Assembly (NCBI GenBank): GCA_017403125.1
Contig: JAFQOR010000020.1
Location: 62,001 to 126,000 of the forward strand
From: Alistipes sp.
GTDB lineage: Bacteria; Bacteroidota; Bacteroidia; Bacteroidales; Rikenellaceae
DNA length: 64,000 nucleotides
Reading direction: 5' to 3'
Shown: positions 1 through 64,000 of the stretch, piece by piece
Layout of the letters: each line of letters begins with the position of its first letter
Position numbering within the stretch: the stretch's first letter is position 1
Translations under genes and position numbers: made by a program
Notes under the pieces: model-generated
Told to the model about the DNA's origin: nothing
The model's database searches: none
What the model saw: the letters and a program-made list of their open reading frames with translations, nothing else

Positions 1-1
1 G

Positions 2-76
2 AAGCACAAGCGTCATAAGATGGCGACGCACAAGCGCAAGAAGCGTCTTCGCAAGAATCGTCATAAGAAGAAGTAG
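2..76 (+). CDS. C-terminal end of COX24/bS22-like small basic protein (5' truncated)
   Basis: The first 24 visible codons end in TAG at 74-76 and encode an extremely Lys/Arg/His-rich tail with the core MATHKRKKRLRKNRHKKK. This matches what I know of the tiny (about 30 aa) Bacteroidetes proteins with an AURKAIP1/COX24 C-terminal domain, related to the mitochondrial small-subunit protein and to bacterial bS22-type ribosomal peptides. A ribosome-associated role is inferred from family. The start lies to the left of the window. It precedes the RNase G gene and is followed by a hairpin repeat element at 98-218 that could end its transcript. Confidence 0.75.
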   Translation, partial: KHKRHKMATHKRKKRLRKNRHKKK

Positions 77-97
77 TTCGGCTTATTGACACGGAAC

Positions 98-218
98 GAG
101 AGTGACTAAAAAGGCGTTTTGACGTTACGCTTGCCCTCGAAATCCACATTTACACCACGTAAACAGCGGTTTCTATGAGCTTCGCGAGCCCAAAACAACA
201 ACCTTTTTAGCCACTCTC
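98..218. repeat. Dispersed ~120-bp hairpin element, copy A
   Basis: The ends are inverted repeats: GAGAGTGACTAAAAAGG at 98-114 pairs with CCTTTTTAGCCACTCTC at 202-218 with one mismatch. The interior has a conserved core (gttacgct, then tcgaaatcc, cattta, gtaaa, gcggtttct). The same arrangement recurs at 52263-52380 and, more diverged, at 21588-21704. It sits in the 314-base gap between the COX24-like gene and rng and may act as a terminator there. The rest of the gap (219-390) holds a weak GGCTGA/TCAGCC hairpin near 232-255 and nothing else I recognise. Confidence 0.75.
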
Positions 219-390
219 TTCGTTTGGGGCTGGCTGAAAACTCTTTGGTCAGCCTCGTCGATTACAACGAGACCCATCCCCCGACGGTCGAAACATGGGG
301 CGTCGGATGGCTGCCGCAGAATCGATAAGGTCGATAGGGGTTGGGTGGTTAAGTTTTTTGAATGTAGGATTTTACGTTGCAAGAGAAGTT

Positions 391-1938
391 ATGAACAGAG
401 AACTCTTTATCAATGTGAATCCAACGGAGGTCTCGATAGCACTTTGCGAGGATAAGGTGCTTGTCGAGTTGAACAAGGAGCAGTGCCAGACGGGCTTTGC
501 CGTGGGCGACATCTACTTGGGTCGCGTGCGCAAGATTATGCCGGGGCTGAATGCTGCCTTTGTGAACATAGGACACGAGAAGGATGCCTTTATCCACTAT
601 CTCGATTTGGGCTCACACTTCATGTCGTTAGACAAGGTTGTGTCGAGCCGCACGGGGGGCAAGCGCCCCTTGAAGGTCGAGGGCGTCAAGCTCGACGAGC
701 CATTGCCCAAGGAGGGTCGCATAGGCGACTTCTTGAAGGTGGGACAGAGTATCATGGTCCAGATAAGCAAGGAGGCTATCTCGACCAAGGGTCCGCGTCT
801 TACGGCAGAGATATCGCTCGCCGGACGCAACGTGGTGTTAGTACCCTTCTCCAATAAGGTTTACGTATCGACGAAGATTCGCTCGAATACCGAAAAACGA
901 CGACTACGCAAGGTGGCACAAGAGGTGCTGCCCGACAACTACGGAGTCATCATACGCACGGCAGCGTCCGAGGCTACCGACTCCGACATTATGCAAGATA
1001 TACTCTCTCTTATCGAGAGATGGAACAAATCTCTTGGGGCGATCTCCAAGAGCGAAGTGCCGGCACGTCTTATGAGTGAGATGAGCCGTGTGAACACCAT
1101 CATTCGCGACTCGTTGAACGACACCTTCTCGCAGATTATGGTCGATGACGAGACTCTGTACAACGACATACGTGGCTATGTTCACGCCATAAAGCCCGAC
1201 ATGGAGCGATTGGTTAAGTTGTATAAGGGCAAGGTGCCATTGTTCGAGAATTTCGATGTTGCGAAGCAGATTAAGTCGTTGTTTGCCAAGTATGTATCGC
1301 TGCGCCGTGGTGCCTATCTCATTGTCGAGCACACCGAGGCGATGCACGTTATCGACGTAAATTCGGGCAATCGTACCAAGGCCGAGGATGACCAGGAGCA
1401 GACCGCCTTGGAGGTAAACCTCGCCGCCGCCACCGAGATAGCGCGACAGTTGCGTTTGAGGGATATGGGAGGTATTGTCATAGTCGATTTTATCGATATG
1501 CGCAAGGCTGTAAGCCGCCAGACACTCTATCAGGAGATGCAGAAGCTCATGGCGCCCGACAAGGCGAAGCATACCATTCTGCCACTGTCGAAGTTCGGTC
1601 TTATGCAGATTACGCGCCAGCGAGTACGTCCTATTGCGGTTGAGAATACAGCCGATTTGTGTCCCACGTGTCACGGTTCGGGCAAGGTCGAGCCTACGAT
1701 ACTCCTCGAAAAGAAGATTGAGGAGCAGGTGCAGATGCTCGCCAAGGAGGGATGTCGCTATGTTCACCTACGGGTAAGTCCCTATATCGCAACCTACCTG
1801 CGTCATGGCTGGTGGTCGTTGCGCCGACGTTGGAGTTACAAGTACAAGTTGAGAATCAAGGTCACTGCCGACAGCAGTATCGGCATGATCGATGTCCACT
1901 ATTTGGATAAGAGGGGCGAGAAGCTCGTCGATAGATAG
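391..1938 (+). CDS. rng: Ribonuclease G (RNase E/G family)
   Basis: A 515-aa endoribonuclease that cleaves single-stranded AU-rich RNA in rRNA maturation and mRNA decay. The N-terminus has the family's embedded S1 domain (VGDIYLGRVRKIMPGLNAAFVNIG). The catalytic DNase I-like region shows the two metal-binding acidic patches HVIDVNSGNR and GGIVIVDFIDM, and the Zn-link CPTCHGSG lies near residue 427, as expected for tetramerisation. The frame is open from an ATG at 295, but I take the ATG at 391 because MNRELFINVNP is how Bacteroidetes homologues begin. No C-terminal degradosome scaffold is present, so G rather than E. mfd follows closely. Confidence 0.93.
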   Translation: MNRELFINVNPTEVSIALCEDKVLVELNKEQCQTGFAVGDIYLGRVRKIMPGLNAAFVNIGHEKDAFIHYLDLGSHFMSLDKVVSSRTGGKRPLKVEGVKLDEPLPKEGRIGDFLKVGQSIMVQISKEAISTKGPRLTAEISLAGRNVVLVPFSNKVYVSTKIRSNTEKRRLRKVAQEVLPDNYGVIIRTAASEATDSDIMQDILSLIERWNKSLGAISKSEVPARLMSEMSRVNTIIRDSLNDTFSQIMVDDETLYNDIRGYVHAIKPDMERLVKLYKGKVPLFENFDVAKQIKSLFAKYVSLRRGAYLIVEHTEAMHVIDVNSGNRTKAEDDQEQTALEVNLAAATEIARQLRLRDMGGIVIVDFIDMRKAVSRQTLYQEMQKLMAPDKAKHTILPLSKFGLMQITRQRVRPIAVENTADLCPTCHGSGKVEPTILLEKKIEEQVQMLAKEGCRYVHLRVSPYIATYLRHGWWSLRRRWSYKYKLRIKVTADSSIGMIDVHYLDKRGEKLVDR

Positions 1939-1990
1939 TGGTCATAAGGCTACGAAGGAGGATGCTCGACGCCATCGGGCACACTACTTT

Positions 1991-4900
1991 ATGAACATGT
2001 TACAGGAGCTTGTCCGCAAGACCAAACGTGCGGTCGAGTTGAAGAAATGTTTGGAACAAGAGGGCTCTACCGTCCATCTGGAACAGATGGTCGGCGGGGC
2101 CTATTCGCTTTATGCGGCTACGACTGTCGAGCGAATGGGGGGTATTCATATCTTCCTTGCCGACGACAGAGATAGTGCAGCCTACCTACTGAACGACCTC
2201 TATGAGTTGTTGGACGAGGAGCGTGTGCACTTCTTTCCGTCGGGCTACAAACGCTCGATAAGCTACGGCGCCGAGGATCAGCAGGGTGTGGTGCAGCGCA
2301 CCGCGACGTTGAGTGCTATTGCTTCGCATGGCAAGGGCTATTTGGCTATCTGCACCTATCCCGAGGCGTTGGCGGAGTGTGTTGTGGCACGCAGCGACAT
2401 GGAGCAGCTGTCGCGCCGGATAAGGGTGGGCGATAGGGTGCAACAGTCCGAGCTTGTGGAGTGGCTGCAAAAGATGGGTTTCCAGAGGGTCGATTTTGTC
2501 TATGAGCCGGGTCAGTACTCGGTGCGTGGCGGTATTGTCGATGTCTTTTCGTATGTCGAGTCGAAGCCCTATCGTATCGATATGTTTGGCGACGAGGTGG
2601 ACTCGCTGCGTCGCTTCGATATATCGAGTCAGCTCTCCGAGGAGCGGCCTACCGAGATAGATATTGTCCCCAACACCATGCGCGACGAGGAGTCGGGCGA
2701 GAGGGTGTCGTTGGCAGGTTATGTGCGCGGAGGTGTTTGGTGGCTCTCGGATGGCGACTACGCTCTTCGCAAGCTTATGGATGTGCGTACCAAGCTCTTG
2801 GAGCAGGCTTCGGATGCGGACGATGCCCGCCATAGGGCAGAGCGTTTGACGTCGCGTACGAGGCTTTTGGGCGACCTTGCGGGGTGCAGCATAGCGCTTC
2901 TCAAAGATAATATCAAGGAGCGCCGTGCCGATTGCAGCGTGCGCTTCAATCTCGCGCCACAACCCTCGTTCAACCGCAACTTCGAGATGCTTGCCGACGA
3001 CATACTCTGGAACACGGAGCGTGGCTATCGATGCTTCATCCTCTCGCATAACAAGGCTCAAATAGAGCGTCTTACGAATGTTTTTCATCAGGTGGGACGC
3101 CGCAGGGTCGAGTTCGAGTCGAGTTCTACGCTGCTACACGATGGCTTTGTGGATAACGATGCCCGACTGTGTCTCTACCCCGACCACCGCATCTTCGACC
3201 GCTACCAACGCTACCGCATACGTGGCGAGATAAAGCGCGACGAGCAGATGACCGTTGCCGAGCTCAACGCCTTGAAGGTTGGCGACTATGTGGTGCATAT
3301 CGACCACGGTGTAGGTCGCTTCGGAGGCTTGGTCAAGCTCAACGAGAATGGTCGCACGAAGGAGGCTATAAAGCTCATCTACAAGGATAACGACATCCTC
3401 TTTGTGAATGTTCACGCCCTGCATCGCATATCGCGTTACAAGAGTGGCGAGGGCGAAGCTCCAAAGATATATAAGTTGGGCAATGGGGCGTGGCAGAAGC
3501 TCAAAGCCACGACCAAGAGGGCGGTTAAGGATATATCGCGCGAACTTATCGCGCTCTATGCCAAGCGCAAGGCGTCGCAGGGCTATGCCTTTTCGGCTGA
3601 TGGCTATTTGCAACAGGAGTTGGAGGCGTCGTTCAAGTGGGAGGAGACCCCGGACCAGCAGAGCGCCATTGCCGCTATCAAGCGCGATATGGAGTCGCCA
3701 CAGCCTATGGATAGGTTGGTGTGTGGCGACGTGGGCTTTGGCAAGACCGAGGTGGCTATACGCGCCGCCTTTAAGGCGGCTGTCGATGGCAAGCAGACGG
3801 CGGTGTTGGTGCCCACGACAATCCTCGCGTTGCAACACTATCGCTCCTTCTCGGAGCGTCTTCGCGACCTCCCTGTCACGGTGGAGTATCTGAATCGCAC
3901 GAAGTCGGCAAAGGAGGTGCGCCGCATCTTGGAGGAGCTGAAACAGGGCAAGATAGATATTCTCATCGGCACGCATAAGATGCTTGCCAAGCAGGTCGAG
4001 TTTCACGACCTCGGATTGCTTGTTATCGACGAGGAGCAGAAGTTTGGCGTGGCTGCCAAGGAGAAGCTCACATCGCTCTCGGTATCGGTTGATACTCTTA
4101 CGCTTACGGCTACGCCCATACCGCGAACATTACAGTTTTCGTTGATGGGGTCGCGCGATATGTCCATCATCTCGACACCGCCACCCAACCGTCAGCCCAT
4201 TGTCACCGAGTCGCACCTTTTCAGCGAGGATGTCATACGCGATGCCATCGAGGAGGAGCTGTCGCGCGGTGGTCAGGTCTATTTTGTTCACAACCGCGTC
4301 GAGGACCTCGTGACGTTGCAGGGGCTTATCACGCGCCTCTGCCCCAAGGCTCGTGTGGCTGTGGGTCACGGACGTATGCCTGCCGAGCAACTCGAACGCC
4401 TCATCATGGACTTTATCTATGGCGAGTTCGACGTCTTGCTCGCCACGACAATCATCGAGAACGGCATCGACATAGCCAACGCCAACACCATCATCATCAA
4501 CGACGCCCACCGCTATGGTTTGAGCGACCTGCACCAGCTTCGAGGACGTGTGGGGCGTAGCGACCGCAAGGGCTTTTGCTATCTGCTCTCGCCGCCCGAC
4601 GAGCTTATCGGGGGTGATGCACGCCGTCGTCTGCGCGCCATCGAGGAGTTCTCGGATTTGGGCTCGGGCTTCAACATCGCTATGCAGGACCTTGATATAC
4701 GTGGTGCGGGTAACCTGCTGGGTGCCGAGCAGAGTGGATTTATTGCTGACGTGGGTATCGAGACCTACCAGAAGATATTGCAGCAGGCAATCTCGGAGCT
4801 ACGTCGCGAGGGTCTCGATACGTCGGGTCTGTCGCAGGCCGAGAACGATGCCATGAAGGACGTATCGTTTGTCGATGATGCAACCATCGATATTGATGTA

Positions 4901-5353
4901 GATGCTTCAATTCCCGATAGTTATGTTCGTTCGCAGGCGGAGAAGCTACGCCTCTATCGCGAGCTCGATGCCATGCATACCGACCAGGAGATGGAGGGAT
5001 TCTGTCGCCGTATGGAGGATAGGTTCGGAGCACTGCCTACGCAGGTGCGCGACCTTGTGGATGTGGTGCGTCTGCGCCGCGAGGCCGTGGGGTTGGGCAT
5101 GGAGCATGTCAAGGTGAAGAATGGTCTGATGATTGTGCGTTTCGTGGGCGACAACAACTCACCCTTCTTCAAGACCGATACGTTTTTGAACCTGTTGCGC
5201 AAGGTTGTGTCGCAGCCCGAACGATTTGTGGTCAAGCAGTACAATAACCGACTGTCGATGACCGTTAGAAAGATATACTCCATTGCCGAGGGTGTAGCCA
5301 TGTTGCGCGATTTGGCGCATGCGGCTGATGGAGAGCATGTTAAACAGAACTGA
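1991..5353 (+). CDS. mfd: Transcription-repair coupling factor Mfd
   Basis: A 1120-aa ATP-dependent translocase that displaces stalled RNA polymerase and recruits UvrA. Visible parts in order: UvrB-like N-terminal module (GQYSVRGGIVDVFSY), the RNAP-interacting domain (GDYVVHIDHGVGRFGG), the RecG-like helicase with Walker A GDVGFGKTEVA and Walker B box DEEQKFGV, motif VI QLRGRVGRSDRKG, and a C-terminal UvrA-binding-like domain. Length is near the usual 1110-1150. The frame is open from 1892 inside rng; I prefer ATG 1991 (MNMLQELVRKTK), 52 bases after the rng stop. coaX begins 7 bases after its stop. Confidence 0.95.
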   Translation: MNMLQELVRKTKRAVELKKCLEQEGSTVHLEQMVGGAYSLYAATTVERMGGIHIFLADDRDSAAYLLNDLYELLDEERVHFFPSGYKRSISYGAEDQQGVVQRTATLSAIASHGKGYLAICTYPEALAECVVARSDMEQLSRRIRVGDRVQQSELVEWLQKMGFQRVDFVYEPGQYSVRGGIVDVFSYVESKPYRIDMFGDEVDSLRRFDISSQLSEERPTEIDIVPNTMRDEESGERVSLAGYVRGGVWWLSDGDYALRKLMDVRTKLLEQASDADDARHRAERLTSRTRLLGDLAGCSIALLKDNIKERRADCSVRFNLAPQPSFNRNFEMLADDILWNTERGYRCFILSHNKAQIERLTNVFHQVGRRRVEFESSSTLLHDGFVDNDARLCLYPDHRIFDRYQRYRIRGEIKRDEQMTVAELNALKVGDYVVHIDHGVGRFGGLVKLNENGRTKEAIKLIYKDNDILFVNVHALHRISRYKSGEGEAPKIYKLGNGAWQKLKATTKRAVKDISRELIALYAKRKASQGYAFSADGYLQQELEASFKWEETPDQQSAIAAIKRDMESPQPMDRLVCGDVGFGKTEVAIRAAFKAAVDGKQTAVLVPTTILALQHYRSFSERLRDLPVTVEYLNRTKSAKEVRRILEELKQGKIDILIGTHKMLAKQVEFHDLGLLVIDEEQKFGVAAKEKLTSLSVSVDTLTLTATPIPRTLQFSLMGSRDMSIISTPPPNRQPIVTESHLFSEDVIRDAIEEELSRGGQVYFVHNRVEDLVTLQGLITRLCPKARVAVGHGRMPAEQLERLIMDFIYGEFDVLLATTIIENGIDIANANTIIINDAHRYGLSDLHQLRGRVGRSDRKGFCYLLSPPDELIGGDARRRLRAIEEFSDLGSGFNIAMQDLDIRGAGNLLGAEQSGFIADVGIETYQKILQQAISELRREGLDTSGLSQAENDAMKDVSFVDDATIDIDVDASIPDSYVRSQAEKLRLYRELDAMHTDQEMEGFCRRMEDRFGALPTQVRDLVDVVRLRREAVGLGMEHVKVKNGLMIVRFVGDNNSPFFKTDTFLNLLRKVVSQPERFVVKQYNNRLSMTVRKIYSIAEGVAMLRDLAHAADGEHVKQN

Positions 5354-5360
5354 CAGGAGA

Positions 5361-6101
5361 ATGAATCTCGTAGTTGATATAGGAAATAGCCGAAGCAAGG
5401 TTGTGGTGATTCCGTCGCCGGACCGCGCCTCGTGGGTAGAGTATGTCAAGGAGGGTGTCGATAGCGAATGGGTAGGCAGTTTGTTGGATAGACATCCCGA
5501 GGTGCGTCGCGCCATAATCTCCTCTACGCGAGACGATATTGATGCTGTGCGTGAGGTTGTTGCATCGCGCGTGAAGTATCTTCTCGACTTTGCTCCGGCA
5601 ACTACGCCCATGCCGCTGCGCAATGCCTACCATACACCCCATACACTTGGTCCCGACCGCATGGCGGCAGCCGTGGGAGTGTCACAGATGTACGATGCCG
5701 AGGAGTATATGATTGTCGATTTCGGTACGGCGATAACCATTGACTATGTTGTAGATGGAGCCTTTCGCGGGGGTAACATCTCGCCCGGCATGACCACCCG
5801 TTTTCGTGCCTTGGCGGACTACACCTCGAAGCTCCCTCTATGTTCGCCCACCGACGACGAAATTGCCTATGGTCGCACCACGCGCGAGGCTGTTGAGCAG
5901 GGTGTTATGCAAGGCATAACCCACGAGATAAGGGGGTATATAACCTCGTTTTTGGCAGAAAAAACAAAAAAATGCATAATTTTTAGCGGTGGAGACGCAA
6001 AATATTTTGCAATGCGAATTAAAAACGCGATATTTGCAGACTGTGAGCCGGTGATTTTTGGGCTCAACGCTATTTTGAACTACAATGCAGATAAGAGATA
6101 G
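5361..6101 (+). CDS. coaX: Type III pantothenate kinase
   Basis: A 246-aa ATP-dependent kinase that phosphorylates pantothenate in the first step of CoA synthesis. It shows the ASKHA-fold hallmarks: the phosphate-binding VVDIGNSRSK at the very N-terminus, DFGTAITIDYV with the catalytic-region Asp, and GGNISPGM. The ATG at 5361 directly follows GGAGA and gives the canonical start MNLVVDIGNS; the upstream ATG at 5319 lies inside mfd and is unlikely. Its 3' end overlaps the next gene by 17 bases. coaD, a later step of the same pathway, is at 26.8 kb. Confidence 0.93.
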   Translation: MNLVVDIGNSRSKVVVIPSPDRASWVEYVKEGVDSEWVGSLLDRHPEVRRAIISSTRDDIDAVREVVASRVKYLLDFAPATTPMPLRNAYHTPHTLGPDRMAAAVGVSQMYDAEEYMIVDFGTAITIDYVVDGAFRGGNISPGMTTRFRALADYTSKLPLCSPTDDEIAYGRTTREAVEQGVMQGITHEIRGYITSFLAEKTKKCIIFSGGDAKYFAMRIKNAIFADCEPVIFGLNAILNYNADKR

Positions 6102-7485
6102 AGTCATAGGCCTTGTGCTTGCGATGGTTGCACTGCTCCTGCCTCTCGGTGTCGAGGCGCAGACGAGTAGCGTGAACGCCTACTCGCCCTACTCGATGTA
6201 TGGCCCGGGAGAGTTGCAGACGCCGGGTACGGTGCAGACCCGCTCGATGGGTGGTGTCGGCATAGGTATGCGTGCCTTGGGTCAAATCAATATGCTCAAC
6301 CCTGCGTCGGCGAGCATTGCCCCCACAAAGAGTTTCCTCTTCGATGTAGGCTTCGATGCTACGCACTTCCGCAACTCGCAGCCCAAGTATGACGCCGCAG
6401 GTGCCTATTCGCATAAGGCTCGTACGGCCTACAACACCGTCAATATCCATAGCTTGGCGATGACCTTCCCCATAGCTAAAAATCTGGGTGCTGTGTTCAG
6501 CATTGCGCCGTATAGCAGCGTAGGTTACAACGTCAAGGCTACCGACGAGCAGCAGAACAACTGGGCAGATATAGGCAGGGTGAGATATGGTCACAATGGC
6601 GATGGCGACATCTCGGAGGTGAAGCTTGCGGTGGGTTGGGCGCCGTGGCAACGATTCTCGATAGGTATCGCTGCGCGTTACTTTTGGGGAAATATCGAGC
6701 GCAACTACACGGCTGTGGTGGCCGACGTCGTAACGGGCTCGGGAACCTACTCTTCGACCGTGGGTGTTGATCGCTATACGGTGTCGAACTTCAAGTTTCA
6801 GGTGGGCTTGCAGTGGGATATTATCGCCAACAACGATCGCCTCATGACGCTGGGTGCAACCTACGACCTCGGTGGCAAACTCAACCCCGAGAAGTTGAGC
6901 TATGTCTATACCGACAACGCCATAAATAGTATCACGAGCTTCCCGGTGCGCGACCGTGTCGATAGAGTGGAGTTGCGTCTGCCGCATCAGGTGGGCGTGG
7001 GTCTCTTCTACCGCGACCGCAGCGTGGCGTGGGGTGTCGATTATGTCTATGCCGATTGGGGCTCGTCGAACGATAGTTTCGATGAGGGTGTTGCCTCGGC
7101 AGGTGTTGTTGTGGACTATGCCGATACGCATGTCGTGCGTGCCGGTTTCGAGATTACGCCTCGTCGCAACGACGTGCGCAACTATCTGCGCCGTGTATCA
7201 TATCGCATAGGCGCCAGCTATGGCAACTACTACCAGACTTTTGCTTCGGAGCGCATCAACCGTCTCTCGATAACGGCAGGTTTGGGTCTTCCGGTCAAGG
7301 TGTGGGGTGCCTCGTCGATAAATATCGGCTTTGAGTATGGCCGTATGTCGTCGCCCGCCTCGGTCGAAATTTCGGCACAGAGGGTGGGTCTTGTCACGCA
7401 GAACTACTACAAAATATCGGTCGGTTTCAGCCTCTTCTCGGCAGATACGTCGGACTATTGGTTTGTGCGTCCCAAGTACGATTAG
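6085..7485 (+). CDS. Outer membrane beta-barrel protein of the coaX-lptC locus
   Basis: A 466-aa protein with a signal peptide (residues 1-25, ending VEAQ) followed by a Ser/Tyr/Gly-rich start (VNAYSPYSMYGPGE) and many alternating aromatic/polar stretches typical of an outer membrane barrel, ending in a beta-like strand. Homologues occupy this place between coaX and a TPR gene in many Bacteroidetes; they resemble FadL/OMPP1-type barrels, but substrate and function are unknown to me. It overlaps coaX by 17 bases, so it is translated from the same message. Confidence 0.75.
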   Translation: MQIRDRVIGLVLAMVALLLPLGVEAQTSSVNAYSPYSMYGPGELQTPGTVQTRSMGGVGIGMRALGQINMLNPASASIAPTKSFLFDVGFDATHFRNSQPKYDAAGAYSHKARTAYNTVNIHSLAMTFPIAKNLGAVFSIAPYSSVGYNVKATDEQQNNWADIGRVRYGHNGDGDISEVKLAVGWAPWQRFSIGIAARYFWGNIERNYTAVVADVVTGSGTYSSTVGVDRYTVSNFKFQVGLQWDIIANNDRLMTLGATYDLGGKLNPEKLSYVYTDNAINSITSFPVRDRVDRVELRLPHQVGVGLFYRDRSVAWGVDYVYADWGSSNDSFDEGVASAGVVVDYADTHVVRAGFEITPRRNDVRNYLRRVSYRIGASYGNYYQTFASERINRLSITAGLGLPVKVWGASSINIGFEYGRMSSPASVEISAQRVGLVTQNYYKISVGFSLFSADTSDYWFVRPKYD

Positions 7486-7550
7486 GAGTGCAGCAAAAAG
7501 CGTAGTGTTAGCTACTAACGAAATAAAATTAAATAAAAGACAAAGCAATT

Positions 7551-8897
7551 ATGAAAAGTGTAAAACTGATTTTGGCAGCCGCTGCAACGCTTGTTGGCGT
7601 ATCGGCATCGGCACAGGATTTTAGTGATGACGCACAGTATGGCATGTGGGGTACAACCGTTGAGGAGCGCTCTTCGAACATTCAGGCAAGTTCGTTCCTC
7701 AAAGAGGAGCTCGATGCAAAGAACTATGCCGCAGCTACGGTGTATTTCCAGCAGCTCTTCAATAACTGTCCGGCAGCATCGCAGCAGACGTTTGCGCGCG
7801 GTGTAACTCTCTACAAGAATAAGGCTAACCGTGCGCGTAGCATCGACGAGAAGAAGATGTATGTTGACTCTATATTGCTCATCTACGATGCGCGTATCGA
7901 GTATTTTGGCAACCACCCGAAGAATGGTAAGGACTATATCCTCGACATGAAGGCTCGCGATATGATCAAGTATTGTGCTACGGACCGCCCCTTGTTGCGC
8001 AAGGGCTTGAAGGATGCCGTAGATGCAGCTATCGAGAGCGGTCGCATCAACCTCGATATTGTTGCAACCTACTACAAGTGCCTCACCGAGGACTATGAGT
8101 ATGATGATGAGGTTACGGGCGAGATGGTTCTTGCCGAGTACGACCGTCTGTCACCCCTCTTTGCCGACATTGCAGCCGAGGATGAGCAGTATAAGGATAT
8201 GTTCGAGTCGAGCTTCTCGAATAGCGGTGCCGCTACTTGCGAGGGTCTCGAAGCTATCTACAAGGAGAAGTTGGAGGCCGATCCCGACAACATCGAGCTC
8301 TTGGCAAAGGCGGTGTCTTTGATGTCGCGCCGTCAGTGCAACAGCGACTTCTACTTCGAGCAGACCGAGCGTTACTACGCCGTGAGCCCCTCATCGGAGA
8401 CGGCACTCTTCCTTGCAAAGAGCTTCCAGGACCGTGGCGATACCGACAAGGCGTTGAAGTACTTGCGCGAGGCGTTGGCGGTTGAGACCGACCCCGCAGC
8501 CAAGGAGCCGCTCTATGTACAGATTTCGCTTATCGAGATTTCTAACCGCAACTTCTCGGCAGCCGCAGCCGCAGCACGCGAGTTGCGCGCTATCAACCCC
8601 GAGAACGGCTACTCATACTTCATCCTTGGTCAGTGCTACGCTTCGACCACATGCCCCGAAGACGGTATCGGTGGTGGCTCGGTATATTGGGCAGCCTATG
8701 ATGCTATGGCACAGGCGGTAAACCTCTTGAAGAACGAGCCCGACGTGCAGAAGATTGCGCAGCAGTTCATGAACGCATATCGCGGTGCATTCCCCAAGCA
8801 GGAGGACTGCTTCTTCGCGGAGCTCTCTGCCGGCGACCGCTACACCATCTTGTGTGGCTTTGCCCAGGGTCAGACAACAACCGTACGTTACCGCTAA
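7551..8897 (+). CDS. Periplasmic tetratricopeptide repeat protein
   Basis: A 448-aa exported protein: a signal peptide (MKSVKLILAAAATLVGVSASAQ without the last few residues) is followed by helical repeats with TPR spacing, for example FFLxKSFQDRGDTDKALKYLREAL-like units around residues 290-320 and 340-365. TPR proteins act as protein-interaction scaffolds. Position between a beta-barrel gene and an LptC-like gene suggests an envelope-biogenesis accessory (inference). The partner is not known. Confidence 0.75.
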   Translation: MKSVKLILAAAATLVGVSASAQDFSDDAQYGMWGTTVEERSSNIQASSFLKEELDAKNYAAATVYFQQLFNNCPAASQQTFARGVTLYKNKANRARSIDEKKMYVDSILLIYDARIEYFGNHPKNGKDYILDMKARDMIKYCATDRPLLRKGLKDAVDAAIESGRINLDIVATYYKCLTEDYEYDDEVTGEMVLAEYDRLSPLFADIAAEDEQYKDMFESSFSNSGAATCEGLEAIYKEKLEADPDNIELLAKAVSLMSRRQCNSDFYFEQTERYYAVSPSSETALFLAKSFQDRGDTDKALKYLREALAVETDPAAKEPLYVQISLIEISNRNFSAAAAAARELRAINPENGYSYFILGQCYASTTCPEDGIGGGSVYWAAYDAMAQAVNLLKNEPDVQKIAQQFMNAYRGAFPKQEDCFFAELSAGDRYTILCGFAQGQTTTVRYR

Positions 8898-8932
8898 TCA
8901 ATGGCGTAAGCAGCCTGACAACATCGAAAGTT

Positions 8933-9784
8933 ATGCTTCTTCGCAACATTCGATATGCAATGGTAGCACTCCTCGTCGTGGGGAGTGCTACGTTGCTATT
9001 CTCGTGTGATGCGAAGCCCAAAGCCACGCAATACGACCTCGAAACGCTCATGACGGAGTCGAGCGAGAATCGCACCATAACGATGATCGAGCGAGGCTAT
9101 CGCACCTACACGTTCTATGCTCCGCTTGTCGAGGGTTATAGCATGCGTAAGGAGCCATATCAGGAGTTTAGGCGAGGCATCGAGATGACAACCTACACCT
9201 CCGACTCTCTGGCGTTGGTAAATGCCATCATCACGGCTAACTACGCCATATACTATGAGAATCAGCGGCTGTGGGAGGCAAAGGGCGATGTCGTGATACA
9301 CAAGTTCAACCGCGAGGAGGGCGATACCATCGTCAAAGATGTGACGGAGGTATATACCCAGCAGCTCTTCTGGAATGCTACGACCAAGAAGATATACTCG
9401 AATGTCGATACCAAGGTGTTGCAGGGTGAGGGCTGGCACTTCGGTGTGGGCTTCGATGCCGACGAGGATCTGAAAAATATCCACTTCCGTAAGTATAGCT
9501 CCGAGGTGGAGTTCGAGATGAACCAAACCAAGAGTCAGGCGGATAGCTTGGCAGAGGGCGACGATGCTCCAGCACCACAGAACAATAGGCCCAAGGCTGC
9601 GGAGGGCGCTACAACGCCCACTTCGAGTAGCGCAACACCCATAGCCCCCTCAAAAACGGCGCCTGCAAATCCCGTTAATGCCAAGCAAGCGCTCCTCGCC
9701 TTGCCCGACGAAAGAGGCCCAGCGGTCGTTGCCGGCGAAAATTTGGAGTTGCCAAAGATGCAGATACGCGCCACAGACGAGTAG
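8933..9784 (+). CDS. lptC: LptC-like LPS export lipoprotein
   Basis: A 283-aa protein with a lipoprotein signal (lipobox near LLFSC, residue 24) and a body with the OstA/LptC beta-jellyroll character: YEFRRGIEMTTYTSD-type and YYENQRLWEAKGDVVI segments, the latter resembling 'A.GNV.V' strands of LptC/LptA. The family carries lipopolysaccharide from LptB2FG towards LptA. The C-terminal 80 residues are a low-complexity Pro/Ala/Thr tail. The open frame extends upstream to 8852 inside the TPR gene; ATG 8933 is preferred because it places the signal at the N-terminus. Confidence 0.75.
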   Translation: MLLRNIRYAMVALLVVGSATLLFSCDAKPKATQYDLETLMTESSENRTITMIERGYRTYTFYAPLVEGYSMRKEPYQEFRRGIEMTTYTSDSLALVNAIITANYAIYYENQRLWEAKGDVVIHKFNREEGDTIVKDVTEVYTQQLFWNATTKKIYSNVDTKVLQGEGWHFGVGFDADEDLKNIHFRKYSSEVEFEMNQTKSQADSLAEGDDAPAPQNNRPKAAEGATTPTSSSATPIAPSKTAPANPVNAKQALLALPDERGPAVVAGENLELPKMQIRATDE

Positions 9785-9891
9785 CTTGCGCGCGTACGTA
9801 TGTGTGCGCACGTATTTTTATATAATTGAGTAAACGAAAAATTGCGACACCTCGCGATGAGGTGCAGATTAAGTATATATAGAATTTATAG

Positions 9892-11127
9892 ATGGGTTCC
9901 ACGATAGCCATAATAGCCGTTATGCTGATATTCTCGGCGTTCTTTTCAGGTATGGAGATTGCCTATTTGAGTCGCAATCGTCTGCGTGAAGAGATTGACC
10001 GCAAGCAGAGCCCCATGTTCAACCGCATTGCCGAGCTCTTTTCGCGTAACGCGAGCAACTATATTACAACGATTTTGGTGGGTAATAACATTGCGCTCGT
10101 TATCTACTCGATGTATATGGCGGTGTTGCTCGAAGAACTGTTCCAGATGGAGAATGCTCTGCTCGTATCTATCATTTCGACCATCATCATACTCTTCATC
10201 GGAGAGTATATTCCGAAGTCGGTTGTTAGGCGCAACCCCAACTTCTACTATACGTTCTTCGCCCCTATAATCTATATTCTATATATCGTACTATACCCCA
10301 TATCGCGTCTGACGACCTTCATCTCTTATGGTCTTATTCGCCTTACGGGACGACGTATAGAGCAGCGTGTGGAGCCTACGGAGTTCAACCGCGACGACCT
10401 CGCATCGCTTGTCGAGGCCGATAATGTCGAGGTGCAGCAGGAGGATGAGGAGGATATAAAACTCTTTCAGAATGCCCTCGACTTTGCCGACCTGCGTGTG
10501 CGTGACTGCATGGTGCCACGTGTCGATGTCGAGGCTGTGGAGCTCGATACATCCATCGAGGAGCTTACAGGGCGCTTTGTCGAGAGCCGCTTCTCGCGTA
10601 TCTTCGTATGGCACGACTCCATAGACAACATCATCGGATATGTCAATTCCAAGAGTCTGTTCGAGAGACCTACGGACATCTCCGACATCCTGATTAAGAC
10701 TATCTACGTTGCCGAGACTATGCCCTTGCAGTCGATGCTCGAAACCTTCACGAAGCGTCGTGCCTCGATAGCTGTTGTCATCGACGAGTTTGGTGGCACG
10801 GCGGGTATCATATCGTTGGAGGATGTCTTGGAGCAGATATTTGGCGAGATTGAGGATGAGCACGATGTGCAGGAGATGGTAGAGAGGAGCGTGGGCAAGG
10901 ACGAGTGGATATTCTCCACGCGCTTGGAGGTAGAGTATCTCAACGAGAAGTACAACCTCGACATCGAGGAGCGAGATGAGTACGATACGCTTGCCGGCTA
11001 TATCATTGCCGAGCATGGCGGCATCCCGCAGCAGGGCGAGGAGCTGAAAATCAATAACTTCACAATACGTATTCTGCGCCGTGTGCAATCGCGATTGGAG
11101 CTTGTACAGCTCCGTCGCAACGACTAA
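9892..11127 (+). CDS. CNNM/CBS-domain membrane protein (hemolysin/CorC family)
   Basis: A 411-aa protein. Residues 1-150 form the CNNM membrane domain (FFSGMEIAYLSRNRL, then ILVGNNIALVIYS and further hydrophobic segments). Residues 190-320 hold a CBS pair introduced by DLRVRDCMVPR and containing IAVVIDEFGGTAGIISLEDV, and the end is a CorC/HlyC domain. Related proteins are linked to Mg2+/Co2+ efflux or, as GldE, to gliding-machinery stability. In Bacteroidetes this gene commonly lies between lptC and a PpiD-like gene, as here. Function beyond family is inferred. A second CNNM gene is at 34.5 kb. Confidence 0.85.
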   Translation: MGSTIAIIAVMLIFSAFFSGMEIAYLSRNRLREEIDRKQSPMFNRIAELFSRNASNYITTILVGNNIALVIYSMYMAVLLEELFQMENALLVSIISTIIILFIGEYIPKSVVRRNPNFYYTFFAPIIYILYIVLYPISRLTTFISYGLIRLTGRRIEQRVEPTEFNRDDLASLVEADNVEVQQEDEEDIKLFQNALDFADLRVRDCMVPRVDVEAVELDTSIEELTGRFVESRFSRIFVWHDSIDNIIGYVNSKSLFERPTDISDILIKTIYVAETMPLQSMLETFTKRRASIAVVIDEFGGTAGIISLEDVLEQIFGEIEDEHDVQEMVERSVGKDEWIFSTRLEVEYLNEKYNLDIEERDEYDTLAGYIIAEHGGIPQQGEELKINNFTIRILRRVQSRLELVQLRRND

Positions 11128-11234
11128 TGTGCCGCATGGTGTGGAATTAAAACTCCTCGCAAAGGATGCGATTAGGGCTATATTTTTCGCCCCGCGCAGC
11201 TGCAAAAAGGTATGATAATGAAAAAAGCTCTCCC

Positions 11235-11270
11235 TTTTTGGTGTTGTTTGACAAAAATTTACTACCTTTG
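11235..11270 (+). promoter_or_regulatory. Candidate Bacteroidetes promoter for the PpiD-like gene
   Basis: A -7 box TACCTTTG at 11263-11270 has TTTTTG at 11235-11240 upstream with a slightly long 22-base spacer. It stands 51 bases before the ATG at 11322. Confidence 0.5.
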
Positions 11271-11321
11271 GAGGCTTAAAAGTGAATGAAAGCAAAATAA
11301 TTAAAAAAATAATAACACGTT

Positions 11322-13304
11322 ATGGCAACATTAAACACTCTTCGAACCAAGTACGGTATCGTCCTTTCGATTGTTATCGCACTTGTGCTTCTTGCATTTA
11401 TTCTTGGCGACCAGCTTGGCTATCGTCAGGGCGAGGTCGCCTATGACGACCCCACAGTGATGGTTATCGATGGTCAGCCCGTTTTGGCATCGGAGTATTC
11501 AAAGGTACGTGAGCAGGTAGCTTACGCCGACCACGCGAAGGCCGATGTTTACAGAATGTACTTCGGCATGGACAACATGGCTATGAACGAGGATGCTATC
11601 GCAGCAACAGCGTCAGACATCGTTCTCTACGACAAGGCTATGGCTCCGTCATTCAAGCAGTTGGCAATCAACGTCTATCAGAACGAGATTGACAACATCA
11701 TCGCCATGCAGACCGAGACGCGCGCTTCGCAGCTCTTGCAGCAGGGTGCCGATGCCGACGTTGTAACATCGATTATCTACGGCGAGATGGCAATGCCTAT
11801 GCTCATTGCCGAGCAGCAGATTGCAGCCGACAAGTTCCAGACCATCGCTTCGGCAGGTCACTACCTCAATAAGTTGGAGGTTGAGCAGATGCTTCGTGAG
11901 GAGGGTTACAGCTACGCAGGTCGTTACATCGAGGTTCCTTATAGCTCGGTACAGATTCCTGCCGACGCAATTTCGGAGGAGGAGATTGCCGCATACTACG
12001 AGGCTCACCGCGTAGAGAACGAGAACTTCGGCAACCGCACCTTGACCTACGTATCTATTCCTCGTGTAGCTTCTGCCGAGGATAAGGCAGCTGCACAGGT
12101 TGAGGCTGACGCCTTTGCCAATGCCGTAGCTACGGGTGTCGAGGACCTCGAAAGCGAGGCAAGCAAGGTCTTGGCTGACTACACCGTAACGTACCGTGAC
12201 GCAGCATCTCTCGACGAGGCAGAGCGCACGGCGTTCGACGAGAAGGGTTATACCGAGCTCGCTTACCAGAACGAGGCGTGGACCATGTCTATCCTCTTGG
12301 ACGAGATTACCACAGCCGAGAGCTTCGATGTTGAGTATGCAGTGTTGCCCTCGCAGAGCGAGGCTGATGCAGTTGTCGAGGAGCTCAATGGCAATGGTGG
12401 CGACTTCGCAGCGTTGGAGATTCCCGTTGCTACCTTCAACGAGACTGTGGTTGTTGCCGATATCGACGAGAGCTTGGTTGAGAACTTCGCAGGTCGCGAG
12501 GTTGGCGACATCTTCGCATACCGCGCAGGTGCCAACTTCATCGTAGCCAAGGTTAATGCTGTGGGCGACGTTAAGGATTTCGTATGCGTAGCCGACTTCA
12601 AGAAGGAGCTTCGTCCGAGCGCCGAGACTTTGAGCGACATCAACAGCAAGGTTGAGGAGCTTATGGCAAATGTGGGTAACACTGTCGAGAGCTTCAATGA
12701 GGCAGTTATCGCTGCCGGCTACCAGCCCAAGCAGGGCTTGGTACGTCGCCAGAACACTATGCAGCGTGGCGTAGATGGCATCATGGGCTCACGTAACATG
12801 GCTATCTGGGCCTACGACGCTAACATCGGCGACAAGACCAGCATGGTACTCAACGAGAATAGCTACATCGCTATGGTGACATCTATCGACGAGAACGAGT
12901 ACGAGATGCGTGACGACAGCGCTATCAAGCGCGAGCTTCGTCTCGATAAGCAGTATGCTGCTGCTTCTGCAAACCTCACCTCTATCGACGCTGTGCCTGC
13001 AAATGGCGAGTTGAAGGAGTTTGCCGATATTACCGCTACATCTATCGACTTGGAGCCCACGTTGGTTAGCGCCATCGTAGCCTCACGTGAGGCAGGCAAG
13101 GCTGTTAAGGTTCGTGGCGATGCCGCTGCATACCTCCTCGTTGTTGATGCAATCAATGGCGACGAGATTAGCGCAGAGACTATTGCCGAGGAGCGTCAGC
13201 CCTTGACAGATTCTTACAATGTGGCAGCCGAGATGCAGGGTACCATCATCTCATTGCTCAACAGCATCGAGATTGATGATATGCGTGGCGTAAACACCCT
13301 CTAA
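11322..13304 (+). CDS. PpiD/SurA-like peptidyl-prolyl isomerase, membrane-anchored
   Basis: A 660-aa periplasmic foldase anchored by one N-terminal membrane segment (residues 12-28, VLSIVIALVLLAFILGD). A SurA_N-like helical region follows and the middle and end contain parvulin-like stretches. The N-terminus MATLNTLRTKYG is characteristic of the Bacteroidetes PpiD-like family. It would assist folding of outer membrane or secreted proteins. Whether the rotamase domain is active cannot be judged by eye. A rho-independent terminator follows at 13354. Confidence 0.82.
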   Translation: MATLNTLRTKYGIVLSIVIALVLLAFILGDQLGYRQGEVAYDDPTVMVIDGQPVLASEYSKVREQVAYADHAKADVYRMYFGMDNMAMNEDAIAATASDIVLYDKAMAPSFKQLAINVYQNEIDNIIAMQTETRASQLLQQGADADVVTSIIYGEMAMPMLIAEQQIAADKFQTIASAGHYLNKLEVEQMLREEGYSYAGRYIEVPYSSVQIPADAISEEEIAAYYEAHRVENENFGNRTLTYVSIPRVASAEDKAAAQVEADAFANAVATGVEDLESEASKVLADYTVTYRDAASLDEAERTAFDEKGYTELAYQNEAWTMSILLDEITTAESFDVEYAVLPSQSEADAVVEELNGNGGDFAALEIPVATFNETVVVADIDESLVENFAGREVGDIFAYRAGANFIVAKVNAVGDVKDFVCVADFKKELRPSAETLSDINSKVEELMANVGNTVESFNEAVIAAGYQPKQGLVRRQNTMQRGVDGIMGSRNMAIWAYDANIGDKTSMVLNENSYIAMVTSIDENEYEMRDDSAIKRELRLDKQYAAASANLTSIDAVPANGELKEFADITATSIDLEPTLVSAIVASREAGKAVKVRGDAAAYLLVVDAINGDEISAETIAEERQPLTDSYNVAAEMQGTIISLLNSIEIDDMRGVNTL

Positions 13305-13353
13305 TTCGGGGTGCCCGCGTTGGGCGCAAATAGAGGATACACATATTAGGGTA

Positions 13354-13390
13354 GCGGGGTGGACCATGGGTCTGCCCCGCACTGTTTTTT
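13354..13390 (+). terminator. Rho-independent terminator after the PpiD-like gene
   Basis: GCGGGG at 13354-13359 and CCCCGC at 13375-13380 flank an inner GGACC/GGTC stem, followed by ACTGTTTTTT. Confidence 0.8.
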
Positions 13391-13441
13391 GGGAAGTTAT
13401 AGAAAGACCATCACAACTATCGGTGGCGCAGGCAAGATAAG

Positions 13442-13575
13442 AGCGTTAGAGTGGTTAGGGAGGGGATTAGGGCGATTAGGGAAGTTAGGGAGATTAGGGA
13501 TAATAATATAGTATCCATCCTCTAAACTCATTGAATTTCTATGCTCCTAAATTTCCTCTCTCCCAACTGCTTCTT
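13442..13575. repeat. 9-bp-period TTAGGG palindromic repeat, copy 1
   Basis: The left arm (about 13450-13502) consists of 9-base units ending in TTAGGG (ggattaggg, cgattaggg, aagttaggg, agattaggg). The right arm (about 13517-13575) is a degenerate inverted copy rich in CCTAAA/CCTCTAA. The same pattern recurs at 33584-33624 and 52415-52560. Confidence 0.7.
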
Positions 13576-13588
13576 GCCTCTAACATTG

Positions 13589-13614
13589 CACGGGTATTAA
13601 AAATAATACCCGTG
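13589..13614. repeat. GGGTATT hairpin, isolated copy
   Basis: CACGGGTATT at 13589 pairs with AATACCCGTG ending at 13614 around an A-rich loop. This is the unit that forms arrays at 45893-46003 and 47321-47606, here in inverted orientation. Confidence 0.7.
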
Positions 13615-13659
13615 CTGTTGTTTTCAGGGTAGATTTGGGGCCGGGAGTCGTGCGTATGG

Positions 13660-13775
13660 CGTTGCCGCTTGATTGGCGTTACTGCTTGATTGGCGCGCTT
13701 TGTGTTTGACGTCGGAGCGATGCCTCTTGAATGGCGGGCTTGCTCCTTTGATGGCGCAGCTGGCGCAGCATGTTT
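13660..13775. repeat. GCTTTGCTTGGCGG-type degenerate cluster, copy 1
   Basis: Degenerate units such as 'cttgattggcg', 'cttgaatggcg' and 'tttgatggcgcagctggcgc' lie directly before an 11-bp array. Related clusters occur at 42270-42315, 45490-45785 and 50208-50305, and an inverted fragment at 36368-36410. The open frame through it (13690-13899) is not credible as a gene. Confidence 0.55.
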
Positions 13776-13784
13776 TCCCTTTCG

Positions 13785-13845
13785 CTACTCTTTAACTACT
13801 CTTTTGCTACTCTTTTGCTACCCTTTTGCTACTCTTTTGCTACCC
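13785..13845. repeat. 11-bp tandem repeat (CTACTCTTTTG), copy 1
   Basis: Five consecutive 11-base units from 13785 (ctactctttaa, ctactcttttg twice, ctacccttttg, ctactcttttg) plus a partial ctaccc. A C9 tract follows at 13857-13865. Equivalent arrays are at 42342-42400 and 45807-45870. Confidence 0.85.
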
Positions 13846-13925
13846 TTCCCTCCCTTCCCCCCCCCGACAAGAAGAGCATATCATATTGAAATAAAATGAC
13901 CTAATTTGAAATTTTTGGCAAAAAA

Positions 13926-13959
13926 TTTGGAGGGGGGGGGGAATTTTTTATTATATTTG
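13926..13959 (+). promoter_or_regulatory. Promoter with a poly-G spacer before the 211-aa membrane protein gene
   Basis: TTTG at 13926-13929 and TATATTTG at 13952-13959 form a Bacteroidetes-type promoter. The 22-base spacer contains ten consecutive G (13932-13941). A small GGTCT/AGACC hairpin (13971-13985) lies in the leader. Confidence 0.65.
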
Positions 13960-14043
13960 TATTCGGAACTGGTCTGAAATAGACCATGACAGAGCAAACT
14001 CTTATAAACATTTTATATTAACCTTAACAAACTTATTATCATT

Positions 14044-14679
14044 ATGAACAGTTGGAAAGAGGCCACTGGTTGGCTTTACAAGTCGGTTCTTATCTCTGCT
14101 TTGGCAGGTATTATTGGTGCTGTTGCAGCAGTATTCTCGGTGTTCAATACCGTTTCGAACGCTGCGGGCGCTGCTGCGAAGGGTCACGGTGGCGACGCTC
14201 TTCAAGCAGTATCTGACGGTGCAAACACACTCGACACCATCACCCTTATCACAGGTATTGTGTCAATTGCATGTACTGTTATTTTCTTGGTTTACATCAC
14301 AAAGCTTATCGACTTGGTAAATGCTGCCGATAAGGATGCTGTTTCGAAGATTCGCTTGGCAAACGTTATCGCTATTGTTGGCTCAATCTTCGTAGCATTT
14401 GTTCCCTCACTCGGTATCGTTGCTTTCATTATCAACGTTGTTGCATGGGTTATCCTCTTCATGGCTTATGGTAGCTTGAAGAACTCTTCAACTTTCCCCG
14501 CAGAGGCAGCAAAGGGTATGGGCAGACTTCGCACAGCGATGATTCTCTCGATTATCGGTGCTTTGATAGCTCTTATTCCTTTCATCGGTTTCATCGGCGG
14601 TCTTGTTTCGTTGTTCGCATTCATCTGGAACATCCTCGGCTGGAAGCGCGTTGCTAACTCGGATGCTCCTGCTTGCTAA
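14044..14679 (+). CDS. Small polytopic inner membrane protein, unknown function
   Basis: A 211-aa protein with about five hydrophobic helices (near residues 15-35, 75-95, 110-130, 133-150, 170-195). A Gly/Ala-rich, charged loop follows the first helix. No family motif is recognised. It has its own promoter with a poly-G spacer and its own terminator, so it is a single-gene unit. Base composition matches the core genome. Confidence 0.7.
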   Translation: MNSWKEATGWLYKSVLISALAGIIGAVAAVFSVFNTVSNAAGAAAKGHGGDALQAVSDGANTLDTITLITGIVSIACTVIFLVYITKLIDLVNAADKDAVSKIRLANVIAIVGSIFVAFVPSLGIVAFIINVVAWVILFMAYGSLKNSSTFPAEAAKGMGRLRTAMILSIIGALIALIPFIGFIGGLVSLFAFIWNILGWKRVANSDAPAC

Positions 14680-14705
14680 TTAGCAGATAAATATTTGATT
14701 AAATA

Positions 14706-14743
14706 GAGTGGCTGGTTAGTGGAGAGTTATCCACCAGCCACTC
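14706..14743 (+). terminator. Hairpin after the 211-aa membrane protein gene
   Basis: GAGTGGCTGG at 14706-14715 pairs exactly with CCAGCCACTC at 14734-14743, with an inner GTGGA/TCCAC stem. There is no strong T-run. Confidence 0.6.
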
Positions 14744-14773
14744 GTTGTATAGACTTAATTTATTGTAGATTCT

Positions 14774-15718
14774 ATGAAACGGTTTTTTATAATGCTCGTT
14801 TCTATCTTGGGTGTAGCGTGTGGCTCGAACGAGGGTACGCCCGACGTAATTGTCGAAACACCATTAGATAACGAGGATTTTGTGTTAGTCGAGAACCAGA
14901 CAAAAGATCTATGTGGCTTGCGTTTTTCGGACCAAATAAAGGAGTGGTATCCCGAGTTGTTGAACGTGGAGCTTATCCCTGTGGCGTATAAGGATATCGA
15001 GGTTCTCTATGGCGACCATAGCTATGTCGAGATAAAGGCTACGGGTGCAGATGGTCTAATAAGCTTCATACGTGCAGGCCTTGATTATCGTACCTGTACG
15101 TCGGAGTATGTCGTAGCTGCAACGTGTGATAAAATCGAGCTATGTCGATTGAGTGAGTACTCTAACGGTGAGAACTTTTACATGCTTACCGATAGCAATG
15201 GTGTTAGATTGATACGTGTGAACCCTCGTTATTATTCTGCGGGGGAGTTCGGCACAATTAAGAGCTATGGACCATACGAGCAGATTGTCTATAGCTACGA
15301 TGATAACCCGTATAGCTACCTATTTAAGCAGGGTGGTAAGTATGGTGTTGCCGAGATGGAGTATGGCTTCCAGAAGGATAGTGTAGTGGTAGATGCTATC
15401 TTCGACGAGATTATCATGTATAATATGGTTGGTTCGTTTCACAACTATTTCCACCCCGATCTTGGATTCTACGGATCAGATTATATGGGTGGTGATTTCT
15501 TCCTTATTAAGCAGACCGACGGCAGCTATATGATGACAACGGGAGATAAGGATATGAAGTCGTTGTGCAAGCTCTCTGCCGACGAGGTTGCTTTGATACG
15601 TTCGGAGGCGGGTGTTGCAGATGATGCACTCCTCGTCGCTACATCGTTCTTCCCCGAGAATCGTACTTGTGAGCTATACAACGCAGGTAAGAAAATATCT
15701 GCACGTTTCTGGTTCTAA
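14774..15718 (+). CDS. Lipoprotein of unknown function
   Basis: A 314-aa protein with a short lipoprotein signal (MKRFFIMLVSILGVAC; lipid-bearing Cys at residue 16). The body is rich in Tyr, Asp and Glu. Phrases such as YLFKQGGKYGVAE and VDAIFDEII resemble WG-repeat or 'KxGKYGvi' proteins that form beta-rich surface domains; only one such unit is clear. It is followed 42 bases later by another small lipoprotein gene. Confidence 0.65.
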   Translation: MKRFFIMLVSILGVACGSNEGTPDVIVETPLDNEDFVLVENQTKDLCGLRFSDQIKEWYPELLNVELIPVAYKDIEVLYGDHSYVEIKATGADGLISFIRAGLDYRTCTSEYVVAATCDKIELCRLSEYSNGENFYMLTDSNGVRLIRVNPRYYSAGEFGTIKSYGPYEQIVYSYDDNPYSYLFKQGGKYGVAEMEYGFQKDSVVVDAIFDEIIMYNMVGSFHNYFHPDLGFYGSDYMGGDFFLIKQTDGSYMMTTGDKDMKSLCKLSADEVALIRSEAGVADDALLVATSFFPENRTCELYNAGKKISARFWF

Positions 15719-15760
15719 CATGCCGATATGTACAAATTAAATTATTTAAAGTTCAATGCT

Positions 15761-16108
15761 ATGAAAAAGATTTTACTTATGTTTGCCGTGTGTGCTATGT
15801 TCGTTGCATGCGGCGGTGAGAAGAAAGCGCAGACCATCGAGGAGCGTTGCGATGAGTATGCAAAGGTGACAGCGGAACTGACAAACGCAGCCGATGAGAT
15901 TTCATATGGCAGAAAAAAGGTTGATTATTGCGCAGATCCAGCCTATCAAGACCTTAAACAGCGCTGTGAGACTACTATTGAAGAGTTTAAGAGCTGGTGC
16001 AGTTCACTGCCCTCGGAGGATCGGAAGAGGGTTATGGATTATCTGTTAGTTGCACGTGACAAATACCCCATTCCGGCACATCCTGGCGACTTCCCGGCAT
16101 ATTATTAG
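15761..16108 (+). CDS. Small lipoprotein of unknown function
   Basis: A 115-aa protein beginning MKKILLMFAVCAMFVACGG (lipobox Cys at residue 17). The mature part is about 95 residues, mostly helical and charged, with three further Cys. The frame is open from ATG 15728; 15761 is chosen because it places the signal peptide at the N-terminus. Confidence 0.65.
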   Translation: MKKILLMFAVCAMFVACGGEKKAQTIEERCDEYAKVTAELTNAADEISYGRKKVDYCADPAYQDLKQRCETTIEEFKSWCSSLPSEDRKRVMDYLLVARDKYPIPAHPGDFPAYY

Positions 16109-16170
16109 TGGAGAGCTTCTATCTCTATCTGAATTATAGGAGATAGTGGCTTCGGAAAACATCTATCAGC

Positions 16171-16219
16171 AAGTTAAGAGCCTGCCTAACAACAAAGAGT
16201 TAGGGCAGGCTCTTAACTT
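16171..16219. terminator. Bidirectional hairpin between convergent genes
   Basis: AAGTTAAGAGCCTGCC at 16171-16186 pairs perfectly with its complement at 16204-16219. It separates the small lipoprotein gene from the end of speA on the other strand. Confidence 0.8.
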
Positions 16220-16243
16220 ATTACCATAGTGTGGAAATGACTC

Positions 16244-18145
16244 TTAATACTCGCTTTCGAGGTAGGTGTAGCCATAGAGCCCCGAGCGGTAGTTCGAGAT
16301 AAACTCCTTGCCCTCCTCCAATGTGATGACGCCACTCTTTACCGACTTGCTCACCCACACCTCTATGGCGCGTACCATGCGCTTGTGGTCGAACTGAACA
16401 TAGTCCAAGACGTCGGCAATGGTCTCGCCCTCGATAATCTTGTCGATAACATATTCGTTGTTCTTGATGGTGATATGCACGGCGTTGGTGTCGCCAAAGA
16501 GGTTGTGCATGTCACCCAAAATCTCCTGATATGCACCCACAAGGAAGACTCCTATGTAGTAGGGCTCGCCGTCGCGTAGCTTGTGTACGGGGAGGTGGTG
16601 GGCATGGTTTGCCGTAGATATGAAGTGGTCGATACGTCCATCCGAGTCGCAGGTTATATCCTGAATCGTAGCGTCGCACGTGGGCTTCTCGTTGAGGCGC
16701 GAGAGCGGCATAACCGGGAATATCTGGTCTATGGCCCATGAGTCGGGCAACGACTGGAAGAGCGAGAAGTTGCAGAAGTACTTGTCGGGCAACGAGCGCG
16801 ATATAGAGCGCAGCTCCTCGGGGGCATGCTTGCTCTTGGCAACGATGGCATTCACCTCGCGCGCGATAGACCAGAAGAGGCGCTCCACGAGTGCGCGTGT
16901 CTCCAAATCGACAAGACCGATGTTGAAGAGCTCCAACGCATCTTCGCGTGCCTGCAACGCATCGTGCCACATCTCTATAAGGCGGTTCGGATTGAGGTTG
17001 TTCCATATGTCGTAGAGGTCGCGGACGAGCTCGTGGGCATCGTCGGTTATCTCCTCATGCTCGCCAAAGGCGGGAAGACGTGTGCTTGCCAGAGCCTCGA
17101 AGATAAGTATCGAGTGGTGTGCCGTGAGCGAGCGTCCCGACTCGATGATGAGGTTGGGCTGCTCCAAGTCGTTCTTCTTGCATATATCCACGACCGAATA
17201 TACGGCGTCGTTCACATACTCCTGAATAGAGTAGTTTATGCTGTTGCCGCTCACCGACGACTGTGTGCCGTCGTAGTTCACGCCGAGACCTCCGCCAATA
17301 TCCACAAAGTCGATGTTGTAGCCACTCTTGCGCAGCTGCGCATAGAACTGCGTAGCCTCTTTCAGGGCGGTCTTAATGCGGCGTATGTTCGTTACCTGAC
17401 TGCCTATGTGGAAGTGTATGAGCTTGAAGCAGTCGGTCATATCCTCCCTCTTCAACAGACCCAAGGCGTCGATAAGCTCCGATGAGTTAAGACCAAACTT
17501 GCTCACGTCGCCTCCCGACTCCTCCCACTTGCCGCTACCCGAGCTTGCAAGCTTTATGCGTATGCCGATGTTGGGCTTGATGTTCATGCGCTTCGAGAGC
17601 GTGGCTATGGTCTTCAACTCGCGCATCTTCTCCACAACGAGGAATATCTTGCGTCCCATCTTGTGCGCCAGCAAGGCGAGCTTGATGTAGCTCTCGTCCT
17701 TATATCCGTTACAGATAATCATCGAGTTGTTGTCGAAGTTGAGCGACAGCACGGCATGCAGCTCCGGCTTCGAGCCTGCCTCCAAACCCACGTTATAGTT
17801 GTTGGCGTGGCTTATAAGCTCCTCGACTACGGGGTGCATCTGGTTTACCTTGATGGGATAGACAATGTAGCTCTCGGCGCCATACTCATACTCCTTGGCA
17901 GCGCGTTCGAAGCACTTCGATATCTTGGCTATGCGGTTGTGCAGTATGTCGGGGAAACGCAACAGCAACGGTAGCGATACGTCGTGCAGTTGCAACTCGT
18001 CCATAAGTACCCGAAGGTCGATTTCGGGACCACCCTCCTTGGGGCATACCACCACGTTGCCGTTGGCATTTATCGAGAAGTAATCCTTGCCCCAGCTGTT
18101 TATGTTGTACAACTCCATCGAGTCTTCTACTTTCCACTTTCTCAT
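16244..18145 (-). CDS. speA: Biosynthetic arginine decarboxylase
   Basis: A 633-aa PLP enzyme that converts arginine to agmatine. It has the alanine-racemase-fold PLP lysine in YPIKVNQ (Lys99), HFHIGSQ and DIGGGLGV for phosphate binding, and C-terminal conserved blocks. The length matches the bacterial SpeA family (about 630-660). It is the last gene of a minus-strand run speB, carboxynorspermidine synthase, nspC, speA, 97 bases after nspC, and supplies the agmatine that the first gene's product hydrolyses. Confidence 0.95.
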   Translation of the reverse strand: MRKWKVEDSMELYNINSWGKDYFSINANGNVVVCPKEGGPEIDLRVLMDELQLHDVSLPLLLRFPDILHNRIAKISKCFERAAKEYEYGAESYIVYPIKVNQMHPVVEELISHANNYNVGLEAGSKPELHAVLSLNFDNNSMIICNGYKDESYIKLALLAHKMGRKIFLVVEKMRELKTIATLSKRMNIKPNIGIRIKLASSGSGKWEESGGDVSKFGLNSSELIDALGLLKREDMTDCFKLIHFHIGSQVTNIRRIKTALKEATQFYAQLRKSGYNIDFVDIGGGLGVNYDGTQSSVSGNSINYSIQEYVNDAVYSVVDICKKNDLEQPNLIIESGRSLTAHHSILIFEALASTRLPAFGEHEEITDDAHELVRDLYDIWNNLNPNRLIEMWHDALQAREDALELFNIGLVDLETRALVERLFWSIAREVNAIVAKSKHAPEELRSISRSLPDKYFCNFSLFQSLPDSWAIDQIFPVMPLSRLNEKPTCDATIQDITCDSDGRIDHFISTANHAHHLPVHKLRDGEPYYIGVFLVGAYQEILGDMHNLFGDTNAVHITIKNNEYVIDKIIEGETIADVLDYVQFDHKRMVRAIEVWVSKSVKSGVITLEEGKEFISNYRSGLYGYTYLESEY

Positions 18146-18242
18146 TTTCCGAAAATAAAAGGTGTGTTAGGTTTTAAGTAGGTTCTATAAATTAGTAGAT
18201 GAGTAATTCGTAGGTGGAATGGGTTTGGTTGCTATCTTGCGG

Positions 18243-19409
18243 CTATCCCATGCGGTTTTTATAGTCGTCGTAGCCGAAACGGCGCAGACAACAAAAGCCA
18301 CTCTCGGGGTCGTATATCACGATGTCGGGGTGCGTCACGCCGTTGAACATCGTGGTCTTGACCATGGTGTAGTGTATCATATCGCGAAAGACAACCCTCT
18401 CGCCCACCTGTGGCGTGTGACCGTCGTCGAATGACCAGCCACCCATCATGTCGCCGGCGAGGCACGAGTTGCCACCTATCCACCACTCCTCTTCGTTAGC
18501 CTTCGGGTCGTGCATGCCCACAATCTGTGGTTTGTAGGGCATCTCCAAGCAGTCGGGCATGTGACATGCCACCGATGTGTTGAGCATCAGCGTGTTGCGG
18601 TTGCCATTGCGTACTATGTCCTCCACACGTGCTACCAACACGCCCGTATCCCACGTGAAGGCGCTGCCCGGTTCGAGTATGACGCGCAGGTGGGGATAAC
18701 GACTCTTGAACGAGCGCAATATCTCGATAAGCTCCTTGCGGTCGTAGTCGCGATGTGTCATCAGGTGGCCTCCACCGAAGTTTATCCACTGTAACCTATC
18801 GAAGAGGTGCGAAAAACGCTCCTCCAAAGCTTGTAGCGTAGCCTCCAAATCCTCGGGGCGCGACTCGCACAACGAGTGGAAGTGCAGCCCCTCGATGCCG
18901 TCGGGGAGCGACGGCAGGTCGCACGACCTTATGCCGAGCCTCGACTGCGGTATGCAGGGGTTGTAGAGGTCGGTGGCGACGGTGCTGTATTCGGGATTTA
19001 CTCGCAAACCGCAAGATACACCGAGCTCGTGGGCACGAGCACCATATTTGGCATACTGCGCAAGCGAGTTGAAGGTTATGTGCGAGCTACACTTCAAGAG
19101 CTCCTCAATCTCCTCCTCGACATATACCGGGGCGTAGGTGTGTACCCTCTCGCCCATCTTCTCCTCCACGAGTTTCGCCTCGCTCAACGAACTTGCCGTA
19201 GCGCCGTCGCTATGCTCTTTGAGCGTAGCAAAGAGGTGCCATGTGGCATTTGCCTTCAAGGCGACTATAACCTCGACGCCGGCACCCTTGCGCACCTCGT
19301 CGATGAGGCGCAGGTTCTCCATGAGCATCGAGCGGTGGACGACATATGCCGGAGTGGGAATCCCCGAAAGGTCCCACTCACGAAGCATACTATCCTTATC
19401 CATCATCAT
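18243..19409 (-). CDS. nspC: Carboxynorspermidine/carboxyspermidine decarboxylase
   Basis: A 388-aa fold-type III PLP decarboxylase that removes CO2 from carboxyspermidine to give spermidine. Visible are the PLP-lysine region VIVALKANATW, the family phrase PAYVVHRSMLMENL, LHFHSLCE, NFGGGH, EPGSAFTWDTG and a C-terminal region. Its start overlaps the stop of the upstream synthase gene by 4 bases (ATGA), showing coupling. NspC and its partner replace the AdoMet-dependent SpeD/SpeE route, neither of which is seen here. Confidence 0.94.
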   Translation of the reverse strand: MMMDKDSMLREWDLSGIPTPAYVVHRSMLMENLRLIDEVRKGAGVEVIVALKANATWHLFATLKEHSDGATASSLSEAKLVEEKMGERVHTYAPVYVEEEIEELLKCSSHITFNSLAQYAKYGARAHELGVSCGLRVNPEYSTVATDLYNPCIPQSRLGIRSCDLPSLPDGIEGLHFHSLCESRPEDLEATLQALEERFSHLFDRLQWINFGGGHLMTHRDYDRKELIEILRSFKSRYPHLRVILEPGSAFTWDTGVLVARVEDIVRNGNRNTLMLNTSVACHMPDCLEMPYKPQIVGMHDPKANEEEWWIGGNSCLAGDMMGGWSFDDGHTPQVGERVVFRDMIHYTMVKTTMFNGVTHPDIVIYDPESGFCCLRRFGYDDYKNRMG

Positions 19410-20596
19410 ACCTCCAAGTCGATGTCAAACTTCTCGACCCATGGCAGACCCTTCTCGCCAAGCTCTTTGAGGAATGGATCGGGATCGAGCTGCTCGACGT
19501 TGAATACGCCCTCGCCACGCCATATACCGCGTGCGAACATCGAGGCACCAAGAGCTGCGGGAACACCCGTAGTGAAGCTCACGGCCTGTGTGCCTGTCTC
19601 GCGGAAGGCGATTTCGTGGTCGCAGTTGTTGTAGATGTAGTAGGTGCGCTCCTTGCCATCCTTCACACCGCGTATGCGGCAGCCGATAGATGTCTGACCG
19701 TGGTAGTTAGCACCCAACGACTTGGGGTCGGGGAGTACGGCTTTGAGGAACTGGATAGGCACAATCTCCACTCCGTTGTAGATGATTGGGTCGATGCGTG
19801 CCATGCCAATATTCTGAATCACGCGAAGGTGTGTAAGATACTCCTGACCAAAGGTCATCCAGAAGCGTGCGCGCTTGATTGTGGGGTAGTGCTTAACCAA
19901 CGACTCGAGCTCCTCGTGGAAGATGAGGTATGACTCGCGCTCGCCAATCTCGGGGTAGTTCAAGGGCTTGTGAATGGCGTGTGGCTCGGTCTCAATCCAC
20001 TTGCCATCCTCCCAGTAGCGTCCCTTCTGCGTCACCTCGCGGATGTTGATTTCGGGGTTGAAGTTTGTGGCGAATGCCATGCCGTGGTTGCCGGCATTAC
20101 AATCTACAATGTCCAGATAGTGAATCTCGTCGAAGTGGTGCTTTGCAGCGTAGGCAGTAAATATTGCCGAGACACCGGGGTCGAAGCCACAGCCGAGAAT
20201 AGCCATAAGTCCCTTCTCCTTGAAACGCTCCTGATATGCCCACTGCCAACTATACTCGAAGTGAGCCTCATCCTTGGGCTCGTAGTTAGCCGTATCGAGA
20301 TAGTTTACGCCACATTCAAGGCAGGCATCCATGATTGTCAGGTCCTGATAGGGAAGAGCGACATTAATTACAATGTCAGGCTGGAAGGATTTCATCAGGC
20401 GTACAAGCTCCTCCACGCTGTCGGCATCGACCTGTGCGGTCTGTATGCGGTTGCCACCCACTGCGGCTGCAATCTCATCACACTTCGACTTTGTGCGGCT
20501 TGCCAGCATGATTTCGGTAAAGGCACTGTCTGCTGCTACCTTGTGTGCCACTACTGTTCCGACGCCACCGGCACCGATAATTAAAACTTTTGACAT
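19406..20596 (-). CDS. Carboxynorspermidine synthase (saccharopine dehydrogenase-like)
   Basis: A 396-aa NAD(P)H-dependent enzyme that condenses putrescine or diaminopropane with aspartate semialdehyde. The N-terminal Rossmann motif VLIIGAGGVGTVVAHKV, the ASRTKSKCDE cofactor segment and the phrase GCGFDPGVSAIFTAYA mark the LYS1/CASDH family. It overlaps nspC by 4 bases and lies 57 bases downstream of speB. Confidence 0.93.
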   Translation of the reverse strand: MSKVLIIGAGGVGTVVAHKVAADSAFTEIMLASRTKSKCDEIAAAVGGNRIQTAQVDADSVEELVRLMKSFQPDIVINVALPYQDLTIMDACLECGVNYLDTANYEPKDEAHFEYSWQWAYQERFKEKGLMAILGCGFDPGVSAIFTAYAAKHHFDEIHYLDIVDCNAGNHGMAFATNFNPEINIREVTQKGRYWEDGKWIETEPHAIHKPLNYPEIGERESYLIFHEELESLVKHYPTIKRARFWMTFGQEYLTHLRVIQNIGMARIDPIIYNGVEIVPIQFLKAVLPDPKSLGANYHGQTSIGCRIRGVKDGKERTYYIYNNCDHEIAFRETGTQAVSFTTGVPAALGASMFARGIWRGEGVFNVEQLDPDPFLKELGEKGLPWVEKFDIDLEV

Positions 20597-20653
20597 TTAG
20601 GTTGTTTGGTTATTTGTGTGCAGAGTACAGAATTGAGGACTCTGCGGACTCAT

Positions 20654-21508
20654 TTACTCTCTTGATGCGTAGAGCTCGCTAAGGAACTGATATACGAGCT
20701 TTGCTGCCAGGAAGTCCGACGCCTTGGCATGGGGGTTGGGACATAGCTCCACCACATCCAAGCCTACGACCTTGTGCTCCCTTATCACGCGACGCAGGAG
20801 GTTCAGCACCTCGCGGTAGCTCAACCCTCCGGGCTCGGGCGTGCCTGTCGAGGGGAGGTAAGCCGGGTCGAGGACGTCGAGGTCGATGGTGATATATACC
20901 TCGTCGCTAAGCTGTGCCGACACCCTCTCCATCCACGTCGCATCGTTCGCTATCTGGTGGGCATAGAACGTGCGCTTGGGGTCGATGTTGTGCTGCTCCT
21001 CGCGTGCCGAGCTGCGTATGCCCACCTGCGTGATGTTCGACGTTAGCTCCTTGGCGCGCGCCATGACGCAGGCGTGGTTGTGCGACGACCCCTCATACTC
21101 ATCGCGCATGTCGGAGTGGGCGTCGAGTTGCAGGAACGAGATATTCGGGTAGCGGCGTGCCATGGCGCGAAATGCACCTATCGACACGGAGTGCTCGCCA
21201 CCGATGAGCACCGGGAACTTGCCGTCGTCGAGAATCTGCTCCATGCGACGCTCCACCTCGCGGCTCATGGCCTCGGGCGACGACGCCTCGACAACGGGGT
21301 CGAGTGTTGCGATGCCACGCTCGAAGACCTCGGTCTGGGTCTCTATGTCGTAGAATTCCAAGTTGTAGGATGCGTTGAGCAGCGCCTCTGGTCCCTTGTC
21401 GGCACCCTTAATCCATGTGCTTGTGCCGTCGTAGGGTACGGGCAGTATTGCTATCTCTGCCGTCTTGTAGCACGTATGCTCGTCGCTGAAATCACCAAAT
21501 TTTCTCAT
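20654..21508 (-). CDS. speB: Agmatinase
   Basis: A 284-aa arginase-fold enzyme that hydrolyses agmatine to putrescine and urea. The binuclear Mn ligands are visible: His106 in GGEHSVS (Glu in place of the commoner Asp, seen in some agmatinases), Asp129/His131/Asp133 in LDAHSDM, and the acidic pair in IDLDVLDPAYLP near 209-214. It heads the four-gene polyamine operon. A urea-forming step here means the carbamoylputrescine route is not needed. Confidence 0.92.
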   Translation of the reverse strand: MRKFGDFSDEHTCYKTAEIAILPVPYDGTSTWIKGADKGPEALLNASYNLEFYDIETQTEVFERGIATLDPVVEASSPEAMSREVERRMEQILDDGKFPVLIGGEHSVSIGAFRAMARRYPNISFLQLDAHSDMRDEYEGSSHNHACVMARAKELTSNITQVGIRSSAREEQHNIDPKRTFYAHQIANDATWMERVSAQLSDEVYITIDLDVLDPAYLPSTGTPEPGGLSYREVLNLLRRVIREHKVVGLDVVELCPNPHAKASDFLAAKLVYQFLSELYASRE

Positions 21509-21540
21509 ACACTGTCACAGATATAATATATATCACGGGT

Positions 21541-21571
21541 CAAATATAGTAAAAATGGTTGGAATACCAAA
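21541..21571 (-). promoter_or_regulatory. Promoter of the polyamine operon
   Basis: On the minus strand, TTTG (21568-21571), exactly 19 bases, then TATATTTG (21541-21548). It lies 33 bases before the speB start. Confidence 0.8.
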
Positions 21572-21587
21572 CAAATTAGCCAAAGAT

Positions 21588-21704
21588 GGGGGCTAAAAAA
21601 GACCTATTTATGCGTTGTTCTTACCTTCGAAATACTCATTTACGATTAGTAAGCTCCGCTTTTTAGGGCGTCGCACGCCTAAAACTTACGCTCCTTTGAG
21701 CCAC
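21588..21704. repeat. Dispersed ~120-bp hairpin element, diverged copy C
   Basis: It has the element's layout: GGGGGCTAAAAAAG at the left, a tcgaaat..catttac core, and CTCCTTTGAGCCAC at the right. Its right half (21658-21697) recurs at 24042-24081 with 3 mismatches in 40, on the other side of an AT-rich two-gene island. The remaining gap up to 21837 is AT-rich with no clear feature. Confidence 0.7.
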
Positions 21705-21837
21705 AATTTATTGCTTGTGGGTTGGTAAAATAGTTTTTATTTTGTATATTTGTAATCAGGATATAACGCGGAATCACGCTGTTCCTTGCAATATGCGAAG
21801 ATAGAAAAGTGTATAACTCGTTTATAATGATTTTGCT

Positions 21838-23592
21838 ATGAAGGTAATTTTAGGACTGTTTACTATTATTTCAGTGACATTAATGTCATGCCAAAAGGAG
21901 GAAATTAATGATCTAATTGTGCAAGACGCTTTGATAATTGATGCGCCTGTCATCGATTTGCCAATTACATTAATTAAGGAAAATATTACATTAGATAACA
22001 AACTCGAAAATCCATACTCTGTCACCAATATGCGTGTTGCGTATCACAATATTGAACCAATAATGATTGAGGCTGGAATAGAAGAGGACGATATAACGAC
22101 GACTCACTATTACATAAAGTTCAAACCTGATAATGAGAGTGAACTACAAGCGATTAAACGCAGATATATTAACTGTGAATTTTATGAGTATCCTCTTGAT
22201 TATGAGATTAGTGGGGTCGTTTCATATCATGATCCAATGCTCCCAGATTCCATCCCTACATATCAGTATGCTTCTATAGATTCAATATCATGGAATACAA
22301 TTAATGTGCCTGAGGATGTTGATTATGAAATTCTTGAGCGATTGTTTATTCCTGATGAAGATTTGGATATAGATGATGTAGTAAGCGTATCTTCTATGTC
22401 AAGCAATCAATGTGATAGAGCTATGCAGGCGTTAGTAAACGAATCCATGCGCCTAACTGGTAATTCAGATGAATATTCTGAACCAGATGACATAATGGGG
22501 TCTTCTAATGTCTGGTATCCTTCTGGTCGTATTACGGCTTATGACGATGTTATTGGAGCTCAAATTCCACTTGAAGGTGTGAAAGTGCGAGCACGTCGGT
22601 GGTTTACGACGCGGTATGCGATAACAGATGCAGATGGATATTATCAATTTAGTAAAGGTTTTGTAAGACCCGTAAATTATGCAATCGTCTGGGATGGCGA
22701 TGGTTGGAATATAAGAGATGGTCAAATATGTCAAGCTTACTATAATGGACCTAAACAAAAAGGTCCGTGGAATTTAGCTATACCACACGATAATAATAAA
22801 TCCATTAGATATGCGACCATTCATAGAGCTGTATATCGGTATAAAAAGGGTAATATATATGGTTTAACAAGAATAAACGGGAATTTTACTACCAATATCT
22901 GCTATGCTCATCGCTCTAACAATAGTGGCTCGTATGGAGATTATAATCAGGAGTGGGGATTAGGTTTGTTCTGCGATATAAGAATATTTGGTAAATCAGA
23001 AAATTTAGAGTATAGGACTATTTACGAGATTTTATGTACCACATTTCATGAGTTGGGTCATGCTGCTCATTATACAAATAATATTGGTAGATATACAGTT
23101 TCAAAAAAAGTTCTTTTAGAAAGTTGGGCATCGTTTGTCGGTTATTATCTTACCTTAAAAGAATATGGAGAGTTGGGTAAGAGTTCAGGTCCGTTTACGA
23201 TGAAAAGTATTATCGGTGCCAATCATAGTATGCTGCTATATTATGTGCCAATTTCAGGCATTGATAGGCAATATTGGACTCCTACGATTAATCCACCGGA
23301 TTATACACCATTGTTTATTGATTTATATGATAGGGATAATCAAAGATCTGTATGGATATATGAACATCCTAATCATTCTCCTGAAGGTTCATATCAATTT
23401 ATAAATGATGATGTACGGCTAATTCCTGCAAATATATTGGAAACGTTTGTATTTAATTCTAGAAAGCTATCTCAAATAAAAACAAAATTAGAAGATTTTT
23501 GTAATGCTAACACAGATGCAGAAAATGCAAACTATCTTTTATCAACTGAAACCATAAATGCTCTATTTGAACACTATGAATACTTTGATTAG
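21838..23592 (+). CDS. Putative lipoprotein zinc metalloprotease
   Basis: A 584-aa protein with a lipoprotein signal (MKVILGLFTIISVTLMSC, Cys18). Around residues 228-270 a carboxypeptidase-regulatory-like fold is suggested by GRITAYDD...LEGVKVRAR...TDADGYYQFS. The catalytic motif is HELGHAAH (His404, Glu405, His408), with Glu428 in LLESWASF about 20 residues on, a gluzincin-like third ligand. The gene is strikingly AT-rich compared with its neighbours and uses AT-ending codons, suggesting transfer. It overlaps the next small lipoprotein gene. The substrate is unknown. Confidence 0.8.
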   Translation: MKVILGLFTIISVTLMSCQKEEINDLIVQDALIIDAPVIDLPITLIKENITLDNKLENPYSVTNMRVAYHNIEPIMIEAGIEEDDITTTHYYIKFKPDNESELQAIKRRYINCEFYEYPLDYEISGVVSYHDPMLPDSIPTYQYASIDSISWNTINVPEDVDYEILERLFIPDEDLDIDDVVSVSSMSSNQCDRAMQALVNESMRLTGNSDEYSEPDDIMGSSNVWYPSGRITAYDDVIGAQIPLEGVKVRARRWFTTRYAITDADGYYQFSKGFVRPVNYAIVWDGDGWNIRDGQICQAYYNGPKQKGPWNLAIPHDNNKSIRYATIHRAVYRYKKGNIYGLTRINGNFTTNICYAHRSNNSGSYGDYNQEWGLGLFCDIRIFGKSENLEYRTIYEILCTTFHELGHAAHYTNNIGRYTVSKKVLLESWASFVGYYLTLKEYGELGKSSGPFTMKSIIGANHSMLLYYVPISGIDRQYWTPTINPPDYTPLFIDLYDRDNQRSVWIYEHPNHSPEGSYQFINDDVRLIPANILETFVFNSRKLSQIKTKLEDFCNANTDAENANYLLSTETINALFEHYEYFD

Positions 23593-24034
23593 ACTTATTA
23601 TGGCAGCAACACTTGCAATATCGACACTATCGTGTGAGGTAGATTATGCCTACTCTTTGAAGTATGTTGCTGTAAATGATAGTGACTATCCAATCGAGAT
23701 ATATAATTTGCGTTTTGCGGATAATTGTATAACAATTGCGCCTAACTCTGCGGTCGTTTTGGGTAAGGAAACGCTACCGTCGGGAATAAGGATTGAGAAG
23801 TTGGATAGCCCACAATGGTTTTCGTTGGGAACACCTGTGGTAGGTTACAACGAAGAGTATCTTCTTACGCACTCCCCTACTAATAGTGATATACCGCAGG
23901 ATCGTAATATGTGTAATGAGTCAGCCTATATCTGTATTCGCGTGAAAGGTGGATGGGAATACACCTATACCTTTACCAATGCGGACTATGAGCTGGCAAA
24001 GGAGTATGGTTCTCCACGCTTTCAATGGGATTGA
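23576..24034 (+). CDS. Small lipoprotein paired with the metalloprotease gene
   Basis: A 152-aa protein starting MNTLIRLIMAATLAISTLSC with the lipobox Cys at residue 20. The mature part is about 130 residues, predicted beta-rich, with no family I know. Its ATG overlaps the 3' end of the metalloprotease gene by 17 bases, so the two are translated together. An immunity, chaperone or substrate role is possible but unsupported. An earlier ATG (23558) exists but is upstream of the signal peptide. Confidence 0.65.
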   Translation: MNTLIRLIMAATLAISTLSCEVDYAYSLKYVAVNDSDYPIEIYNLRFADNCITIAPNSAVVLGKETLPSGIRIEKLDSPQWFSLGTPVVGYNEEYLLTHSPTNSDIPQDRNMCNESAYICIRVKGGWEYTYTFTNADYELAKEYGSPRFQWD

Positions 24035-24041
24035 TGTCGTT

Positions 24042-24081
24042 GCTTTTTGGGGCGTCGCACGCCTAAAACTTATGCCCCTTT
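24042..24081. repeat. Half copy of the hairpin element, right flank of the AT-rich island
   Basis: Forty bases from gctttttgg to ccccttt match 21658-21697 in direct orientation with 3 mismatches. It begins 8 bases after the stop of the 152-aa lipoprotein gene. Confidence 0.75.
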
Positions 24082-24102
24082 GTAGTCGCTCTGATAAACA
24101 TG

Positions 24103-24137
24103 TGGGGCTGTCCAAACCATATCGTTCGGACAGCCCC
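24103..24137. terminator. Bidirectional hairpin between convergent genes
   Basis: TGGGGCTGTCC at 24103-24113 pairs exactly with GGACAGCCCCA at 24127-24137. It lies between the island and the end of aspA. Confidence 0.75.
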
Positions 24138-24176
24138 ATCACTATATGAGCCTCTCTAACAGCTGCTCGCTACGAA

Positions 24177-25610
24177 TTAGCGGCGAGGCTTGATGTTGAG
24201 CTTCACGGGCTTAATCATGTTCTCGGGAAGGAGAATAGTGTCGAGCTCCTCCTTCGTGAGGATGCCATCTTCGAGCACGATGTCGTAAACACGACCACCG
24301 GTAGCCATTGCCTTCTTGGCAATCTTCGTAGAGTTCTTGTAGCCGATAACGGGGTTAAGGGCTGTTACGATACCGAAGCTATCCTGAACATACTTGCGGC
24401 ACTGCTCCTCGTTAGCTGTGATGCCATCAACGCAGTTCACGCGCAAGGTGTCGAAGCCGTTCATCATAATCTCTGCCGACTCGAAGCAGCACTGCGCCAT
24501 TGTAGGCTCCATGGCGTTGAGCTCCATCTGTGCCTCCTGACCGCACATTGCAACACATGCGTCGTTACCGATAACCTTGTAGCAAATCTGGTTCATAACC
24601 TCGGGGATAACGGGGTTCACCTTGCCGGGCATGATAGATGAGCCGGGCTGACGTGCGGGAAGGTCGAACTCGTGGAGACCGCAACGGGGACCCGAAGCCA
24701 AGAGGCGAAGGTCGTTACAAATCTTGTTGAGCTTAACAGCTACGCGGCGCAATGCCGATGAGTAGCCTACCATGCACGATGTATCCGACGTAGCCGCTAC
24801 CAAATCCTCGGCGAGCTTGATGTCCCAACCTGTGATTTGGCGAAGAGCTGCAATGCACTTCTCCGAGTACTCGGGCTCCGAGCATATACCGGTACCGATA
24901 GCCGTAGCACCCATGTTCACGGTGAGGAACTCCTCGGCGGCAAACTCCAAGTTCTTCTTCTCCTCGCGAAGGATTTGTGCAAATGCGCCAAATGTCTGGC
25001 CGAGGGTCATGGGCACTGCATCTTCGAGCTGTGTACGACCCATCTTCAAGATGTGTGCGAACTCCTTTGCCTTCTTGTCGAACGACTCGATAAGCAACTC
25101 GAAGTGCTGCATATAGAGCTTGTGTGTAGCATAGAGGCCGAGGTGGATACCGCAGGGGTAGGCATCGTTTGTCGATTGTGAGCAGTTCACATGGTCGTTG
25201 GGCGAGCAGTATTGATACTCACCTGCCTCGTGACCCATAATCTGCAAAGCACGGTTGGCGATAACCTCGTTGGCGTTCATGTTGGTTGTAGTGCCGGCGC
25301 CACCCTGAATCATGTCGCAGGGGAACTGGTCGTGGTGCTGACCTGCCATAATCTCCAAGCATGCCTTCGATATGCCGTCGAACTGTGCATCTGTCAAAAG
25401 ACCAAGCTGGTGGTTAGCCTCGGCAGCAGCGAGCTTTGTCATAGCCAAGCCATTGATAAACAAGGGATAGTCCGAAAGGTGGAAGCGGCTGATGGGGAAG
25501 TTCTCCACACCACGCAAAGTCTGTACACCATAGAGAGCCTCGACGGGAACCTGCATCTCGCCAATAAGGTCGCTCTCAACACGCATCTTTCCTGAAAAAT
25601 TAGTTGCCAT
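24177..25610 (-). CDS. aspA: Aspartate ammonia-lyase
   Basis: A 477-aa enzyme of the fumarase/aspartase superfamily that deaminates aspartate to fumarate and ammonia. It has the start typical of AspA (RVESDLIGEMQVPVEALYGVQT), the substrate-binding TNMNANEVIANRA and the flexible-loop signature GSSIMPGKVNPV with its catalytic Ser. Fumarate made here can feed fumarate respiration in an anaerobe (inference). It is a single-gene unit. Confidence 0.94.
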   Translation of the reverse strand: MATNFSGKMRVESDLIGEMQVPVEALYGVQTLRGVENFPISRFHLSDYPLFINGLAMTKLAAAEANHQLGLLTDAQFDGISKACLEIMAGQHHDQFPCDMIQGGAGTTTNMNANEVIANRALQIMGHEAGEYQYCSPNDHVNCSQSTNDAYPCGIHLGLYATHKLYMQHFELLIESFDKKAKEFAHILKMGRTQLEDAVPMTLGQTFGAFAQILREEKKNLEFAAEEFLTVNMGATAIGTGICSEPEYSEKCIAALRQITGWDIKLAEDLVAATSDTSCMVGYSSALRRVAVKLNKICNDLRLLASGPRCGLHEFDLPARQPGSSIMPGKVNPVIPEVMNQICYKVIGNDACVAMCGQEAQMELNAMEPTMAQCCFESAEIMMNGFDTLRVNCVDGITANEEQCRKYVQDSFGIVTALNPVIGYKNSTKIAKKAMATGGRVYDIVLEDGILTKEELDTILLPENMIKPVKLNIKPRR

Positions 25611-26036
25611 AGATTGGTTGTTTTTATTTATTTGGTTATTTAGATTCGCTCTATTTGGGGTTAAATATCATGTAAAGGTAGGTAATTTTTCCGTATTACG
25701 CAATTTTTTGCGCAACAATTTACTGTTTTGCCTCTGCATGTATGTTTGTGCCGAGGGGCGTTTGGGTTGCGATTTTTCCATAAAATGTAGAAAATGTAGT
25801 CTTGTGGGGGTTGTATTTTTGTGGCGTAAGTGGGCAAAATGGTAGCAAGCGCACCATTCGATGGTCATCGCCCCGCCCCCCCCATAAAGAGAGTCTGGGC
25901 TTGTGCCGTTCAGGCGGCTCTCTCTCTGCGCTATCCAAGCGGCGCCTGCCACCCATCTCCTCACCTCGTCCCTTACGTCGTGCCCTGCCACAAGGGGGCA
26001 TTAAATCTTTAACCCTAAACACTAAAATTTATAGCT
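25611..26036. other. Gene-free interval upstream of aspA and of the phage-type gene
   Basis: It contains the aspA promoter (next entry) and a C8 tract at 25876-25883. A lone TATTTTTG at 25814-25821 on the plus strand lacks a good upstream box. I see no RNA gene and no open frame worth keeping. Confidence 0.5.
25673..25703 (-). promoter_or_regulatory. Candidate aspA promoter
   Basis: On the minus strand, TTG (25701-25703), 20 bases, then TACCTTTA (25673-25680); the last base of the -7 box deviates from consensus. It is about 63 bases before the aspA start. Confidence 0.5.
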
Positions 26037-26639
26037 ATGAAAAAGTTCTATCTTGTGACGGCTGTTGCCGTTGTCCTCTCCCTGCTTGTTGCGGGGTTTG
26101 TTATTCGCGATTTGCGCAGCGAGAAGCGGCGTTTGGGGCGTAATGTCGAGGCGCTGCTCTCAACCGCGGAGTTTTATCGTACCCGGGCGGGCGAGTCGGC
26201 GGCATCGGTTGCGGCGCTACACCTCGAAATCGATGAGCTCAAAGCCTATCGTAGCCGCGATGCCGAGCAGATACGCTCGTTGGGCATACGCCTGCGACGT
26301 GCCGAGAGCATAGCGCACAGCGCCTTGGAGAGTGGGTACGAGGTGTCGTTGCGGTTGCGCGATACCATCGTTGTGCGCGACACGTTGCGCGATACCATAC
26401 GCCTCTTTTTGCACGACGACAGATGGAGCCACCTGCAAGGTATAATCTTTGGTGACAGCCTGCGTTATGAGCTGCGTACTGTCGATACTTTGACGCAGAT
26501 TGTACATCGCGTGCCACGTCGCTTTCTGTTCTTCAAATTTGGCACGAAGGCTATACGTCAAGAGATAGTGTCGTCGAATCCGCACAGCCACATAGTCTAT
26601 TCCGAGTATATAGAGTTGGGGCGCCGCAATAAACGTTGA
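26037..26639 (+). CDS. Orphan phage-type membrane-anchored protein (DUF6549-like)
   Basis: A 200-aa protein with one N-terminal membrane helix (residues 6-23) and a charged coiled-coil-like stretch containing EALLSTAEFYRTRAGESAAS. A repeated RDT...RDTLRDTI segment follows, and the end resembles PHSHIVYSEYIEL. From memory this layout and the phrases 'RQEIVSSNPHS' match small proteins (DUF6549) in lysis or late regions of Bacteroidetes phages and prophages. No other phage gene is nearby, so it is either a remnant or domesticated. No function is established. Confidence 0.65.
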   Translation: MKKFYLVTAVAVVLSLLVAGFVIRDLRSEKRRLGRNVEALLSTAEFYRTRAGESAASVAALHLEIDELKAYRSRDAEQIRSLGIRLRRAESIAHSALESGYEVSLRLRDTIVVRDTLRDTIRLFLHDDRWSHLQGIIFGDSLRYELRTVDTLTQIVHRVPRRFLFFKFGTKAIRQEIVSSNPHSHIVYSEYIELGRRNKR

Positions 26640-26708
26640 GAGTAGCCTTTGAATGTTATCGAGGGTGTAGGTCTGTGGCTGCGGGTGGCACAGTTTGTTG
26701 CGAATAAA

Positions 26709-26740
26709 TTGCTCTACTTTGCAAAATTTTACTATCTTTG
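26709..26740 (+). promoter_or_regulatory. Promoter of coaD
   Basis: TTG at 26709-26711, 21 bases, TATCTTTG at 26733-26740. It supports the coaD start at 26762, because the alternative ATG at 26738 would lie inside the -7 box. Confidence 0.7.
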
Positions 26741-26761
26741 CGAGATTATATATATCAAGGT

Positions 26762-27232
26762 ATGCAACGCATTGCACTATTTCCGGGGTCGTTTGACCCA
26801 TTTACGCGGGGCCACATGGCCATTGTCGATGAGGCGCTACGCCTCTTTGACAAGGTTGTTATCGCCATAGGCTACAACCCTGCAAAGCGCGGATTGCTCG
26901 ATGTCGAGGCGCGACGAAGGCTTATCGAGAGGGTCTATCGCGACGATAGGCGCATAAGTGTCACCACCTATACGACGCTCACGGGCGACGAGGCACGCCG
27001 AGTGGGTGCCACGACCATAGTGCGTGGTGTGCGCAATTCTGCCGATTTCGACTATGAGCGCACGTTGGATCGCGCCAACCGATGCCTCTATGCAGAGCTG
27101 CGCACCGTGGTTGTGATGGTGCCTGCCGAGGTTGAGCACATATCGTCGTCGTTGGTGCGTGAGTTGCACCTCTTTGGGCGCAATGTTGGCGAGTTCATGC
27201 CCGAGGGCATCGACCTTGCGGAGTTTTTGTAG
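26762..27232 (+). CDS. coaD: Phosphopantetheine adenylyltransferase
   Basis: A 156-aa nucleotidyltransferase catalysing the penultimate CoA step, 4'-phosphopantetheine plus ATP to dephospho-CoA. The N-terminal motif ALFPGSFDPFTRGH carries the T/HxGH-type nucleotide site, and IVRGVRNSADFDYE and ISSSLVREL are the other family blocks. The start at 26762 follows its own promoter by 21 bases. lpxD follows 31 bases later. Confidence 0.94.
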   Translation: MQRIALFPGSFDPFTRGHMAIVDEALRLFDKVVIAIGYNPAKRGLLDVEARRRLIERVYRDDRRISVTTYTTLTGDEARRVGATTIVRGVRNSADFDYERTLDRANRCLYAELRTVVVMVPAEVEHISSSLVRELHLFGRNVGEFMPEGIDLAEFL

Positions 27233-27263
27233 AGAGTATTAACCAAAAAAACAGATAAGCAAT

Positions 27264-28295
27264 ATGCAGTTTACAGCAGAGATGATTGCCGGACTTTTGA
27301 ACGGCACGGTCGTGGGCGATAAGAGTGCCACGGTCAGCACCGTATCATCTATCGATGGAGGCAAGGCGGGTGCGCTTGCCTACCTTACAAACCCCAAGTA
27401 CGAGCAATACATCTATACTACCGAGGCGAGCATCGTCTTGGTCGATAATACGTTCGAGCCCAAGCAGGAGGTGAAGACAACGCTTATTAAGGTCGAGAAC
27501 GTGGGCATGTGTGTACTCAACCTCTTGGAGATGTATAATGCGGCACGTCCTCGCAAGAGCGGTATCTCGAAGCTCGCATCAATCTCGGAGGGGGCTACCG
27601 TGGGTGATGACTGCTACATCGGCGACTTCACGGTTGTTGAGCAGGGCGCTACGATAGGTCGCAATGTGCAGCTCTATCCGCAGTGCTACGTTGGCGACAA
27701 CGTTACCATTGGCGAGGGCACGAAGATATATCCCGGCGTAAAGATTTACGAGGGGTGTATCGTGGGCAAGAACTGCATCCTTCACTCGGGTGTTGTTATT
27801 GGCGCCGACGGCTTTGGCTTTGCCCCGAAGGAGGATGGCACGTTTGCCAAGATTCCGCAGCTGGGAAATGTTATCATCGAGGACAACGTGGAGCTCGGTG
27901 CCAACACATGTATCGACCGCGCGAAGACCGACTCTACAATCATACGTCAGGGCGTTAAGCTCGACAACCTTATCCAGATAGGTCACAACGTTGAGATTGG
28001 TGCCAACACCGTTATGTCGGCACAGGTGGGTATTGCCGGTACGTCGAAGGTTGGCTCGAACTGCTTTGTTGCGGGTCAGGTTGGCGTTGCCGACCATGTG
28101 ACTATCGGCAACGAGGTTAAGATTGGCTCGAAGACGGGCATCGACAAGAATGTTGGCGATGGCGAGATACGCTTTGGCTATCCTGCGCTCCCCGGCATGC
28201 AGTATCACCGTTCGTTTGCCATCTTCCGTCAGTTGCCCGACATGGCGGCAAAGCTACGAGAGGTGGAGAAGCGCCTTGCAAAACTCGAAGAGTAA
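27264..28295 (+). CDS. lpxD: UDP-3-O-acylglucosamine N-acyltransferase
   Basis: A 343-aa lipid A enzyme that adds the second, N-linked acyl chain. It has a small N-terminal uridine-binding domain (about 1-100), then a left-handed beta-helix of hexapeptide repeats, with the catalytic-His region [16 protein letters not shown] near residue 175. A C-terminal helix is present. The length matches LpxD. No lpxC or lpxA is adjacent. Confidence 0.95.
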
Positions 28296-28312
28296 TACCT
28301 CGGAAACGGCGC

Positions 28313-28924
28313 GTGGCAGAGAGCATCCGCATAATGGGTATCGACCCCGGCACCAACTACATGGGCTATGGCATCATCGACATTGTCGATGGGAGGCCTT
28401 GTGCCGTGGTGATGGGCGAGATTGATATGCACAAAATCGCAGATGCGCACCACAAGTTGCGCTACATCTTCGAGCGTGTCAGGGCGTTGGCCGAGGGTTA
28501 TCGACCCACGCAGGTTGCCTTTGAGTCGCCATTCTTCGGAAGCAACGTGCAGTCTATGCTCAAACTCGGTCGTGCACAGGGTGTGGCTATCGCTGCCGTG
28601 CTCTCAACGCTGCCCGAGGCTGCTATCGAGGAGTATGCGCCGTCGCGCATCAAGCAGGCGATTACGGGTCGAGGCTCGTCGTCGAAGGAGCAGGTGGCAA
28701 CGATGATAAACTCTATACTCGGCACCGACTACAAACCGCGCAAGTTGGATGCTACGGATGGCATGGCTGTGGCGTTATGTCATTGGTTTACGGTATCTAA
28801 TGTGCTTACGCGCGTCACTGCGGGTGACAAGCGCAAGGGGTTGGGTGGCGACAGCAAGTCGCGCAAGGGTAGTTCGTCGTGGGAGAGTTTCGCAAAGTCC
28901 AATCCCGACCGCATTAAGCGTTAA
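28313..28924 (+). CDS. ruvC: Holliday junction resolvase RuvC
   Basis: A 203-aa RNase H-fold endonuclease. Catalytic acidic residues appear in MGIDPGTNYMGYG (Asp), AFESPFFGSN (Glu) and DATDGMAVALCHW (Asp pair). The start is read as GTG at 28313, 17 bases after the lpxD stop; the ATG at 28334 would remove the conserved residues before GIDPG. A basic, Ser/Lys-rich tail of about 35 residues extends beyond the usual fold. Confidence 0.93.
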   Translation: MAESIRIMGIDPGTNYMGYGIIDIVDGRPCAVVMGEIDMHKIADAHHKLRYIFERVRALAEGYRPTQVAFESPFFGSNVQSMLKLGRAQGVAIAAVLSTLPEAAIEEYAPSRIKQAITGRGSSSKEQVATMINSILGTDYKPRKLDATDGMAVALCHWFTVSNVLTRVTAGDKRKGLGGDSKSRKGSSSWESFAKSNPDRIKR

Positions 28925-28992
28925 TGCAATAAAGTGCGTAGTGTGTGCGTTAGCTGCTATGTACAACGAATTTATAACAAGATAAGTTTAAT

Positions 28993-30099
28993 ATGAAAAT
29001 ACTATTTGCAATTTTAGGCTGTGCCACACTCTTGGTAGCGTGTGGTGGCGACAAGAAGAGGGGCGATAATGCGGCGGATGCAAAGACCGAAACACAGATT
29101 GAGGTGGCTGCGCCTGCCTCTTCGAATATTAAGATTACGGGTGACCTTGCATCGCTTATTGGCAACGTGAGCGATTATCTGGGTGTAGTAGATGTTCGCA
29201 CCGACGAGGGTCAGACCTATCGCACCGAGCTCGATGACAACATGCGTTTCGAGGTCTTGGTCGATGCTCTCGAAGGCGAGGGTATCATGCTGACGCTCAA
29301 TGGCGACACGCTGGTCTATCTGATTGCCGAAGGTCGTGATATGAATATTACAACCGATGCCGAGGGCAATATGATTGTCGAGGGCTCGATGCTCTATCCA
29401 AAGACGACCGAGTTTCAGAATAGAGCCTCGAAACTCTACGAGAGGTTATATTTAGCGCAGAGCGAGGAGGAGATGGAGAAGATCTACGAGGAGTTGCTCG
29501 ACTACATCCATAGCTTCATTGTCGAGAATATCGACACTCCGCTTGCACTGTACACGCTGCCCACGTTCATAGGTCTTGGTGGCGACGACGAGGTTAGCAA
29601 CGAGCTCTTCAAAAGAATCAACCCTAAATATGCGCATCTCAAAAGCTATCAGACGTTGAATAACACGATGATTGGTGCCGATTTGGTGGATATCACTCTG
29701 CCCGATGGCGAGGGTCGCATGGTGTCGGTGTCGGAGCTGTGCAGCGCCGGTAAGTGGGTGCTTGTCGATTTCTGGGCTACGTGGTGTGGTCCCTGTCGTG
29801 GCGAGATCCCCTATCTTGTGGCAGCCTATGAGAAGTTTGCTCCCAAGGGTTTCGAAATCTATGGTATATCGTTCGACAACCCCGGCAACGAGGAGCGTTG
29901 GCAGAAGTTCATTGCCGACAACAACATGTCGTGGGTAAATGTGTGGGGTAGTGGCGACGACGGCTCGTGGAGTGCCGGCGAGGCTTACAACGTAACGGGC
30001 ATCCCCACCAACTTCCTCTTCTCGCCCGAGGGTAAGCTCGTGGCAAAGAACCTGCGTGGCGAGGATGTGGAGCGAGTTTTGAGCGAGCATATTAAGTGA
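28993..30099 (+). CDS. Thioredoxin-fold lipoprotein (TlpA/ResA type)
   Basis: A 368-aa protein with a lipoprotein signal (lipobox LLVAC, Cys17). An N-terminal DUF4369-like domain (about 45-130) and a helical linker precede a C-terminal TlpA thioredoxin domain with active site WATWCGPCRGE. It probably acts in periplasmic disulfide reduction or redox stress. The next gene repeats only the thioredoxin module, with near-identical phrases (MVSVSELC, GKWVLVDFWATWCGPCR). Confidence 0.88.
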   Translation: MKILFAILGCATLLVACGGDKKRGDNAADAKTETQIEVAAPASSNIKITGDLASLIGNVSDYLGVVDVRTDEGQTYRTELDDNMRFEVLVDALEGEGIMLTLNGDTLVYLIAEGRDMNITTDAEGNMIVEGSMLYPKTTEFQNRASKLYERLYLAQSEEEMEKIYEELLDYIHSFIVENIDTPLALYTLPTFIGLGGDDEVSNELFKRINPKYAHLKSYQTLNNTMIGADLVDITLPDGEGRMVSVSELCSAGKWVLVDFWATWCGPCRGEIPYLVAAYEKFAPKGFEIYGISFDNPGNEERWQKFIADNNMSWVNVWGSGDDGSWSAGEAYNVTGIPTNFLFSPEGKLVAKNLRGEDVERVLSEHIK

Positions 30100-30145
30100 G
30101 GTTCAGCATAAGTTATAAATAATAATATCTAAATTGTAATTAAGA

Positions 30146-30676
30146 ATGAAACGTTTATTAGTATTGATATGTGGCATCTTTGCACTTGGTGTGAGTAGTG
30201 CCACCGAGCCTACGACCCAGAGTCAGGCAGTGAGCAAATCGAGCATTGGTGTTGGTGACCGCTATATAGACATTGCACTTACCGATGTCGATGGTAATGT
30301 GGTGTCGGTATCGGAACTTTGTGCCGAGGGCAAGTGGGTGCTCATCGACTTTTGGGCTACGTGGTGTGGCCCCTGTCGTGCCGAAATTCCCCATCTTGTA
30401 GCCGCTTATAAGAAGTACGCCCCCAAGGGTTTGGAGATATATGGCGTTTCGCTCTGCGGTCCCGGACGCGAGGATACGTGGCGTAGCTTCGTTGAGAGCA
30501 AGGGTATGACATGGGTCAATGTATGGGGCTATGAGGGTGATGTGTGTCACGCAGCTTCGGACTATGGCGTGGAGTACATTCCTACAAACTTCCTTGTGTC
30601 GCCCGAAGGAGAGATTGTGGCAACACAGTTGCGTGGCGAAAACATCGATGCTATACTTGCAGGTTATCTTAACTAA
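30146..30676 (+). CDS. Secreted thioredoxin-like protein (TlpA type)
   Basis: A 176-aa protein with an N-terminal signal peptide (about 1-19) and a single thioredoxin domain whose active site is WATWCGPCRAE. It closely resembles the C-terminal half of the upstream lipoprotein, which suggests tandem duplication followed by loss of the N-terminal domain. It shares a message with the upstream gene (47-base gap) and ends at a strong terminator. Confidence 0.87.
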   Translation: MKRLLVLICGIFALGVSSATEPTTQSQAVSKSSIGVGDRYIDIALTDVDGNVVSVSELCAEGKWVLIDFWATWCGPCRAEIPHLVAAYKKYAPKGLEIYGVSLCGPGREDTWRSFVESKGMTWVNVWGYEGDVCHAASDYGVEYIPTNFLVSPEGEIVATQLRGENIDAILAGYLN

Positions 30677-30699
30677 CGCATTGATTTATAATGACATTG

Positions 30700-30732
30700 A
30701 TAGGCGGTCAAATATCGGCCGCCTATTTTTTA
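30700..30732 (+). terminator. Rho-independent terminator after the thioredoxin pair
   Basis: TAGGCGG at 30701-30707 pairs with CCGCCTA at 30719-30725, followed by a run of T. Confidence 0.8.
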
Positions 30733-30752
30733 TAAAAATTTTTTGCAAAAAG

Positions 30753-30784
30753 TTTGCACAGAACTTTTTTTTGTCGTACATTTG
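30753..30784 (+). promoter_or_regulatory. Promoter of tRNA-Arg(ACG)
   Basis: TTTG at 30753-30756, 20 bases, TACATTTG at 30777-30784; the tRNA starts 46 bases later. Confidence 0.7.
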
Positions 30785-30830
30785 CACTCGCAAAACGGGA
30801 TGATATGGTTCTGTTATGCTAATAAGGAAT

Positions 30831-30904
30831 GGCTCCGTAGCTCAACTGAATAGAGTACTTGACTACGGATCAAGCGGTTACAGGTTTGAATCCTGTCGGA
30901 GTCA
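30831..30904 (+). tRNA. tRNA-Arg (anticodon ACG)
   Basis: The acceptor stem GGCTCCG pairs with CGGAGTC (one G-T), a D-arm is present, the anticodon loop CTACGGA lies between cttga and tcaag, and the T-arm has GGTTTGAATCC. A discriminator A ends it and CCA is not encoded. A terminator hairpin follows. Confidence 0.93.
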
Positions 30905-30908
30905 CAAG

Positions 30909-30936
30909 AGCGGCAATCGAAAGGTTGCCGCTTTTT
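30909..30936 (+). terminator. Terminator after tRNA-Arg(ACG)
   Basis: AGCGGCAA at 30909-30916 pairs with TTGCCGCT at 30925-30932, followed by T5. Confidence 0.8.
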
Positions 30937-31034
30937 GTTTTTAGAGATATTATTGGCTCCATATTTACTCACTTGATTATATTTACTATCTTTGTAGTCG
31001 TGAAAGATAGGTTTACTATAAAATTTGGTTTCAA

Positions 31035-33107
31035 ATGTATAGAGTAGCATGTATTTTGGCAACACTGCTGTTGGCAGTGGGTTGCAGCAGCAATGATGGT
31101 GGCGAGCCTAACGATATAACCTCGCCCGATGGACGCACCAAGCTCCACTTTACGATGACCGAGGCGGGAGAGCCTGCCTACTCGCTTACGTTCGATGGCG
31201 AGGAGCTTCTAAAACTATCACGTTTAGGTCTTACCACGACCGACGCGGACTTTACCGAGGCTCTTACGTTAGTTGCAACGGAGAAGAGGTCGGTGGATGA
31301 GTGTTGGCAGCCGGTGTGGGGAGAGTATGCCGAGGTGCGTAACAACTATAACAGCCTAATTGCCACGCTGAATACGAAGGAGGGTAGGGAGCTCAAAATC
31401 GAGATGCGTCTCTTCGACGATGGCTTGGGCCTGCGCTACATAATCTCGGGCGAGGGCACGGCGGCCATAACCGACGAGCGCACCGAGTTTGCTATGGGTG
31501 GCAACTACTTTGCGCATTGGATGGCGGGTAGCGACGACGATGCCGAGTTTAACTATATGCACACGCCGATAAGTGACATTTCGCCCGCTACAATGCAGCA
31601 GTCGGCAGGTCGCGTTACCGACCTTATTGAGTGTGGTGTGGCTACGCCCATAGCCATGAAGAGCGAAGCGACGGGTAACCACCTGGCAATACACGAGGCT
31701 GCGCTATGGAGCTATCCCGGCATGGCACTCTCCTATGATAATGCTACGCAGACCTTTGCCGCCGAGCTTTCGGGCGACGATAAGGTCAAGAGCGAGGTTT
31801 CGCTCCCCTTCTCTACGCCATGGCGCGTGGTGGTTGTGGGCGATAGAGCCGGCGCCTTGGTCGAGAGCAACCTGATACTCAACCTCAATGAGCCCTGCAA
31901 GTTGGAGGATACGTCGTGGATTAAGCCCATGAAGTATGTTGGCGTTTGGTGGGAGATGCACCTCAAAGAGTCTATATGGGATATGGATGGCGCCTATCCG
32001 CACTGTGCCACCACCGAGAATGTGAAGCGCTATATCGACTTCGCTGCCGAGAATGGCTTTGGCGGTGTCTTGGTCGAGGGATGGAATGTTGGCTGGGGTC
32101 GTGGCGAGCGCTTCGACTATACGCAACCCTATCCCGACTTCGATATCGAGGAGCTCTGTCGCTATGCCGAGGAGCGTGGAGTGGAGCTTATTGGTCACCA
32201 TGAGACCTATGCCAACGTCAAGAACTACGACGCACAGATGAGCGATGCCTATGCCTACTACGAGTCGTTGGGCATAAACAACGTTAAGACGGGCTACGTT
32301 GGTGCTATCGAGGGATGCAACCACTACGACCGTGTGATGGTGGATCACTACAACCGCACAGTTACCGAGGGTGCCGAGCATAAGCTCTGCATCGACATAC
32401 ACGAGCCGATACACTCTACGGGTATCTGCCGCACATATCCCAACCTTATGAGTGCCGAGGGTATGCGAGGTCAGGAGTGGCAGGCATGGAATGCCGGCAA
32501 CTGCATCGACCATAACCCTACGCTGCCCTTCACGCGCAACCTCGCCGGTCCTATGGACTTCACCCCCGGCATCTTCGATGTGCGCTACCACAACACCATA
32601 AACAAGGCGGCTGCGACTGCCGACGGCTCGGTAAATGCAGAGTATGACTACGTTTACTTTGTGAACTCGACACTTGCACACCAGCTTGCACAATATGTGG
32701 TATTTTACAGCCCCATACAGATGGCGGCAGACCTTCCGGACAACTATCGTGAGAGGGATGATGCCCTGCAATTTATACGCGACGTGTCGGTGGATTGGGC
32801 TACGACACGCTGCCTCGACGCCGAGATTGGCGACTACTGTGTTACGGCACGCCGCGACAAGTTCTCCGATGATTGGTATGTGGGAGGCATCACCGATGGC
32901 GAGGCTCGTAGCGTAAGTTTTGCCCTCGACTTTCTGGACGCTGGGCGCGAGTACGAGGCTACGCTCTATCGCGATGGAGCGATGGCGGGCTGGGATAGCC
33001 GTCCGACGGAGTATGTTATCGAGAAGTTCAGGGTAACATCTGCCGATGAATTGTCGGTTGCTATGGCGCGTGGCGGAGGCTTCGCCTTGCAGATAAAGGC
33101 GTTGTAG
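31035..33107 (+). CDS. Glycoside hydrolase family 97 lipoprotein
   Basis: A 690-aa exo-glycosidase of the SusB-like GH97 family (alpha-glucosidase or alpha-galactosidase). It has a lipoprotein signal (lipobox LLAVGC, Cys17), an N-terminal beta-sandwich typified by SPDGRTKLHFTMTEAGEPAYS, and a catalytic barrel with GVLVEGWNVGW, PDFDIEELCRYA and the CRTYPNLMSAEGMRGQEW block. A C-terminal beta domain ends it. A TATCTTTG -7 box (30987-30994) lies 40 bases upstream. No SusCD pair is adjacent, so it is not in a classical polysaccharide utilisation locus. Whether it is retaining or inverting cannot be told by eye. Confidence 0.9.
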   Translation: MYRVACILATLLLAVGCSSNDGGEPNDITSPDGRTKLHFTMTEAGEPAYSLTFDGEELLKLSRLGLTTTDADFTEALTLVATEKRSVDECWQPVWGEYAEVRNNYNSLIATLNTKEGRELKIEMRLFDDGLGLRYIISGEGTAAITDERTEFAMGGNYFAHWMAGSDDDAEFNYMHTPISDISPATMQQSAGRVTDLIECGVATPIAMKSEATGNHLAIHEAALWSYPGMALSYDNATQTFAAELSGDDKVKSEVSLPFSTPWRVVVVGDRAGALVESNLILNLNEPCKLEDTSWIKPMKYVGVWWEMHLKESIWDMDGAYPHCATTENVKRYIDFAAENGFGGVLVEGWNVGWGRGERFDYTQPYPDFDIEELCRYAEERGVELIGHHETYANVKNYDAQMSDAYAYYESLGINNVKTGYVGAIEGCNHYDRVMVDHYNRTVTEGAEHKLCIDIHEPIHSTGICRTYPNLMSAEGMRGQEWQAWNAGNCIDHNPTLPFTRNLAGPMDFTPGIFDVRYHNTINKAAATADGSVNAEYDYVYFVNSTLAHQLAQYVVFYSPIQMAADLPDNYRERDDALQFIRDVSVDWATTRCLDAEIGDYCVTARRDKFSDDWYVGGITDGEARSVSFALDFLDAGREYEATLYRDGAMAGWDSRPTEYVIEKFRVTSADELSVAMARGGGFALQIKAL

Positions 33108-33152
33108 GAGCTGTTCGAACGTAGAATACGTAAGATGCTGAACAAAAAGAGT

Positions 33153-33190
33153 GCAGGCACCCTCCAAAAAAATCAATGGAGGGTGCCTGC
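33153..33190 (+). terminator. Terminator hairpin after the GH97 gene
   Basis: GCAGGCACCCTCC at 33153-33165 pairs perfectly with GGAGGGTGCCTGC at 33178-33190. Confidence 0.75.
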
Positions 33191-33225
33191 AAGTTGTGCC
33201 ATATTGGTCCATTGTGTCCTATGTG

Positions 33226-33256
33226 TTGGATATAACCTCGTCGAAGCCTATCTTTG
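33226..33256 (+). promoter_or_regulatory. Promoter of the Glu/Lys repeat protein gene
   Basis: TTG at 33226-33228, 20 bases, TATCTTTG at 33249-33256, 58 bases before the ATG. A promoter of this quality supports the gene being real despite its low complexity. Confidence 0.65.
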
Positions 33257-33314
33257 TAGTGCGATAAAACTATAATTTAACTCAAATGTTTATTAACTGT
33301 AATTCTGTTGTATC

Positions 33315-33533
33315 ATGGGATTTTTCAAGAAGTTATTTGGCGTAGCAACAAGTGTCGTTAGCGGCGATGTAGAGTCTTTGGCAGAGGATTTGAAGGACGA
33401 CGCTGTTGGAACAATTCAGGAGAAAATCGAAGAGAAGGTCGAGGAGAAGATTGAGGAGAAGATTGAGGAGAAGATCGAGGAGAAGGTTGAGGAGAAGATC
33501 GAAGAGAAGGTCGATAAGGTACTCCACAACTAA
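33315..33533 (+). CDS. Small protein with EKIE/EKVE tetrapeptide repeats
   Basis: A 72-aa protein. The first 30 residues (MGFFKKLFGVATSVVSGD...) form an amphipathic, possibly membrane-associating segment. Residues 35-67 are about eight tandem E-K-(I/V)-E units predicted to form a charged helix or coiled coil, and the end is VDKVLHN. The DNA repeats are 12 bases long with synonymous variation (gag/gaa, att/atc), so the protein pattern is being kept. Function is unknown; oligomerisation is likely. Confidence 0.7.
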   Translation: MGFFKKLFGVATSVVSGDVESLAEDLKDDAVGTIQEKIEEKVEEKIEEKIEEKIEEKVEEKIEEKVDKVLHN

Positions 33534-33583
33534 CTTTATGCCGACCATGCGCCATGCGGGTCGTGTAACGTGGTTAGAAGCGA

Positions 33584-33624
33584 TTAGGGAGATTAGAGGT
33601 ATAAAACGCCTCTAATCTCCCTAA
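33584..33624. repeat. 9-bp-period TTAGGG palindrome, copy 2 (perfect hairpin)
   Basis: TTAGGGAGATTAGAGG at 33584-33599 is exactly complementary to 33609-33624, with a 9-base loop. It sits between the convergent repeat-protein and FNT genes and could serve as a terminator. Confidence 0.8.
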
Positions 33625-33644
33625 ACCTTACAGTGCGGCTGTGT

Positions 33645-34241
33645 TTACGCCTCGAACTTCTCGCCCATAAACCAGCGTGGCAGGTTGCATCCGATGTAGT
33701 TGCCCACTATCGACCACCACCATGCGCCCAACATCCACCACTCGAAGTTGCCCGTGATGCCGGCAACGCCATAGTAGTAGGCGTCGGCTACGCAGTGCGG
33801 CAGACCGCACATTATGAATACGGGCACGCCAAAGAGCAGCGGCAGGTAGTGTCCTCGGCGCGCTCCATAGACGGCAAGCGTCATAATCATGCCCGTGCCC
33901 GATGCTGTGACCACAAGACCGTGCCACGATGCGGCGGCGCGCGCTTGGAGTATGGTGTCGAGGTTGGCAATGACCATGTCGTTTGCTACGTAGTTCGTGA
34001 TTAGGGCAGCAAGCACGCAGCCCACGGCATTGCCAATGAGCATTGGCACCAGACGCCACGACTCGCGGTATGGCAGATAACCCGCTTTGCCCGTGTAGAG
34101 TTGTGCACCGCACATCACAACAGAGAGCAGTCCGAAGGCGAAGAGCACGGCGCCCACTACGCCCCCGACGCGCAGATATACGAGGCCGGCAACACCAATA
34201 AGCAGACCCGCAAAGATAGACATTGATATAAAGTTTCTCAT
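33645..34241 (-). CDS. Formate/nitrite transporter (FNT) family protein
   Basis: A 198-aa protein of six hydrophobic helices, shorter than FocA (about 280) but typical of the Bacteroidetes FNT branch. It contains VGGVVGAVLFAFGLLSVV, LYTGKAGYLP, LIGNAVGC, MCGLPHCVADAYYY and SIVGNYIGC, the paired half-helix and 'N.(I/V)G' features of FNT channels. It would move formate, nitrite or a similar small anion. The open frame begins at 34301; ATG 34241 is preferred because MRNFISMS is the normal start. Confidence 0.8.
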   Translation of the reverse strand: MRNFISMSIFAGLLIGVAGLVYLRVGGVVGAVLFAFGLLSVVMCGAQLYTGKAGYLPYRESWRLVPMLIGNAVGCVLAALITNYVANDMVIANLDTILQARAAASWHGLVVTASGTGMIMTLAVYGARRGHYLPLLFGVPVFIMCGLPHCVADAYYYGVAGITGNFEWWMLGAWWWSIVGNYIGCNLPRWFMGEKFEA

Positions 34242-34264
34242 ACTACATGCTTTTACTTGACGCC

Positions 34265-34333
34265 GTAAAGTTACGCAATATTGGCGAGATAGACAATACA
34301 TACGAAGAGGATGACCACTAAACGTGTGGCCAT
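34265..34333. repeat. 69-bp direct repeat, left copy
   Basis: It matches 36263-36331 with only 2 visible mismatches (from gtaaagttacgcaat to tggccatc). It contains an imperfect hairpin formed by gaggatgaccac and gtgtggccatc. The two copies bracket about 2 kb of AT-rich DNA. Confidence 0.85.
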
Positions 34334-34339
34334 CTCCAA

Positions 34340-34470
34340 GTGCTAATATGGCTTGAACATCGCCACGCCCCCACCCGCAACTACGAAGTGCGCCACTCGT
34401 TCAACGCTAATCCCATCGTTCCGAACTCAATCGAGTTGTTGGTTTGGCGTGGTACAGACGATAATAGGTC
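34340..34470 (-). pseudogene. Decayed fragment related to the 169-aa secreted protein gene
   Basis: On the minus strand, bases 34398-34447 encode NNSIEFGTMGLALNEW, matching NNLIEFRAIRIELNEW of the intact gene at 36462-36971 at 9 of 16 positions. The DNA also matches, for example ccactcgttcaac and gttgttggtt. It lies next to the left 69-bp direct repeat, while the intact gene lies next to the right copy. It appears to be the remnant of a duplicated copy. Confidence 0.6.
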
Positions 34471-35496
34471 CTACTTTATCTGTTTTTGCCATTTCTCGCG
34501 TGCGTATGCCTGCAAATCTGCTACTGCATCACTCTCATCGACAATCTCCCGTCCGATAATGGTTTCGATAATGTCCTCCATTGTTACGACGCCCAGAAAG
34601 CACCCATACTCATTCTGTATCTGAGCAATATGTTGCTTTCGTTTGAGCATCTCCTCCCAAGCAATGCTCACGGAGGTATCTTCATTAAACGATAGTATGG
34701 GACGTTTAATATCTGCTAACGATTTGTTAAAGTCGTCTTCTGCCATTCGTTCAAGAACAGTTTGTTTGAGTACAAAGCCTGTGATAAAATCGGGGTTGTC
34801 GCTGTAAATGGGGATTCTCGAAAAGATGCCGTGCATCTTATTTGCATGAAACTCTTTTAGCTTTGTGCTCTCCTTGGCAGTAATTACAACTGTTCGTGGA
34901 GTCATAATCTCATGCAGGGCAATGTGTTTGAGATTAAAGATGTTTTGCACCATGTCACTCTCGCTCGCTTCAAATACTCCCTCCTTGGTGCCTACGCTCA
35001 CCATAGCCGACACCTCCTCGCGGCTGACCGACAGGGGTTGCTTTTTTGACGCTATAAGATTTGTTATACGTTCCGATATCCATACCAAAGGGTACGAAAC
35101 GATTACCATCCAGTGAATAATCTTCGATGCCGGCATGGCTAATTGCCTCCAATAGTACGAGCCGATGGTTTTAGGGATGATCTCCGATAAGACAAGTATC
35201 AGAATGGTTAATACGGCAGAGATAATGCCAAAATAGGCTTCGCCAAAGACCTTCACAGCCTCTGCTCCCACGCCCGCAGAACCCACGGTGTGGGCGATAG
35301 TGTTAAGCGATAGAATCGCAGAGATAGGGCGGTCGATATTTTGTTTCTGCTTCATCATTAAAGAGGCATTTTTAGCCCCTTCTCTCTCTCTCATTGTAAT
35401 AAATGACATTGGCGTGGAGAGTAAAACAGCTTCAAGTATCGAGCACATAAACGATACCGATAGTGCCAATAATAGATATAATATGACTAATTCCAT
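34471..35496 (-). CDS. CNNM/CBS-domain membrane protein, second copy
   Basis: A 341-aa protein with a CNNM membrane domain (four hydrophobic segments in the first 140 residues, including ILSLNTIAHTVGSAGVGAEA and LSEIIPKTIG). A CBS pair follows from about residue 190 (LHEIMTPRTVVITA, then AQIQNEYGCFLGVVTMEDI). There is no C-terminal CorC/HlyC domain, unlike the copy at 9.9 kb. The family is implicated in divalent cation homeostasis. The start is ATG 35496; a TTG two codons upstream is also in frame. Confidence 0.85.
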   Translation of the reverse strand: MELVILYLLLALSVSFMCSILEAVLLSTPMSFITMREREGAKNASLMMKQKQNIDRPISAILSLNTIAHTVGSAGVGAEAVKVFGEAYFGIISAVLTILILVLSEIIPKTIGSYYWRQLAMPASKIIHWMVIVSYPLVWISERITNLIASKKQPLSVSREEVSAMVSVGTKEGVFEASESDMVQNIFNLKHIALHEIMTPRTVVITAKESTKLKEFHANKMHGIFSRIPIYSDNPDFITGFVLKQTVLERMAEDDFNKSLADIKRPILSFNEDTSVSIAWEEMLKRKQHIAQIQNEYGCFLGVVTMEDIIETIIGREIVDESDAVADLQAYAREKWQKQIK

Positions 35497-35640
35497 ATGC
35501 AAATTTCCCGACGTACATACATCGGTATAATAAAATAATGTGGGTTATATGATTGAAATAGTTACCATAGCCAACACTTTGTATTACACAAGTTTTTATT
35601 ATGTGGTATGGTAATAGAGTCTCTCTACAAGGAAAATAGA

Positions 35641-36000
35641 CTAAATACGCAGTGTGCAGAACAATGTAGAGAGTTGTTTTGGGGTCCGAGTATAGCACAT
35701 CGTACGAATATCTACATGATTCGTTGTGCTTATAGTTGAATGAGATAAATTAAATTTTGCGAAATACGAGGGCTTAATCTTATTCAAATATCTATTTCCC
35801 CTCCTCATGCAACAATCGGTCTGATATTCGCTCTCTGTATCAGCACATTCGTAGTTGCATATGCTCTCTGCTGTTTCAACGTTTGTGACACGAGATGTTT
35901 GAGCATCCACAGCATGTGCAGATATACCACCCAGAACAGAAACAACCAGCATTATTACGGCTGTTATTAGTCTGATTATGTTGCACCTAAAATACTCCAT
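35641..36000 (-). CDS. Small exported Cys-containing protein, unknown
   Basis: A 119-aa ORF with an N-terminal signal or anchor (residues 8-30, ending SAHA) and a mature part with several Cys (ICNYECADTE and DCCMRRG). No family is recognised. It is AT-rich like the surrounding segment. A C8A8 tract lies 52 bases upstream of its start. It may be a recent acquisition or a degenerating gene. Confidence 0.4.
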   Translation of the reverse strand: MEYFRCNIIRLITAVIMLVVSVLGGISAHAVDAQTSRVTNVETAESICNYECADTESEYQTDCCMRRGNRYLNKIKPSYFAKFNLSHSTISTTNHVDIRTMCYTRTPKQLSTLFCTLRI

Positions 36001-36461
36001 TTATTATGGGAATCTTCTATAAGCTATTCAATAACTCTTTGGTTGTCGGAGCCCCCCCCAAAAAAAGGCTTGCAATCCATAAATCGCGCTCTACAATACT
36101 CTTTGCTGCTCCTCTATCTTCTAATTATCGTTCATAGCCCCTTTTTTGAGTGTAGTAAATAGCTACTTCCGATATAACGGCTATTGTGTGTTGTTTATTG
36201 TTGTGATGACCGCCATTTCTTATATATTTGGTAGCCCCCGCCATTTAAGCAACTTCGTCCCGGTAAAGTTACGCAATATTGGCGAGATAGACAATACATG
36301 CGAAGAGGATGACCACTAAAAGTGTGGCCATCCTCCTCGTATCGTTACATTGAGAAGTCTTGCCCAGCCCAACCAAGCGCAAAGCGCACGCCAAGCAAGC
36401 AGCGTTGTTGGGCTATGCAGTGGGCATTTTATTCGCCGATAGCCAACCTTTTATCTCCCTT
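36001..36461. other. Gene-free interval with homopolymer, direct repeat and repeat fragment
   Basis: It contains C8 (36052-36059) followed by A8, the right 69-bp direct repeat (36263-36331), and an inverted fragment of the GCTTTGCTTGGCGG family (36368-36410). No open frame is worth keeping. Confidence 0.55.
36263..36331. repeat. 69-bp direct repeat, right copy
   Basis: Near-identical to 34265-34333, in the same orientation, about 2 kb away. Confidence 0.85.
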
Positions 36462-36971
36462 CTACTTCGCTATCTCGTCCATCATCTCTTGAAAGACCTC
36501 CGCAGCATAGGCCATCTCGGCATCGTTGCTCAACTCCGGGAACCACTCGTTCAACTCTATGCGTATCGCTCTGAACTCTATCAAGTTGTTGGTTCTATCT
36601 GCCTCTTCCAGTCGCTCTTTATAGCTGTATATATGCTCCTTTATCGCCTGCTGGCGCTTTGCGCTTATCTGCGTAGCTACACCTCCGTTTAATAGCTTTA
36701 CAAGGGTGTCGTTGAAGACTTTTTTGCCCGCCTCATCGAGTGAGTGACCCCATTCGCGCATCTCTGTCATAACTTGCAATGCCTCAATCTCTTTGCCCTC
36801 CTCCATCAGGCTCACTGCTCGGTCCCAATATTCGTTACACCTCTGAACTACGTAGTCCGGCTCTTGCATCTCCGCAGAGCACTCCTTCGTGCTCCATCTC
36901 ATTGCAAATGACTCGCTGCTGCTCACCATGTACAGGGTACATAAAAGTGATGCTATGATAAATCTCTTCAT
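36462..36971 (-). CDS. Secreted helical protein of unknown function
   Basis: A 169-aa protein with a signal peptide (residues 1-22, ending SFA). The mature part is about 147 charged, helix-prone residues with phrases resembling helical-repeat proteins (YWDRAVSLMEEGKEIEALQVMTEM). No domain is recognised. A decayed partial copy lies at 34340-34470. Confidence 0.6.
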   Translation of the reverse strand: MKRFIIASLLCTLYMVSSSESFAMRWSTKECSAEMQEPDYVVQRCNEYWDRAVSLMEEGKEIEALQVMTEMREWGHSLDEAGKKVFNDTLVKLLNGGVATQISAKRQQAIKEHIYSYKERLEEADRTNNLIEFRAIRIELNEWFPELSNDAEMAYAAEVFQEMMDEIAK

Positions 36972-37056
36972 GGTTATGTTGGATTATTGTAATTTGCCAA
37001 TATCGTTGTTTGCGGAGAGCCCCTAATTACAGAAGATTCCCGCGTGATAACAAAAA

Positions 37057-37078
37057 ACGGACAACTCGCGTTGTCCGT
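37057..37078 (-). terminator. Terminator of tRNA-Glu
   Basis: ACGGACAAC pairs with GTTGTCCGT around tcgc; on the minus strand it is followed by a T-run. Confidence 0.8.
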
Positions 37079-37083
37079 TGTCG

Positions 37084-37155
37084 TAGTGGATAGGGGATTC
37101 GAACCCCTATGTCATGCGTGAGAGGCATGTATCCTAGCCCTTAGATGAATCCACC
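37084..37155 (-). tRNA. tRNA-Glu (anticodon CTC)
   Basis: Reading the minus strand: acceptor GGTGGAT with ATCCACT (one G-T), short D-arm, anticodon loop CTCTCAC flanked by CATGC/GCATG, and T-arm AGGGG TTCGAAT CCCCT. The discriminator is A. Confidence 0.92.
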
Positions 37156-37192
37156 ATTCGGTGTCATTCGGGTTATCCCCTTTTTGACGTTG

Positions 37193-37224
37193 CAAATATA
37201 CGGCAATTTTTTAATATACCAAAA
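37193..37224 (-). promoter_or_regulatory. Promoter of tRNA-Glu
   Basis: Minus strand: TTTTG (37220-37224), 19 bases, TATATTTG (37193-37200). The rest of the gap to 37408 is AT-rich with nothing else I recognise. Confidence 0.75.
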
Positions 37225-37408
37225 CTTTTTGCAAAAAAATTGCAACTTTTATATAAAAAAGATGTTTTATCCCCCGCCAACATTGCCATACCTTATATTA
37301 TATATAGCACCCCTATCGATAGAACGAAGATCGGCGTAGAGGGATCGTAGGTCGTGCAGAGTATTTTGTGGTGTTGGGGAGGATGCCCCATTCTTTTGTG
37401 GCACGCTA

Positions 37409-37440
37409 TTTTGTGTTGAGCTAAATAATTTGTATCTTTG
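37409..37440 (+). promoter_or_regulatory. Promoter of the DUF3298-type gene
   Basis: TTTTG at 37409-37413, 19 bases, TATCTTTG at 37433-37440; the start codon is 28 bases downstream. Confidence 0.8.
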
Positions 37441-37468
37441 AGGCTATGAAGCTAAAAAGTTTTGTGTT

Positions 37469-38218
37469 ATGAGAGTATCTTTTATCGTGGCACTCGCAGC
37501 CATTGTGTTTGTGTCGTGTGCCGATAGCAATAGGGGTGCAGGCGACAATGTTGTGCCTGTGTTCGAGGAGCAACATTTTGGTCGTCAGTGCGAAAATGTG
37601 AATATCGATATAGTGTGTCAGCGTATTGCCAATGCCAATGGTAATGCGGTGTGGGAGCGTATAGATATGGAGAATTGTATGCGCACGTTGCCCCATTTAG
37701 ATACCGACACCATAAGGGTTGCTGCGGATATTGTGCCTGCTGTCGAGGCTTTTGTCGAGTCGTTCTGCCGCGATGTCCAAGATCTGGGGGTGGAGTATGT
37801 CTATACCATCCATCAGGAGCCGCTGTATAGCCGTGACAATACGGTGCTGTGCTATCAGACCGAGACCTATACCTATGCCGGAGGTGCACATGCTGTCGAG
37901 GAGTTGTATTTCGACTGTTACGACGTCGATAGTGGTAGATCCTACGATTTTGGTTATCTGCTCGATAGGGACTCGGAGTGGGGTGTTGCGGTAGCCGAAT
38001 TGTTGAGTAGCAAACTTATGGCGCAGCATGGCGACATGTTGTTCGATGTCTCGGCAGATGGTGTTTATATGCCCGAGTCGGTGCTCATCACCGATACGGG
38101 ATTGTTGCTTGTGTATCAGCCCTACGAGCTTGCTCCCTACTCCTATGGCATGGTTACGGTAGAGCTTACCGACGAGGAGCTTGCTGCCACCGGCGCCTCG
38201 TTAGTGTGGGTGCATTGA
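37469..38218 (+). CDS. DUF3298/RsiV-like lipoprotein
   Basis: A 249-aa protein with a lipoprotein signal (MRVSFIVALAAIVFVSC, Cys17). The middle has TYAGGAHAVEELYFDCYDVDSG and the end has LLVYQPYELAPYSYGMVTVEL, the hallmarks of the DUF4163/DUF3298 module found in RsiV-type proteins. RsiV binds lysozyme in Firmicutes; a lysozyme- or peptidoglycan-related role here is inference only. Confidence 0.82.
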   Translation: MRVSFIVALAAIVFVSCADSNRGAGDNVVPVFEEQHFGRQCENVNIDIVCQRIANANGNAVWERIDMENCMRTLPHLDTDTIRVAADIVPAVEAFVESFCRDVQDLGVEYVYTIHQEPLYSRDNTVLCYQTETYTYAGGAHAVEELYFDCYDVDSGRSYDFGYLLDRDSEWGVAVAELLSSKLMAQHGDMLFDVSADGVYMPESVLITDTGLLLVYQPYELAPYSYGMVTVELTDEELAATGASLVWVH

Positions 38219-38288
38219 CACAATGAGAGATAAGGGATTCGGTATAAGTTCAGATGCAGAGAGTGGTAATTCTCTGCATCTGTGGCTT

Positions 38289-39242
38289 TTAGCGGGCGTA
38301 GTTGGCGTTGAGGTAGTCCATGACCGAGAAGCGTGTGGGGTGCTTCGCGCCGTCGATATTCACCACCTCGGAGGTGATGCGCAGTCTCTTGCCTCCAACA
38401 ACATACTCGTCGATAAAGTGAAGTATTAGGTGCAGACTGTCGTGCAGCGGGGTGATTGCCAACGAGTGGTCGGCATACTTTACAGAGTGGAAGAGGTAGG
38501 GCGACTGCTGCTTGTCGAGCTCGTCAATGATATACTGCGAGCCATAGAAGCCTACGCCCAACATCGATGCCTTGTTGTAGGGCACGTTGGAGTCGGAGGT
38601 GCCATGAAAGAGCAGCATGGGCGCTGCCTCACCTTTGAACTTGGGGCGTCCCGAGGTCGAAAACAGAGCACCGGCGCATGCTATAACGCCGCCATAGCGG
38701 AAGCCCTCGGGGAGAACGCTGCATCTATCATCGTCGTTGTTGAGCATCCACTCCGCCTGCAATGTTGCGATAGCTCCGGCACTCGACCCGCTGATAATGA
38801 TGTGCTCCCTATCCACGCCCCATGTGTCGCTATGTTCCAACACGTAGTTCGTAGCGGCATATAGGTCCTCGACAGCAATATTTACGGCATTATTCATCGC
38901 CCCAATCATATCTCTGATATTCATGTCGTTGCTGTTGTGAATGTTGGCAAGCCCCAGACGATAGTCGATAGATACTACGGAGATACCGGCGCGTGCAAGG
39001 GTCTCGAAGTAGTGGGCATAGCTCTCGTTGTCGCGTGTGCCGCCGACGAAGCCTCCGCCGAACATAAATATCACGCATGGACGACGTTCCGTGCCACAAT
39101 GTCCCGACATCTGGTAGAGGTCGAGATAGAGCTCTGTGCTATCGTGCGTAGCGTAGTGGTGCGTGGTGCGCTGTATTCGCTCTTGGGCATAGCTGCCCTG
39201 TGTCGTCAGTATCATAATCAGTGCTAATAGAAACGCTCTCAT
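38289..39242 (-). CDS. Secreted alpha/beta-hydrolase (carboxylesterase)
   Basis: A 317-aa protein with a signal peptide ending SYAQ (residue 20). It has the oxyanion stretch MFGGGFVGG, the nucleophile elbow ISGSSAGA, an acidic residue in LLFHGTSDSNVP and a late His (DHSLA), all in the expected order for a BD-FAE/carboxylesterase. The open frame starts at 39296, but ATG 39242 begins the signal peptide. The substrate is unknown. Confidence 0.8.
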   Translation of the reverse strand: MRAFLLALIMILTTQGSYAQERIQRTTHHYATHDSTELYLDLYQMSGHCGTERRPCVIFMFGGGFVGGTRDNESYAHYFETLARAGISVVSIDYRLGLANIHNSNDMNIRDMIGAMNNAVNIAVEDLYAATNYVLEHSDTWGVDREHIIISGSSAGAIATLQAEWMLNNDDDRCSVLPEGFRYGGVIACAGALFSTSGRPKFKGEAAPMLLFHGTSDSNVPYNKASMLGVGFYGSQYIIDELDKQQSPYLFHSVKYADHSLAITPLHDSLHLILHFIDEYVVGGKRLRITSEVVNIDGAKHPTRFSVMDYLNANYAR

Positions 39243-39296
39243 ATCTAACAATATTTTTACCATTTTCGATATAGGATAGCTCTTATCAAATCTCAA

Positions 39297-41045
<1,749 letters not shown>

Positions 41046-41054
41046 TATCGGACT

Positions 41055-42266
41055 ATGGAACAGGTAGTTAAAGATAGACTCTGGACGCGAAACTATATCT
41101 TCGTGTGTATCTCGGCATTTTTGATGTCGTTCTCGTTCTATATACTTGTGCCTACGCTTCCGCTCTACCTCGAATCTACGTTCCACATCGACCAAGGCAT
41201 GGTGGGCATCGTGTTGTCGTGCTACGTTATAGCCGTGTTGAGCGTGCGCCCCTTTGCCGGTTTTATTGCCGACACCTTCCCTCGCAAGCAGGTCTATGTC
41301 ATAGCTTATATGCTCTTTGTAGTCTCCTTTTTGGGCTACTTTGCCGTGACCTCGACTCTTGCGCTGTTTATCTTGTTGCGCATCTTTCACGGTTTCACGT
41401 TTGGTATGCTTACCACTGCCGGAAACACGCTCGTCATCGATGTCATGCCCTCGTCGCGCCGAGGCGAAGGTCTTGGTTACTATGGTGTTACCAACAATCT
41501 CGCTATGGCGTTCGGTCCTATGACGGGTCTCTTTGTCATAGCTTCGGGCAACTATAATCTGCTCTTTATGACATCGCTAATTACGGGTGGTGTGGGTCTT
41601 CTCTTTGCCTCGGCTGTTCGTACACCGCGACGTGCTATGAGCGATAAGGTGGAGTTTAAGCTCTCTGCCGACCGCTTCTTCCTCAAAGAGGGCATACGTG
41701 CCTGCATCGCCTTCTTCCTGCTCGCCATACCCTATGGTATGACAACGAGCTATATGGCTCTCTATGCCGAGCAGTCGGGTATCACGCATAATGCAGGGCT
41801 CTTCTTTACGGTTATGGCGGCGGGACTTATCGCCTCGCGCCTACATTCGGGCAAGAGGGTAGATAAGGGGTATATTACGGAGGTTATACGCCTTGGCATG
41901 TGCATCGCCTTTGTTGGAGCCTTGGGCGAGGCGTCGCTCTCGGTGATATGTGGCAAGAGCATCATCGCAGGATATGTCACCTATTTTGTTACAGCATTCC
42001 TCTTCGGTTACGGCTTTGGTACGCTCTTTCCGGCATACAATACGCTCTTCATCAACCTCGCACCTAACTCGCGCCGCGCTACGGCGAATGCCTCCTACCT
42101 CACGGGGTGGGATGTTGGCATTGGCACAGGCATGCTTGTCGGAGGCTACATCGCCGAGTTTGACTATGCCTATTGCTATATGCTTGGCGCAGGATTGATA
42201 CTTCTCTCGCTCATATTCTTTGTTGGCTCTGTTGCTCCGCACTTCCAACGCCATAGGTTGCGTTAG
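41055..42266 (+). CDS. Major facilitator superfamily transporter
   Basis: A 403-aa protein with about 12 hydrophobic helices. The MFS loop 2-3 motif appears as RPFAGFIADTFPRKQVY, and a second conserved block is FGPMTGLFV. It is of the drug/sugar-efflux type (YfcJ/YhhS-like). The gap to the upstream esterase is 9 bases, so the two are co-transcribed. The substrate cannot be told. Confidence 0.85.
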   Translation: MEQVVKDRLWTRNYIFVCISAFLMSFSFYILVPTLPLYLESTFHIDQGMVGIVLSCYVIAVLSVRPFAGFIADTFPRKQVYVIAYMLFVVSFLGYFAVTSTLALFILLRIFHGFTFGMLTTAGNTLVIDVMPSSRRGEGLGYYGVTNNLAMAFGPMTGLFVIASGNYNLLFMTSLITGGVGLLFASAVRTPRRAMSDKVEFKLSADRFFLKEGIRACIAFFLLAIPYGMTTSYMALYAEQSGITHNAGLFFTVMAAGLIASRLHSGKRVDKGYITEVIRLGMCIAFVGALGEASLSVICGKSIIAGYVTYFVTAFLFGYGFGTLFPAYNTLFINLAPNSRRATANASYLTGWDVGIGTGMLVGGYIAEFDYAYCYMLGAGLILLSLIFFVGSVAPHFQRHRLR

Positions 42267-42341
42267 GCGGTTGGTTTGGTGCGGGATGAACGGCGCTTTG
42301 CTTGAATGACACAGCTGCCCCTGTTTATTTTCCCCCTTTCA

Positions 42342-42400
42342 CTACCTTTTGCTACTCTTTTGCTACTCTTTCGCTACTCTTTCGCTACTCTTTCGCTACG
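42342..42400. repeat. 11-bp tandem repeat (CTACTCTTTCG), copy 2, with GGCGCTTTGCTTG prefix
   Basis: Five units (ctaccttttg, ctactcttttg, then ctactctttcg three times) and a partial ctacg, followed by C7. It is preceded at about 42285-42330 by 'ggcgctttgcttgaatgacacagctg', the same prefix context as the copies at 13785 and 45807. Confidence 0.85.
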
Positions 42401-42421
42401 CCCCCCCACCCAACAAAAAAA

Positions 42422-42445
42422 ACGACCCTCAAAATTGAGAGTCGT
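42422..42445 (-). terminator. Terminator of tRNA-Gln
   Basis: ACGACcCTC pairs with GAGaGTCGT, followed on the minus strand by a T8 run. Confidence 0.75.
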
Positions 42446-42450
42446 TGAAG

Positions 42451-42521
42451 TTGGGCTACCGGGATTCGAACCAAGAATGACAGGACCAGAATCTGTAGTG
42501 TTACCATTACACCATAGCCCA
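42451..42521 (-). tRNA. tRNA-Gln (anticodon CTG)
   Basis: Reading the minus strand: acceptor TGGGCTA with TAGCCCA, anticodon loop TTCTGGT, and a T-loop TTCGAAT. One mismatch is present in both the anticodon and T stems, but the overall form and the T1 start are typical of Bacteroidetes tRNA-Gln. Confidence 0.88.
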
Positions 42522-42540
42522 ATATGTGTTTTTGACGGTG

Positions 42541-42571
42541 CAAAAGTAGAACAATATTTTTTAATTACAAA
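42541..42571 (-). promoter_or_regulatory. Promoter of tRNA-Gln
   Basis: Minus strand: TTTG (42568-42571), 19 bases, TACTTTTG (42541-42548). Confidence 0.75.
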
Positions 42572-42649
42572 GAAAATTGTAAAAAAAATTCATACCTTTG
42601 TTAAAGTTTTTGCTGTAAATACAAGTGATAATAATATAAACTGTTGATT

Positions 42650-44002
42650 ATGAAGAGTATCAAATCAAGACTTATCGTGATGAACTTCTTGCAGTTTGCC
42701 GTGTGGGGAGCTTATCTAACGTGTATTGGTCAGTTTCTTGGTCGCGCCGGCTTGGGTGATTACATCTCGTGGTTCTATGTGGCGCAGGGCATTGTCTCAA
42801 TCTTCATGCCCGCCATTATGGGTATCATTGCCGACAAGTATGTTCAGCCGCAGCGACTACTCGGTATGTCGCATATCGCTGCCGGAGCCTTCATGCTCGT
42901 TGCTGCCTACTTTGGCTATGAGGCGTCGCAGGTTGCCGTTGCCAATGCCGGTGTCGAGGGCTTTAAGGGTGATATATGGCCCGTCTTCATCCCTTATGTG
43001 TTGAGTGTGGCGTTCTATATGCCTACCATTGCGTTGTCTAACACCGTGGCTTTCGGCACGCTGACACGCGCAGGCTACGACTTTGTCAAGGCGTTTCCGC
43101 CTATTCGTACGCTTGGTACCGTAGGTTTTATCGCCTCGATGTGGATGGTAAACAGCATAGGGTTTGGCTTGGACCAGCCGGCACAATATACCTATATGCA
43201 GCTCGTTGCCAGCGGTGCTTTGGGCTTGTTGCTTGGCTTCTACTGCTTCACGCTTCCGAAGTGTCCTATCGACGTGGCTAATGCTTCGGTCAAGAAGAGC
43301 TGGGCACAGAGGTTGGGTCTCGACGGCTTCGTGCTGTTCAAGCAGAAGAAGATGGCTATGTTCTTCATCTTCTCGATGTTACTCGGCGTGTCGTTGCAGA
43401 TTACCAACGGCTATGCTACGCCCTATATCAATAGTTTTGCTGCAACGTCTAATAGCTGGTTTGCCAACAACTCTACGATGCTCGTCTCGTTATCGCAGAT
43501 TTCGGAGGCTCTCTGCATCCTTCTTACATCGTTCTTCCTGCTCCGCTATGGTATTAAGAGGGTTATGCTTATTGCGATGTTTGCGTGGGTGTTGCGCTTT
43601 GGCTTCTTTGGCATTGGCACCACCGAGACGACGTTGGGCGTTATAGCACTCATCGCTTCGTGCTTGGTCTATGGCGTAGCTTTCGACTTCTTCAATGTGT
43701 CGGGTGCTATGTTCGTGCAGCAGGAGGCTCCAAAGTCTATGCAGGGTAGTGCACAGGGACTCTTTATGCTTATGACAAACGGTATTGGTGCCTCGGTGGG
43801 TACGTATATCGCCGGTTTGATTGTCGATAAACACTGTATGTGGGCAGGTGACTACTTGGTATCGCGTCCGGAGTATGGCGCTGATGGTTGGCAGATAACG
43901 TGGTTTATCTTCGCCGCCTATGCCCTTGTCGTGGCCTTGGCTTTCTGGGTGCTCTTCCGCTATAAGCATACGCGCAAGGAGGGCGAGATGCTAAAACATT
44001 AG
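42650..44002 (+). CDS. Nucleoside permease-like MFS transporter
   Basis: A 450-aa protein with about 12 hydrophobic helices. The start (MKSIKSRLIVMNFLQFAVWGAYLT) and IMGIIADKYVQPQRLLG match the NupG/XapB nucleoside:H+ symporter family. It would import nucleosides. A -7 box TACCTTTG is at 42593-42600. ATG 42650 is used; a TTG two codons upstream is also in frame. Confidence 0.87.
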   Translation: MKSIKSRLIVMNFLQFAVWGAYLTCIGQFLGRAGLGDYISWFYVAQGIVSIFMPAIMGIIADKYVQPQRLLGMSHIAAGAFMLVAAYFGYEASQVAVANAGVEGFKGDIWPVFIPYVLSVAFYMPTIALSNTVAFGTLTRAGYDFVKAFPPIRTLGTVGFIASMWMVNSIGFGLDQPAQYTYMQLVASGALGLLLGFYCFTLPKCPIDVANASVKKSWAQRLGLDGFVLFKQKKMAMFFIFSMLLGVSLQITNGYATPYINSFAATSNSWFANNSTMLVSLSQISEALCILLTSFFLLRYGIKRVMLIAMFAWVLRFGFFGIGTTETTLGVIALIASCLVYGVAFDFFNVSGAMFVQQEAPKSMQGSAQGLFMLMTNGIGASVGTYIAGLIVDKHCMWAGDYLVSRPEYGADGWQITWFIFAAYALVVALAFWVLFRYKHTRKEGEMLKH

Positions 44003-44034
44003 GAGTAGTACCATACCGTAAATAGTAAACTATG

Positions 44035-44067
44035 AAGGGTGGCTAAATTAGAGGTTTAGTCACTCTT
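44035..44067 (+). terminator. Hairpin after the nucleoside permease gene
   Basis: AAGgGTGgCTAAA pairs imperfectly with TTTAGtCACtCTT. The arms resemble the ends of the ~120-bp hairpin element. Confidence 0.55.
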
Positions 44068-44136
44068 CGGGGCTTGGGGCCAACAATCTAATTGCACTGC
44101 GCTTCGCCCTGCCCCCCCCTTATAATAGCTTAACGC

Positions 44137-45417
44137 ATGATACAGCAACCATTAGCCGAGCGCCTGCGCCCCCGAAGTCTCGACGACTATATCGGTCAGT
44201 TGCACCTTGTGGGCGAGAGTGGCGTCTTTCGCAAGTTCATAGCATCGGGCAGCGTGCCGTCGTTCATACTCTGGGGACCTCCGGGTGTGGGCAAGACCAC
44301 GCTTGCAAACATCGTGGCTACGGCTCTCGATAGACCGCTCTACACGCTCTCGGCCGTTACGTCGGGCGTCAAGGACGTGAGGGAGGTTATCGAGAAGGCG
44401 AAGAGCAAACACCTCTTCAATACGCGCCCCGCCTTTCTGTTTATCGACGAGATTCACCGCTTCAATAAGTCGCAGCAAGACTCGTTGCTTGGCGCCGTGG
44501 AGCAGGGTATAATCACGCTTATAGGCGCCACCACCGAGAACCCGTCGTTCGAGGTTATATCGCCACTGTTGAGCCGCTGTCAGATATATGTGCTTAAACC
44601 TATGGACGACGGTGAGTTGCACACGCTACTTATGCGGGCGCTGAAAGAGGATGTGGAGCTGCAAAAGCGAAATATCGAGGTGCGCGAGACCGAGGCGTTG
44701 TTCCGCTTTTCGGGTGGCGATGCACGCAAGTTGCTGAATATCATCGATATTGTCGTGGGAGCTTCGAGTGGCGATGTTGTCATCGACGATAAGTTCGTTA
44801 CCGAGTGCCTGCAACAAAACATTGCGTTGTATGACAAGTCGGGCGAGCAACACTACGACGTTATCTCGGCATTTATCAAGTCGGTGCGTGGTAGCGACCC
44901 CAATGCCGCTATCTACTACCTGGCGCGTATGCTGGCGTGTGGCGAGGAGCCGCGCTTCATAGCACGCCGATTGGTCATCCTCGCGTCCGAGGATGTGGGT
45001 CTGGCGAATCCCAACGCACTGCTTCTTGCCAATGCGTGCTTCGATACGGTGCATAATATCGGCATGCCCGAGGCACGTATCACCCTGGCAGAGACCACTA
45101 TATATCTCGCCACGAGCCCCAAGAGCAACTCCGCCTATGCCGCTATAAACAAGGCGCTTCAATTTGTCGAGCACGACACCACAAACCGCCCCGTGCCCCT
45201 GCACTTGCGCAATGCCCCAACCAAACTTATGGGCGAGCTTGGCTACGGTGCCGACTATAAGTATGCGCACGACTATGCGGGGAATTTTGTTGAGCAGGAG
45301 TTCATGCCTGCGACGCTGAGTGGCACACGCTTCTACACCCCCAACGAGCAGAACGCGCAGGAGTCAAAAATTGCCGAACGCATGCGCGCTTTGTGGGGCG
45401 AAAAGTATAACCGTTAA
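44137..45417 (+). CDS. rarA: Replication-associated recombination protein A (AAA+ ATPase)
   Basis: A 426-aa clamp-loader-like ATPase (RarA/MgsA/WRNIP1). It has Walker A GPPGVGKTTLA, Walker B FIDEIHRFNK, sensor 1 IGATTENPSF and the tetramerising C-terminal region GELGYGADYKYAHDY. It acts at stalled forks. A C8 tract (44112-44119) ends 17 bases before the ATG. Confidence 0.93.
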   Translation: MIQQPLAERLRPRSLDDYIGQLHLVGESGVFRKFIASGSVPSFILWGPPGVGKTTLANIVATALDRPLYTLSAVTSGVKDVREVIEKAKSKHLFNTRPAFLFIDEIHRFNKSQQDSLLGAVEQGIITLIGATTENPSFEVISPLLSRCQIYVLKPMDDGELHTLLMRALKEDVELQKRNIEVRETEALFRFSGGDARKLLNIIDIVVGASSGDVVIDDKFVTECLQQNIALYDKSGEQHYDVISAFIKSVRGSDPNAAIYYLARMLACGEEPRFIARRLVILASEDVGLANPNALLLANACFDTVHNIGMPEARITLAETTIYLATSPKSNSAYAAINKALQFVEHDTTNRPVPLHLRNAPTKLMGELGYGADYKYAHDYAGNFVEQEFMPATLSGTRFYTPNEQNAQESKIAERMRALWGEKYNR

Positions 45418-45489
45418 ATAAGACTTTATCGCTGTTTGATGCGAGTGCCCCCAAGAGTTCTGTTGCTCGAACTCTTGGGGCACTTTGTT

Positions 45490-45785
45490 TTATTGGCGTG
45501 CATTGGCGCTTGGCGGCGCTTTGCTTGGATGGAGATTTGTTTGGCGGCAGGAGCAGGAGCACCCTTGATGGCGCAGCGCTTCGCTTGGTGGTGCAGAGTT
45601 GCTTTGATGGCGCTTTGCTTGGACGGTGCTTCGCTTGGCGGCGCTTTGCTTGGCGGTGTAATTGAGCTGCTTGGATGGCGGGTGGGGCGATGCCCCTTGA
45701 TGGCGCTTCGCTTGACGGTGGGGCTATGTTGCGTGGACGGCACTTTGCTTGGCGGTGTAGAGTTGCTTTGATGGCGCAGCTGACT
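45490..45785. repeat. GCTTTGCTTGGCGG degenerate repeat cluster, copy 3 (longest)
   Basis: About 300 bases of 15-16-base units such as ggcggcgctttgctt, gatggcgctttgctt and ggacggtgcttcgctt, interrupted by 'ggatggcgggtggggcgatgcccctt'. Open frames read through it because of the repeat, but they are not genes. Confidence 0.75.
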
Positions 45786-45806
45786 CTGCTTATTTTCTCC
45801 CTTTCG

Positions 45807-45870
45807 CTACTCCTCTGCTACTTTTTCGCTACTCTTTCGCTACCCTTTTGCTGCTCTTCAACTCCTCTTT
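45807..45870. repeat. 11-bp tandem repeat, copy 3
   Basis: Six units: ctactcctctg, ctactttttcg, ctactctttcg, ctacccttttg, ctgctcttcaa, ctcctcttt. More diverged than the other two arrays. Confidence 0.8.
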
Positions 45871-45892
45871 ACCTCCCCCTCTTCCTCCGTCC

Positions 45893-46003
45893 GCGGGTAT
45901 TATTTTTAGTCCCCGTGTTGGTGTGTGGCTCTGTGATGTTGGTGAGTGCGCCACAAGAATACGCCCTCCTCTCCGTCTGCGGGTATTATTTTTAATACCC
46001 GTA
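45893..46003. repeat. GGGTATT hairpin array, two copies (86-bp period)
   Basis: Hairpins gcgggtattatttttag...cccgtg at 45893-45917 and 45979-46003 are separated by a 61-base spacer. That spacer is nearly identical to the one at 47520-47581 in the larger array. Confidence 0.85.
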
Positions 46004-46074
46004 TCGGTAAATGGGTGGAGGGGAGATTTTTTGCGGGGGCAATGCAAGTAGTTGGGTATAAGAATCCAAATATG

Positions 46075-46118
46075 TAAGGCTGACTAAAAAGCCTACATAA
46101 ACTTTTTGGTCAGCCTTA
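46075..46118 (-). terminator. Hairpin after the 257-aa beta-barrel gene
   Basis: TAAGGCTGAC at 46075-46084 pairs with GTCAGCCTTA at 46109-46118, extended by CTAAAAAG/CTTTTTGG. Confidence 0.65.
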
Positions 46119-46149
46119 CATTAGAAGTTATTCTTCGGACAGAGTCAGG

Positions 46150-46923
46150 TTATTTGCCAAAACGGATACCCAATTTGAAATAACCGCAATGGAAAGCACC
46201 ACCTTTAACAAGACCATTATAGCCCATGCCAACCGAGAATCGCTTAATGTCCATTCCGAGTCCGACTTGACAGAAGAAGCCATTAAAACCTCCAAGATCA
46301 GCAATGCCTATAAATCCACCCAATGAGCAATTTACATATGGAGTTACCTTCTTGCCCTGTGTGAAATAACCCTTCATATTTATTCCCATAGGGACGTATG
46401 CCTCAAAAATGCGAATGGTTTCAAAACCATAAGAACTGCCCCAAATTTCGAAAGGGGTAATAATTGAGTGAAAACCTGTTTCAAAACCCAGATATAGGTG
46501 CTCAAATATTCGAGCACCGAAATTTACGTCAAGTGTTGGACCGGCTCCTTCTGCGTAAAAGTTGGTGCCAAGATTTACGTATCCTTGGAATTTTACGTTA
46601 GCTGTGGTGGTCGGTCTGGGTGTTGATGCTGGAGTTGATGCTACAACTCGTGTTTTCGACATAGGGGTTGGCTGTATTGTAGCAGCCTGTTCCTGCATAA
46701 TATCCTTCTCTCCATTTGCGTACTTTATATAGAAGATTTCCGACTTCGGCATAGTGTAGGTCGGACCTTCGAGATTACTCCATTTCTTGTATGTCACAGA
46801 CTGCTGATCTATGGCTGTGACCTTTGCCTGAATCTCATCGGCATTATTCAAAACGATAATGTCTTGTGCGTGTGTAATTGAGCAAAACATCGCGCATAAA
46901 GCGATAAGTAAAAGTTTTTTCAT
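46150..46923 (-). CDS. Outer membrane beta-barrel-like protein
   Basis: A 257-aa protein with a signal peptide (residues 1-19, ending THAQ). A small domain follows (DIIVLNNADEIQAKVTAIDQ...YTMPKSEIFYIKYANGEKD), common in Bacteroidetes surface proteins, then a Pro/Thr linker. The C-terminal barrel has Gly/aromatic alternating strands and ends GIRFGK. It is transcribed from a consensus promoter through a roughly 250-base leader that can fold into large hairpins. It is flanked by two arrays of the same hairpin repeat. Confidence 0.78.
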   Translation of the reverse strand: MKKLLLIALCAMFCSITHAQDIIVLNNADEIQAKVTAIDQQSVTYKKWSNLEGPTYTMPKSEIFYIKYANGEKDIMQEQAATIQPTPMSKTRVVASTPASTPRPTTTANVKFQGYVNLGTNFYAEGAGPTLDVNFGARIFEHLYLGFETGFHSIITPFEIWGSSYGFETIRIFEAYVPMGINMKGYFTQGKKVTPYVNCSLGGFIGIADLGGFNGFFCQVGLGMDIKRFSVGMGYNGLVKGGAFHCGYFKLGIRFGK

Positions 46924-46993
46924 AATGTTGTGATTTTAAGTTAAACAAAAGTTGCACTGCTGATAGATGGCAACCGTTTAACTCAAATGAGAA

Positions 46994-47142
46994 GCGTGGG
47001 TAGTGCCTTTGTTGACTGGTACGACCAAGCACCATACTGACGAAAGCACATACCCACGCCATACGGCGTGAGCATTTAGCGTGCCTATTGTCCGTCAGTT
47101 GTAAAATTGGTCGTTTCGTCAACTAAACAATAGCCTAAATGC
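46994..47142 (-). ncRNA. Structured leader (candidate cis-regulatory RNA)
   Basis: On the minus strand, downstream of a consensus promoter, are three stems. One: GCATTTAG/CTAAATGC and CTATTGT/ACAATAG with inner AGTTG/CAACT (47072-47142). Two: CACGCC/GGCGTG with a 4-base loop (47055-47070). Three: GCGTGGGTA/TACCCACGC enclosing GTGC/GCAC and TTT/AAA (46994-47059). Stems two and three share bases 47055-47059, so they exclude each other, as in attenuators or riboswitches. It does not match a riboswitch class I can name. Confidence 0.55.
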
Positions 47143-47177
47143 CATCAAAACAAACTGCGTATTCCGCAATCCAAATA

Positions 47178-47209
47178 CAAATATAGTAACTTATTTTGTT
47201 TTTACAAAA
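47178..47209 (-). promoter_or_regulatory. Promoter of the beta-barrel gene and its leader
   Basis: Minus strand: TTTTG (47205-47209), 19 bases, TATATTTG (47178-47185), a full consensus match about 255 bases upstream of the start codon. Confidence 0.8.
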
Positions 47210-47320
47210 GAATATCAATGGATTCTTCCATCTTCCGATGCCAAGTGTGGGCGATGAATGAATAATCTCCAACTCAATATTTCAAGCCATTTGTAAGCGT
47301 GGTAATGTGTATTTATATAT

Positions 47321-47606
47321 ATGGGTATTATTTTTATACCCGTGTCGAGGCGTGTGGTTTTGTTATGTCTGTGAGAGGTCTCCAAGAATCTGCCGTCCTC
47401 TACGTGTGCGGGTATTATTTTTAGTACCCGTGTCTGGTTTTGTGGTTTTATGATGTTTTGGGGTGCTCCCAAGAACATGTCCTCTTCCCCGTATGCGGGT
47501 ATTATTTTTAGTCCCCGTGTTGGTGTGTGGCTCTGTGCTGTTGGTGAATGTGCCACAAGAATACTCCCTCCTCCTCTGTGTGCGGGTATTATTTTTAATA
47601 CCCGTG
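47321..47606. repeat. 87-bp-period array of GGGTATT hairpins, four copies
   Basis: Hairpins of about 25 bases start at 47321, 47408, 47495 and 47582, exactly 87 bases apart. The roughly 62-base intervening sequences are homologous to each other (GTGT..GTGTGG..., CCAAGAA, TCCTC...). This is therefore a tandem repeat and not a CRISPR array. A reading frame on the minus strand runs through it as 29-residue repeats (TGTKNNTR...), probably spurious. Confidence 0.88.
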
Positions 47607-47654
47607 GATAGGGTTTTGAAATAATGTGCTATCTTTGCCAGAAAATAGTGTGAT

Positions 47655-47882
47655 ATGGATAAACATATGGTTAGGTGGCTTCCGGGAGAGAATCCCGTGG
47701 GTGATCTATTTAATGAGTTCCCGGAGCTGAATGTTAGGCAGGTGGCGCGAGCAATGGGGATAAATGAGAGCCTGATGCAGCAATATGTTAATGGCGCAAA
47801 ACGTCCAACTGCCGAGCGCCGTATCGAGATTGAGAGCTTTCTGCACAAGCTCGCAGAGCGCCTATCTAAAATAAAATTGTAG
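47655..47882 (+). CDS. Small helix-turn-helix protein
   Basis: A 75-aa protein. Residues 25-62 (LNVRQVARAMGINESLMQQYVNG, minus the last few) form an XRE/Cro-like HTH with the 'ARAMGI..S.MQQYVNG' pattern. The rest is a short helical tail. It is probably a DNA-binding regulator; the target is unknown. A TATCTTTG -7 box (47630-47637) lies 17 bases before the ATG, directly after the hairpin array. Confidence 0.7.
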   Translation: MDKHMVRWLPGENPVGDLFNEFPELNVRQVARAMGINESLMQQYVNGAKRPTAERRIEIESFLHKLAERLSKIKL

Positions 47883-47918
47883 TTGCTGTCGTTTATGGAC
47901 ATGACGAGATAAAACGAC

Positions 47919-47931
47919 TGACATTTTGTCA
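47919..47931. promoter_or_regulatory. Palindromic TGACA-TTT-TGTCA site upstream of groES
   Basis: A perfect 13-base palindrome with additional TGACA and TGTCA half-sites at about 47939, 47963 and 47987, in the 166 bases between the HTH gene and groES. No CIRCE element is present. It may be a stress operator (inference). Confidence 0.4.
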
Positions 47932-48048
47932 CTATGCTGACAAAAGTTGATGTTGAGGTCATGTCAAACGGCTTTTGGCATAGAGATTGTCATAGCTACG
48001 TAGCAGAACAGAAAATATTTATCAAAAACATAAAAACAGAAGAATACT

Positions 48049-48321
48049 ATGGCAGTAAAACCACTTTCGGACCGTGTATTGGTGAAGCCCAATCCGGCAG
48101 AGGAGAAGACCGCAGGAGGTCTGTTTATTCCGGACACAGCAAAGGAGAAGCCCCTTATGGGTAGGGTTGTGGCAGCAGGCCCCGGCACAGCAGAGATTAA
48201 GATGGAGGTTAAGGTTGGTGATGTGGTGATGTATGGCAAGTATGCCGGTACCGAGCTCAACTACGACGGCGAGGACTATCTCGTGATGAAACAGTCGGAT
48301 ATTATCGCAATTATTGAGTAA
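48049..48321 (+). CDS. groS: Co-chaperonin GroES
   Basis: A 90-aa GroES with the classic start [20 protein letters not shown], the mobile loop and the end KQSDIIAII. It caps the GroEL ring. It is 23 bases upstream of groEL and co-transcribed. Confidence 0.97.
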
Positions 48322-48344
48322 TAATTATCATTTTAGGAGAGATT

Positions 48345-49973
48345 ATGGCAAAGGAAATTAGATATAATGTAGAGGCTCGCGAGCTTCTCAAAGATGGTGT
48401 TGATGCGTTGTGCAACGCCGTGAAGGTGACACTTGGCCCCAAGGGTCGCAACGTGATTATCGACAAGAAGTTTGGTGCACCGCAGGTTACCAAGGATGGT
48501 GTTACGGTAGCCAAGGAGGTGGAATTGGAGGATACGTTCGCCAACATGGGTGCGCAGATGGTGCGTGAGGTGGCGTCGAAGACCAACGACGATGCCGGTG
48601 ATGGCACAACTACGGCTACGGTTCTTGCGCAGTCGCTTATCTCGGTGGGTATCAAGAATGTGACTGCCGGTGCAAACCCCATGGACTTGAAGCGCGGTAT
48701 CGACGCTGCGGTTGAGAAGGTTGTGGAGTCGTTGAAGAAGCAGAGCCAGGTTGTAGGCTCGGACTTCGATAAGATTGAGCAGGTGGCGACAATCTCGGCA
48801 AACAACGATAAGAAGATTGGTAAGCTCATTGCCGAGGCTATGGCAAAGGTAAACAACGAGGGTGTAATCACCGTCGAGGAGGCAAAGGGTACCGAGACTC
48901 ACGTAGATGTGGTTGAGGGTATGCAGTTCGACCGTGGCTACATCTCGGCATACTTCATCACCGACACCGAGAAGATGGAGGCACAGCTCGACAAACCCTA
49001 TATCCTGATTACGGATAAGAAGGTATCGACGATGAAGGAGATTATGGGCATCTTGGAGCCCGTAGCACAGAGCGGACGTTCGTTGCTTATCATCGCCGAG
49101 GATGTCGATGGTGAGGCTTTGTCGGCATTGGTTGTCAATAAGTTGCGTGGCACGCTGAAGATTGCAGCTTGCAAAGCTCCCGGCTTTGGCGACCGTCGCA
49201 AGGAGATTTTGGAGGATATAGCAACGCTCACGGGCGCTACCGTAATATCTACCGACAAGGGTATGAAGATTGAGGATGCCGGCTTGGAGGCTCTCGGTAC
49301 TGCCGATAAGGTTACACTCAACAAGGAGAACACGACTATCGTCGATGGCGCCGGCAAGAAGGAGGCTATTGCAGCCCGCGTGCAGCAGATTCGTGCCTCA
49401 ATCGAGAATGCTACATCGGACTACGACCGCGAGAAGTTGCAGGAGCGTCTTGCCAAGCTCGCAGGTGGCGTTGCGGTACTCTACGTAGGTGCTGCTACCG
49501 AGGTTGAGATGAAGGAGAAGAAGGATAGAGTGGATGATGCTCTTGCGGCAACACGTGCTGCCGTAGAGGAGGGTATCGTGCCGGGTGGTGGCGTTGCCTA
49601 CATCCGTGCCGTGGAGGCGCTCGAAGGCATGAAGGGCGAAAATGACGACCAGACAACGGGTATCCAGATTGTTAAGCGCGCTATTGAGGAGCCTTTGCGC
49701 CAGATTGTGGCTAACGCCGGTGGCGAGGGCTCGGTAGTGGTGAACAAGGTTAAGGAGGGCGAGGGTGCCTTTGGCTACAACGCTCGTGACGACCGCTACG
49801 AGGATATGCTTGCTGCGGGTATTATCGACCCGACGAAGGTGTCGCGCGTGGCTTTGGAGAATGCTGCTTCGATTGCCTCTATGTTCCTCACGACGGAGTG
49901 CGTATTGGCAGAGAAGAAGGAGGATAATCCTCTGCCTCCTATGCCCGCAGGTGGCGGCATGGGCATGATGTAG
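48345..49973 (+). CDS. groL: Chaperonin GroEL
   Basis: A 542-aa chaperonin. ATP-site motifs TLGPKGRNV and [11 protein letters not shown], the apical domain and [15 protein letters not shown] are intact, and the Gly/Met tail ends GGGMGMM. Full length. Confidence 0.98.
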
Positions 49974-49996
49974 TGCCGACGTGCCGGAGATAGATA

Positions 49997-50027
49997 GAGG
50001 GACTGACCTATGCGTGGTCAGCCCCTC
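49997..50027 (+). terminator. Terminator after groEL
   Basis: GAGGGaCTGACC at 49997-50008 pairs with GGTCAGcCCCTC at 50016-50027. Its tail GCCCCTCTTGTTGTA is repeated in tandem up to the 3' end of tRNA-Arg. Confidence 0.7.
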
Positions 50028-50048
50028 TTGTTGTAGCCCCTCTTGTTG

Positions 50049-50120
50049 TAGCCCCTCCGGGACTCGAACCCGGATTTAAGGTTTAGGAAACCTTCGTTCT
50101 ATCCCTTGAACTAAAGAGCC
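50049..50120 (-). tRNA. tRNA-Arg (anticodon CCT)
   Basis: Reading the minus strand: anticodon loop TTCCTAA between AAGGT and ACCTT, T-arm CCGGG TTCGAGT CCCGG, and acceptor GGCTCTT with AGGGGCT paired through three G-T wobbles. Confidence 0.88.
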
Positions 50121-50130
50121 CTGCGGAGGG

Positions 50131-50159
50131 CAAAGATAGTGAAAAAATGGCAAACACAA
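50131..50159 (-). promoter_or_regulatory. Promoter of tRNA-Arg(CCT)
   Basis: Minus strand: TTG (50157-50159), 18 bases, TATCTTTG (50131-50138), directly before the tRNA. Confidence 0.6.
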
Positions 50160-50207
50160 GTGGTGAGGCTAAAAATTATATATTTGCACTATCTTTGTCC
50201 TTTTAGA

Positions 50208-50305
50208 CGGCACTTCGCTTTGACGGCGTAGCTGGCGCTGCTTGGATGGCGGGACTATGCCCCTTCGATGGCGCTTCGCTTGGCTGGTGCTTTGCAATAT
50301 GGGGT
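50208..50305. repeat. GCTTTGCTTGGCGG-type cluster, copy 4
   Basis: Units ggcacttcgctttgacggcg, tggatggcggg and gatggcgcttcgcttgg lie in the roughly 360-base gap between tRNA-Arg and the acyl-CoA synthetase gene. No 11-bp array follows here. The rest of the gap holds the -7 box TATATTTG at 50513-50520. Confidence 0.6.
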
Positions 50306-50559
50306 GGAGCAACCTCCCTCGGAGGTGTGATAAAATGCTGCAAATGCGCCATGTAGCATTGTCCTTGTGGAAAAATAAATGTATGAAAAATGGGACGATG
50401 ACAAATGAGTAATAGGCTAATATACAGTAAATTGTATATTCCGTTGTGTGCCGTTATGAAATTAGTACATGAGAAAATCGGTTGAAAATTTCGGTTACTT
50501 ACAAAAAAGTCTTATATTTGCGGAGTTAAATAGATCCGAGTATCAAAACAATATAGGTT

Positions 50560-52260
50560 ATGTTGGAACAGAATTTAATAAAGATGTATGAGCAGAGCTT
50601 TCGTGAAAACCGCGAGATGTCTGCTTTGACCGACTACTTCAAAAACGAGAGTTTCTCGTATTACGAGGTTGCCAAGGAGATAGCAAAGCTCCACCTGATG
50701 TTCAAGCAGGCTGGCATCAATCGTGGCGATAAGATTGCCCTTATTGGTCGTAACAATACACGTTGGTGCATAAGCTACCTTGCTACAATCACCTATGGCG
50801 CTGTAATCGTGCCTATCTTGCAGGACTTCAATCCCAACGATGTTATCAATATCATCAACCACTCGGAGAGCCGTTTGCTCTTCCTTGGCGATAACTTCTG
50901 GGATGATATCGAGGGCGATCAGGTGCCCGCTATCGAGGCGGCGTTCTCATTGACCGACTTCCATGTTATCTACGAGAAGGAGGGCGACAAGCTCACAAAC
51001 TACATGAAGAACATGTTGCAGAACTATCGTGAGGCATATCCTCGCGGATTCAGCGTCGATGATATCAAGTATCCCGATATTCCTAACGACCATGTCTGCC
51101 TTCTGAACTATACGTCGGGCACGACAGGCTCGTCGAAGGGTGTTATGCTGACGGTGAACAACCTTACGGGTAATGTGAGCTTCGCTATGGGAATGATTAA
51201 CCCCGAGACGGGTGAGCACTACTTCCGCAGGGGTGGTCGTACGCTATCGTTCTTGCCCTTGGCTCACGCCTATGGTTGTACTTTCGACTTCCTCTCGACC
51301 ATCGCATGTGGCGCTCACGTAACGCTTCTTGGTCGTATTCCTTCGCCCAAGATTCTGGTTGAGGCAATGAAGGTTACGCGCCCTACGGTTGTATGTTCGG
51401 TGCCTCTGATTTTAGAGAAGGTATATCGCAAGAGCATACTTCCGATGCTCGAAAAGGGTCCTATGAGCATCGCCATGCGTATCCCGCTTATCAACACCGC
51501 CATCTATTCGACCATCCGCTCGCGCCTTATGGAGCAGTTCGGTGGTTGCATCGAGATTTTTATCGTGGGTGGTGCTGCGCTTAACCGCGAGACCGAGGAC
51601 TTCCTGCGCAAGATTAAGTTCCCCATCACCGTGGGTTATGGCATGACCGAGTGTGCTCCGCTCATCAGTTTCGAGGTGCCTACGCTCTTTAAGTCGGGCT
51701 CGTGCGGTCGTGTGCTGCCCAAGTTGTTGGAGGCGCGCATCGACTCATCCGACCCGAAGAACATCCCCGGCGAGTTGTTGATACGTGGCGAGCATGTCAT
51801 GAAGGGTTACTACAAAAACGAGAGCGCTACGAAGGCTGTGTTGCAGGACGATGGTTGGTTGCATACGGGCGATATGTGTACTATCGAGGATGATGGTACG
51901 CTCTATATCCGTGGTCGCTGCAAGACCATGATTCTCTCGGGGTCGGGTCAGAATATCTATCCCGAGGAGATTGAGGAGCGTTTGAACAACCTCTATATGG
52001 TTGCCGAGTCGCTTATTATCGAGAATAACGGTCGTCTTACAGCCCTTGTCGTACCCGACTACGAGTTGGCAAATGCCGAGGGTGTCGATATGGAGAAGCT
52101 CCCCGAGATTATGGAGAATAACCTCAAAGAGCTCAACACATTGGTAGCATCCTACGAGAAGGTTGCCAACATCGTCATCCACCGCGAGGAGTTTGTAAAG
52201 ACGCCGAAGCGCAGTATCAAGCGTTATTTGTATAGTGCTGAGCGTCTAAACCTCTCTTAA
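50560..52260 (+). CDS. AMP-forming acyl-CoA synthetase (long-chain fatty acid type)
   Basis: A 566-aa ANL-superfamily enzyme that activates a fatty acid through acyl-AMP to acyl-CoA. It has the P-loop YTSGTTGSSKGVML, A5 motif GYGMTECAPLISF, LHTGDMCTIEDDGTLYIRGR, and the C-terminal catalytic Lys region KTPKRSIKRYLY. It is somewhat shorter than E. coli FadD-like LCFA ligases but typical for Bacteroidetes. A -7 box is at 50513-50520. It ends at hairpin element copy B. Confidence 0.92.
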   Translation: MLEQNLIKMYEQSFRENREMSALTDYFKNESFSYYEVAKEIAKLHLMFKQAGINRGDKIALIGRNNTRWCISYLATITYGAVIVPILQDFNPNDVINIINHSESRLLFLGDNFWDDIEGDQVPAIEAAFSLTDFHVIYEKEGDKLTNYMKNMLQNYREAYPRGFSVDDIKYPDIPNDHVCLLNYTSGTTGSSKGVMLTVNNLTGNVSFAMGMINPETGEHYFRRGGRTLSFLPLAHAYGCTFDFLSTIACGAHVTLLGRIPSPKILVEAMKVTRPTVVCSVPLILEKVYRKSILPMLEKGPMSIAMRIPLINTAIYSTIRSRLMEQFGGCIEIFIVGGAALNRETEDFLRKIKFPITVGYGMTECAPLISFEVPTLFKSGSCGRVLPKLLEARIDSSDPKNIPGELLIRGEHVMKGYYKNESATKAVLQDDGWLHTGDMCTIEDDGTLYIRGRCKTMILSGSGQNIYPEEIEERLNNLYMVAESLIIENNGRLTALVVPDYELANAEGVDMEKLPEIMENNLKELNTLVASYEKVANIVIHREEFVKTPKRSIKRYLYSAERLNLS

Positions 52261-52262
52261 AA

Positions 52263-52380
52263 TAGCGGCTATAAAGGCGAACTGCTGCGTTACGCTCGTT
52301 CTCGAAATCCTCATTTACGCCAAGTAAACTGCGGTTTCTCGAACTTCGCAAGCCTTGCATTTCATCCTTTATAGCCACTA
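52263..52380. repeat. Dispersed ~120-bp hairpin element, copy B (with terminator-like T-run)
   Basis: Left arm TAGCGGCTATAAAGG at 52263-52277 pairs with CCTTTATAGCCACTA at 52366-52380 (one mismatch), followed by T7. The core (cgttacgctcg, ctcgaaatcc, catttacgc, gtaaactgcggtttct) matches copy A. It starts 3 bases after the acyl-CoA synthetase stop. Confidence 0.85.
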
Positions 52381-52414
52381 TTTTTTTAGCTTGAAGGCGA
52401 ATGGTGGCGTCGCT

Positions 52415-52560
52415 AAATAGAGAATTTAGGGAGTATAGGGAGTTTAAGGAGATTAGGGAGAGTGAGAAAAGCTTTCTCTAACCTCTCTAAACTCCTTAAA
52501 TTCATTAACTTCCCCAATCCTCCTCTAACCCCCTGCAACTCCCTAATTTCCCTCTCATGT
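52415..52560. repeat. 9-bp-period TTAGGG palindrome, copy 3
   Basis: Left arm units aatttaggg, agtataggg, agtttaagg and agattaggg (from about 52423) face a longer right arm of tctctaacc, tctctaaac and tccttaaat type units to about 52556. It is an imperfect large hairpin. Confidence 0.8.
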
Positions 52561-52692
52561 CATGCGCCGCGGTTGCCTCGTTATCTCGCGTAAATCTTCG
52601 TCGCAAGTTGGGGGCTTTGTGGGTCGGTGATAACTGCCGAAAGGCCTTGTGCGGTCGAAAACCGGCGAATACCGAAATAAATAGCAAATCTC

Positions 52693-52724
52693 TTTTGCCA
52701 ATTCTGAATAGTTTTGTATCTTTG
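52693..52724 (+). promoter_or_regulatory. Promoter of the nadE-rseC-rnf operon
   Basis: TTTTG at 52693-52697, 19 bases, TATCTTTG at 52717-52724. The leader to the ATG is about 85 bases and has two small hairpins (CTATACC/GGTATAG near 52738 and GACAT/ATGTC near 52766). Confidence 0.8.
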
Positions 52725-52813
52725 TCGCGTGGATTGCTATACCTATGGTATAGGCCTCTCCATCGACATGGGATGTCGGTAATCGAAAAACGCGATAAGT
52801 TTAGATACAAAAT

Positions 52814-54400
52814 ATGAAGATAGCATTAGCCCAGCTCAACTACACTGTTGGCGATATTAAGACCAACGCTGCCAAGATTATGGCGGCAATCGAGCGAGCC
52901 AAGACCGAAGGTGCCGACCTTGTTGTATTTGCCGAGTTTGCCGTGAGTGGCACGCCGGCATATGGTCTTTTAACCAAAACCACATTCCTAACGCTCTGCG
53001 AGGAGGCTGTCGATGCCATTGCAAAGAGTTGCCGCGGTATAGCAGCCGTCGTTGGCACACCCTATCTTACGGCGGAGGGCCCGGTGAGTGCCGCAGCCTA
53101 TATCGACGGTCGTGGCAACATCGAGTACATCGGTAAGCGTTATGTTACGGCGCGTCGCGAGATGGGCTACATCGTAGGCTCTGCTACGGGCAGCCGTACG
53201 ATAGAGGTTGCGGGCAAGAATCTGCGCATCATCATTGGCGACGATTTGAGCCACATGGAGGATCTCGACGAGACGGTGGATGCCGTAATCTCGGTAAATG
53301 CACGCCGCTATGGCAAGGGTATCCTCTCGCGTCGTTTCGATAAGATTAGTCGCTTGGCTTTTACCGAGGGTCGCGACATCATCCTCATAAATCAGGTGGG
53401 AGGTGCCGGCGATATTGTCTATGATGGTACGTCGGGTGTAGTAAGCCGCGAGGGCAAGCTCACATTTGTTTTGAAGAGCTTCGAGGAGGATATGCTCATC
53501 TACGACACCGAGCAGGTGCATGAGCCTATCGAGATTCCCTTCACGCCCTACAACGACCGTACGCGTCTTATCTATCAGGCGGCATGTCTGGGACTTCGCG
53601 ACTACTTCATCAAGAATGGTTACTCGAAGGCCTGTGTGGGCCTCTCGGGTGGTATCGACTCGGCCGTTGTGGCATGTTTGGCTGTTGGCGCTTTGGGCAA
53701 GGAGAATGTTCGAGTATTGCTCATGCCATCGCCCTTTACGCCCAACGAGAGTGTCGAGGATGCCAAGCAGCTCGCCGAAAACCTTGGCGTGGAGTATAGT
53801 GTGCTTCCCATTGTCGATGCTTACAATGCTATCGTAGGCACGTTGCAGCCCGTTATCGGTGGTACGGAGTTCGATGCTACCGAGGAGAATATCCAGACCC
53901 GCATACGTACCACGATGCTTATGGCGTTGCAGAACAAGACGGGCTACATGCTTCTAAACTCGTCGAATAAGAGCGAGAACGCCTTGGGATGGTGTACGCT
54001 CTATGGCGATACGGCAGGCACGTTCAGCCCAACGGGTGATCTCTACAAGAGCGAGATTTATGACCTTGCGCGATACATAAACGCAACGTTCAACGACGTT
54101 ATTCCCGATGCCATCATCGACAAGGAGCCGTCGTCGGAGTTGCGCCCCAATCAGAAGGATAGCGATTATCTGCCTCCCTACGAGGTTATCGACGCCATAC
54201 TCTTCCGCATGATCGAGAAGAAGCAGCACCGCGAGGAGATTATCGATGCGGGCTTCGAGTCGGATGTCGTGGAGAAGATTCACTCGATGATTATGCGCAA
54301 TGAGAAGAAGCGCTACCAATTTCCGCCGGTATTGCGTCTGTCGCCCTGTGCCTTTGGTCACGAGTGGCTCATGCCGCTGGTAAACCACTATGGTGATTAG
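52814..54400 (+). CDS. nadE: NAD+ synthetase with degenerate amidase domain
   Basis: A 528-aa two-domain enzyme. The C-terminal synthetase (from about 255) has the ATP-pyrophosphatase loop LSGGIDSAVV (Ser278) and SELRPNQKDSDYLPPYE, and converts deamido-NAD to NAD. The N-terminal nitrilase-like domain should take ammonia from glutamine, but the nucleophile position, normally Cys in '..ICED..', is Gly142 in IIIGDDLSH. Glu41 is kept, and a Lys (K108) is present in an altered context. It is probably ammonia-dependent unless the nucleophile is elsewhere. It heads the rseC-rnf run, 17 bases before rseC. Confidence 0.92.
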   Translation: MKIALAQLNYTVGDIKTNAAKIMAAIERAKTEGADLVVFAEFAVSGTPAYGLLTKTTFLTLCEEAVDAIAKSCRGIAAVVGTPYLTAEGPVSAAAYIDGRGNIEYIGKRYVTARREMGYIVGSATGSRTIEVAGKNLRIIIGDDLSHMEDLDETVDAVISVNARRYGKGILSRRFDKISRLAFTEGRDIILINQVGGAGDIVYDGTSGVVSREGKLTFVLKSFEEDMLIYDTEQVHEPIEIPFTPYNDRTRLIYQAACLGLRDYFIKNGYSKACVGLSGGIDSAVVACLAVGALGKENVRVLLMPSPFTPNESVEDAKQLAENLGVEYSVLPIVDAYNAIVGTLQPVIGGTEFDATEENIQTRIRTTMLMALQNKTGYMLLNSSNKSENALGWCTLYGDTAGTFSPTGDLYKSEIYDLARYINATFNDVIPDAIIDKEPSSELRPNQKDSDYLPPYEVIDAILFRMIEKKQHREEIIDAGFESDVVEKIHSMIMRNEKKRYQFPPVLRLSPCAFGHEWLMPLVNHYGD

Positions 54401-54417
54401 CGAAAGGAGAGGGGAGT

Positions 54418-54834
54418 ATGGGTCACACCATTCAGCATAGAGGTCGTGTAGAGCGCGTGACCGGCGATAGGGTTACGGTTCGTGTTGAGCAGCAGTCGGC
54501 ATGTGCCGGCTGTCATGCCAAAGGGGTGTGTGGTGGTGATGACCAGAGTCGCATCATCGAGGTTACCACGCCCTATGCTTCGAGCTACGAGGTTGGCGAG
54601 AGGGTTGTGGTTGCGTTGTTGCGCCCTGTGATGGCACTATCGTCTATTGTTTGGGGCTACCTTATGCCTCTGTTAGTTCTTTTGGTGGTGTTAGTCGCAG
54701 CCAAGCTCTTTGGAGTGTCGGATGGCGTGGCGGCTGTCATAACACTCGCTTCGATGGCTATCTACTACGTGGCGTTGTATTTTATGCGTCGTCGTTTCGA
54801 GCGAAAAATTCAATTTACAATTATAAAGGAGTAA
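54418..54834 (+). CDS. RseC/SoxR-reducing family membrane protein
   Basis: A 138-aa protein. The N-terminal Cys cluster CAGCHAKGVC fits the RseC family, and two membrane helices follow (about 75-95 and 100-120). RseC-type proteins accompany the Rnf/Rsx complex, in E. coli in resetting SoxR. It overlaps rnfB by one base (TAATG). Confidence 0.9.
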   Translation: MGHTIQHRGRVERVTGDRVTVRVEQQSACAGCHAKGVCGGDDQSRIIEVTTPYASSYEVGERVVVALLRPVMALSSIVWGYLMPLLVLLVVLVAAKLFGVSDGVAAVITLASMAIYYVALYFMRRRFERKIQFTIIKE

Positions 54835-55736
54835 TGAACGAGTTGGTATTGACAATCCTAACGATGTGTGTGTTGGGTGTCGTGTTGGCAGTTATTCTGT
54901 ACTTCGTAGCACAGAAGTTCAAGGTCGAGGAGGACCCTCGTATCGATGATGTTGAGGGTATGTTGCCCGGAGCAAACTGTGGCGGTTGTGGCTTTGCAGG
55001 ATGTAGGGCTATGGCGGAGGCTATGGTGCATAGCGACGACCTTTCGACGCTCTACTGCCCTGTTGGTGGCGCCGAGACCATGCGTTCGGCAGCAGCCTAT
55101 CTGGGTAAGTCGGCGCCGGAAAAGGGCCCGCAGGTGGCGACGCTGCTGTGTGGCGGGTCGTGTTCGAAGCGCCCGAAGATTAACCACTACGACGGTGCAA
55201 AGAGCTGTGCGGTGGTCAATACTCTATATACGGGTGAGACAGCTTGTATCTTCGGATGCTTGGGCTATGGCGACTGTGTGCACAGTTGTCAGTTTGGCGC
55301 ATTGACGATGAATCCCGAGACGGGCTTGGTGGAGGTCGATGCCGATAAGTGTACGGCGTGTGGTGCGTGTGTCAAGGCCTGTCCCAAGCAGCTTATCGAG
55401 TTGCGCAAGAAGTGGCCCAAGAATCGTGCAGTATATGTCGCATGTCGCTCGAAGAGTCGTGGTGCTGTTGTCATCAAGGCTTGCAAGGCGGGGTGCATAG
55501 GCTGTGGTAAGTGTGTTAAGGTGTGCCCCTTTGGTGCCATCTCGCTCGAAAACAACCTCGCCTATATCGACTCGGAGAAGTGTAAGTTGTGCCGTAAGTG
55601 TGTGAATGAGTGCCCCACGGGTGCCATCCATCTGATAAACATGGAGCCTCTGCCCAAGGAGGCAAAGGAGGCGAAGCCGAGTGCGGCTGCTACCTCGAAG
55701 TCGGAAGTAAAAACAGAGAGCGCAAACAAAGAGTAA
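54834..55736 (+). CDS. rnfB: Rnf electron transport complex subunit B
   Basis: A 300-aa iron-sulfur subunit. It has an N-terminal membrane helix (residues 5-25), the 4Fe-4S motif GANCGGCGFAGC with a distal Cys (LYCP), then several ferredoxin-like cluster motifs (CTACGACVKACP, CIGCGKCVKVCP, CKLCRKCVNECP). It carries electrons from ferredoxin towards RnfC/D. An Ala/Lys/Glu-rich tail follows. The ATG at 54834 replaces an upstream in-frame ATG that would lie in rseC. Confidence 0.95.
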   Translation: MNELVLTILTMCVLGVVLAVILYFVAQKFKVEEDPRIDDVEGMLPGANCGGCGFAGCRAMAEAMVHSDDLSTLYCPVGGAETMRSAAAYLGKSAPEKGPQVATLLCGGSCSKRPKINHYDGAKSCAVVNTLYTGETACIFGCLGYGDCVHSCQFGALTMNPETGLVEVDADKCTACGACVKACPKQLIELRKKWPKNRAVYVACRSKSRGAVVIKACKAGCIGCGKCVKVCPFGAISLENNLAYIDSEKCKLCRKCVNECPTGAIHLINMEPLPKEAKEAKPSAAATSKSEVKTESANKE

Positions 55737-55739
55737 GCT

Positions 55740-57086
55740 ATGAGAACATTTCCAATAGGTGGTATCCACCCTTCGGACGAGAAGGCGTGGAGCAAGGATA
55801 AGGCTATCGAGGTCATGGAGCTCCCCGACGAGGTGGCTATTCAGATGACCCAACATATAGGTGCGCCGGCGACACCCATTGTCGCAAAGGGCGATAAGGT
55901 GCTTACGGGTCAGCTCATTGGTGAGGCTGCGGGCTTTGTTTCGGCAAACATTCACTCGCCCATATCGGGTACGGTGACCAATGTCGAGATTTTTCCCGAC
56001 GGTCAGGGCATACGTCGCCAGATGGTAATCATCAAGCGCGAGGGTGATGAGTGGGTCGAGAGCATCGACCGCTCGAAGGAGATTAAGAGGGAGTGTACGC
56101 TCTCGCCCTTCGAGATTATCAATAAGATTAAGAGTGCCGGCGTTGTAGGCATGGGTGGTGCTACGTTCCCCACACATGTCAAGCTCTCGATTCCCGATGG
56201 GCAGAAGGCCGAGATACTCATCATCAATGGTGTAGAGTGCGAGCCCTACCTCACGTCGGACTATCGCACAATGTTGGAGCGTGGCGAGGAGCTGCTGGTG
56301 GGTGTAGAGATTCTCATGCGTGCACTCTCGGTCGAGCGTGCCGTGATAGGCATCGAGAACAACAAGCCCGATGCTGTGGCACATCTCAACAAACTCATAG
56401 TCGGTGGTAACTATCGCGGTATAAGTGTTATGCCCTTGAAGATGCGCTATCCGCAGGGAGGCGAGAAACAGCTTATAGCAGCAGTTACGGGGCGTCAGGT
56501 GCCACCCCCTCCTGCACTTCCCATCTCGGTGGGAGCGGTAGTGTGCAACGCCTCATCGGCGGTTGCAGTATATGAGGCGGTGCAGAAGAATAAGCCCCTC
56601 ATCGAGCGCGTGGTAACAATCACGGGTAAGAACTTGATGCATACACACAACTATTTGGTGCGTTTCGGCACGTCGTATAAGAACTTCATCGAGCATGCCG
56701 GAGGTCTTCCCGAGGGCGATGTTAAGATTCTGAACGGCGGTCCTATGATGGGACGTGCTGTGGTTGAGTTGTCGGCGCCGCTGTTGAAGGGGTGCTCGGG
56801 TATAACCATCGTCTCGGGCAGAGAGGCTGTGCGTCGCAAGGAGGGTACGTGCATCAAGTGTGCCAAGTGCGTTGCTGCATGCCCCATGGGTTTGGAGCCC
56901 TATTTGTTGGCAAAGCTCGCACAGAACAAGATGTGGGATAGAGCCGAGGAGCACAATACGGTGGAGTGCATCGAGTGTGGATGCTGCTCCTATACCTGCC
57001 CATCGAATCTGCCACTGTTGGACCACATCCGCATAGGCAAGCAGAATGTTATGGCAAACATACGCGCGCGCGCTATTAAGAAGTAG
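55740..57086 (+). CDS. rnfC: Rnf complex subunit C
   Basis: A 448-aa NADH-binding subunit. A Nuo-F-like flavin/NADH region (GVVGMGGATFPTHVKL, NGVECEPYLTSDYR) and two 4Fe-4S motifs (CIKCAKCVAACP, CIECGCCSYTCP) are visible. It begins 3 bases after rnfB. It exchanges electrons with NAD+. Confidence 0.95.
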   Translation: MRTFPIGGIHPSDEKAWSKDKAIEVMELPDEVAIQMTQHIGAPATPIVAKGDKVLTGQLIGEAAGFVSANIHSPISGTVTNVEIFPDGQGIRRQMVIIKREGDEWVESIDRSKEIKRECTLSPFEIINKIKSAGVVGMGGATFPTHVKLSIPDGQKAEILIINGVECEPYLTSDYRTMLERGEELLVGVEILMRALSVERAVIGIENNKPDAVAHLNKLIVGGNYRGISVMPLKMRYPQGGEKQLIAAVTGRQVPPPPALPISVGAVVCNASSAVAVYEAVQKNKPLIERVVTITGKNLMHTHNYLVRFGTSYKNFIEHAGGLPEGDVKILNGGPMMGRAVVELSAPLLKGCSGITIVSGREAVRRKEGTCIKCAKCVAACPMGLEPYLLAKLAQNKMWDRAEEHNTVECIECGCCSYTCPSNLPLLDHIRIGKQNVMANIRARAIKK

Positions 57087-57130
57087 TAGGCGCCCAAGGT
57101 TAAGAAAACGAAAAAAAAAGATATACAATT

Positions 57131-58087
57131 ATGGCTACTAAAATTTTTGCTGCACCATCACCACATGTGCACGGCGGGGAGTCCACTCGTCGCATCATGG
57201 GAGATGTGTTGCTTGCGCTGGTTCCGGCACTCGCCGTCTCGACCTACTACTTTGGTCTGCGCGTGCTGATGATTACGGCGGTATCGGTTGCAGCGTGTGT
57301 AATTTTCGAGTATCTTATCCAGCGTCTGCTGTTCAGGTCGCGTAGCACTATTGGCGACCTCTCGGCAGTGGTTACGGGTGTGCTCTTGGCGTTCAACGTC
57401 CCTGTGGGTATTCCGTGGTGGATTGTGGTTGTTGGTGCGCTGGTTGCAATAGGTATCGGTAAGATGACCTTTGGCGGTCTTGGCTGCAACCCCTTCAACC
57501 CTGCACTCACGGGTCGTATATTCCTGCTTATCGCCTATCCGGTGCAGATGACCGACTGGACTACGGGCGTGCCCGATGCGTTGTCGGGTTCGACTCTTTT
57601 GAACGATGTCAAGACGGGTGCAGTGTCGGTTAGCGACTGCGACTTCATGGATATGTTTGCCGGCAACATGAATGGCTCTATGGGAGAGGTTGGTGCTCTG
57701 GCACTTATCCTTGGAGGTATCTATCTGTTGTGGCGCAAGGTTATCACATGGCATATTCCGGTGTCGATACTTGGCACCATGGCAATCTTTGCGGCATGCA
57801 CGGTTATGGGCGAGGGCGGCTCGTTGGTCTATGAGTTCCCGCTCTTCCACATCCTTGCCGGAGGCGCGTTGCTTGGCGCTATATTCATGGCTACGGACTA
57901 CTCAACATCGCCCATGACACACAAGGGAATGTTGATTTATGGTGTGTGCATCGGTCTTTTGACCATGATTATTCGTCTGTGGGGCGCTTATCCCGAGGGA
58001 ATGTCGTTTGCGATATTTATCATGAACGCTGCTACGCCGCTCATCAACAAGTATTGTCGTCCGAAGCGTTTCGGAACCAAAAAATAG
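57131..58087 (+). CDS. rnfD: Rnf complex subunit D
   Basis: A 318-aa membrane subunit with about nine helices. The covalent-FMN site is the Thr in DALSGSTLLND, and the GGLGCNPFNPALTGR block matches NqrB/RnfD. It helps form the ion channel. Confidence 0.94.
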   Translation: MATKIFAAPSPHVHGGESTRRIMGDVLLALVPALAVSTYYFGLRVLMITAVSVAACVIFEYLIQRLLFRSRSTIGDLSAVVTGVLLAFNVPVGIPWWIVVVGALVAIGIGKMTFGGLGCNPFNPALTGRIFLLIAYPVQMTDWTTGVPDALSGSTLLNDVKTGAVSVSDCDFMDMFAGNMNGSMGEVGALALILGGIYLLWRKVITWHIPVSILGTMAIFAACTVMGEGGSLVYEFPLFHILAGGALLGAIFMATDYSTSPMTHKGMLIYGVCIGLLTMIIRLWGAYPEGMSFAIFIMNAATPLINKYCRPKRFGTKK

Positions 58088-58099
58088 GGAGGATAGGGT

Positions 58100-58834
58100 A
58101 TGAAGAGTTCACTTAAAAACATGGTCCTTGTGCTCTTTACGATTGGTGGCGTATCGGCACTTTTGGTAGGTCTTGTTCACAACATCACCAAGGATGCCAT
58201 TGCCCAGGCCGAGGAGCAGAAGAAGAATAAGGCGAAGTTCGAGGTGCTATCTACAACCGAGAGCGAGGCTGTCATCTTGGAGGATGCGACGCGCAAGATT
58301 GGCGATTTCGAAGTTAAGGTATCTACCGTTGCGTCGCGCGCTACGAACGAGATTATAGGTTATGCTGTTGAGGCTCCGAGCATCACGGCAAACGGTTATA
58401 GCGACCGCATATACCTTATGGTAGGTTTCGTGGAGACGGATGGCGAGGTAAGGATAAATAGCGTGGAGGTGCTCTCGCAGAAGGAGACTCCGGGTCTTGG
58501 TGCCAATATGACTAAACCCGGAAATAAACTCGAAAACAGTGTCTTGGGCAAGAACCCCGCTACAATGACGTTCAAGGTTAAGAAGGATGACCCACGTGGC
58601 TCGTTCGATGCACTGTCGGGCTCTACCATCTCGTCACGCGCCTATGCTAATGCTATGGAGACGGCCTATGCCGGATATCTATGGGCAAAGGGTGTGATTG
58701 TAGCAAAGGATAACGATGCTACGGCAGAGGAGCTTGTCGAGGAGAGCGTTGTTGTCGAGGAGGAGTCAATGGGTGAGGAGATGGAGGATAATATGGGGTC
58801 TGCGACTCAGAAAGGAGAGGTAGGTCATGAGTAA
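58100..58834 (+). CDS. rnfG: Rnf complex subunit G
   Basis: A 244-aa periplasmic FMN subunit with one N-terminal helix (about 8-28). The covalent FMN site is in DALSGSTISSRAY. The last 40 residues form an acidic Glu-rich tail that is longer than I expect for RnfG. Its 3' end overlaps rnfE by 8 bases. Confidence 0.93.
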   Translation: MKSSLKNMVLVLFTIGGVSALLVGLVHNITKDAIAQAEEQKKNKAKFEVLSTTESEAVILEDATRKIGDFEVKVSTVASRATNEIIGYAVEAPSITANGYSDRIYLMVGFVETDGEVRINSVEVLSQKETPGLGANMTKPGNKLENSVLGKNPATMTFKVKKDDPRGSFDALSGSTISSRAYANAMETAYAGYLWAKGVIVAKDNDATAEELVEESVVVEEESMGEEMEDNMGSATQKGEVGHE

Positions 58835-59408
58835 AATGCAACTTATCACGAAGGGCATATTGAAGGAGAATCCTACGTTTGTCCTTATCTTGGGAATGTG
58901 TCCCACCATCGGCGTTACGTCGTCGGCAATAAATGGTATGGGTATGGGCGTAGCCACTATGGCTGTGCTTATCATGTCGAATGTTGTCATCTCGCTTATC
59001 AAAAATCTCATTCCGTCGAAGGTGCGTATTCCGGCATATATTGTCGTTATTGCGTCATTCGTTACGATTATCGAGATGCTTATGAAGGCGTATGTTCCCT
59101 CGCTCTACGAGGCTCTCGGTGTCTTTATCCCGCTTATCGTTGTGAACTGTATCATCTTGGGTCGTGCCGAGGCCTTTGCTTCGAAGAATAATGCTCTGGA
59201 TTCGGCTCTTGATGGCGTGGGCATAGGCTTGGGCTTTACGCTCTCGCTCACGGTTGTAGGTATGGTTCGTGAAGCTCTCGGTTCGGGTTCATTCTTTGGT
59301 ATGCCCTTCGCCGAGGATGTCATGCCCCTTGTCTTCATCTTGGCGCCGGGCGGCTTTATCGCCCTTGGCTACCTGATGGTGTTGTTTAATAAAATATCTA
59401 AACGATAG
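58827..59408 (+). CDS. rnfE: Rnf complex subunit E
   Basis: A 193-aa six-helix membrane protein (NqrD/RnfE family) with [22 protein letters not shown] and [10 protein letters not shown]. It pairs with RnfA around a transmembrane cluster. Confidence 0.94.
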
Positions 59409-59413
59409 GAGTT

Positions 59414-60058
59414 ATGGAGTTTGAGAATATTTCAAGAGAGATAGTTCAGGCGTTCGAGACGGGAACGATTAGCGCAGCTCCCGAGACGCTCTTTGCAATC
59501 ATCATAGGCGCCATCTTCGTAAACAACGTGGTGCTCTCGCAGTTCTTGGGAATATGCCCCTTCCTTGGTGTGTCGTCAAAGGTCGAGACATCGTTGGGTA
59601 TGGGTATGGCAGTGACCTTCGTCATGGCACTCTCCGGAGTTGTTACATGGTGCTTGCAAACCTACGTACTCCAACCCTTCGGCATAGAGTATATGCAGAC
59701 CATAGCATTCATCTTGGTCATTGCAGCTCTGGTGCAGATGGTCGAGATTGTGTTGAAGAAGGCTTCGCCGGCGCTCTATCAGGCATTGGGTATCTTCCTG
59801 CCGCTCATTACGACCAACTGTGCGGTGTTGGGTATCGCCATTATCGCTGTGCAGAAGTATCCGTTCGACCTGCTCACGGGCGTCATCTTCTCGGTGGCTA
59901 CGGCTCTGGGCTTTGCTCTTGCGTTGGTACTCTTTGCCGGCATTCGCGAGCGATTGGATGTCGAGGATGTGCCCAAGGCATTCAAGGGTACGCCTATCGC
60001 CCTTATCGCGGCAGGTCTGCTTGCTATGGCATTTATGGGCTTTGCGGGCTTGGTTTAG
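59414..60058 (+). CDS. rnfA: Rnf complex subunit A
   Basis: A 214-aa six-helix membrane protein (NqrE/RnfA family) with [22 protein letters not shown] and the inverted-topology Cys in TTNCAVLG. It is the last gene of the operon and is followed by a strong terminator. The order here is B, C, D, G, E, A. Confidence 0.95.
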
Positions 60059-60080
60059 CCAATACCTATAATATAGTAAT

Positions 60081-60121
60081 AACATTAGGTCGTTCACAAT
60101 TGAAGTGAACGACCTAATGTT
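60081..60121. terminator. Terminator after rnfA
   Basis: A perfect 17-base stem, AACATTAGGTCGTTCAC at 60081-60097 with its complement at 60105-60121, then ATTTTG. It can also serve the convergent cold-shock gene. Confidence 0.85.
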
Positions 60122-60175
60122 ATTTTGTCGAGGTAGTGGGACGAAAGGGGGGCGTTGTTGTAGCTACGCCTCTGC

Positions 60176-60382
60176 CTACTTGGCGATGATATGCACCTCG
60201 CGTGCCTCGACCTTCCCTTCGGTGGTTGTCGTAATCTCATACTCCACGTGCTGGTTGTACTTCAACGTGCGGAAACCATCGATGCAAAGCGCGGTGTAGT
60301 GCACATATACATCCTCGCCATTGTCGCCCGTAATAAAGCCATAGCCCTTGCGACTGTCGAACCACTTGACTCTGCCCTTCAT
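60176..60382 (-). CDS. Cold-shock domain protein
   Basis: A 68-aa single CSD. RNP1 KGYGFITGD and RNP2 VYVHYTAL are clear. It binds single-stranded RNA or DNA; it may or may not be cold-induced. A promoter is visible on the minus strand (60420-60450). Confidence 0.93.
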   Translation of the reverse strand: MKGRVKWFDSRKGYGFITGDNGEDVYVHYTALCIDGFRTLKYNQHVEYEITTTTEGKVEAREVHIIAK

Positions 60383-60419
60383 AGCTGAAACTACTCCTGT
60401 TTGAGGTTATTTGCCAAGT

Positions 60420-60450
60420 CAAAGTTACGATATTTTTATGTTGTATGCAA
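60420..60450 (-). promoter_or_regulatory. Promoter of the cold-shock gene
   Basis: Minus strand: TTG (60448-60450), 20 bases, TAACTTTG (60420-60427). Confidence 0.7.
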
Positions 60451-60478
60451 CAATTTCTGCGCTGAAAGAGTTATTTAG

Positions 60479-60509
60479 TTGTGGGAATCGAAAAAAAATT
60501 GTATATTTG
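60479..60509 (+). promoter_or_regulatory. Promoter of the lipoprotein/radical SAM pair
   Basis: TTG at 60479-60481, 20 bases, TATATTTG at 60502-60509, 40 bases before the lipoprotein ATG. Confidence 0.7.
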
Positions 60510-60548
60510 TCGAAAGATAACTCTTTGAAAAGCTAAAACATAAACGAT

Positions 60549-60929
60549 ATGAAAAGCAAATTGAAGATTGCACTGTTGGCTCTTTTGGGCTTCTCGACTG
60601 CAAGTTGCGCATCGAAGAAGGCTGCCAAGAAGTCTATGGATAGGGATTCGCAGAGTATCGAGACGGATAGCATCGATACGCGCATTATGCTTATGTATGG
60701 TGTTCCGGGTCCGGATGGCAACCGTATTATGACCGAGGAGGAGGTGCGAGAGGGCGTTAGCGCAGCGCAGGACGCGGCTACGGTGAAGCCCGATAGTTTG
60801 GATTTGCGCCCCGCGTTGATGTATGGCGTGCGCTTCCCTGATGGCTCGACGGAGCGTCCGAAGAGTAGCGATGCTACCGATGAGAAGCTTGTTGAGGGTG
60901 AGGCAGAGAGGGCTGCATCGGAGGAATAA
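60549..60929 (+). CDS. Small lipoprotein of an rSAM/lipoprotein system
   Basis: A 126-aa protein with a lipoprotein signal (MKSKLKIALLALLGFSTASC, Cys20). The mature part holds a twice-repeated motif, LMYGV-x-x-PDG, at residues 48-57 and 90-99, each preceded by an acidic Ser/Asp stretch (ETDSIDTR, KPDSLDLR). I take it to be a member of the small lipoproteins that accompany TIGR04133-type radical SAM enzymes (TIGR04134-like). The repeated motif is the likely modification site (inference). The radical SAM gene follows 15 bases after its stop. Confidence 0.75.
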   Translation: MKSKLKIALLALLGFSTASCASKKAAKKSMDRDSQSIETDSIDTRIMLMYGVPGPDGNRIMTEEEVREGVSAAQDAATVKPDSLDLRPALMYGVRFPDGSTERPKSSDATDEKLVEGEAERAASEE

Positions 60930-60944
60930 AAATTGGCTCGACGA

Positions 60945-62021
60945 ATGAAAGGTAAGCGTTTAGGTCTGCGCAAATATCTCGGACTCAAACTCTTCAAGGG
61001 GCTTTACGATGAGGCTATCGAGCATCATGAGTTGCGTACACTCTTTTGGGAGTGTACGCTTCGTTGTAATCTGTCGTGTCGTCATTGTGGTAGCGATTGC
61101 AGGGTAGATGTGGCGGAGCAGGATATGCCTCTTGCCGACTTCTTGAAGGTGCTCGACGAGGAGGTTACGCCGCATGTCGATCCGAGGCGTGTGCTCATCA
61201 TCTTCTCGGGTGGCGAGGTCTTGGTGCGTCGCGACTTGGAGGAGGCGGGACGCGAGGTTATGCGACGTGGCTATATGTGGGGTATGGTGACCAACGGCAT
61301 GGCGCTCACGCCTCAGCGTCTTGATGCGTTGGTAGATGCCGGTTTGAGGTCTGTTTCTATCAGTTTCGATGGCTTCGAGGATATACACAACCACATACGT
61401 CGCAACCCGTTGAGCTTCGAGCGTGCACGTCAGGCAGTGCAGAGCATACGTCGTGTCGATGGACTGCTCTACGACGTTATAACGTGTGTGACGCCCGCCC
61501 TTATGGAGCGTTTAGACGAGTGGAAGGAGTTTCTCATTAGCGAGGGCATAAGCCATTGGCGAATCTTCTCCATCTTCCCGGCAGGACGTGCCAAGAGGGA
61601 TGACTCGCTGCATCTTAACGTGGAACAGTACCGCCAACTTATGGAGTTTATTCGCCTCACGCGAAAGGAGGGACGCATAAATTTGAGCTATGCATGTGAG
61701 GGCTTCCTCGGTGGCTACGAGACCGAAGTTCGTGACCACTTCTACATGTGCACTGCCGGAGTTTCGGTGGCCTCTATTCGTGTTAATGGCGATATTTCGG
61801 GTTGTACGAGTGTGCGTGGCAACTACACGCAGGGCAATATCTACAAGGATAGATTCTGGGATGTGTGGCAGAACCGTTTTCAGCCCTTCCGCAATCGCGA
61901 GTGGACCAAGATAGATGAGTGTAGGGATTGTAAGGTTTGGGACTTCTGTCGCGGTGGAGGTATGCACCTACGCGACGACGAGGGCAAACTGATGTATTGT
62001 CACTACCGAATGTTAAAGTAA
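60945..62021 (+). CDS. Radical SAM/SPASM enzyme of an rSAM/lipoprotein system (TIGR04133-like)
   Basis: A 358-aa enzyme. The SAM-cluster motif CxxxCxxC is CNLSCRHC (Cys41, Cys45, Cys48). IFSGGEVLVRRDLEE is the GGE motif, and the C-terminus has a SPASM-like auxiliary-cluster region with CTSVRGNYTQGN and CRDCKVWDFCRGGG and a late Cys (MYCHYRML). It should form a thioether or other crosslink in a peptide partner (family knowledge). An in-frame TTG at 60933 is an alternative start 3 bases after the lipoprotein stop. Confidence 0.85.
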   Translation: MKGKRLGLRKYLGLKLFKGLYDEAIEHHELRTLFWECTLRCNLSCRHCGSDCRVDVAEQDMPLADFLKVLDEEVTPHVDPRRVLIIFSGGEVLVRRDLEEAGREVMRRGYMWGMVTNGMALTPQRLDALVDAGLRSVSISFDGFEDIHNHIRRNPLSFERARQAVQSIRRVDGLLYDVITCVTPALMERLDEWKEFLISEGISHWRIFSIFPAGRAKRDDSLHLNVEQYRQLMEFIRLTRKEGRINLSYACEGFLGGYETEVRDHFYMCTAGVSVASIRVNGDISGCTSVRGNYTQGNIYKDRFWDVWQNRFQPFRNREWTKIDECRDCKVWDFCRGGGMHLRDDEGKLMYCHYRMLK

Positions 62022-62065
62022 CGAAGATTGGGTATAGAGAGTTGCATCGTTGGTGGAGATTACTG

Positions 62066-62719
62066 TTAAATCTCCACCAATCTGTTTTTAATGGCATAGA
62101 CCACAAGGTTTGCCGTATTCTTGCAGCCCGTCTTCTCCAAGATGTTGGCACGATGCTTATCAACCGTGCGTTTCGATATGAAGAGCTTGTCGGCAATCTC
62201 CTGATTCGATAGTCCGCGACACACCTCCACCAAAATCTCTATCTCACGGTCCGACAAGGCGTCCTCGTCACTCGTGGCATCTATGGGTGTTACACTCATG
62301 TTGCGTGTCAGCGTGCGCATCAGCGCCTCACACACGTAGCTGTCGCCCTCCGAAACCGCATCGACCGAGGCATATACCTCCTCGATATCCGAATCTTTGA
62401 GCACAAAGCCCGAAGCACCACTCTCCATCATCTGCGAGTAGTACTGCTCGTCGCCATACATCGATAGTGTTATGATGCGCAGTCTATCATTTAGGCGTAG
62501 CGCACGACGAGTAGTCTCGCAGCCGTCGATGCCGGGCATCGATATATCCATGAAGACAACATCTACGTCGAGCGCAGGCAACGCCGCAAGAAACTCCTCG
62601 CCACTGCCCATGTCGGCAACAACGTCGAAGTCCTCGCGCATCGAGAGCAGTCCTCGAAGACCCGTACGAAAGAGCGTGTGGTCATCAACGAGAGCTATCT
62701 TTACTCTTCTTTGTGTCAT
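62066..62719 (-). CDS. NarL/LuxR-type response regulator
   Basis: A 217-aa protein. The receiver domain has the acidic pair LVDDHTL, phospho-acceptor Asp in VFMDISMPG and the Lys in FVLKDSD. The C-terminal HTH is LSDREIEILVEVCRGLSNQEIADKLFIS-like with KRTVDKHRANIL. Its start overlaps the upstream kinase gene by 35 bases. The target promoters are unknown. Confidence 0.93.
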   Translation of the reverse strand: MTQRRVKIALVDDHTLFRTGLRGLLSMREDFDVVADMGSGEEFLAALPALDVDVVFMDISMPGIDGCETTRRALRLNDRLRIITLSMYGDEQYYSQMMESGASGFVLKDSDIEEVYASVDAVSEGDSYVCEALMRTLTRNMSVTPIDATSDEDALSDREIEILVEVCRGLSNQEIADKLFISKRTVDKHRANILEKTGCKNTANLVVYAIKNRLVEI

Positions 62720-63707
62720 AATCTTCTGTGTTTAGTAGTTCGTAGTCGCTTCCTGACAGGTGTGCTATTGAGCTGTCAATGCGCACAACGATATGTGCCG
62801 ACATGCCCTTACCGGGGTTGCTCATGATGTCAAATATGCCGTTTAGGGAGGATACTCTCGACTTTATGTTCGATAATCCCATGCCGTAGTCCATTACTTC
62901 GGTGTAGAGGAATCCGCGTCCATCATCTTCGTAGTCGAGCACCAGACAATCCTTGTGTAGCTCCAACGCAAGCGATATGTTCTTGCACTTTGCATGTTTC
63001 AGCGAGTTGTTTATCAGCTCGCATGCCACGCGATAGAGAATAACCTCGATGTTGGAGTCGAAGCGCTCCTGACGTAGCGACGTCGTGAAGTTAATCCTTA
63101 TGTTGTGCATGTCGCCTATGCGGTCGATGAAGTTGCGTATGCCGCGTGCCAAGCCAAAGTTGTTGAGGATGTGGGGCGAGAGGTTGTTCGATATCTCGCG
63201 CAACGAGCGTATAGCCTCATCTATTACCGCCTGTGTATTTAGCAACATGTTGCGGTCTCTATCGCTCATCTCGGCGCGTTGCAGTGTCGATAGCGACATC
63301 TTTGCCGACGAGAGCAGCGGCCCAAGTCCGTCGTGTAGCTCACGCGAGAAGCTCGCTCGCGAGCGCTCCTCGGTGCGCAGCACCGTTGTCATAAGCCTAT
63401 TCTCCAACAGACGACGCTGCATAGCCATGCGATCGACATGATATACGAGCAGTCGCGCGCAGACCACACATACCGAAAAACTCACCGATACCACGATGCC
63501 GACCCACGCCATGGTGAGGTCCGAGACGGCAATGCCATCGAAGATAAGCAGTTGCAGCACGCGCTCTACGGTGAGCATCGCAAGACCTATGATGCAACAT
63601 ATCCACAGCGCGCGGTACTTCGTGCGATTTACCAGAAGCATCGCAATAGCCGAGGCTATGAGCTGCATAACTATGGCAACGACCATCAATATCTCAACTC
63701 CCGACAT
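62685..63707 (-). CDS. HisKA_3-type sensor histidine kinase
   Basis: A 340-aa kinase with three hydrophobic helices in the first 95 residues and no large sensory domain. The dimerisation helix carries the phospho-His in SFSRELHDGLGPLL, and the HATPase has ELINNSLKHA, DYEDDGRGF and GMGLSNIKSRV. It overlaps its regulator gene, so the two are translationally coupled. The stimulus is unknown, perhaps membrane state. Confidence 0.93.
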   Translation of the reverse strand: MSGVEILMVVAIVMQLIASAIAMLLVNRTKYRALWICCIIGLAMLTVERVLQLLIFDGIAVSDLTMAWVGIVVSVSFSVCVVCARLLVYHVDRMAMQRRLLENRLMTTVLRTEERSRASFSRELHDGLGPLLSSAKMSLSTLQRAEMSDRDRNMLLNTQAVIDEAIRSLREISNNLSPHILNNFGLARGIRNFIDRIGDMHNIRINFTTSLRQERFDSNIEVILYRVACELINNSLKHAKCKNISLALELHKDCLVLDYEDDGRGFLYTEVMDYGMGLSNIKSRVSSLNGIFDIMSNPGKGMSAHIVVRIDSSIAHLSGSDYELLNTEDYDTKKSKDSSR

Positions 63708-63756
63708 AACTACCCAAAACTTGTCTATTATCCGAAACTTAACTGCGTGCCACCGA

Positions 63757-64000
63757 CTACTTTATTACACCATCCAAGCTACGCAACATGCCATAGTCGG
63801 TCATATCCACCTGCACCGGTACCACAGCCACATAGCGGTGTGCCAATGCCCACTCGTCGGTATCCTCGGCTTCGGGCTCGGCATTTTGGAATGCTCCTGT
63901 AAGCCAAAAGTAGTCTCTGCCGTGTGGGTCTTGGCGGGCGTGGAAGTCCTCGCGCCAGAAGCCGCGTGTCTGGCGACATAGGCGTATGCCCTGAATATCT
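63757..64000 (-). CDS. surE: 5'/3'-nucleotidase SurE (C-terminal part, 5' truncated)
   Basis: The minus strand reads into a stop at 63757-63759 and encodes 81 residues, starting DIQGIRLCRQTRG and containing DPHGRDYFWLTGAFQN, the family block EAEDTDEWAL and the end VVPVQVDMTDYGML. These are SurE C-terminal signatures. SurE dephosphorylates nucleoside monophosphates in stress survival. The metal-binding N-terminus lies beyond the window edge. Confidence 0.92.
   Translation of the reverse strand, partial: DIQGIRLCRQTRGFWREDFHARQDPHGRDYFWLTGAFQNAEPEAEDTDEWALAHRYVAVVPVQVDMTDYGMLRSLDGVIK

Follow-up and report, generated by a model that had tools for sequence, protein, structure and literature searches.

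A TIGR04133 radical SAM/SPASM enzyme and its lipoprotein partner in Alistipes: a conserved X-Tyr-Gly core and a proposed splicease-type maturation

What does a radical SAM enzyme do beside the gene of a lipoprotein, and on which part of that lipoprotein would it act? The question is raised by a two-gene unit on the + strand of a 64,000-nucleotide stretch of Alistipes DNA (the window), in which a lipoprotein gene comes first and is followed by a radical SAM/SPASM enzyme gene ending at 62021. A sequence-only reading had assigned the two genes to the computationally defined TIGR04133/TIGR04134 pair and had proposed a duplicated LMYGVxxPDG motif as the modified site. We compared the pair with its relatives, with control lipoproteins and with known radical SAM systems.

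The gene pair and its surroundings

The enzyme contains CTLRCNLSCRHC and a SPASM region, and its Pfam scores bear out the original call of a CxxxCxxC radical SAM enzyme with a SPASM-like tail (PF04055 Radical_SAM, 64.6 bits with a cut-off of 29.5; PF13186 SPASM, 37.9 bits with a cut-off of 21.5). It is 358 aa long from the ATG at 60945, while an in-frame TTG at 60933 is separated from the lipoprotein stop codon by 3 bases; because position 1 of the TIGR04133 model aligns to residue 12 of the TTG reading, the ATG is the likelier start. The enzyme half of the TIGR04133/TIGR04134 assignment held, at 564.9 bits (564.6 in the genome search; curated cut-off 425). The other half failed: TIGR04134 gave no match to the window's lipoprotein up to E = 1 (NCBIfam; curated cut-off 39.8 bits), and the genome's sole TIGR04134 match up to E = 10 lies on contig C2, away from this locus, at 14.1 bits. 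No NCBIfam or Pfam model matched the lipoprotein over its cut-off.

The lipoprotein begins with a signal peptide and lipobox, MKSKLKIALLALLGFSTAS-C20, and its mature part has a net charge of -8. As first described, this 126-aa protein carries the motif twice, each copy after a Ser/Asp stretch (DSQSIETDSID and KPDSLD; Table 1). It belongs to a short acidic class, for which we collected 57 members.

The candidate promoter was matched by eye to what we take to be the Bacteroidota consensus; a sigma-70 scan gave no match on the + strand. A convergent response-regulator gene lies beyond the terminator-like hairpin, and the region holds 3 hairpins compared to 1.8 expected in shuffles. A divergent CspA-like start is found upstream of 49 of the 57 short-class loci and of none of the 82 other loci scanned. 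Early in the enzyme gene, a near-perfect palindrome (61034-61059) is kept in close relatives; it is partly forced, since the region codes for LFWEC.

Table 1. Features of the locus, in window coordinates
Feature	Position	Strand	Basis
Divergent cold-shock (CspA-like) gene	60176..60382	-	neighbour, not an established part
Candidate Bacteroidota-type promoter, TTG then TATATTTG	60479..60509	+	by-eye match to assumed consensus
126-aa lipoprotein, proposed substrate, short acidic class	60549..60929	+	ORF, charge
Signal peptide with LLGFS (60582-60596), proposed maturase leader	60549..60605	+	L13 and G14 invariant in 44 aligned
Lipobox cysteine C20	60606..60608	+	sequence
Motif copy 1, LMYGVPGPDG, Met-Tyr-Gly at 60693-60701	60690..60719	+	Y50 and G51 invariant in 44/44 aligned
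Motif copy 2, LMYGVRFPDG, Met-Tyr-Gly at 60819-60827	60816..60845	+	sequence
TIGR04133 radical SAM/SPASM enzyme, proposed splicease	60945..62021	+	profile score, tree
CxxxCxxC radical SAM cluster motif, then G-S-D-C	61065..61088	+	conserved in TIGR04133 rows
SPASM region, C273 to C356 (TTG numbering), Gly at 343 where the fourth Cys is usual	61749..62000	+	Pfam, cysteine alignment
Terminator-like hairpin 3' of the enzyme gene	62049..62081	+	hairpin scan

Conserved elements of the lipoprotein partners

In the family sample, 78 of 150 genomes have a TIGR04133 match over the cut-off; the order sample gave 60 of 295 and the phylum sample 2 of 345, one of these two being the window's own genome. 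By enzyme, the nearest relatives come from MAGs named Alistipes, Rikenellaceae and, once, Bacteroidales. The family is also present on plasmid records of Parabacteroides distasonis and Treponema saccharophilum (a Spirochaetota plasmid), and in both records the adjacent gene is annotated as 'radical SAM-associated putative lipoprotein'. At E up to 1e-100 the enzyme occurs in 64 of the 295 order genomes, and it is carried by 37 of the 39 order genomes that have TIGR04134 over its cut-off (hypergeometric P-value 3e-27, overstated because the genomes are related).

The fetched loci yielded 155 distinct TIGR04133-like enzymes, of which 3 lie at contig edges and 152 were scored. We found a lipobox ORF directly upstream of 139 of the 152, and in 135 of these 139 lipoproteins a YG follows the Cys; the exceptions are L109, L137, L126 and L181, the last with CYA in place of CYG. 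The upstream call did not require a YG, although a YG-bearing ORF was preferred among several candidates (5 of 139), and a rerun using only the nearest ORF again gave 135 of 139. By inspection, the 13 enzymes without such an upstream ORF have a YG lipoprotein in 7 cases and no adjacent lipoprotein in 6. These locus counts are not independent, because many of the loci come from one genus.

As controls, we used 90 lipobox ORFs from 40 stretches in ten of the genomes plus the window, and compared them to 137 partners, omitting L137 (a 178-aa lipoprotein unlike the rest) and L126 (a spurious ORF), both of which lack YG. A YG no more than 60 residues from the lipid-bearing Cys is present in 130 of 137 partners and 8 of 90 controls, and a YG followed after 1-3 residues by P, within the first 90 residues, in 129 and 1, respectively. 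A YG anywhere separates the two sets less sharply (135 of 137 versus 59 of 90), the controls being longer proteins.

The residues around YG depend on the class. In the short class, the residue before Tyr is M and the residue after Gly is V, each in 56 of 57 members, while P stands at +5 in 53 of 57. The 78 other partners have C (27), E (15), M (13), K (7), V (6), A (5) or rarer residues before Tyr, and T (35), S (12), V (11), I (6), M (5) or P (4) after Gly, with P at +3 in 68; one (L141) reads KYGGP, with a further Gly after YG. In 25 of the 137 partners, X is the lipobox Cys itself (CYG).

The conserved core across TIGR04133 loci is therefore X-Tyr-Gly. LMYGV-PDG, which had been raised as a possible core, is a local form, since both its P position and its residue before Tyr vary between classes. 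The motif's proposed role as modified site carries over to X-Tyr-Gly; its repetition is no general feature, and we rejected the repeat as the key to the system. Two full MYGV copies occur in only 4 of the 57 short-class proteins (the window's, L009, L012 and L013), so that the duplication is real but local. Some relatives repeat the PFPDG part alone, and genomes G130 and G143 each have two short-class matches in one frame.

When 44 of the 57 short-class proteins are aligned, M1, L13, G14, Y50 and G51 are the sole invariant residues. Across the 57 relatives, the tyrosine is encoded by TAC in 29 and TAT in 28, and the glycine by four codons, as is the valine. Because synonymous codons vary at both Tyr and Gly, selection acts on these residues at the protein level. 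We consider Tyr-Gly very probably the modified site. None of the 57 short-class partners has a Cys beyond C+1, which ruled out thioether chemistry for this class.

Of the 150 family genomes, 43 carry the short class; of the 22 genera sampled, one has it (both at E up to 1e-6). Its gene adjoins a TIGR04133 gene in 41 of these 43 genomes, with coordinates compared by eye; G099 and G135 are the exceptions. At L043, L045 and L049, two lipoproteins judged TIGR04134-like by eye and a third of the short class all lie upstream of a single enzyme, a layout suggesting that the short class arose by duplication within the operon.

We scored a second element, an LGF patch, over the final 16 signal-peptide residues. 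The pattern [LMIA]LGF is present in 72 of 137 partners, compared to 0 of 90 control lipoproteins, and strict LLGF in 58 of 137; LG followed by F, L, V or I is present in 91 of 137 partners and 3 of 90 controls. The CYG partners are weaker in this patch (LG[FLVI] in 6 of 25). Based on the alignment invariants and the control counts, the signal-peptide patch and Tyr-Gly are the two elements that have been kept. A separate candidate, a likeness of the short partner lipoprotein L079 to PG1828, was dropped; matches to NF050142 are mostly weak, start at the signal peptide and occur in 170 of 198 genomes, 6 of them over cut-off, with no tie to this system.

The enzyme and its relatives

All 98 TIGR04133 rows have the three CxxxCxxC cysteines, Cys 56 and Cys 255, and 97 of the 98 have Cys 185. 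In what we take to be the usual SPASM cysteine set (CX2CX5CX3C, then C), the fourth Cys is present in 0 of 98 TIGR04133 rows, compared to all 13 related rows and 7 of the 11 outgroup rows. Cys 56, 185 and 255 are absent from the six PlpX-like/TIGR03913 rows, while Cys 56 and Cys 255 each occur in 2 of the 7 other related rows and Cys 255 also in 6 of the 11 outgroup rows. Because its SPASM cysteines are altered, the enzyme probably binds its auxiliary cluster differently, and its chemistry may differ.

Besides TIGR04133, the NCBIfam models that best match the enzyme are TIGR03913 (131.7 bits), NirJ2, AhbD, TIGR04103 (106.4 bits, far under its cut-off of 725), TIGR04053 and MftC. We take TIGR04103 to be the family of PlpX, an assignment supported by the Nif11 and LYG neighbours of its Nostoc member. 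A 48-row tree places TIGR04133 with PlpX-like, TIGR03913 and related enzymes, apart from NirJ, TIGR04347, MftC, PqqE and others (UFBoot 96, SH-aLRT 89); TIGR04103 is represented in it by a single Nostoc plasmid enzyme, and not by the Pleurocapsa PlpX. In a first tree of 127 rows, the same branch received an SH-aLRT of 92, and the 13 related rows as one group received 95. The branching order within the TIGR04133/PlpX-like/TIGR03913 side of the 48-row tree is not settled, and the TIGR04133 branch is long (2.34).

The kinship to PlpX-type enzymes is also seen in individual residues. Gly-Ser after CxxxCxxC, W209, GxYE at 260-263 and R267 are common to the TIGR04133 and PlpX-like/TIGR03913 rows and rare in the 11 outgroup rows, in columns that were chosen for being shared. 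The other seven related rows have W209 and the Ser, and lack GxYE.

We inspected the neighbours of the 13 related enzymes, without a chance control, and found X-Tyr-Gly peptides beside 7 of them: Nostoc (LYG), Azospirillum (LYG/PYG), Aureibacter (PYG), L201, L203, Agathobacter (MYG) and L196 (KYG, six times). Beside the other 6 (L133, L197, L198, L204, L205 and L218), the same inspection gave no convincing X-Tyr-Gly peptide. The Nostoc TIGR04103 enzyme adjoins a Nif11-leader peptide ending in ALYGLPPELF, and a 71-aa protein occupies the position of PlpY.

Several of these neighbours are of interest in their own right. At L196, from the same order, a protein with six KYGYP repeats (2996-3644) follows the related radical SAM gene and may be a splicease substrate with several sites. 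On an Agathobacter rectalis plasmid (L097, 3700-3913), an unannotated short ORF ending in LFGPVMYGTGVRM, with its MYG in GPVMYGTGVRM, lies upstream of a radical SAM gene and is a possible spliceotide precursor. Close to their N-terminus, the DUF1843 or DUF1843-like peptides beside TIGR03913-type enzymes (L098, L096, L201 and L203) have X-Tyr-Gly or X-Tyr-Ala, and this suggests that these peptides, too, are acted on by spliceases.

Proposed mechanism, alternatives and known systems

According to the available text of two reports, PlpXY excises tyramine at X-Tyr-Gly, its natural sites being MYG and LYG, and a leader is said to be unneeded (PMC10533398, PMC11002830); the latter also places PlpX in IPR026482. 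The sequence-only reading had named no chemistry; taken together, the X-Tyr-Gly core and the enzyme's relatives point to a PlpX-type tyramine excision. A core that requires Tyr and Gly while leaving X free fits a reaction in which Tyr is lost and only the X side chain is retained. We infer that the enzyme is a splicease-type maturase with the lipoprotein as its dedicated substrate, a reading we judge to stand slightly above an even chance, and we lean by the same narrow degree towards tyramine excision at X-Tyr-Gly as its reaction.

The surroundings of the site can also be compared. The PlpXY splice tags in the available part of PMC10533398 include GAVAAGYGVVFPG, which, from its name (PlpA3-M5G), appears to be a PlpA3 site in which Gly stands for the natural Met. 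With the presumed Met put back (AAMYGVVFPG), it would agree with copy 2 (ALMYGVRFPDG) at 8 of 10 positions, with one gap. In FtsZ, PlpXY modified 2 of 16 tag placements, and both AVAAGYGVVFP tags, placed at the termini, remained unmodified (Table 1 of PMC10533398, available part). The failure of both tags indicates that PlpXY is sensitive to context and, because these tags are the ones most like copy 2, we lowered our estimate for tyramine excision.

Radical SAM enzymes work in the cytosol, and so the enzyme must work on a protein that has yet to be exported and keeps its signal peptide; the LGF patch thereby has a natural role as a leader. The enzyme would bind the pre-lipoprotein in the cytosol, probably via this patch in the manner of a RiPP leader, and would cut Tyr out of the chain, leaving a reactive group. 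Export and lipidation would follow, and signal peptidase II would remove signal and leader together. The mature product would be a flexible acidic tail, anchored in the envelope and bearing one or two alpha-ketoamides. That the signal peptide serves as leader is a tentative proposal, whose chances we put just short of even.

A plausible role for the tethered tail is the covalent inhibition of serine or cysteine proteases. We propose this role because the beta-residues of spliceotides are reported, in the available text of PMC10373908 and PMC11117315, to confer protease inhibition; it is speculative and rather unlikely to be correct.

The CYG partners bear on the chemistry. Splicing at CYG would turn the lipidated residue into a beta-amino acid, which we counted against the splicing reading; these 25 partners are either a problem for splicing or the source of a remarkable product. 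We know of no description of a lipoprotein N-terminus with a lipid-bearing beta-amino acid. No PlpY-like gene was seen beside the pair in the window. Together, the altered cysteines, the long branch, the PlpY result and the CYG partners weaken the exact chemistry more than they weaken the Tyr-Gly target.

Several other readings were weighed. The enzyme could crosslink the Tyr ring by a carbon-carbon or ether bond, giving a three-residue cyclophane between Tyr and the residue after Gly. We understand certain SPASM enzymes to do so on aromatic residues, and the nearly constant V after Gly in the short class would suit such a product. However, the residue after Gly varies in the other 78 partners, the Gly in KYGGP offers no side chain to join, and a crosslink to the third residue has no obvious need for a conserved Gly; we consider the crosslink decidedly unlikely. 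Alternatively, the enzyme could epimerise or otherwise alter Tyr, Gly or X without removing mass (a D-residue, dehydrogenation or hydroxylation). A short core is all that radical SAM chemistry at a backbone C-alpha requires, and the changed SPASM cysteines leave room for other chemistry, but a PlpX-family enzyme is among the nearest relatives in the tree, and PlpX, as far as the sources above extend, excises tyramine at the same X-Tyr-Gly. We assign this mechanism a low probability.

The lipoprotein could also be a regulator, partner or chaperone of the enzyme, with the motif as a binding site. Adjacency and co-inheritance fit any functional partnership, and six enzymes have no neighbouring lipoprotein. 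Yet unlike classes of partner (the short acidic tail, the longer TIGR04134-like proteins and short C-terminal tags such as L146) share X-Tyr-Gly and partly the patch, as substrates would, and related enzymes adjoin X-Tyr-Gly peptides of other families, which makes a non-substrate role very unlikely. The least probable reading, to which we give almost no weight, is an ordinary lipoprotein kept beside an unrelated radical SAM gene by synteny, with a repeat arisen by chance. The rarity of the duplication is consistent with it, as is the cspA synteny, which shows a stable neighbourhood within the genus. Against it, the pairing holds across the order sample and on a Spirochaetota plasmid, TIGR04134 and the enzyme occur together in 37 of 39 genomes, and this co-occurrence and the codon-level conservation are both strongly contrary.

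Tyramine excision gives this orphan family one precise mass prediction (-135.0757 Da per MYG). If it takes place here, the backbone editing described for RiPP precursors extends to membrane-anchored proteins in gut Bacteroidota, and reactive ketoamides would be placed at the bacterial envelope, a site of protease action. If the signal peptide doubles as leader, the choice of exported proteins by a radical enzyme in the cytosol would be accounted for. The whole scheme is that this lineage makes ribosomal alpha-keto-beta-amino acids in exported lipoproteins, with the signal peptide as leader, signal peptidase II as leader protease, a lipid-bearing beta-residue in the CYG members and surface-tethered covalent protease inhibitors as the outcome; we think it unlikely to be right in full.

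Our literature search, which covered few subscription papers, found none that names TIGR04133 or TIGR04134, none that joins a splicease with a lipoprotein, and none that joins radical SAM, lipoprotein, Bacteroidales and precursor peptide. The available part of PMC8939145 concerns graspetides and does not mention the TIGR04133/lipoprotein pair. The survey of Scott et al. (2022) may already cover the TIGR04133 family.

Among known systems, TIGR03913 (the GDL motif peptide-associated maturase) is the best other NCBIfam match of the enzyme, and its DUF1843 peptides carry LYG, PYG or AYG, with some LYA, MYA or MYM. Unlike the partners here, these are small tandem peptides without a lipobox, and TIGR03913 enzymes share 47-48% identity with the Nostoc PlpX-like enzyme, TIGR04133 enzymes much less. 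PqqE acts on Tyr and, like the enzyme here, is a SPASM radical SAM protein. MftC shares both properties (PMC8326336, available text). Both lie outside the TIGR04133/PlpX-like group in the tree and, in contrast to their substrates, Tyr here precedes Gly and so is not C-terminal, and the aligned short class has no invariant Glu. Lacking a C-terminal Tyr, the partner is a poorer fit to an MftC-type reaction.

PlpXY resembles the present system in its X-Tyr-Gly site, a similar surrounding core, a related SPASM enzyme and shared residues. It differs in that its substrates have a Nif11 or nitrile-hydratase-like leader peptide, whereas the partner here is a lipoprotein, and in that the TIGR04133 SPASM cysteines are different and the score is far under the TIGR04103 cut-off. 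The closest comparison is to the TIGR04133/TIGR04134 pair (rSAM_w_lipo / lipo_with_rSAM), which is an already known computational family: the window's enzyme is in TIGR04133, its lipoprotein gene is directly upstream and the partner carries X-Tyr-Gly. The window departs from that pair in its partner, a short acidic tail outside the TIGR04134 model with two MYG copies, from a class confined to 1 of 22 genera sampled. The link to spliceases and the signal peptide as leader are the new proposal.
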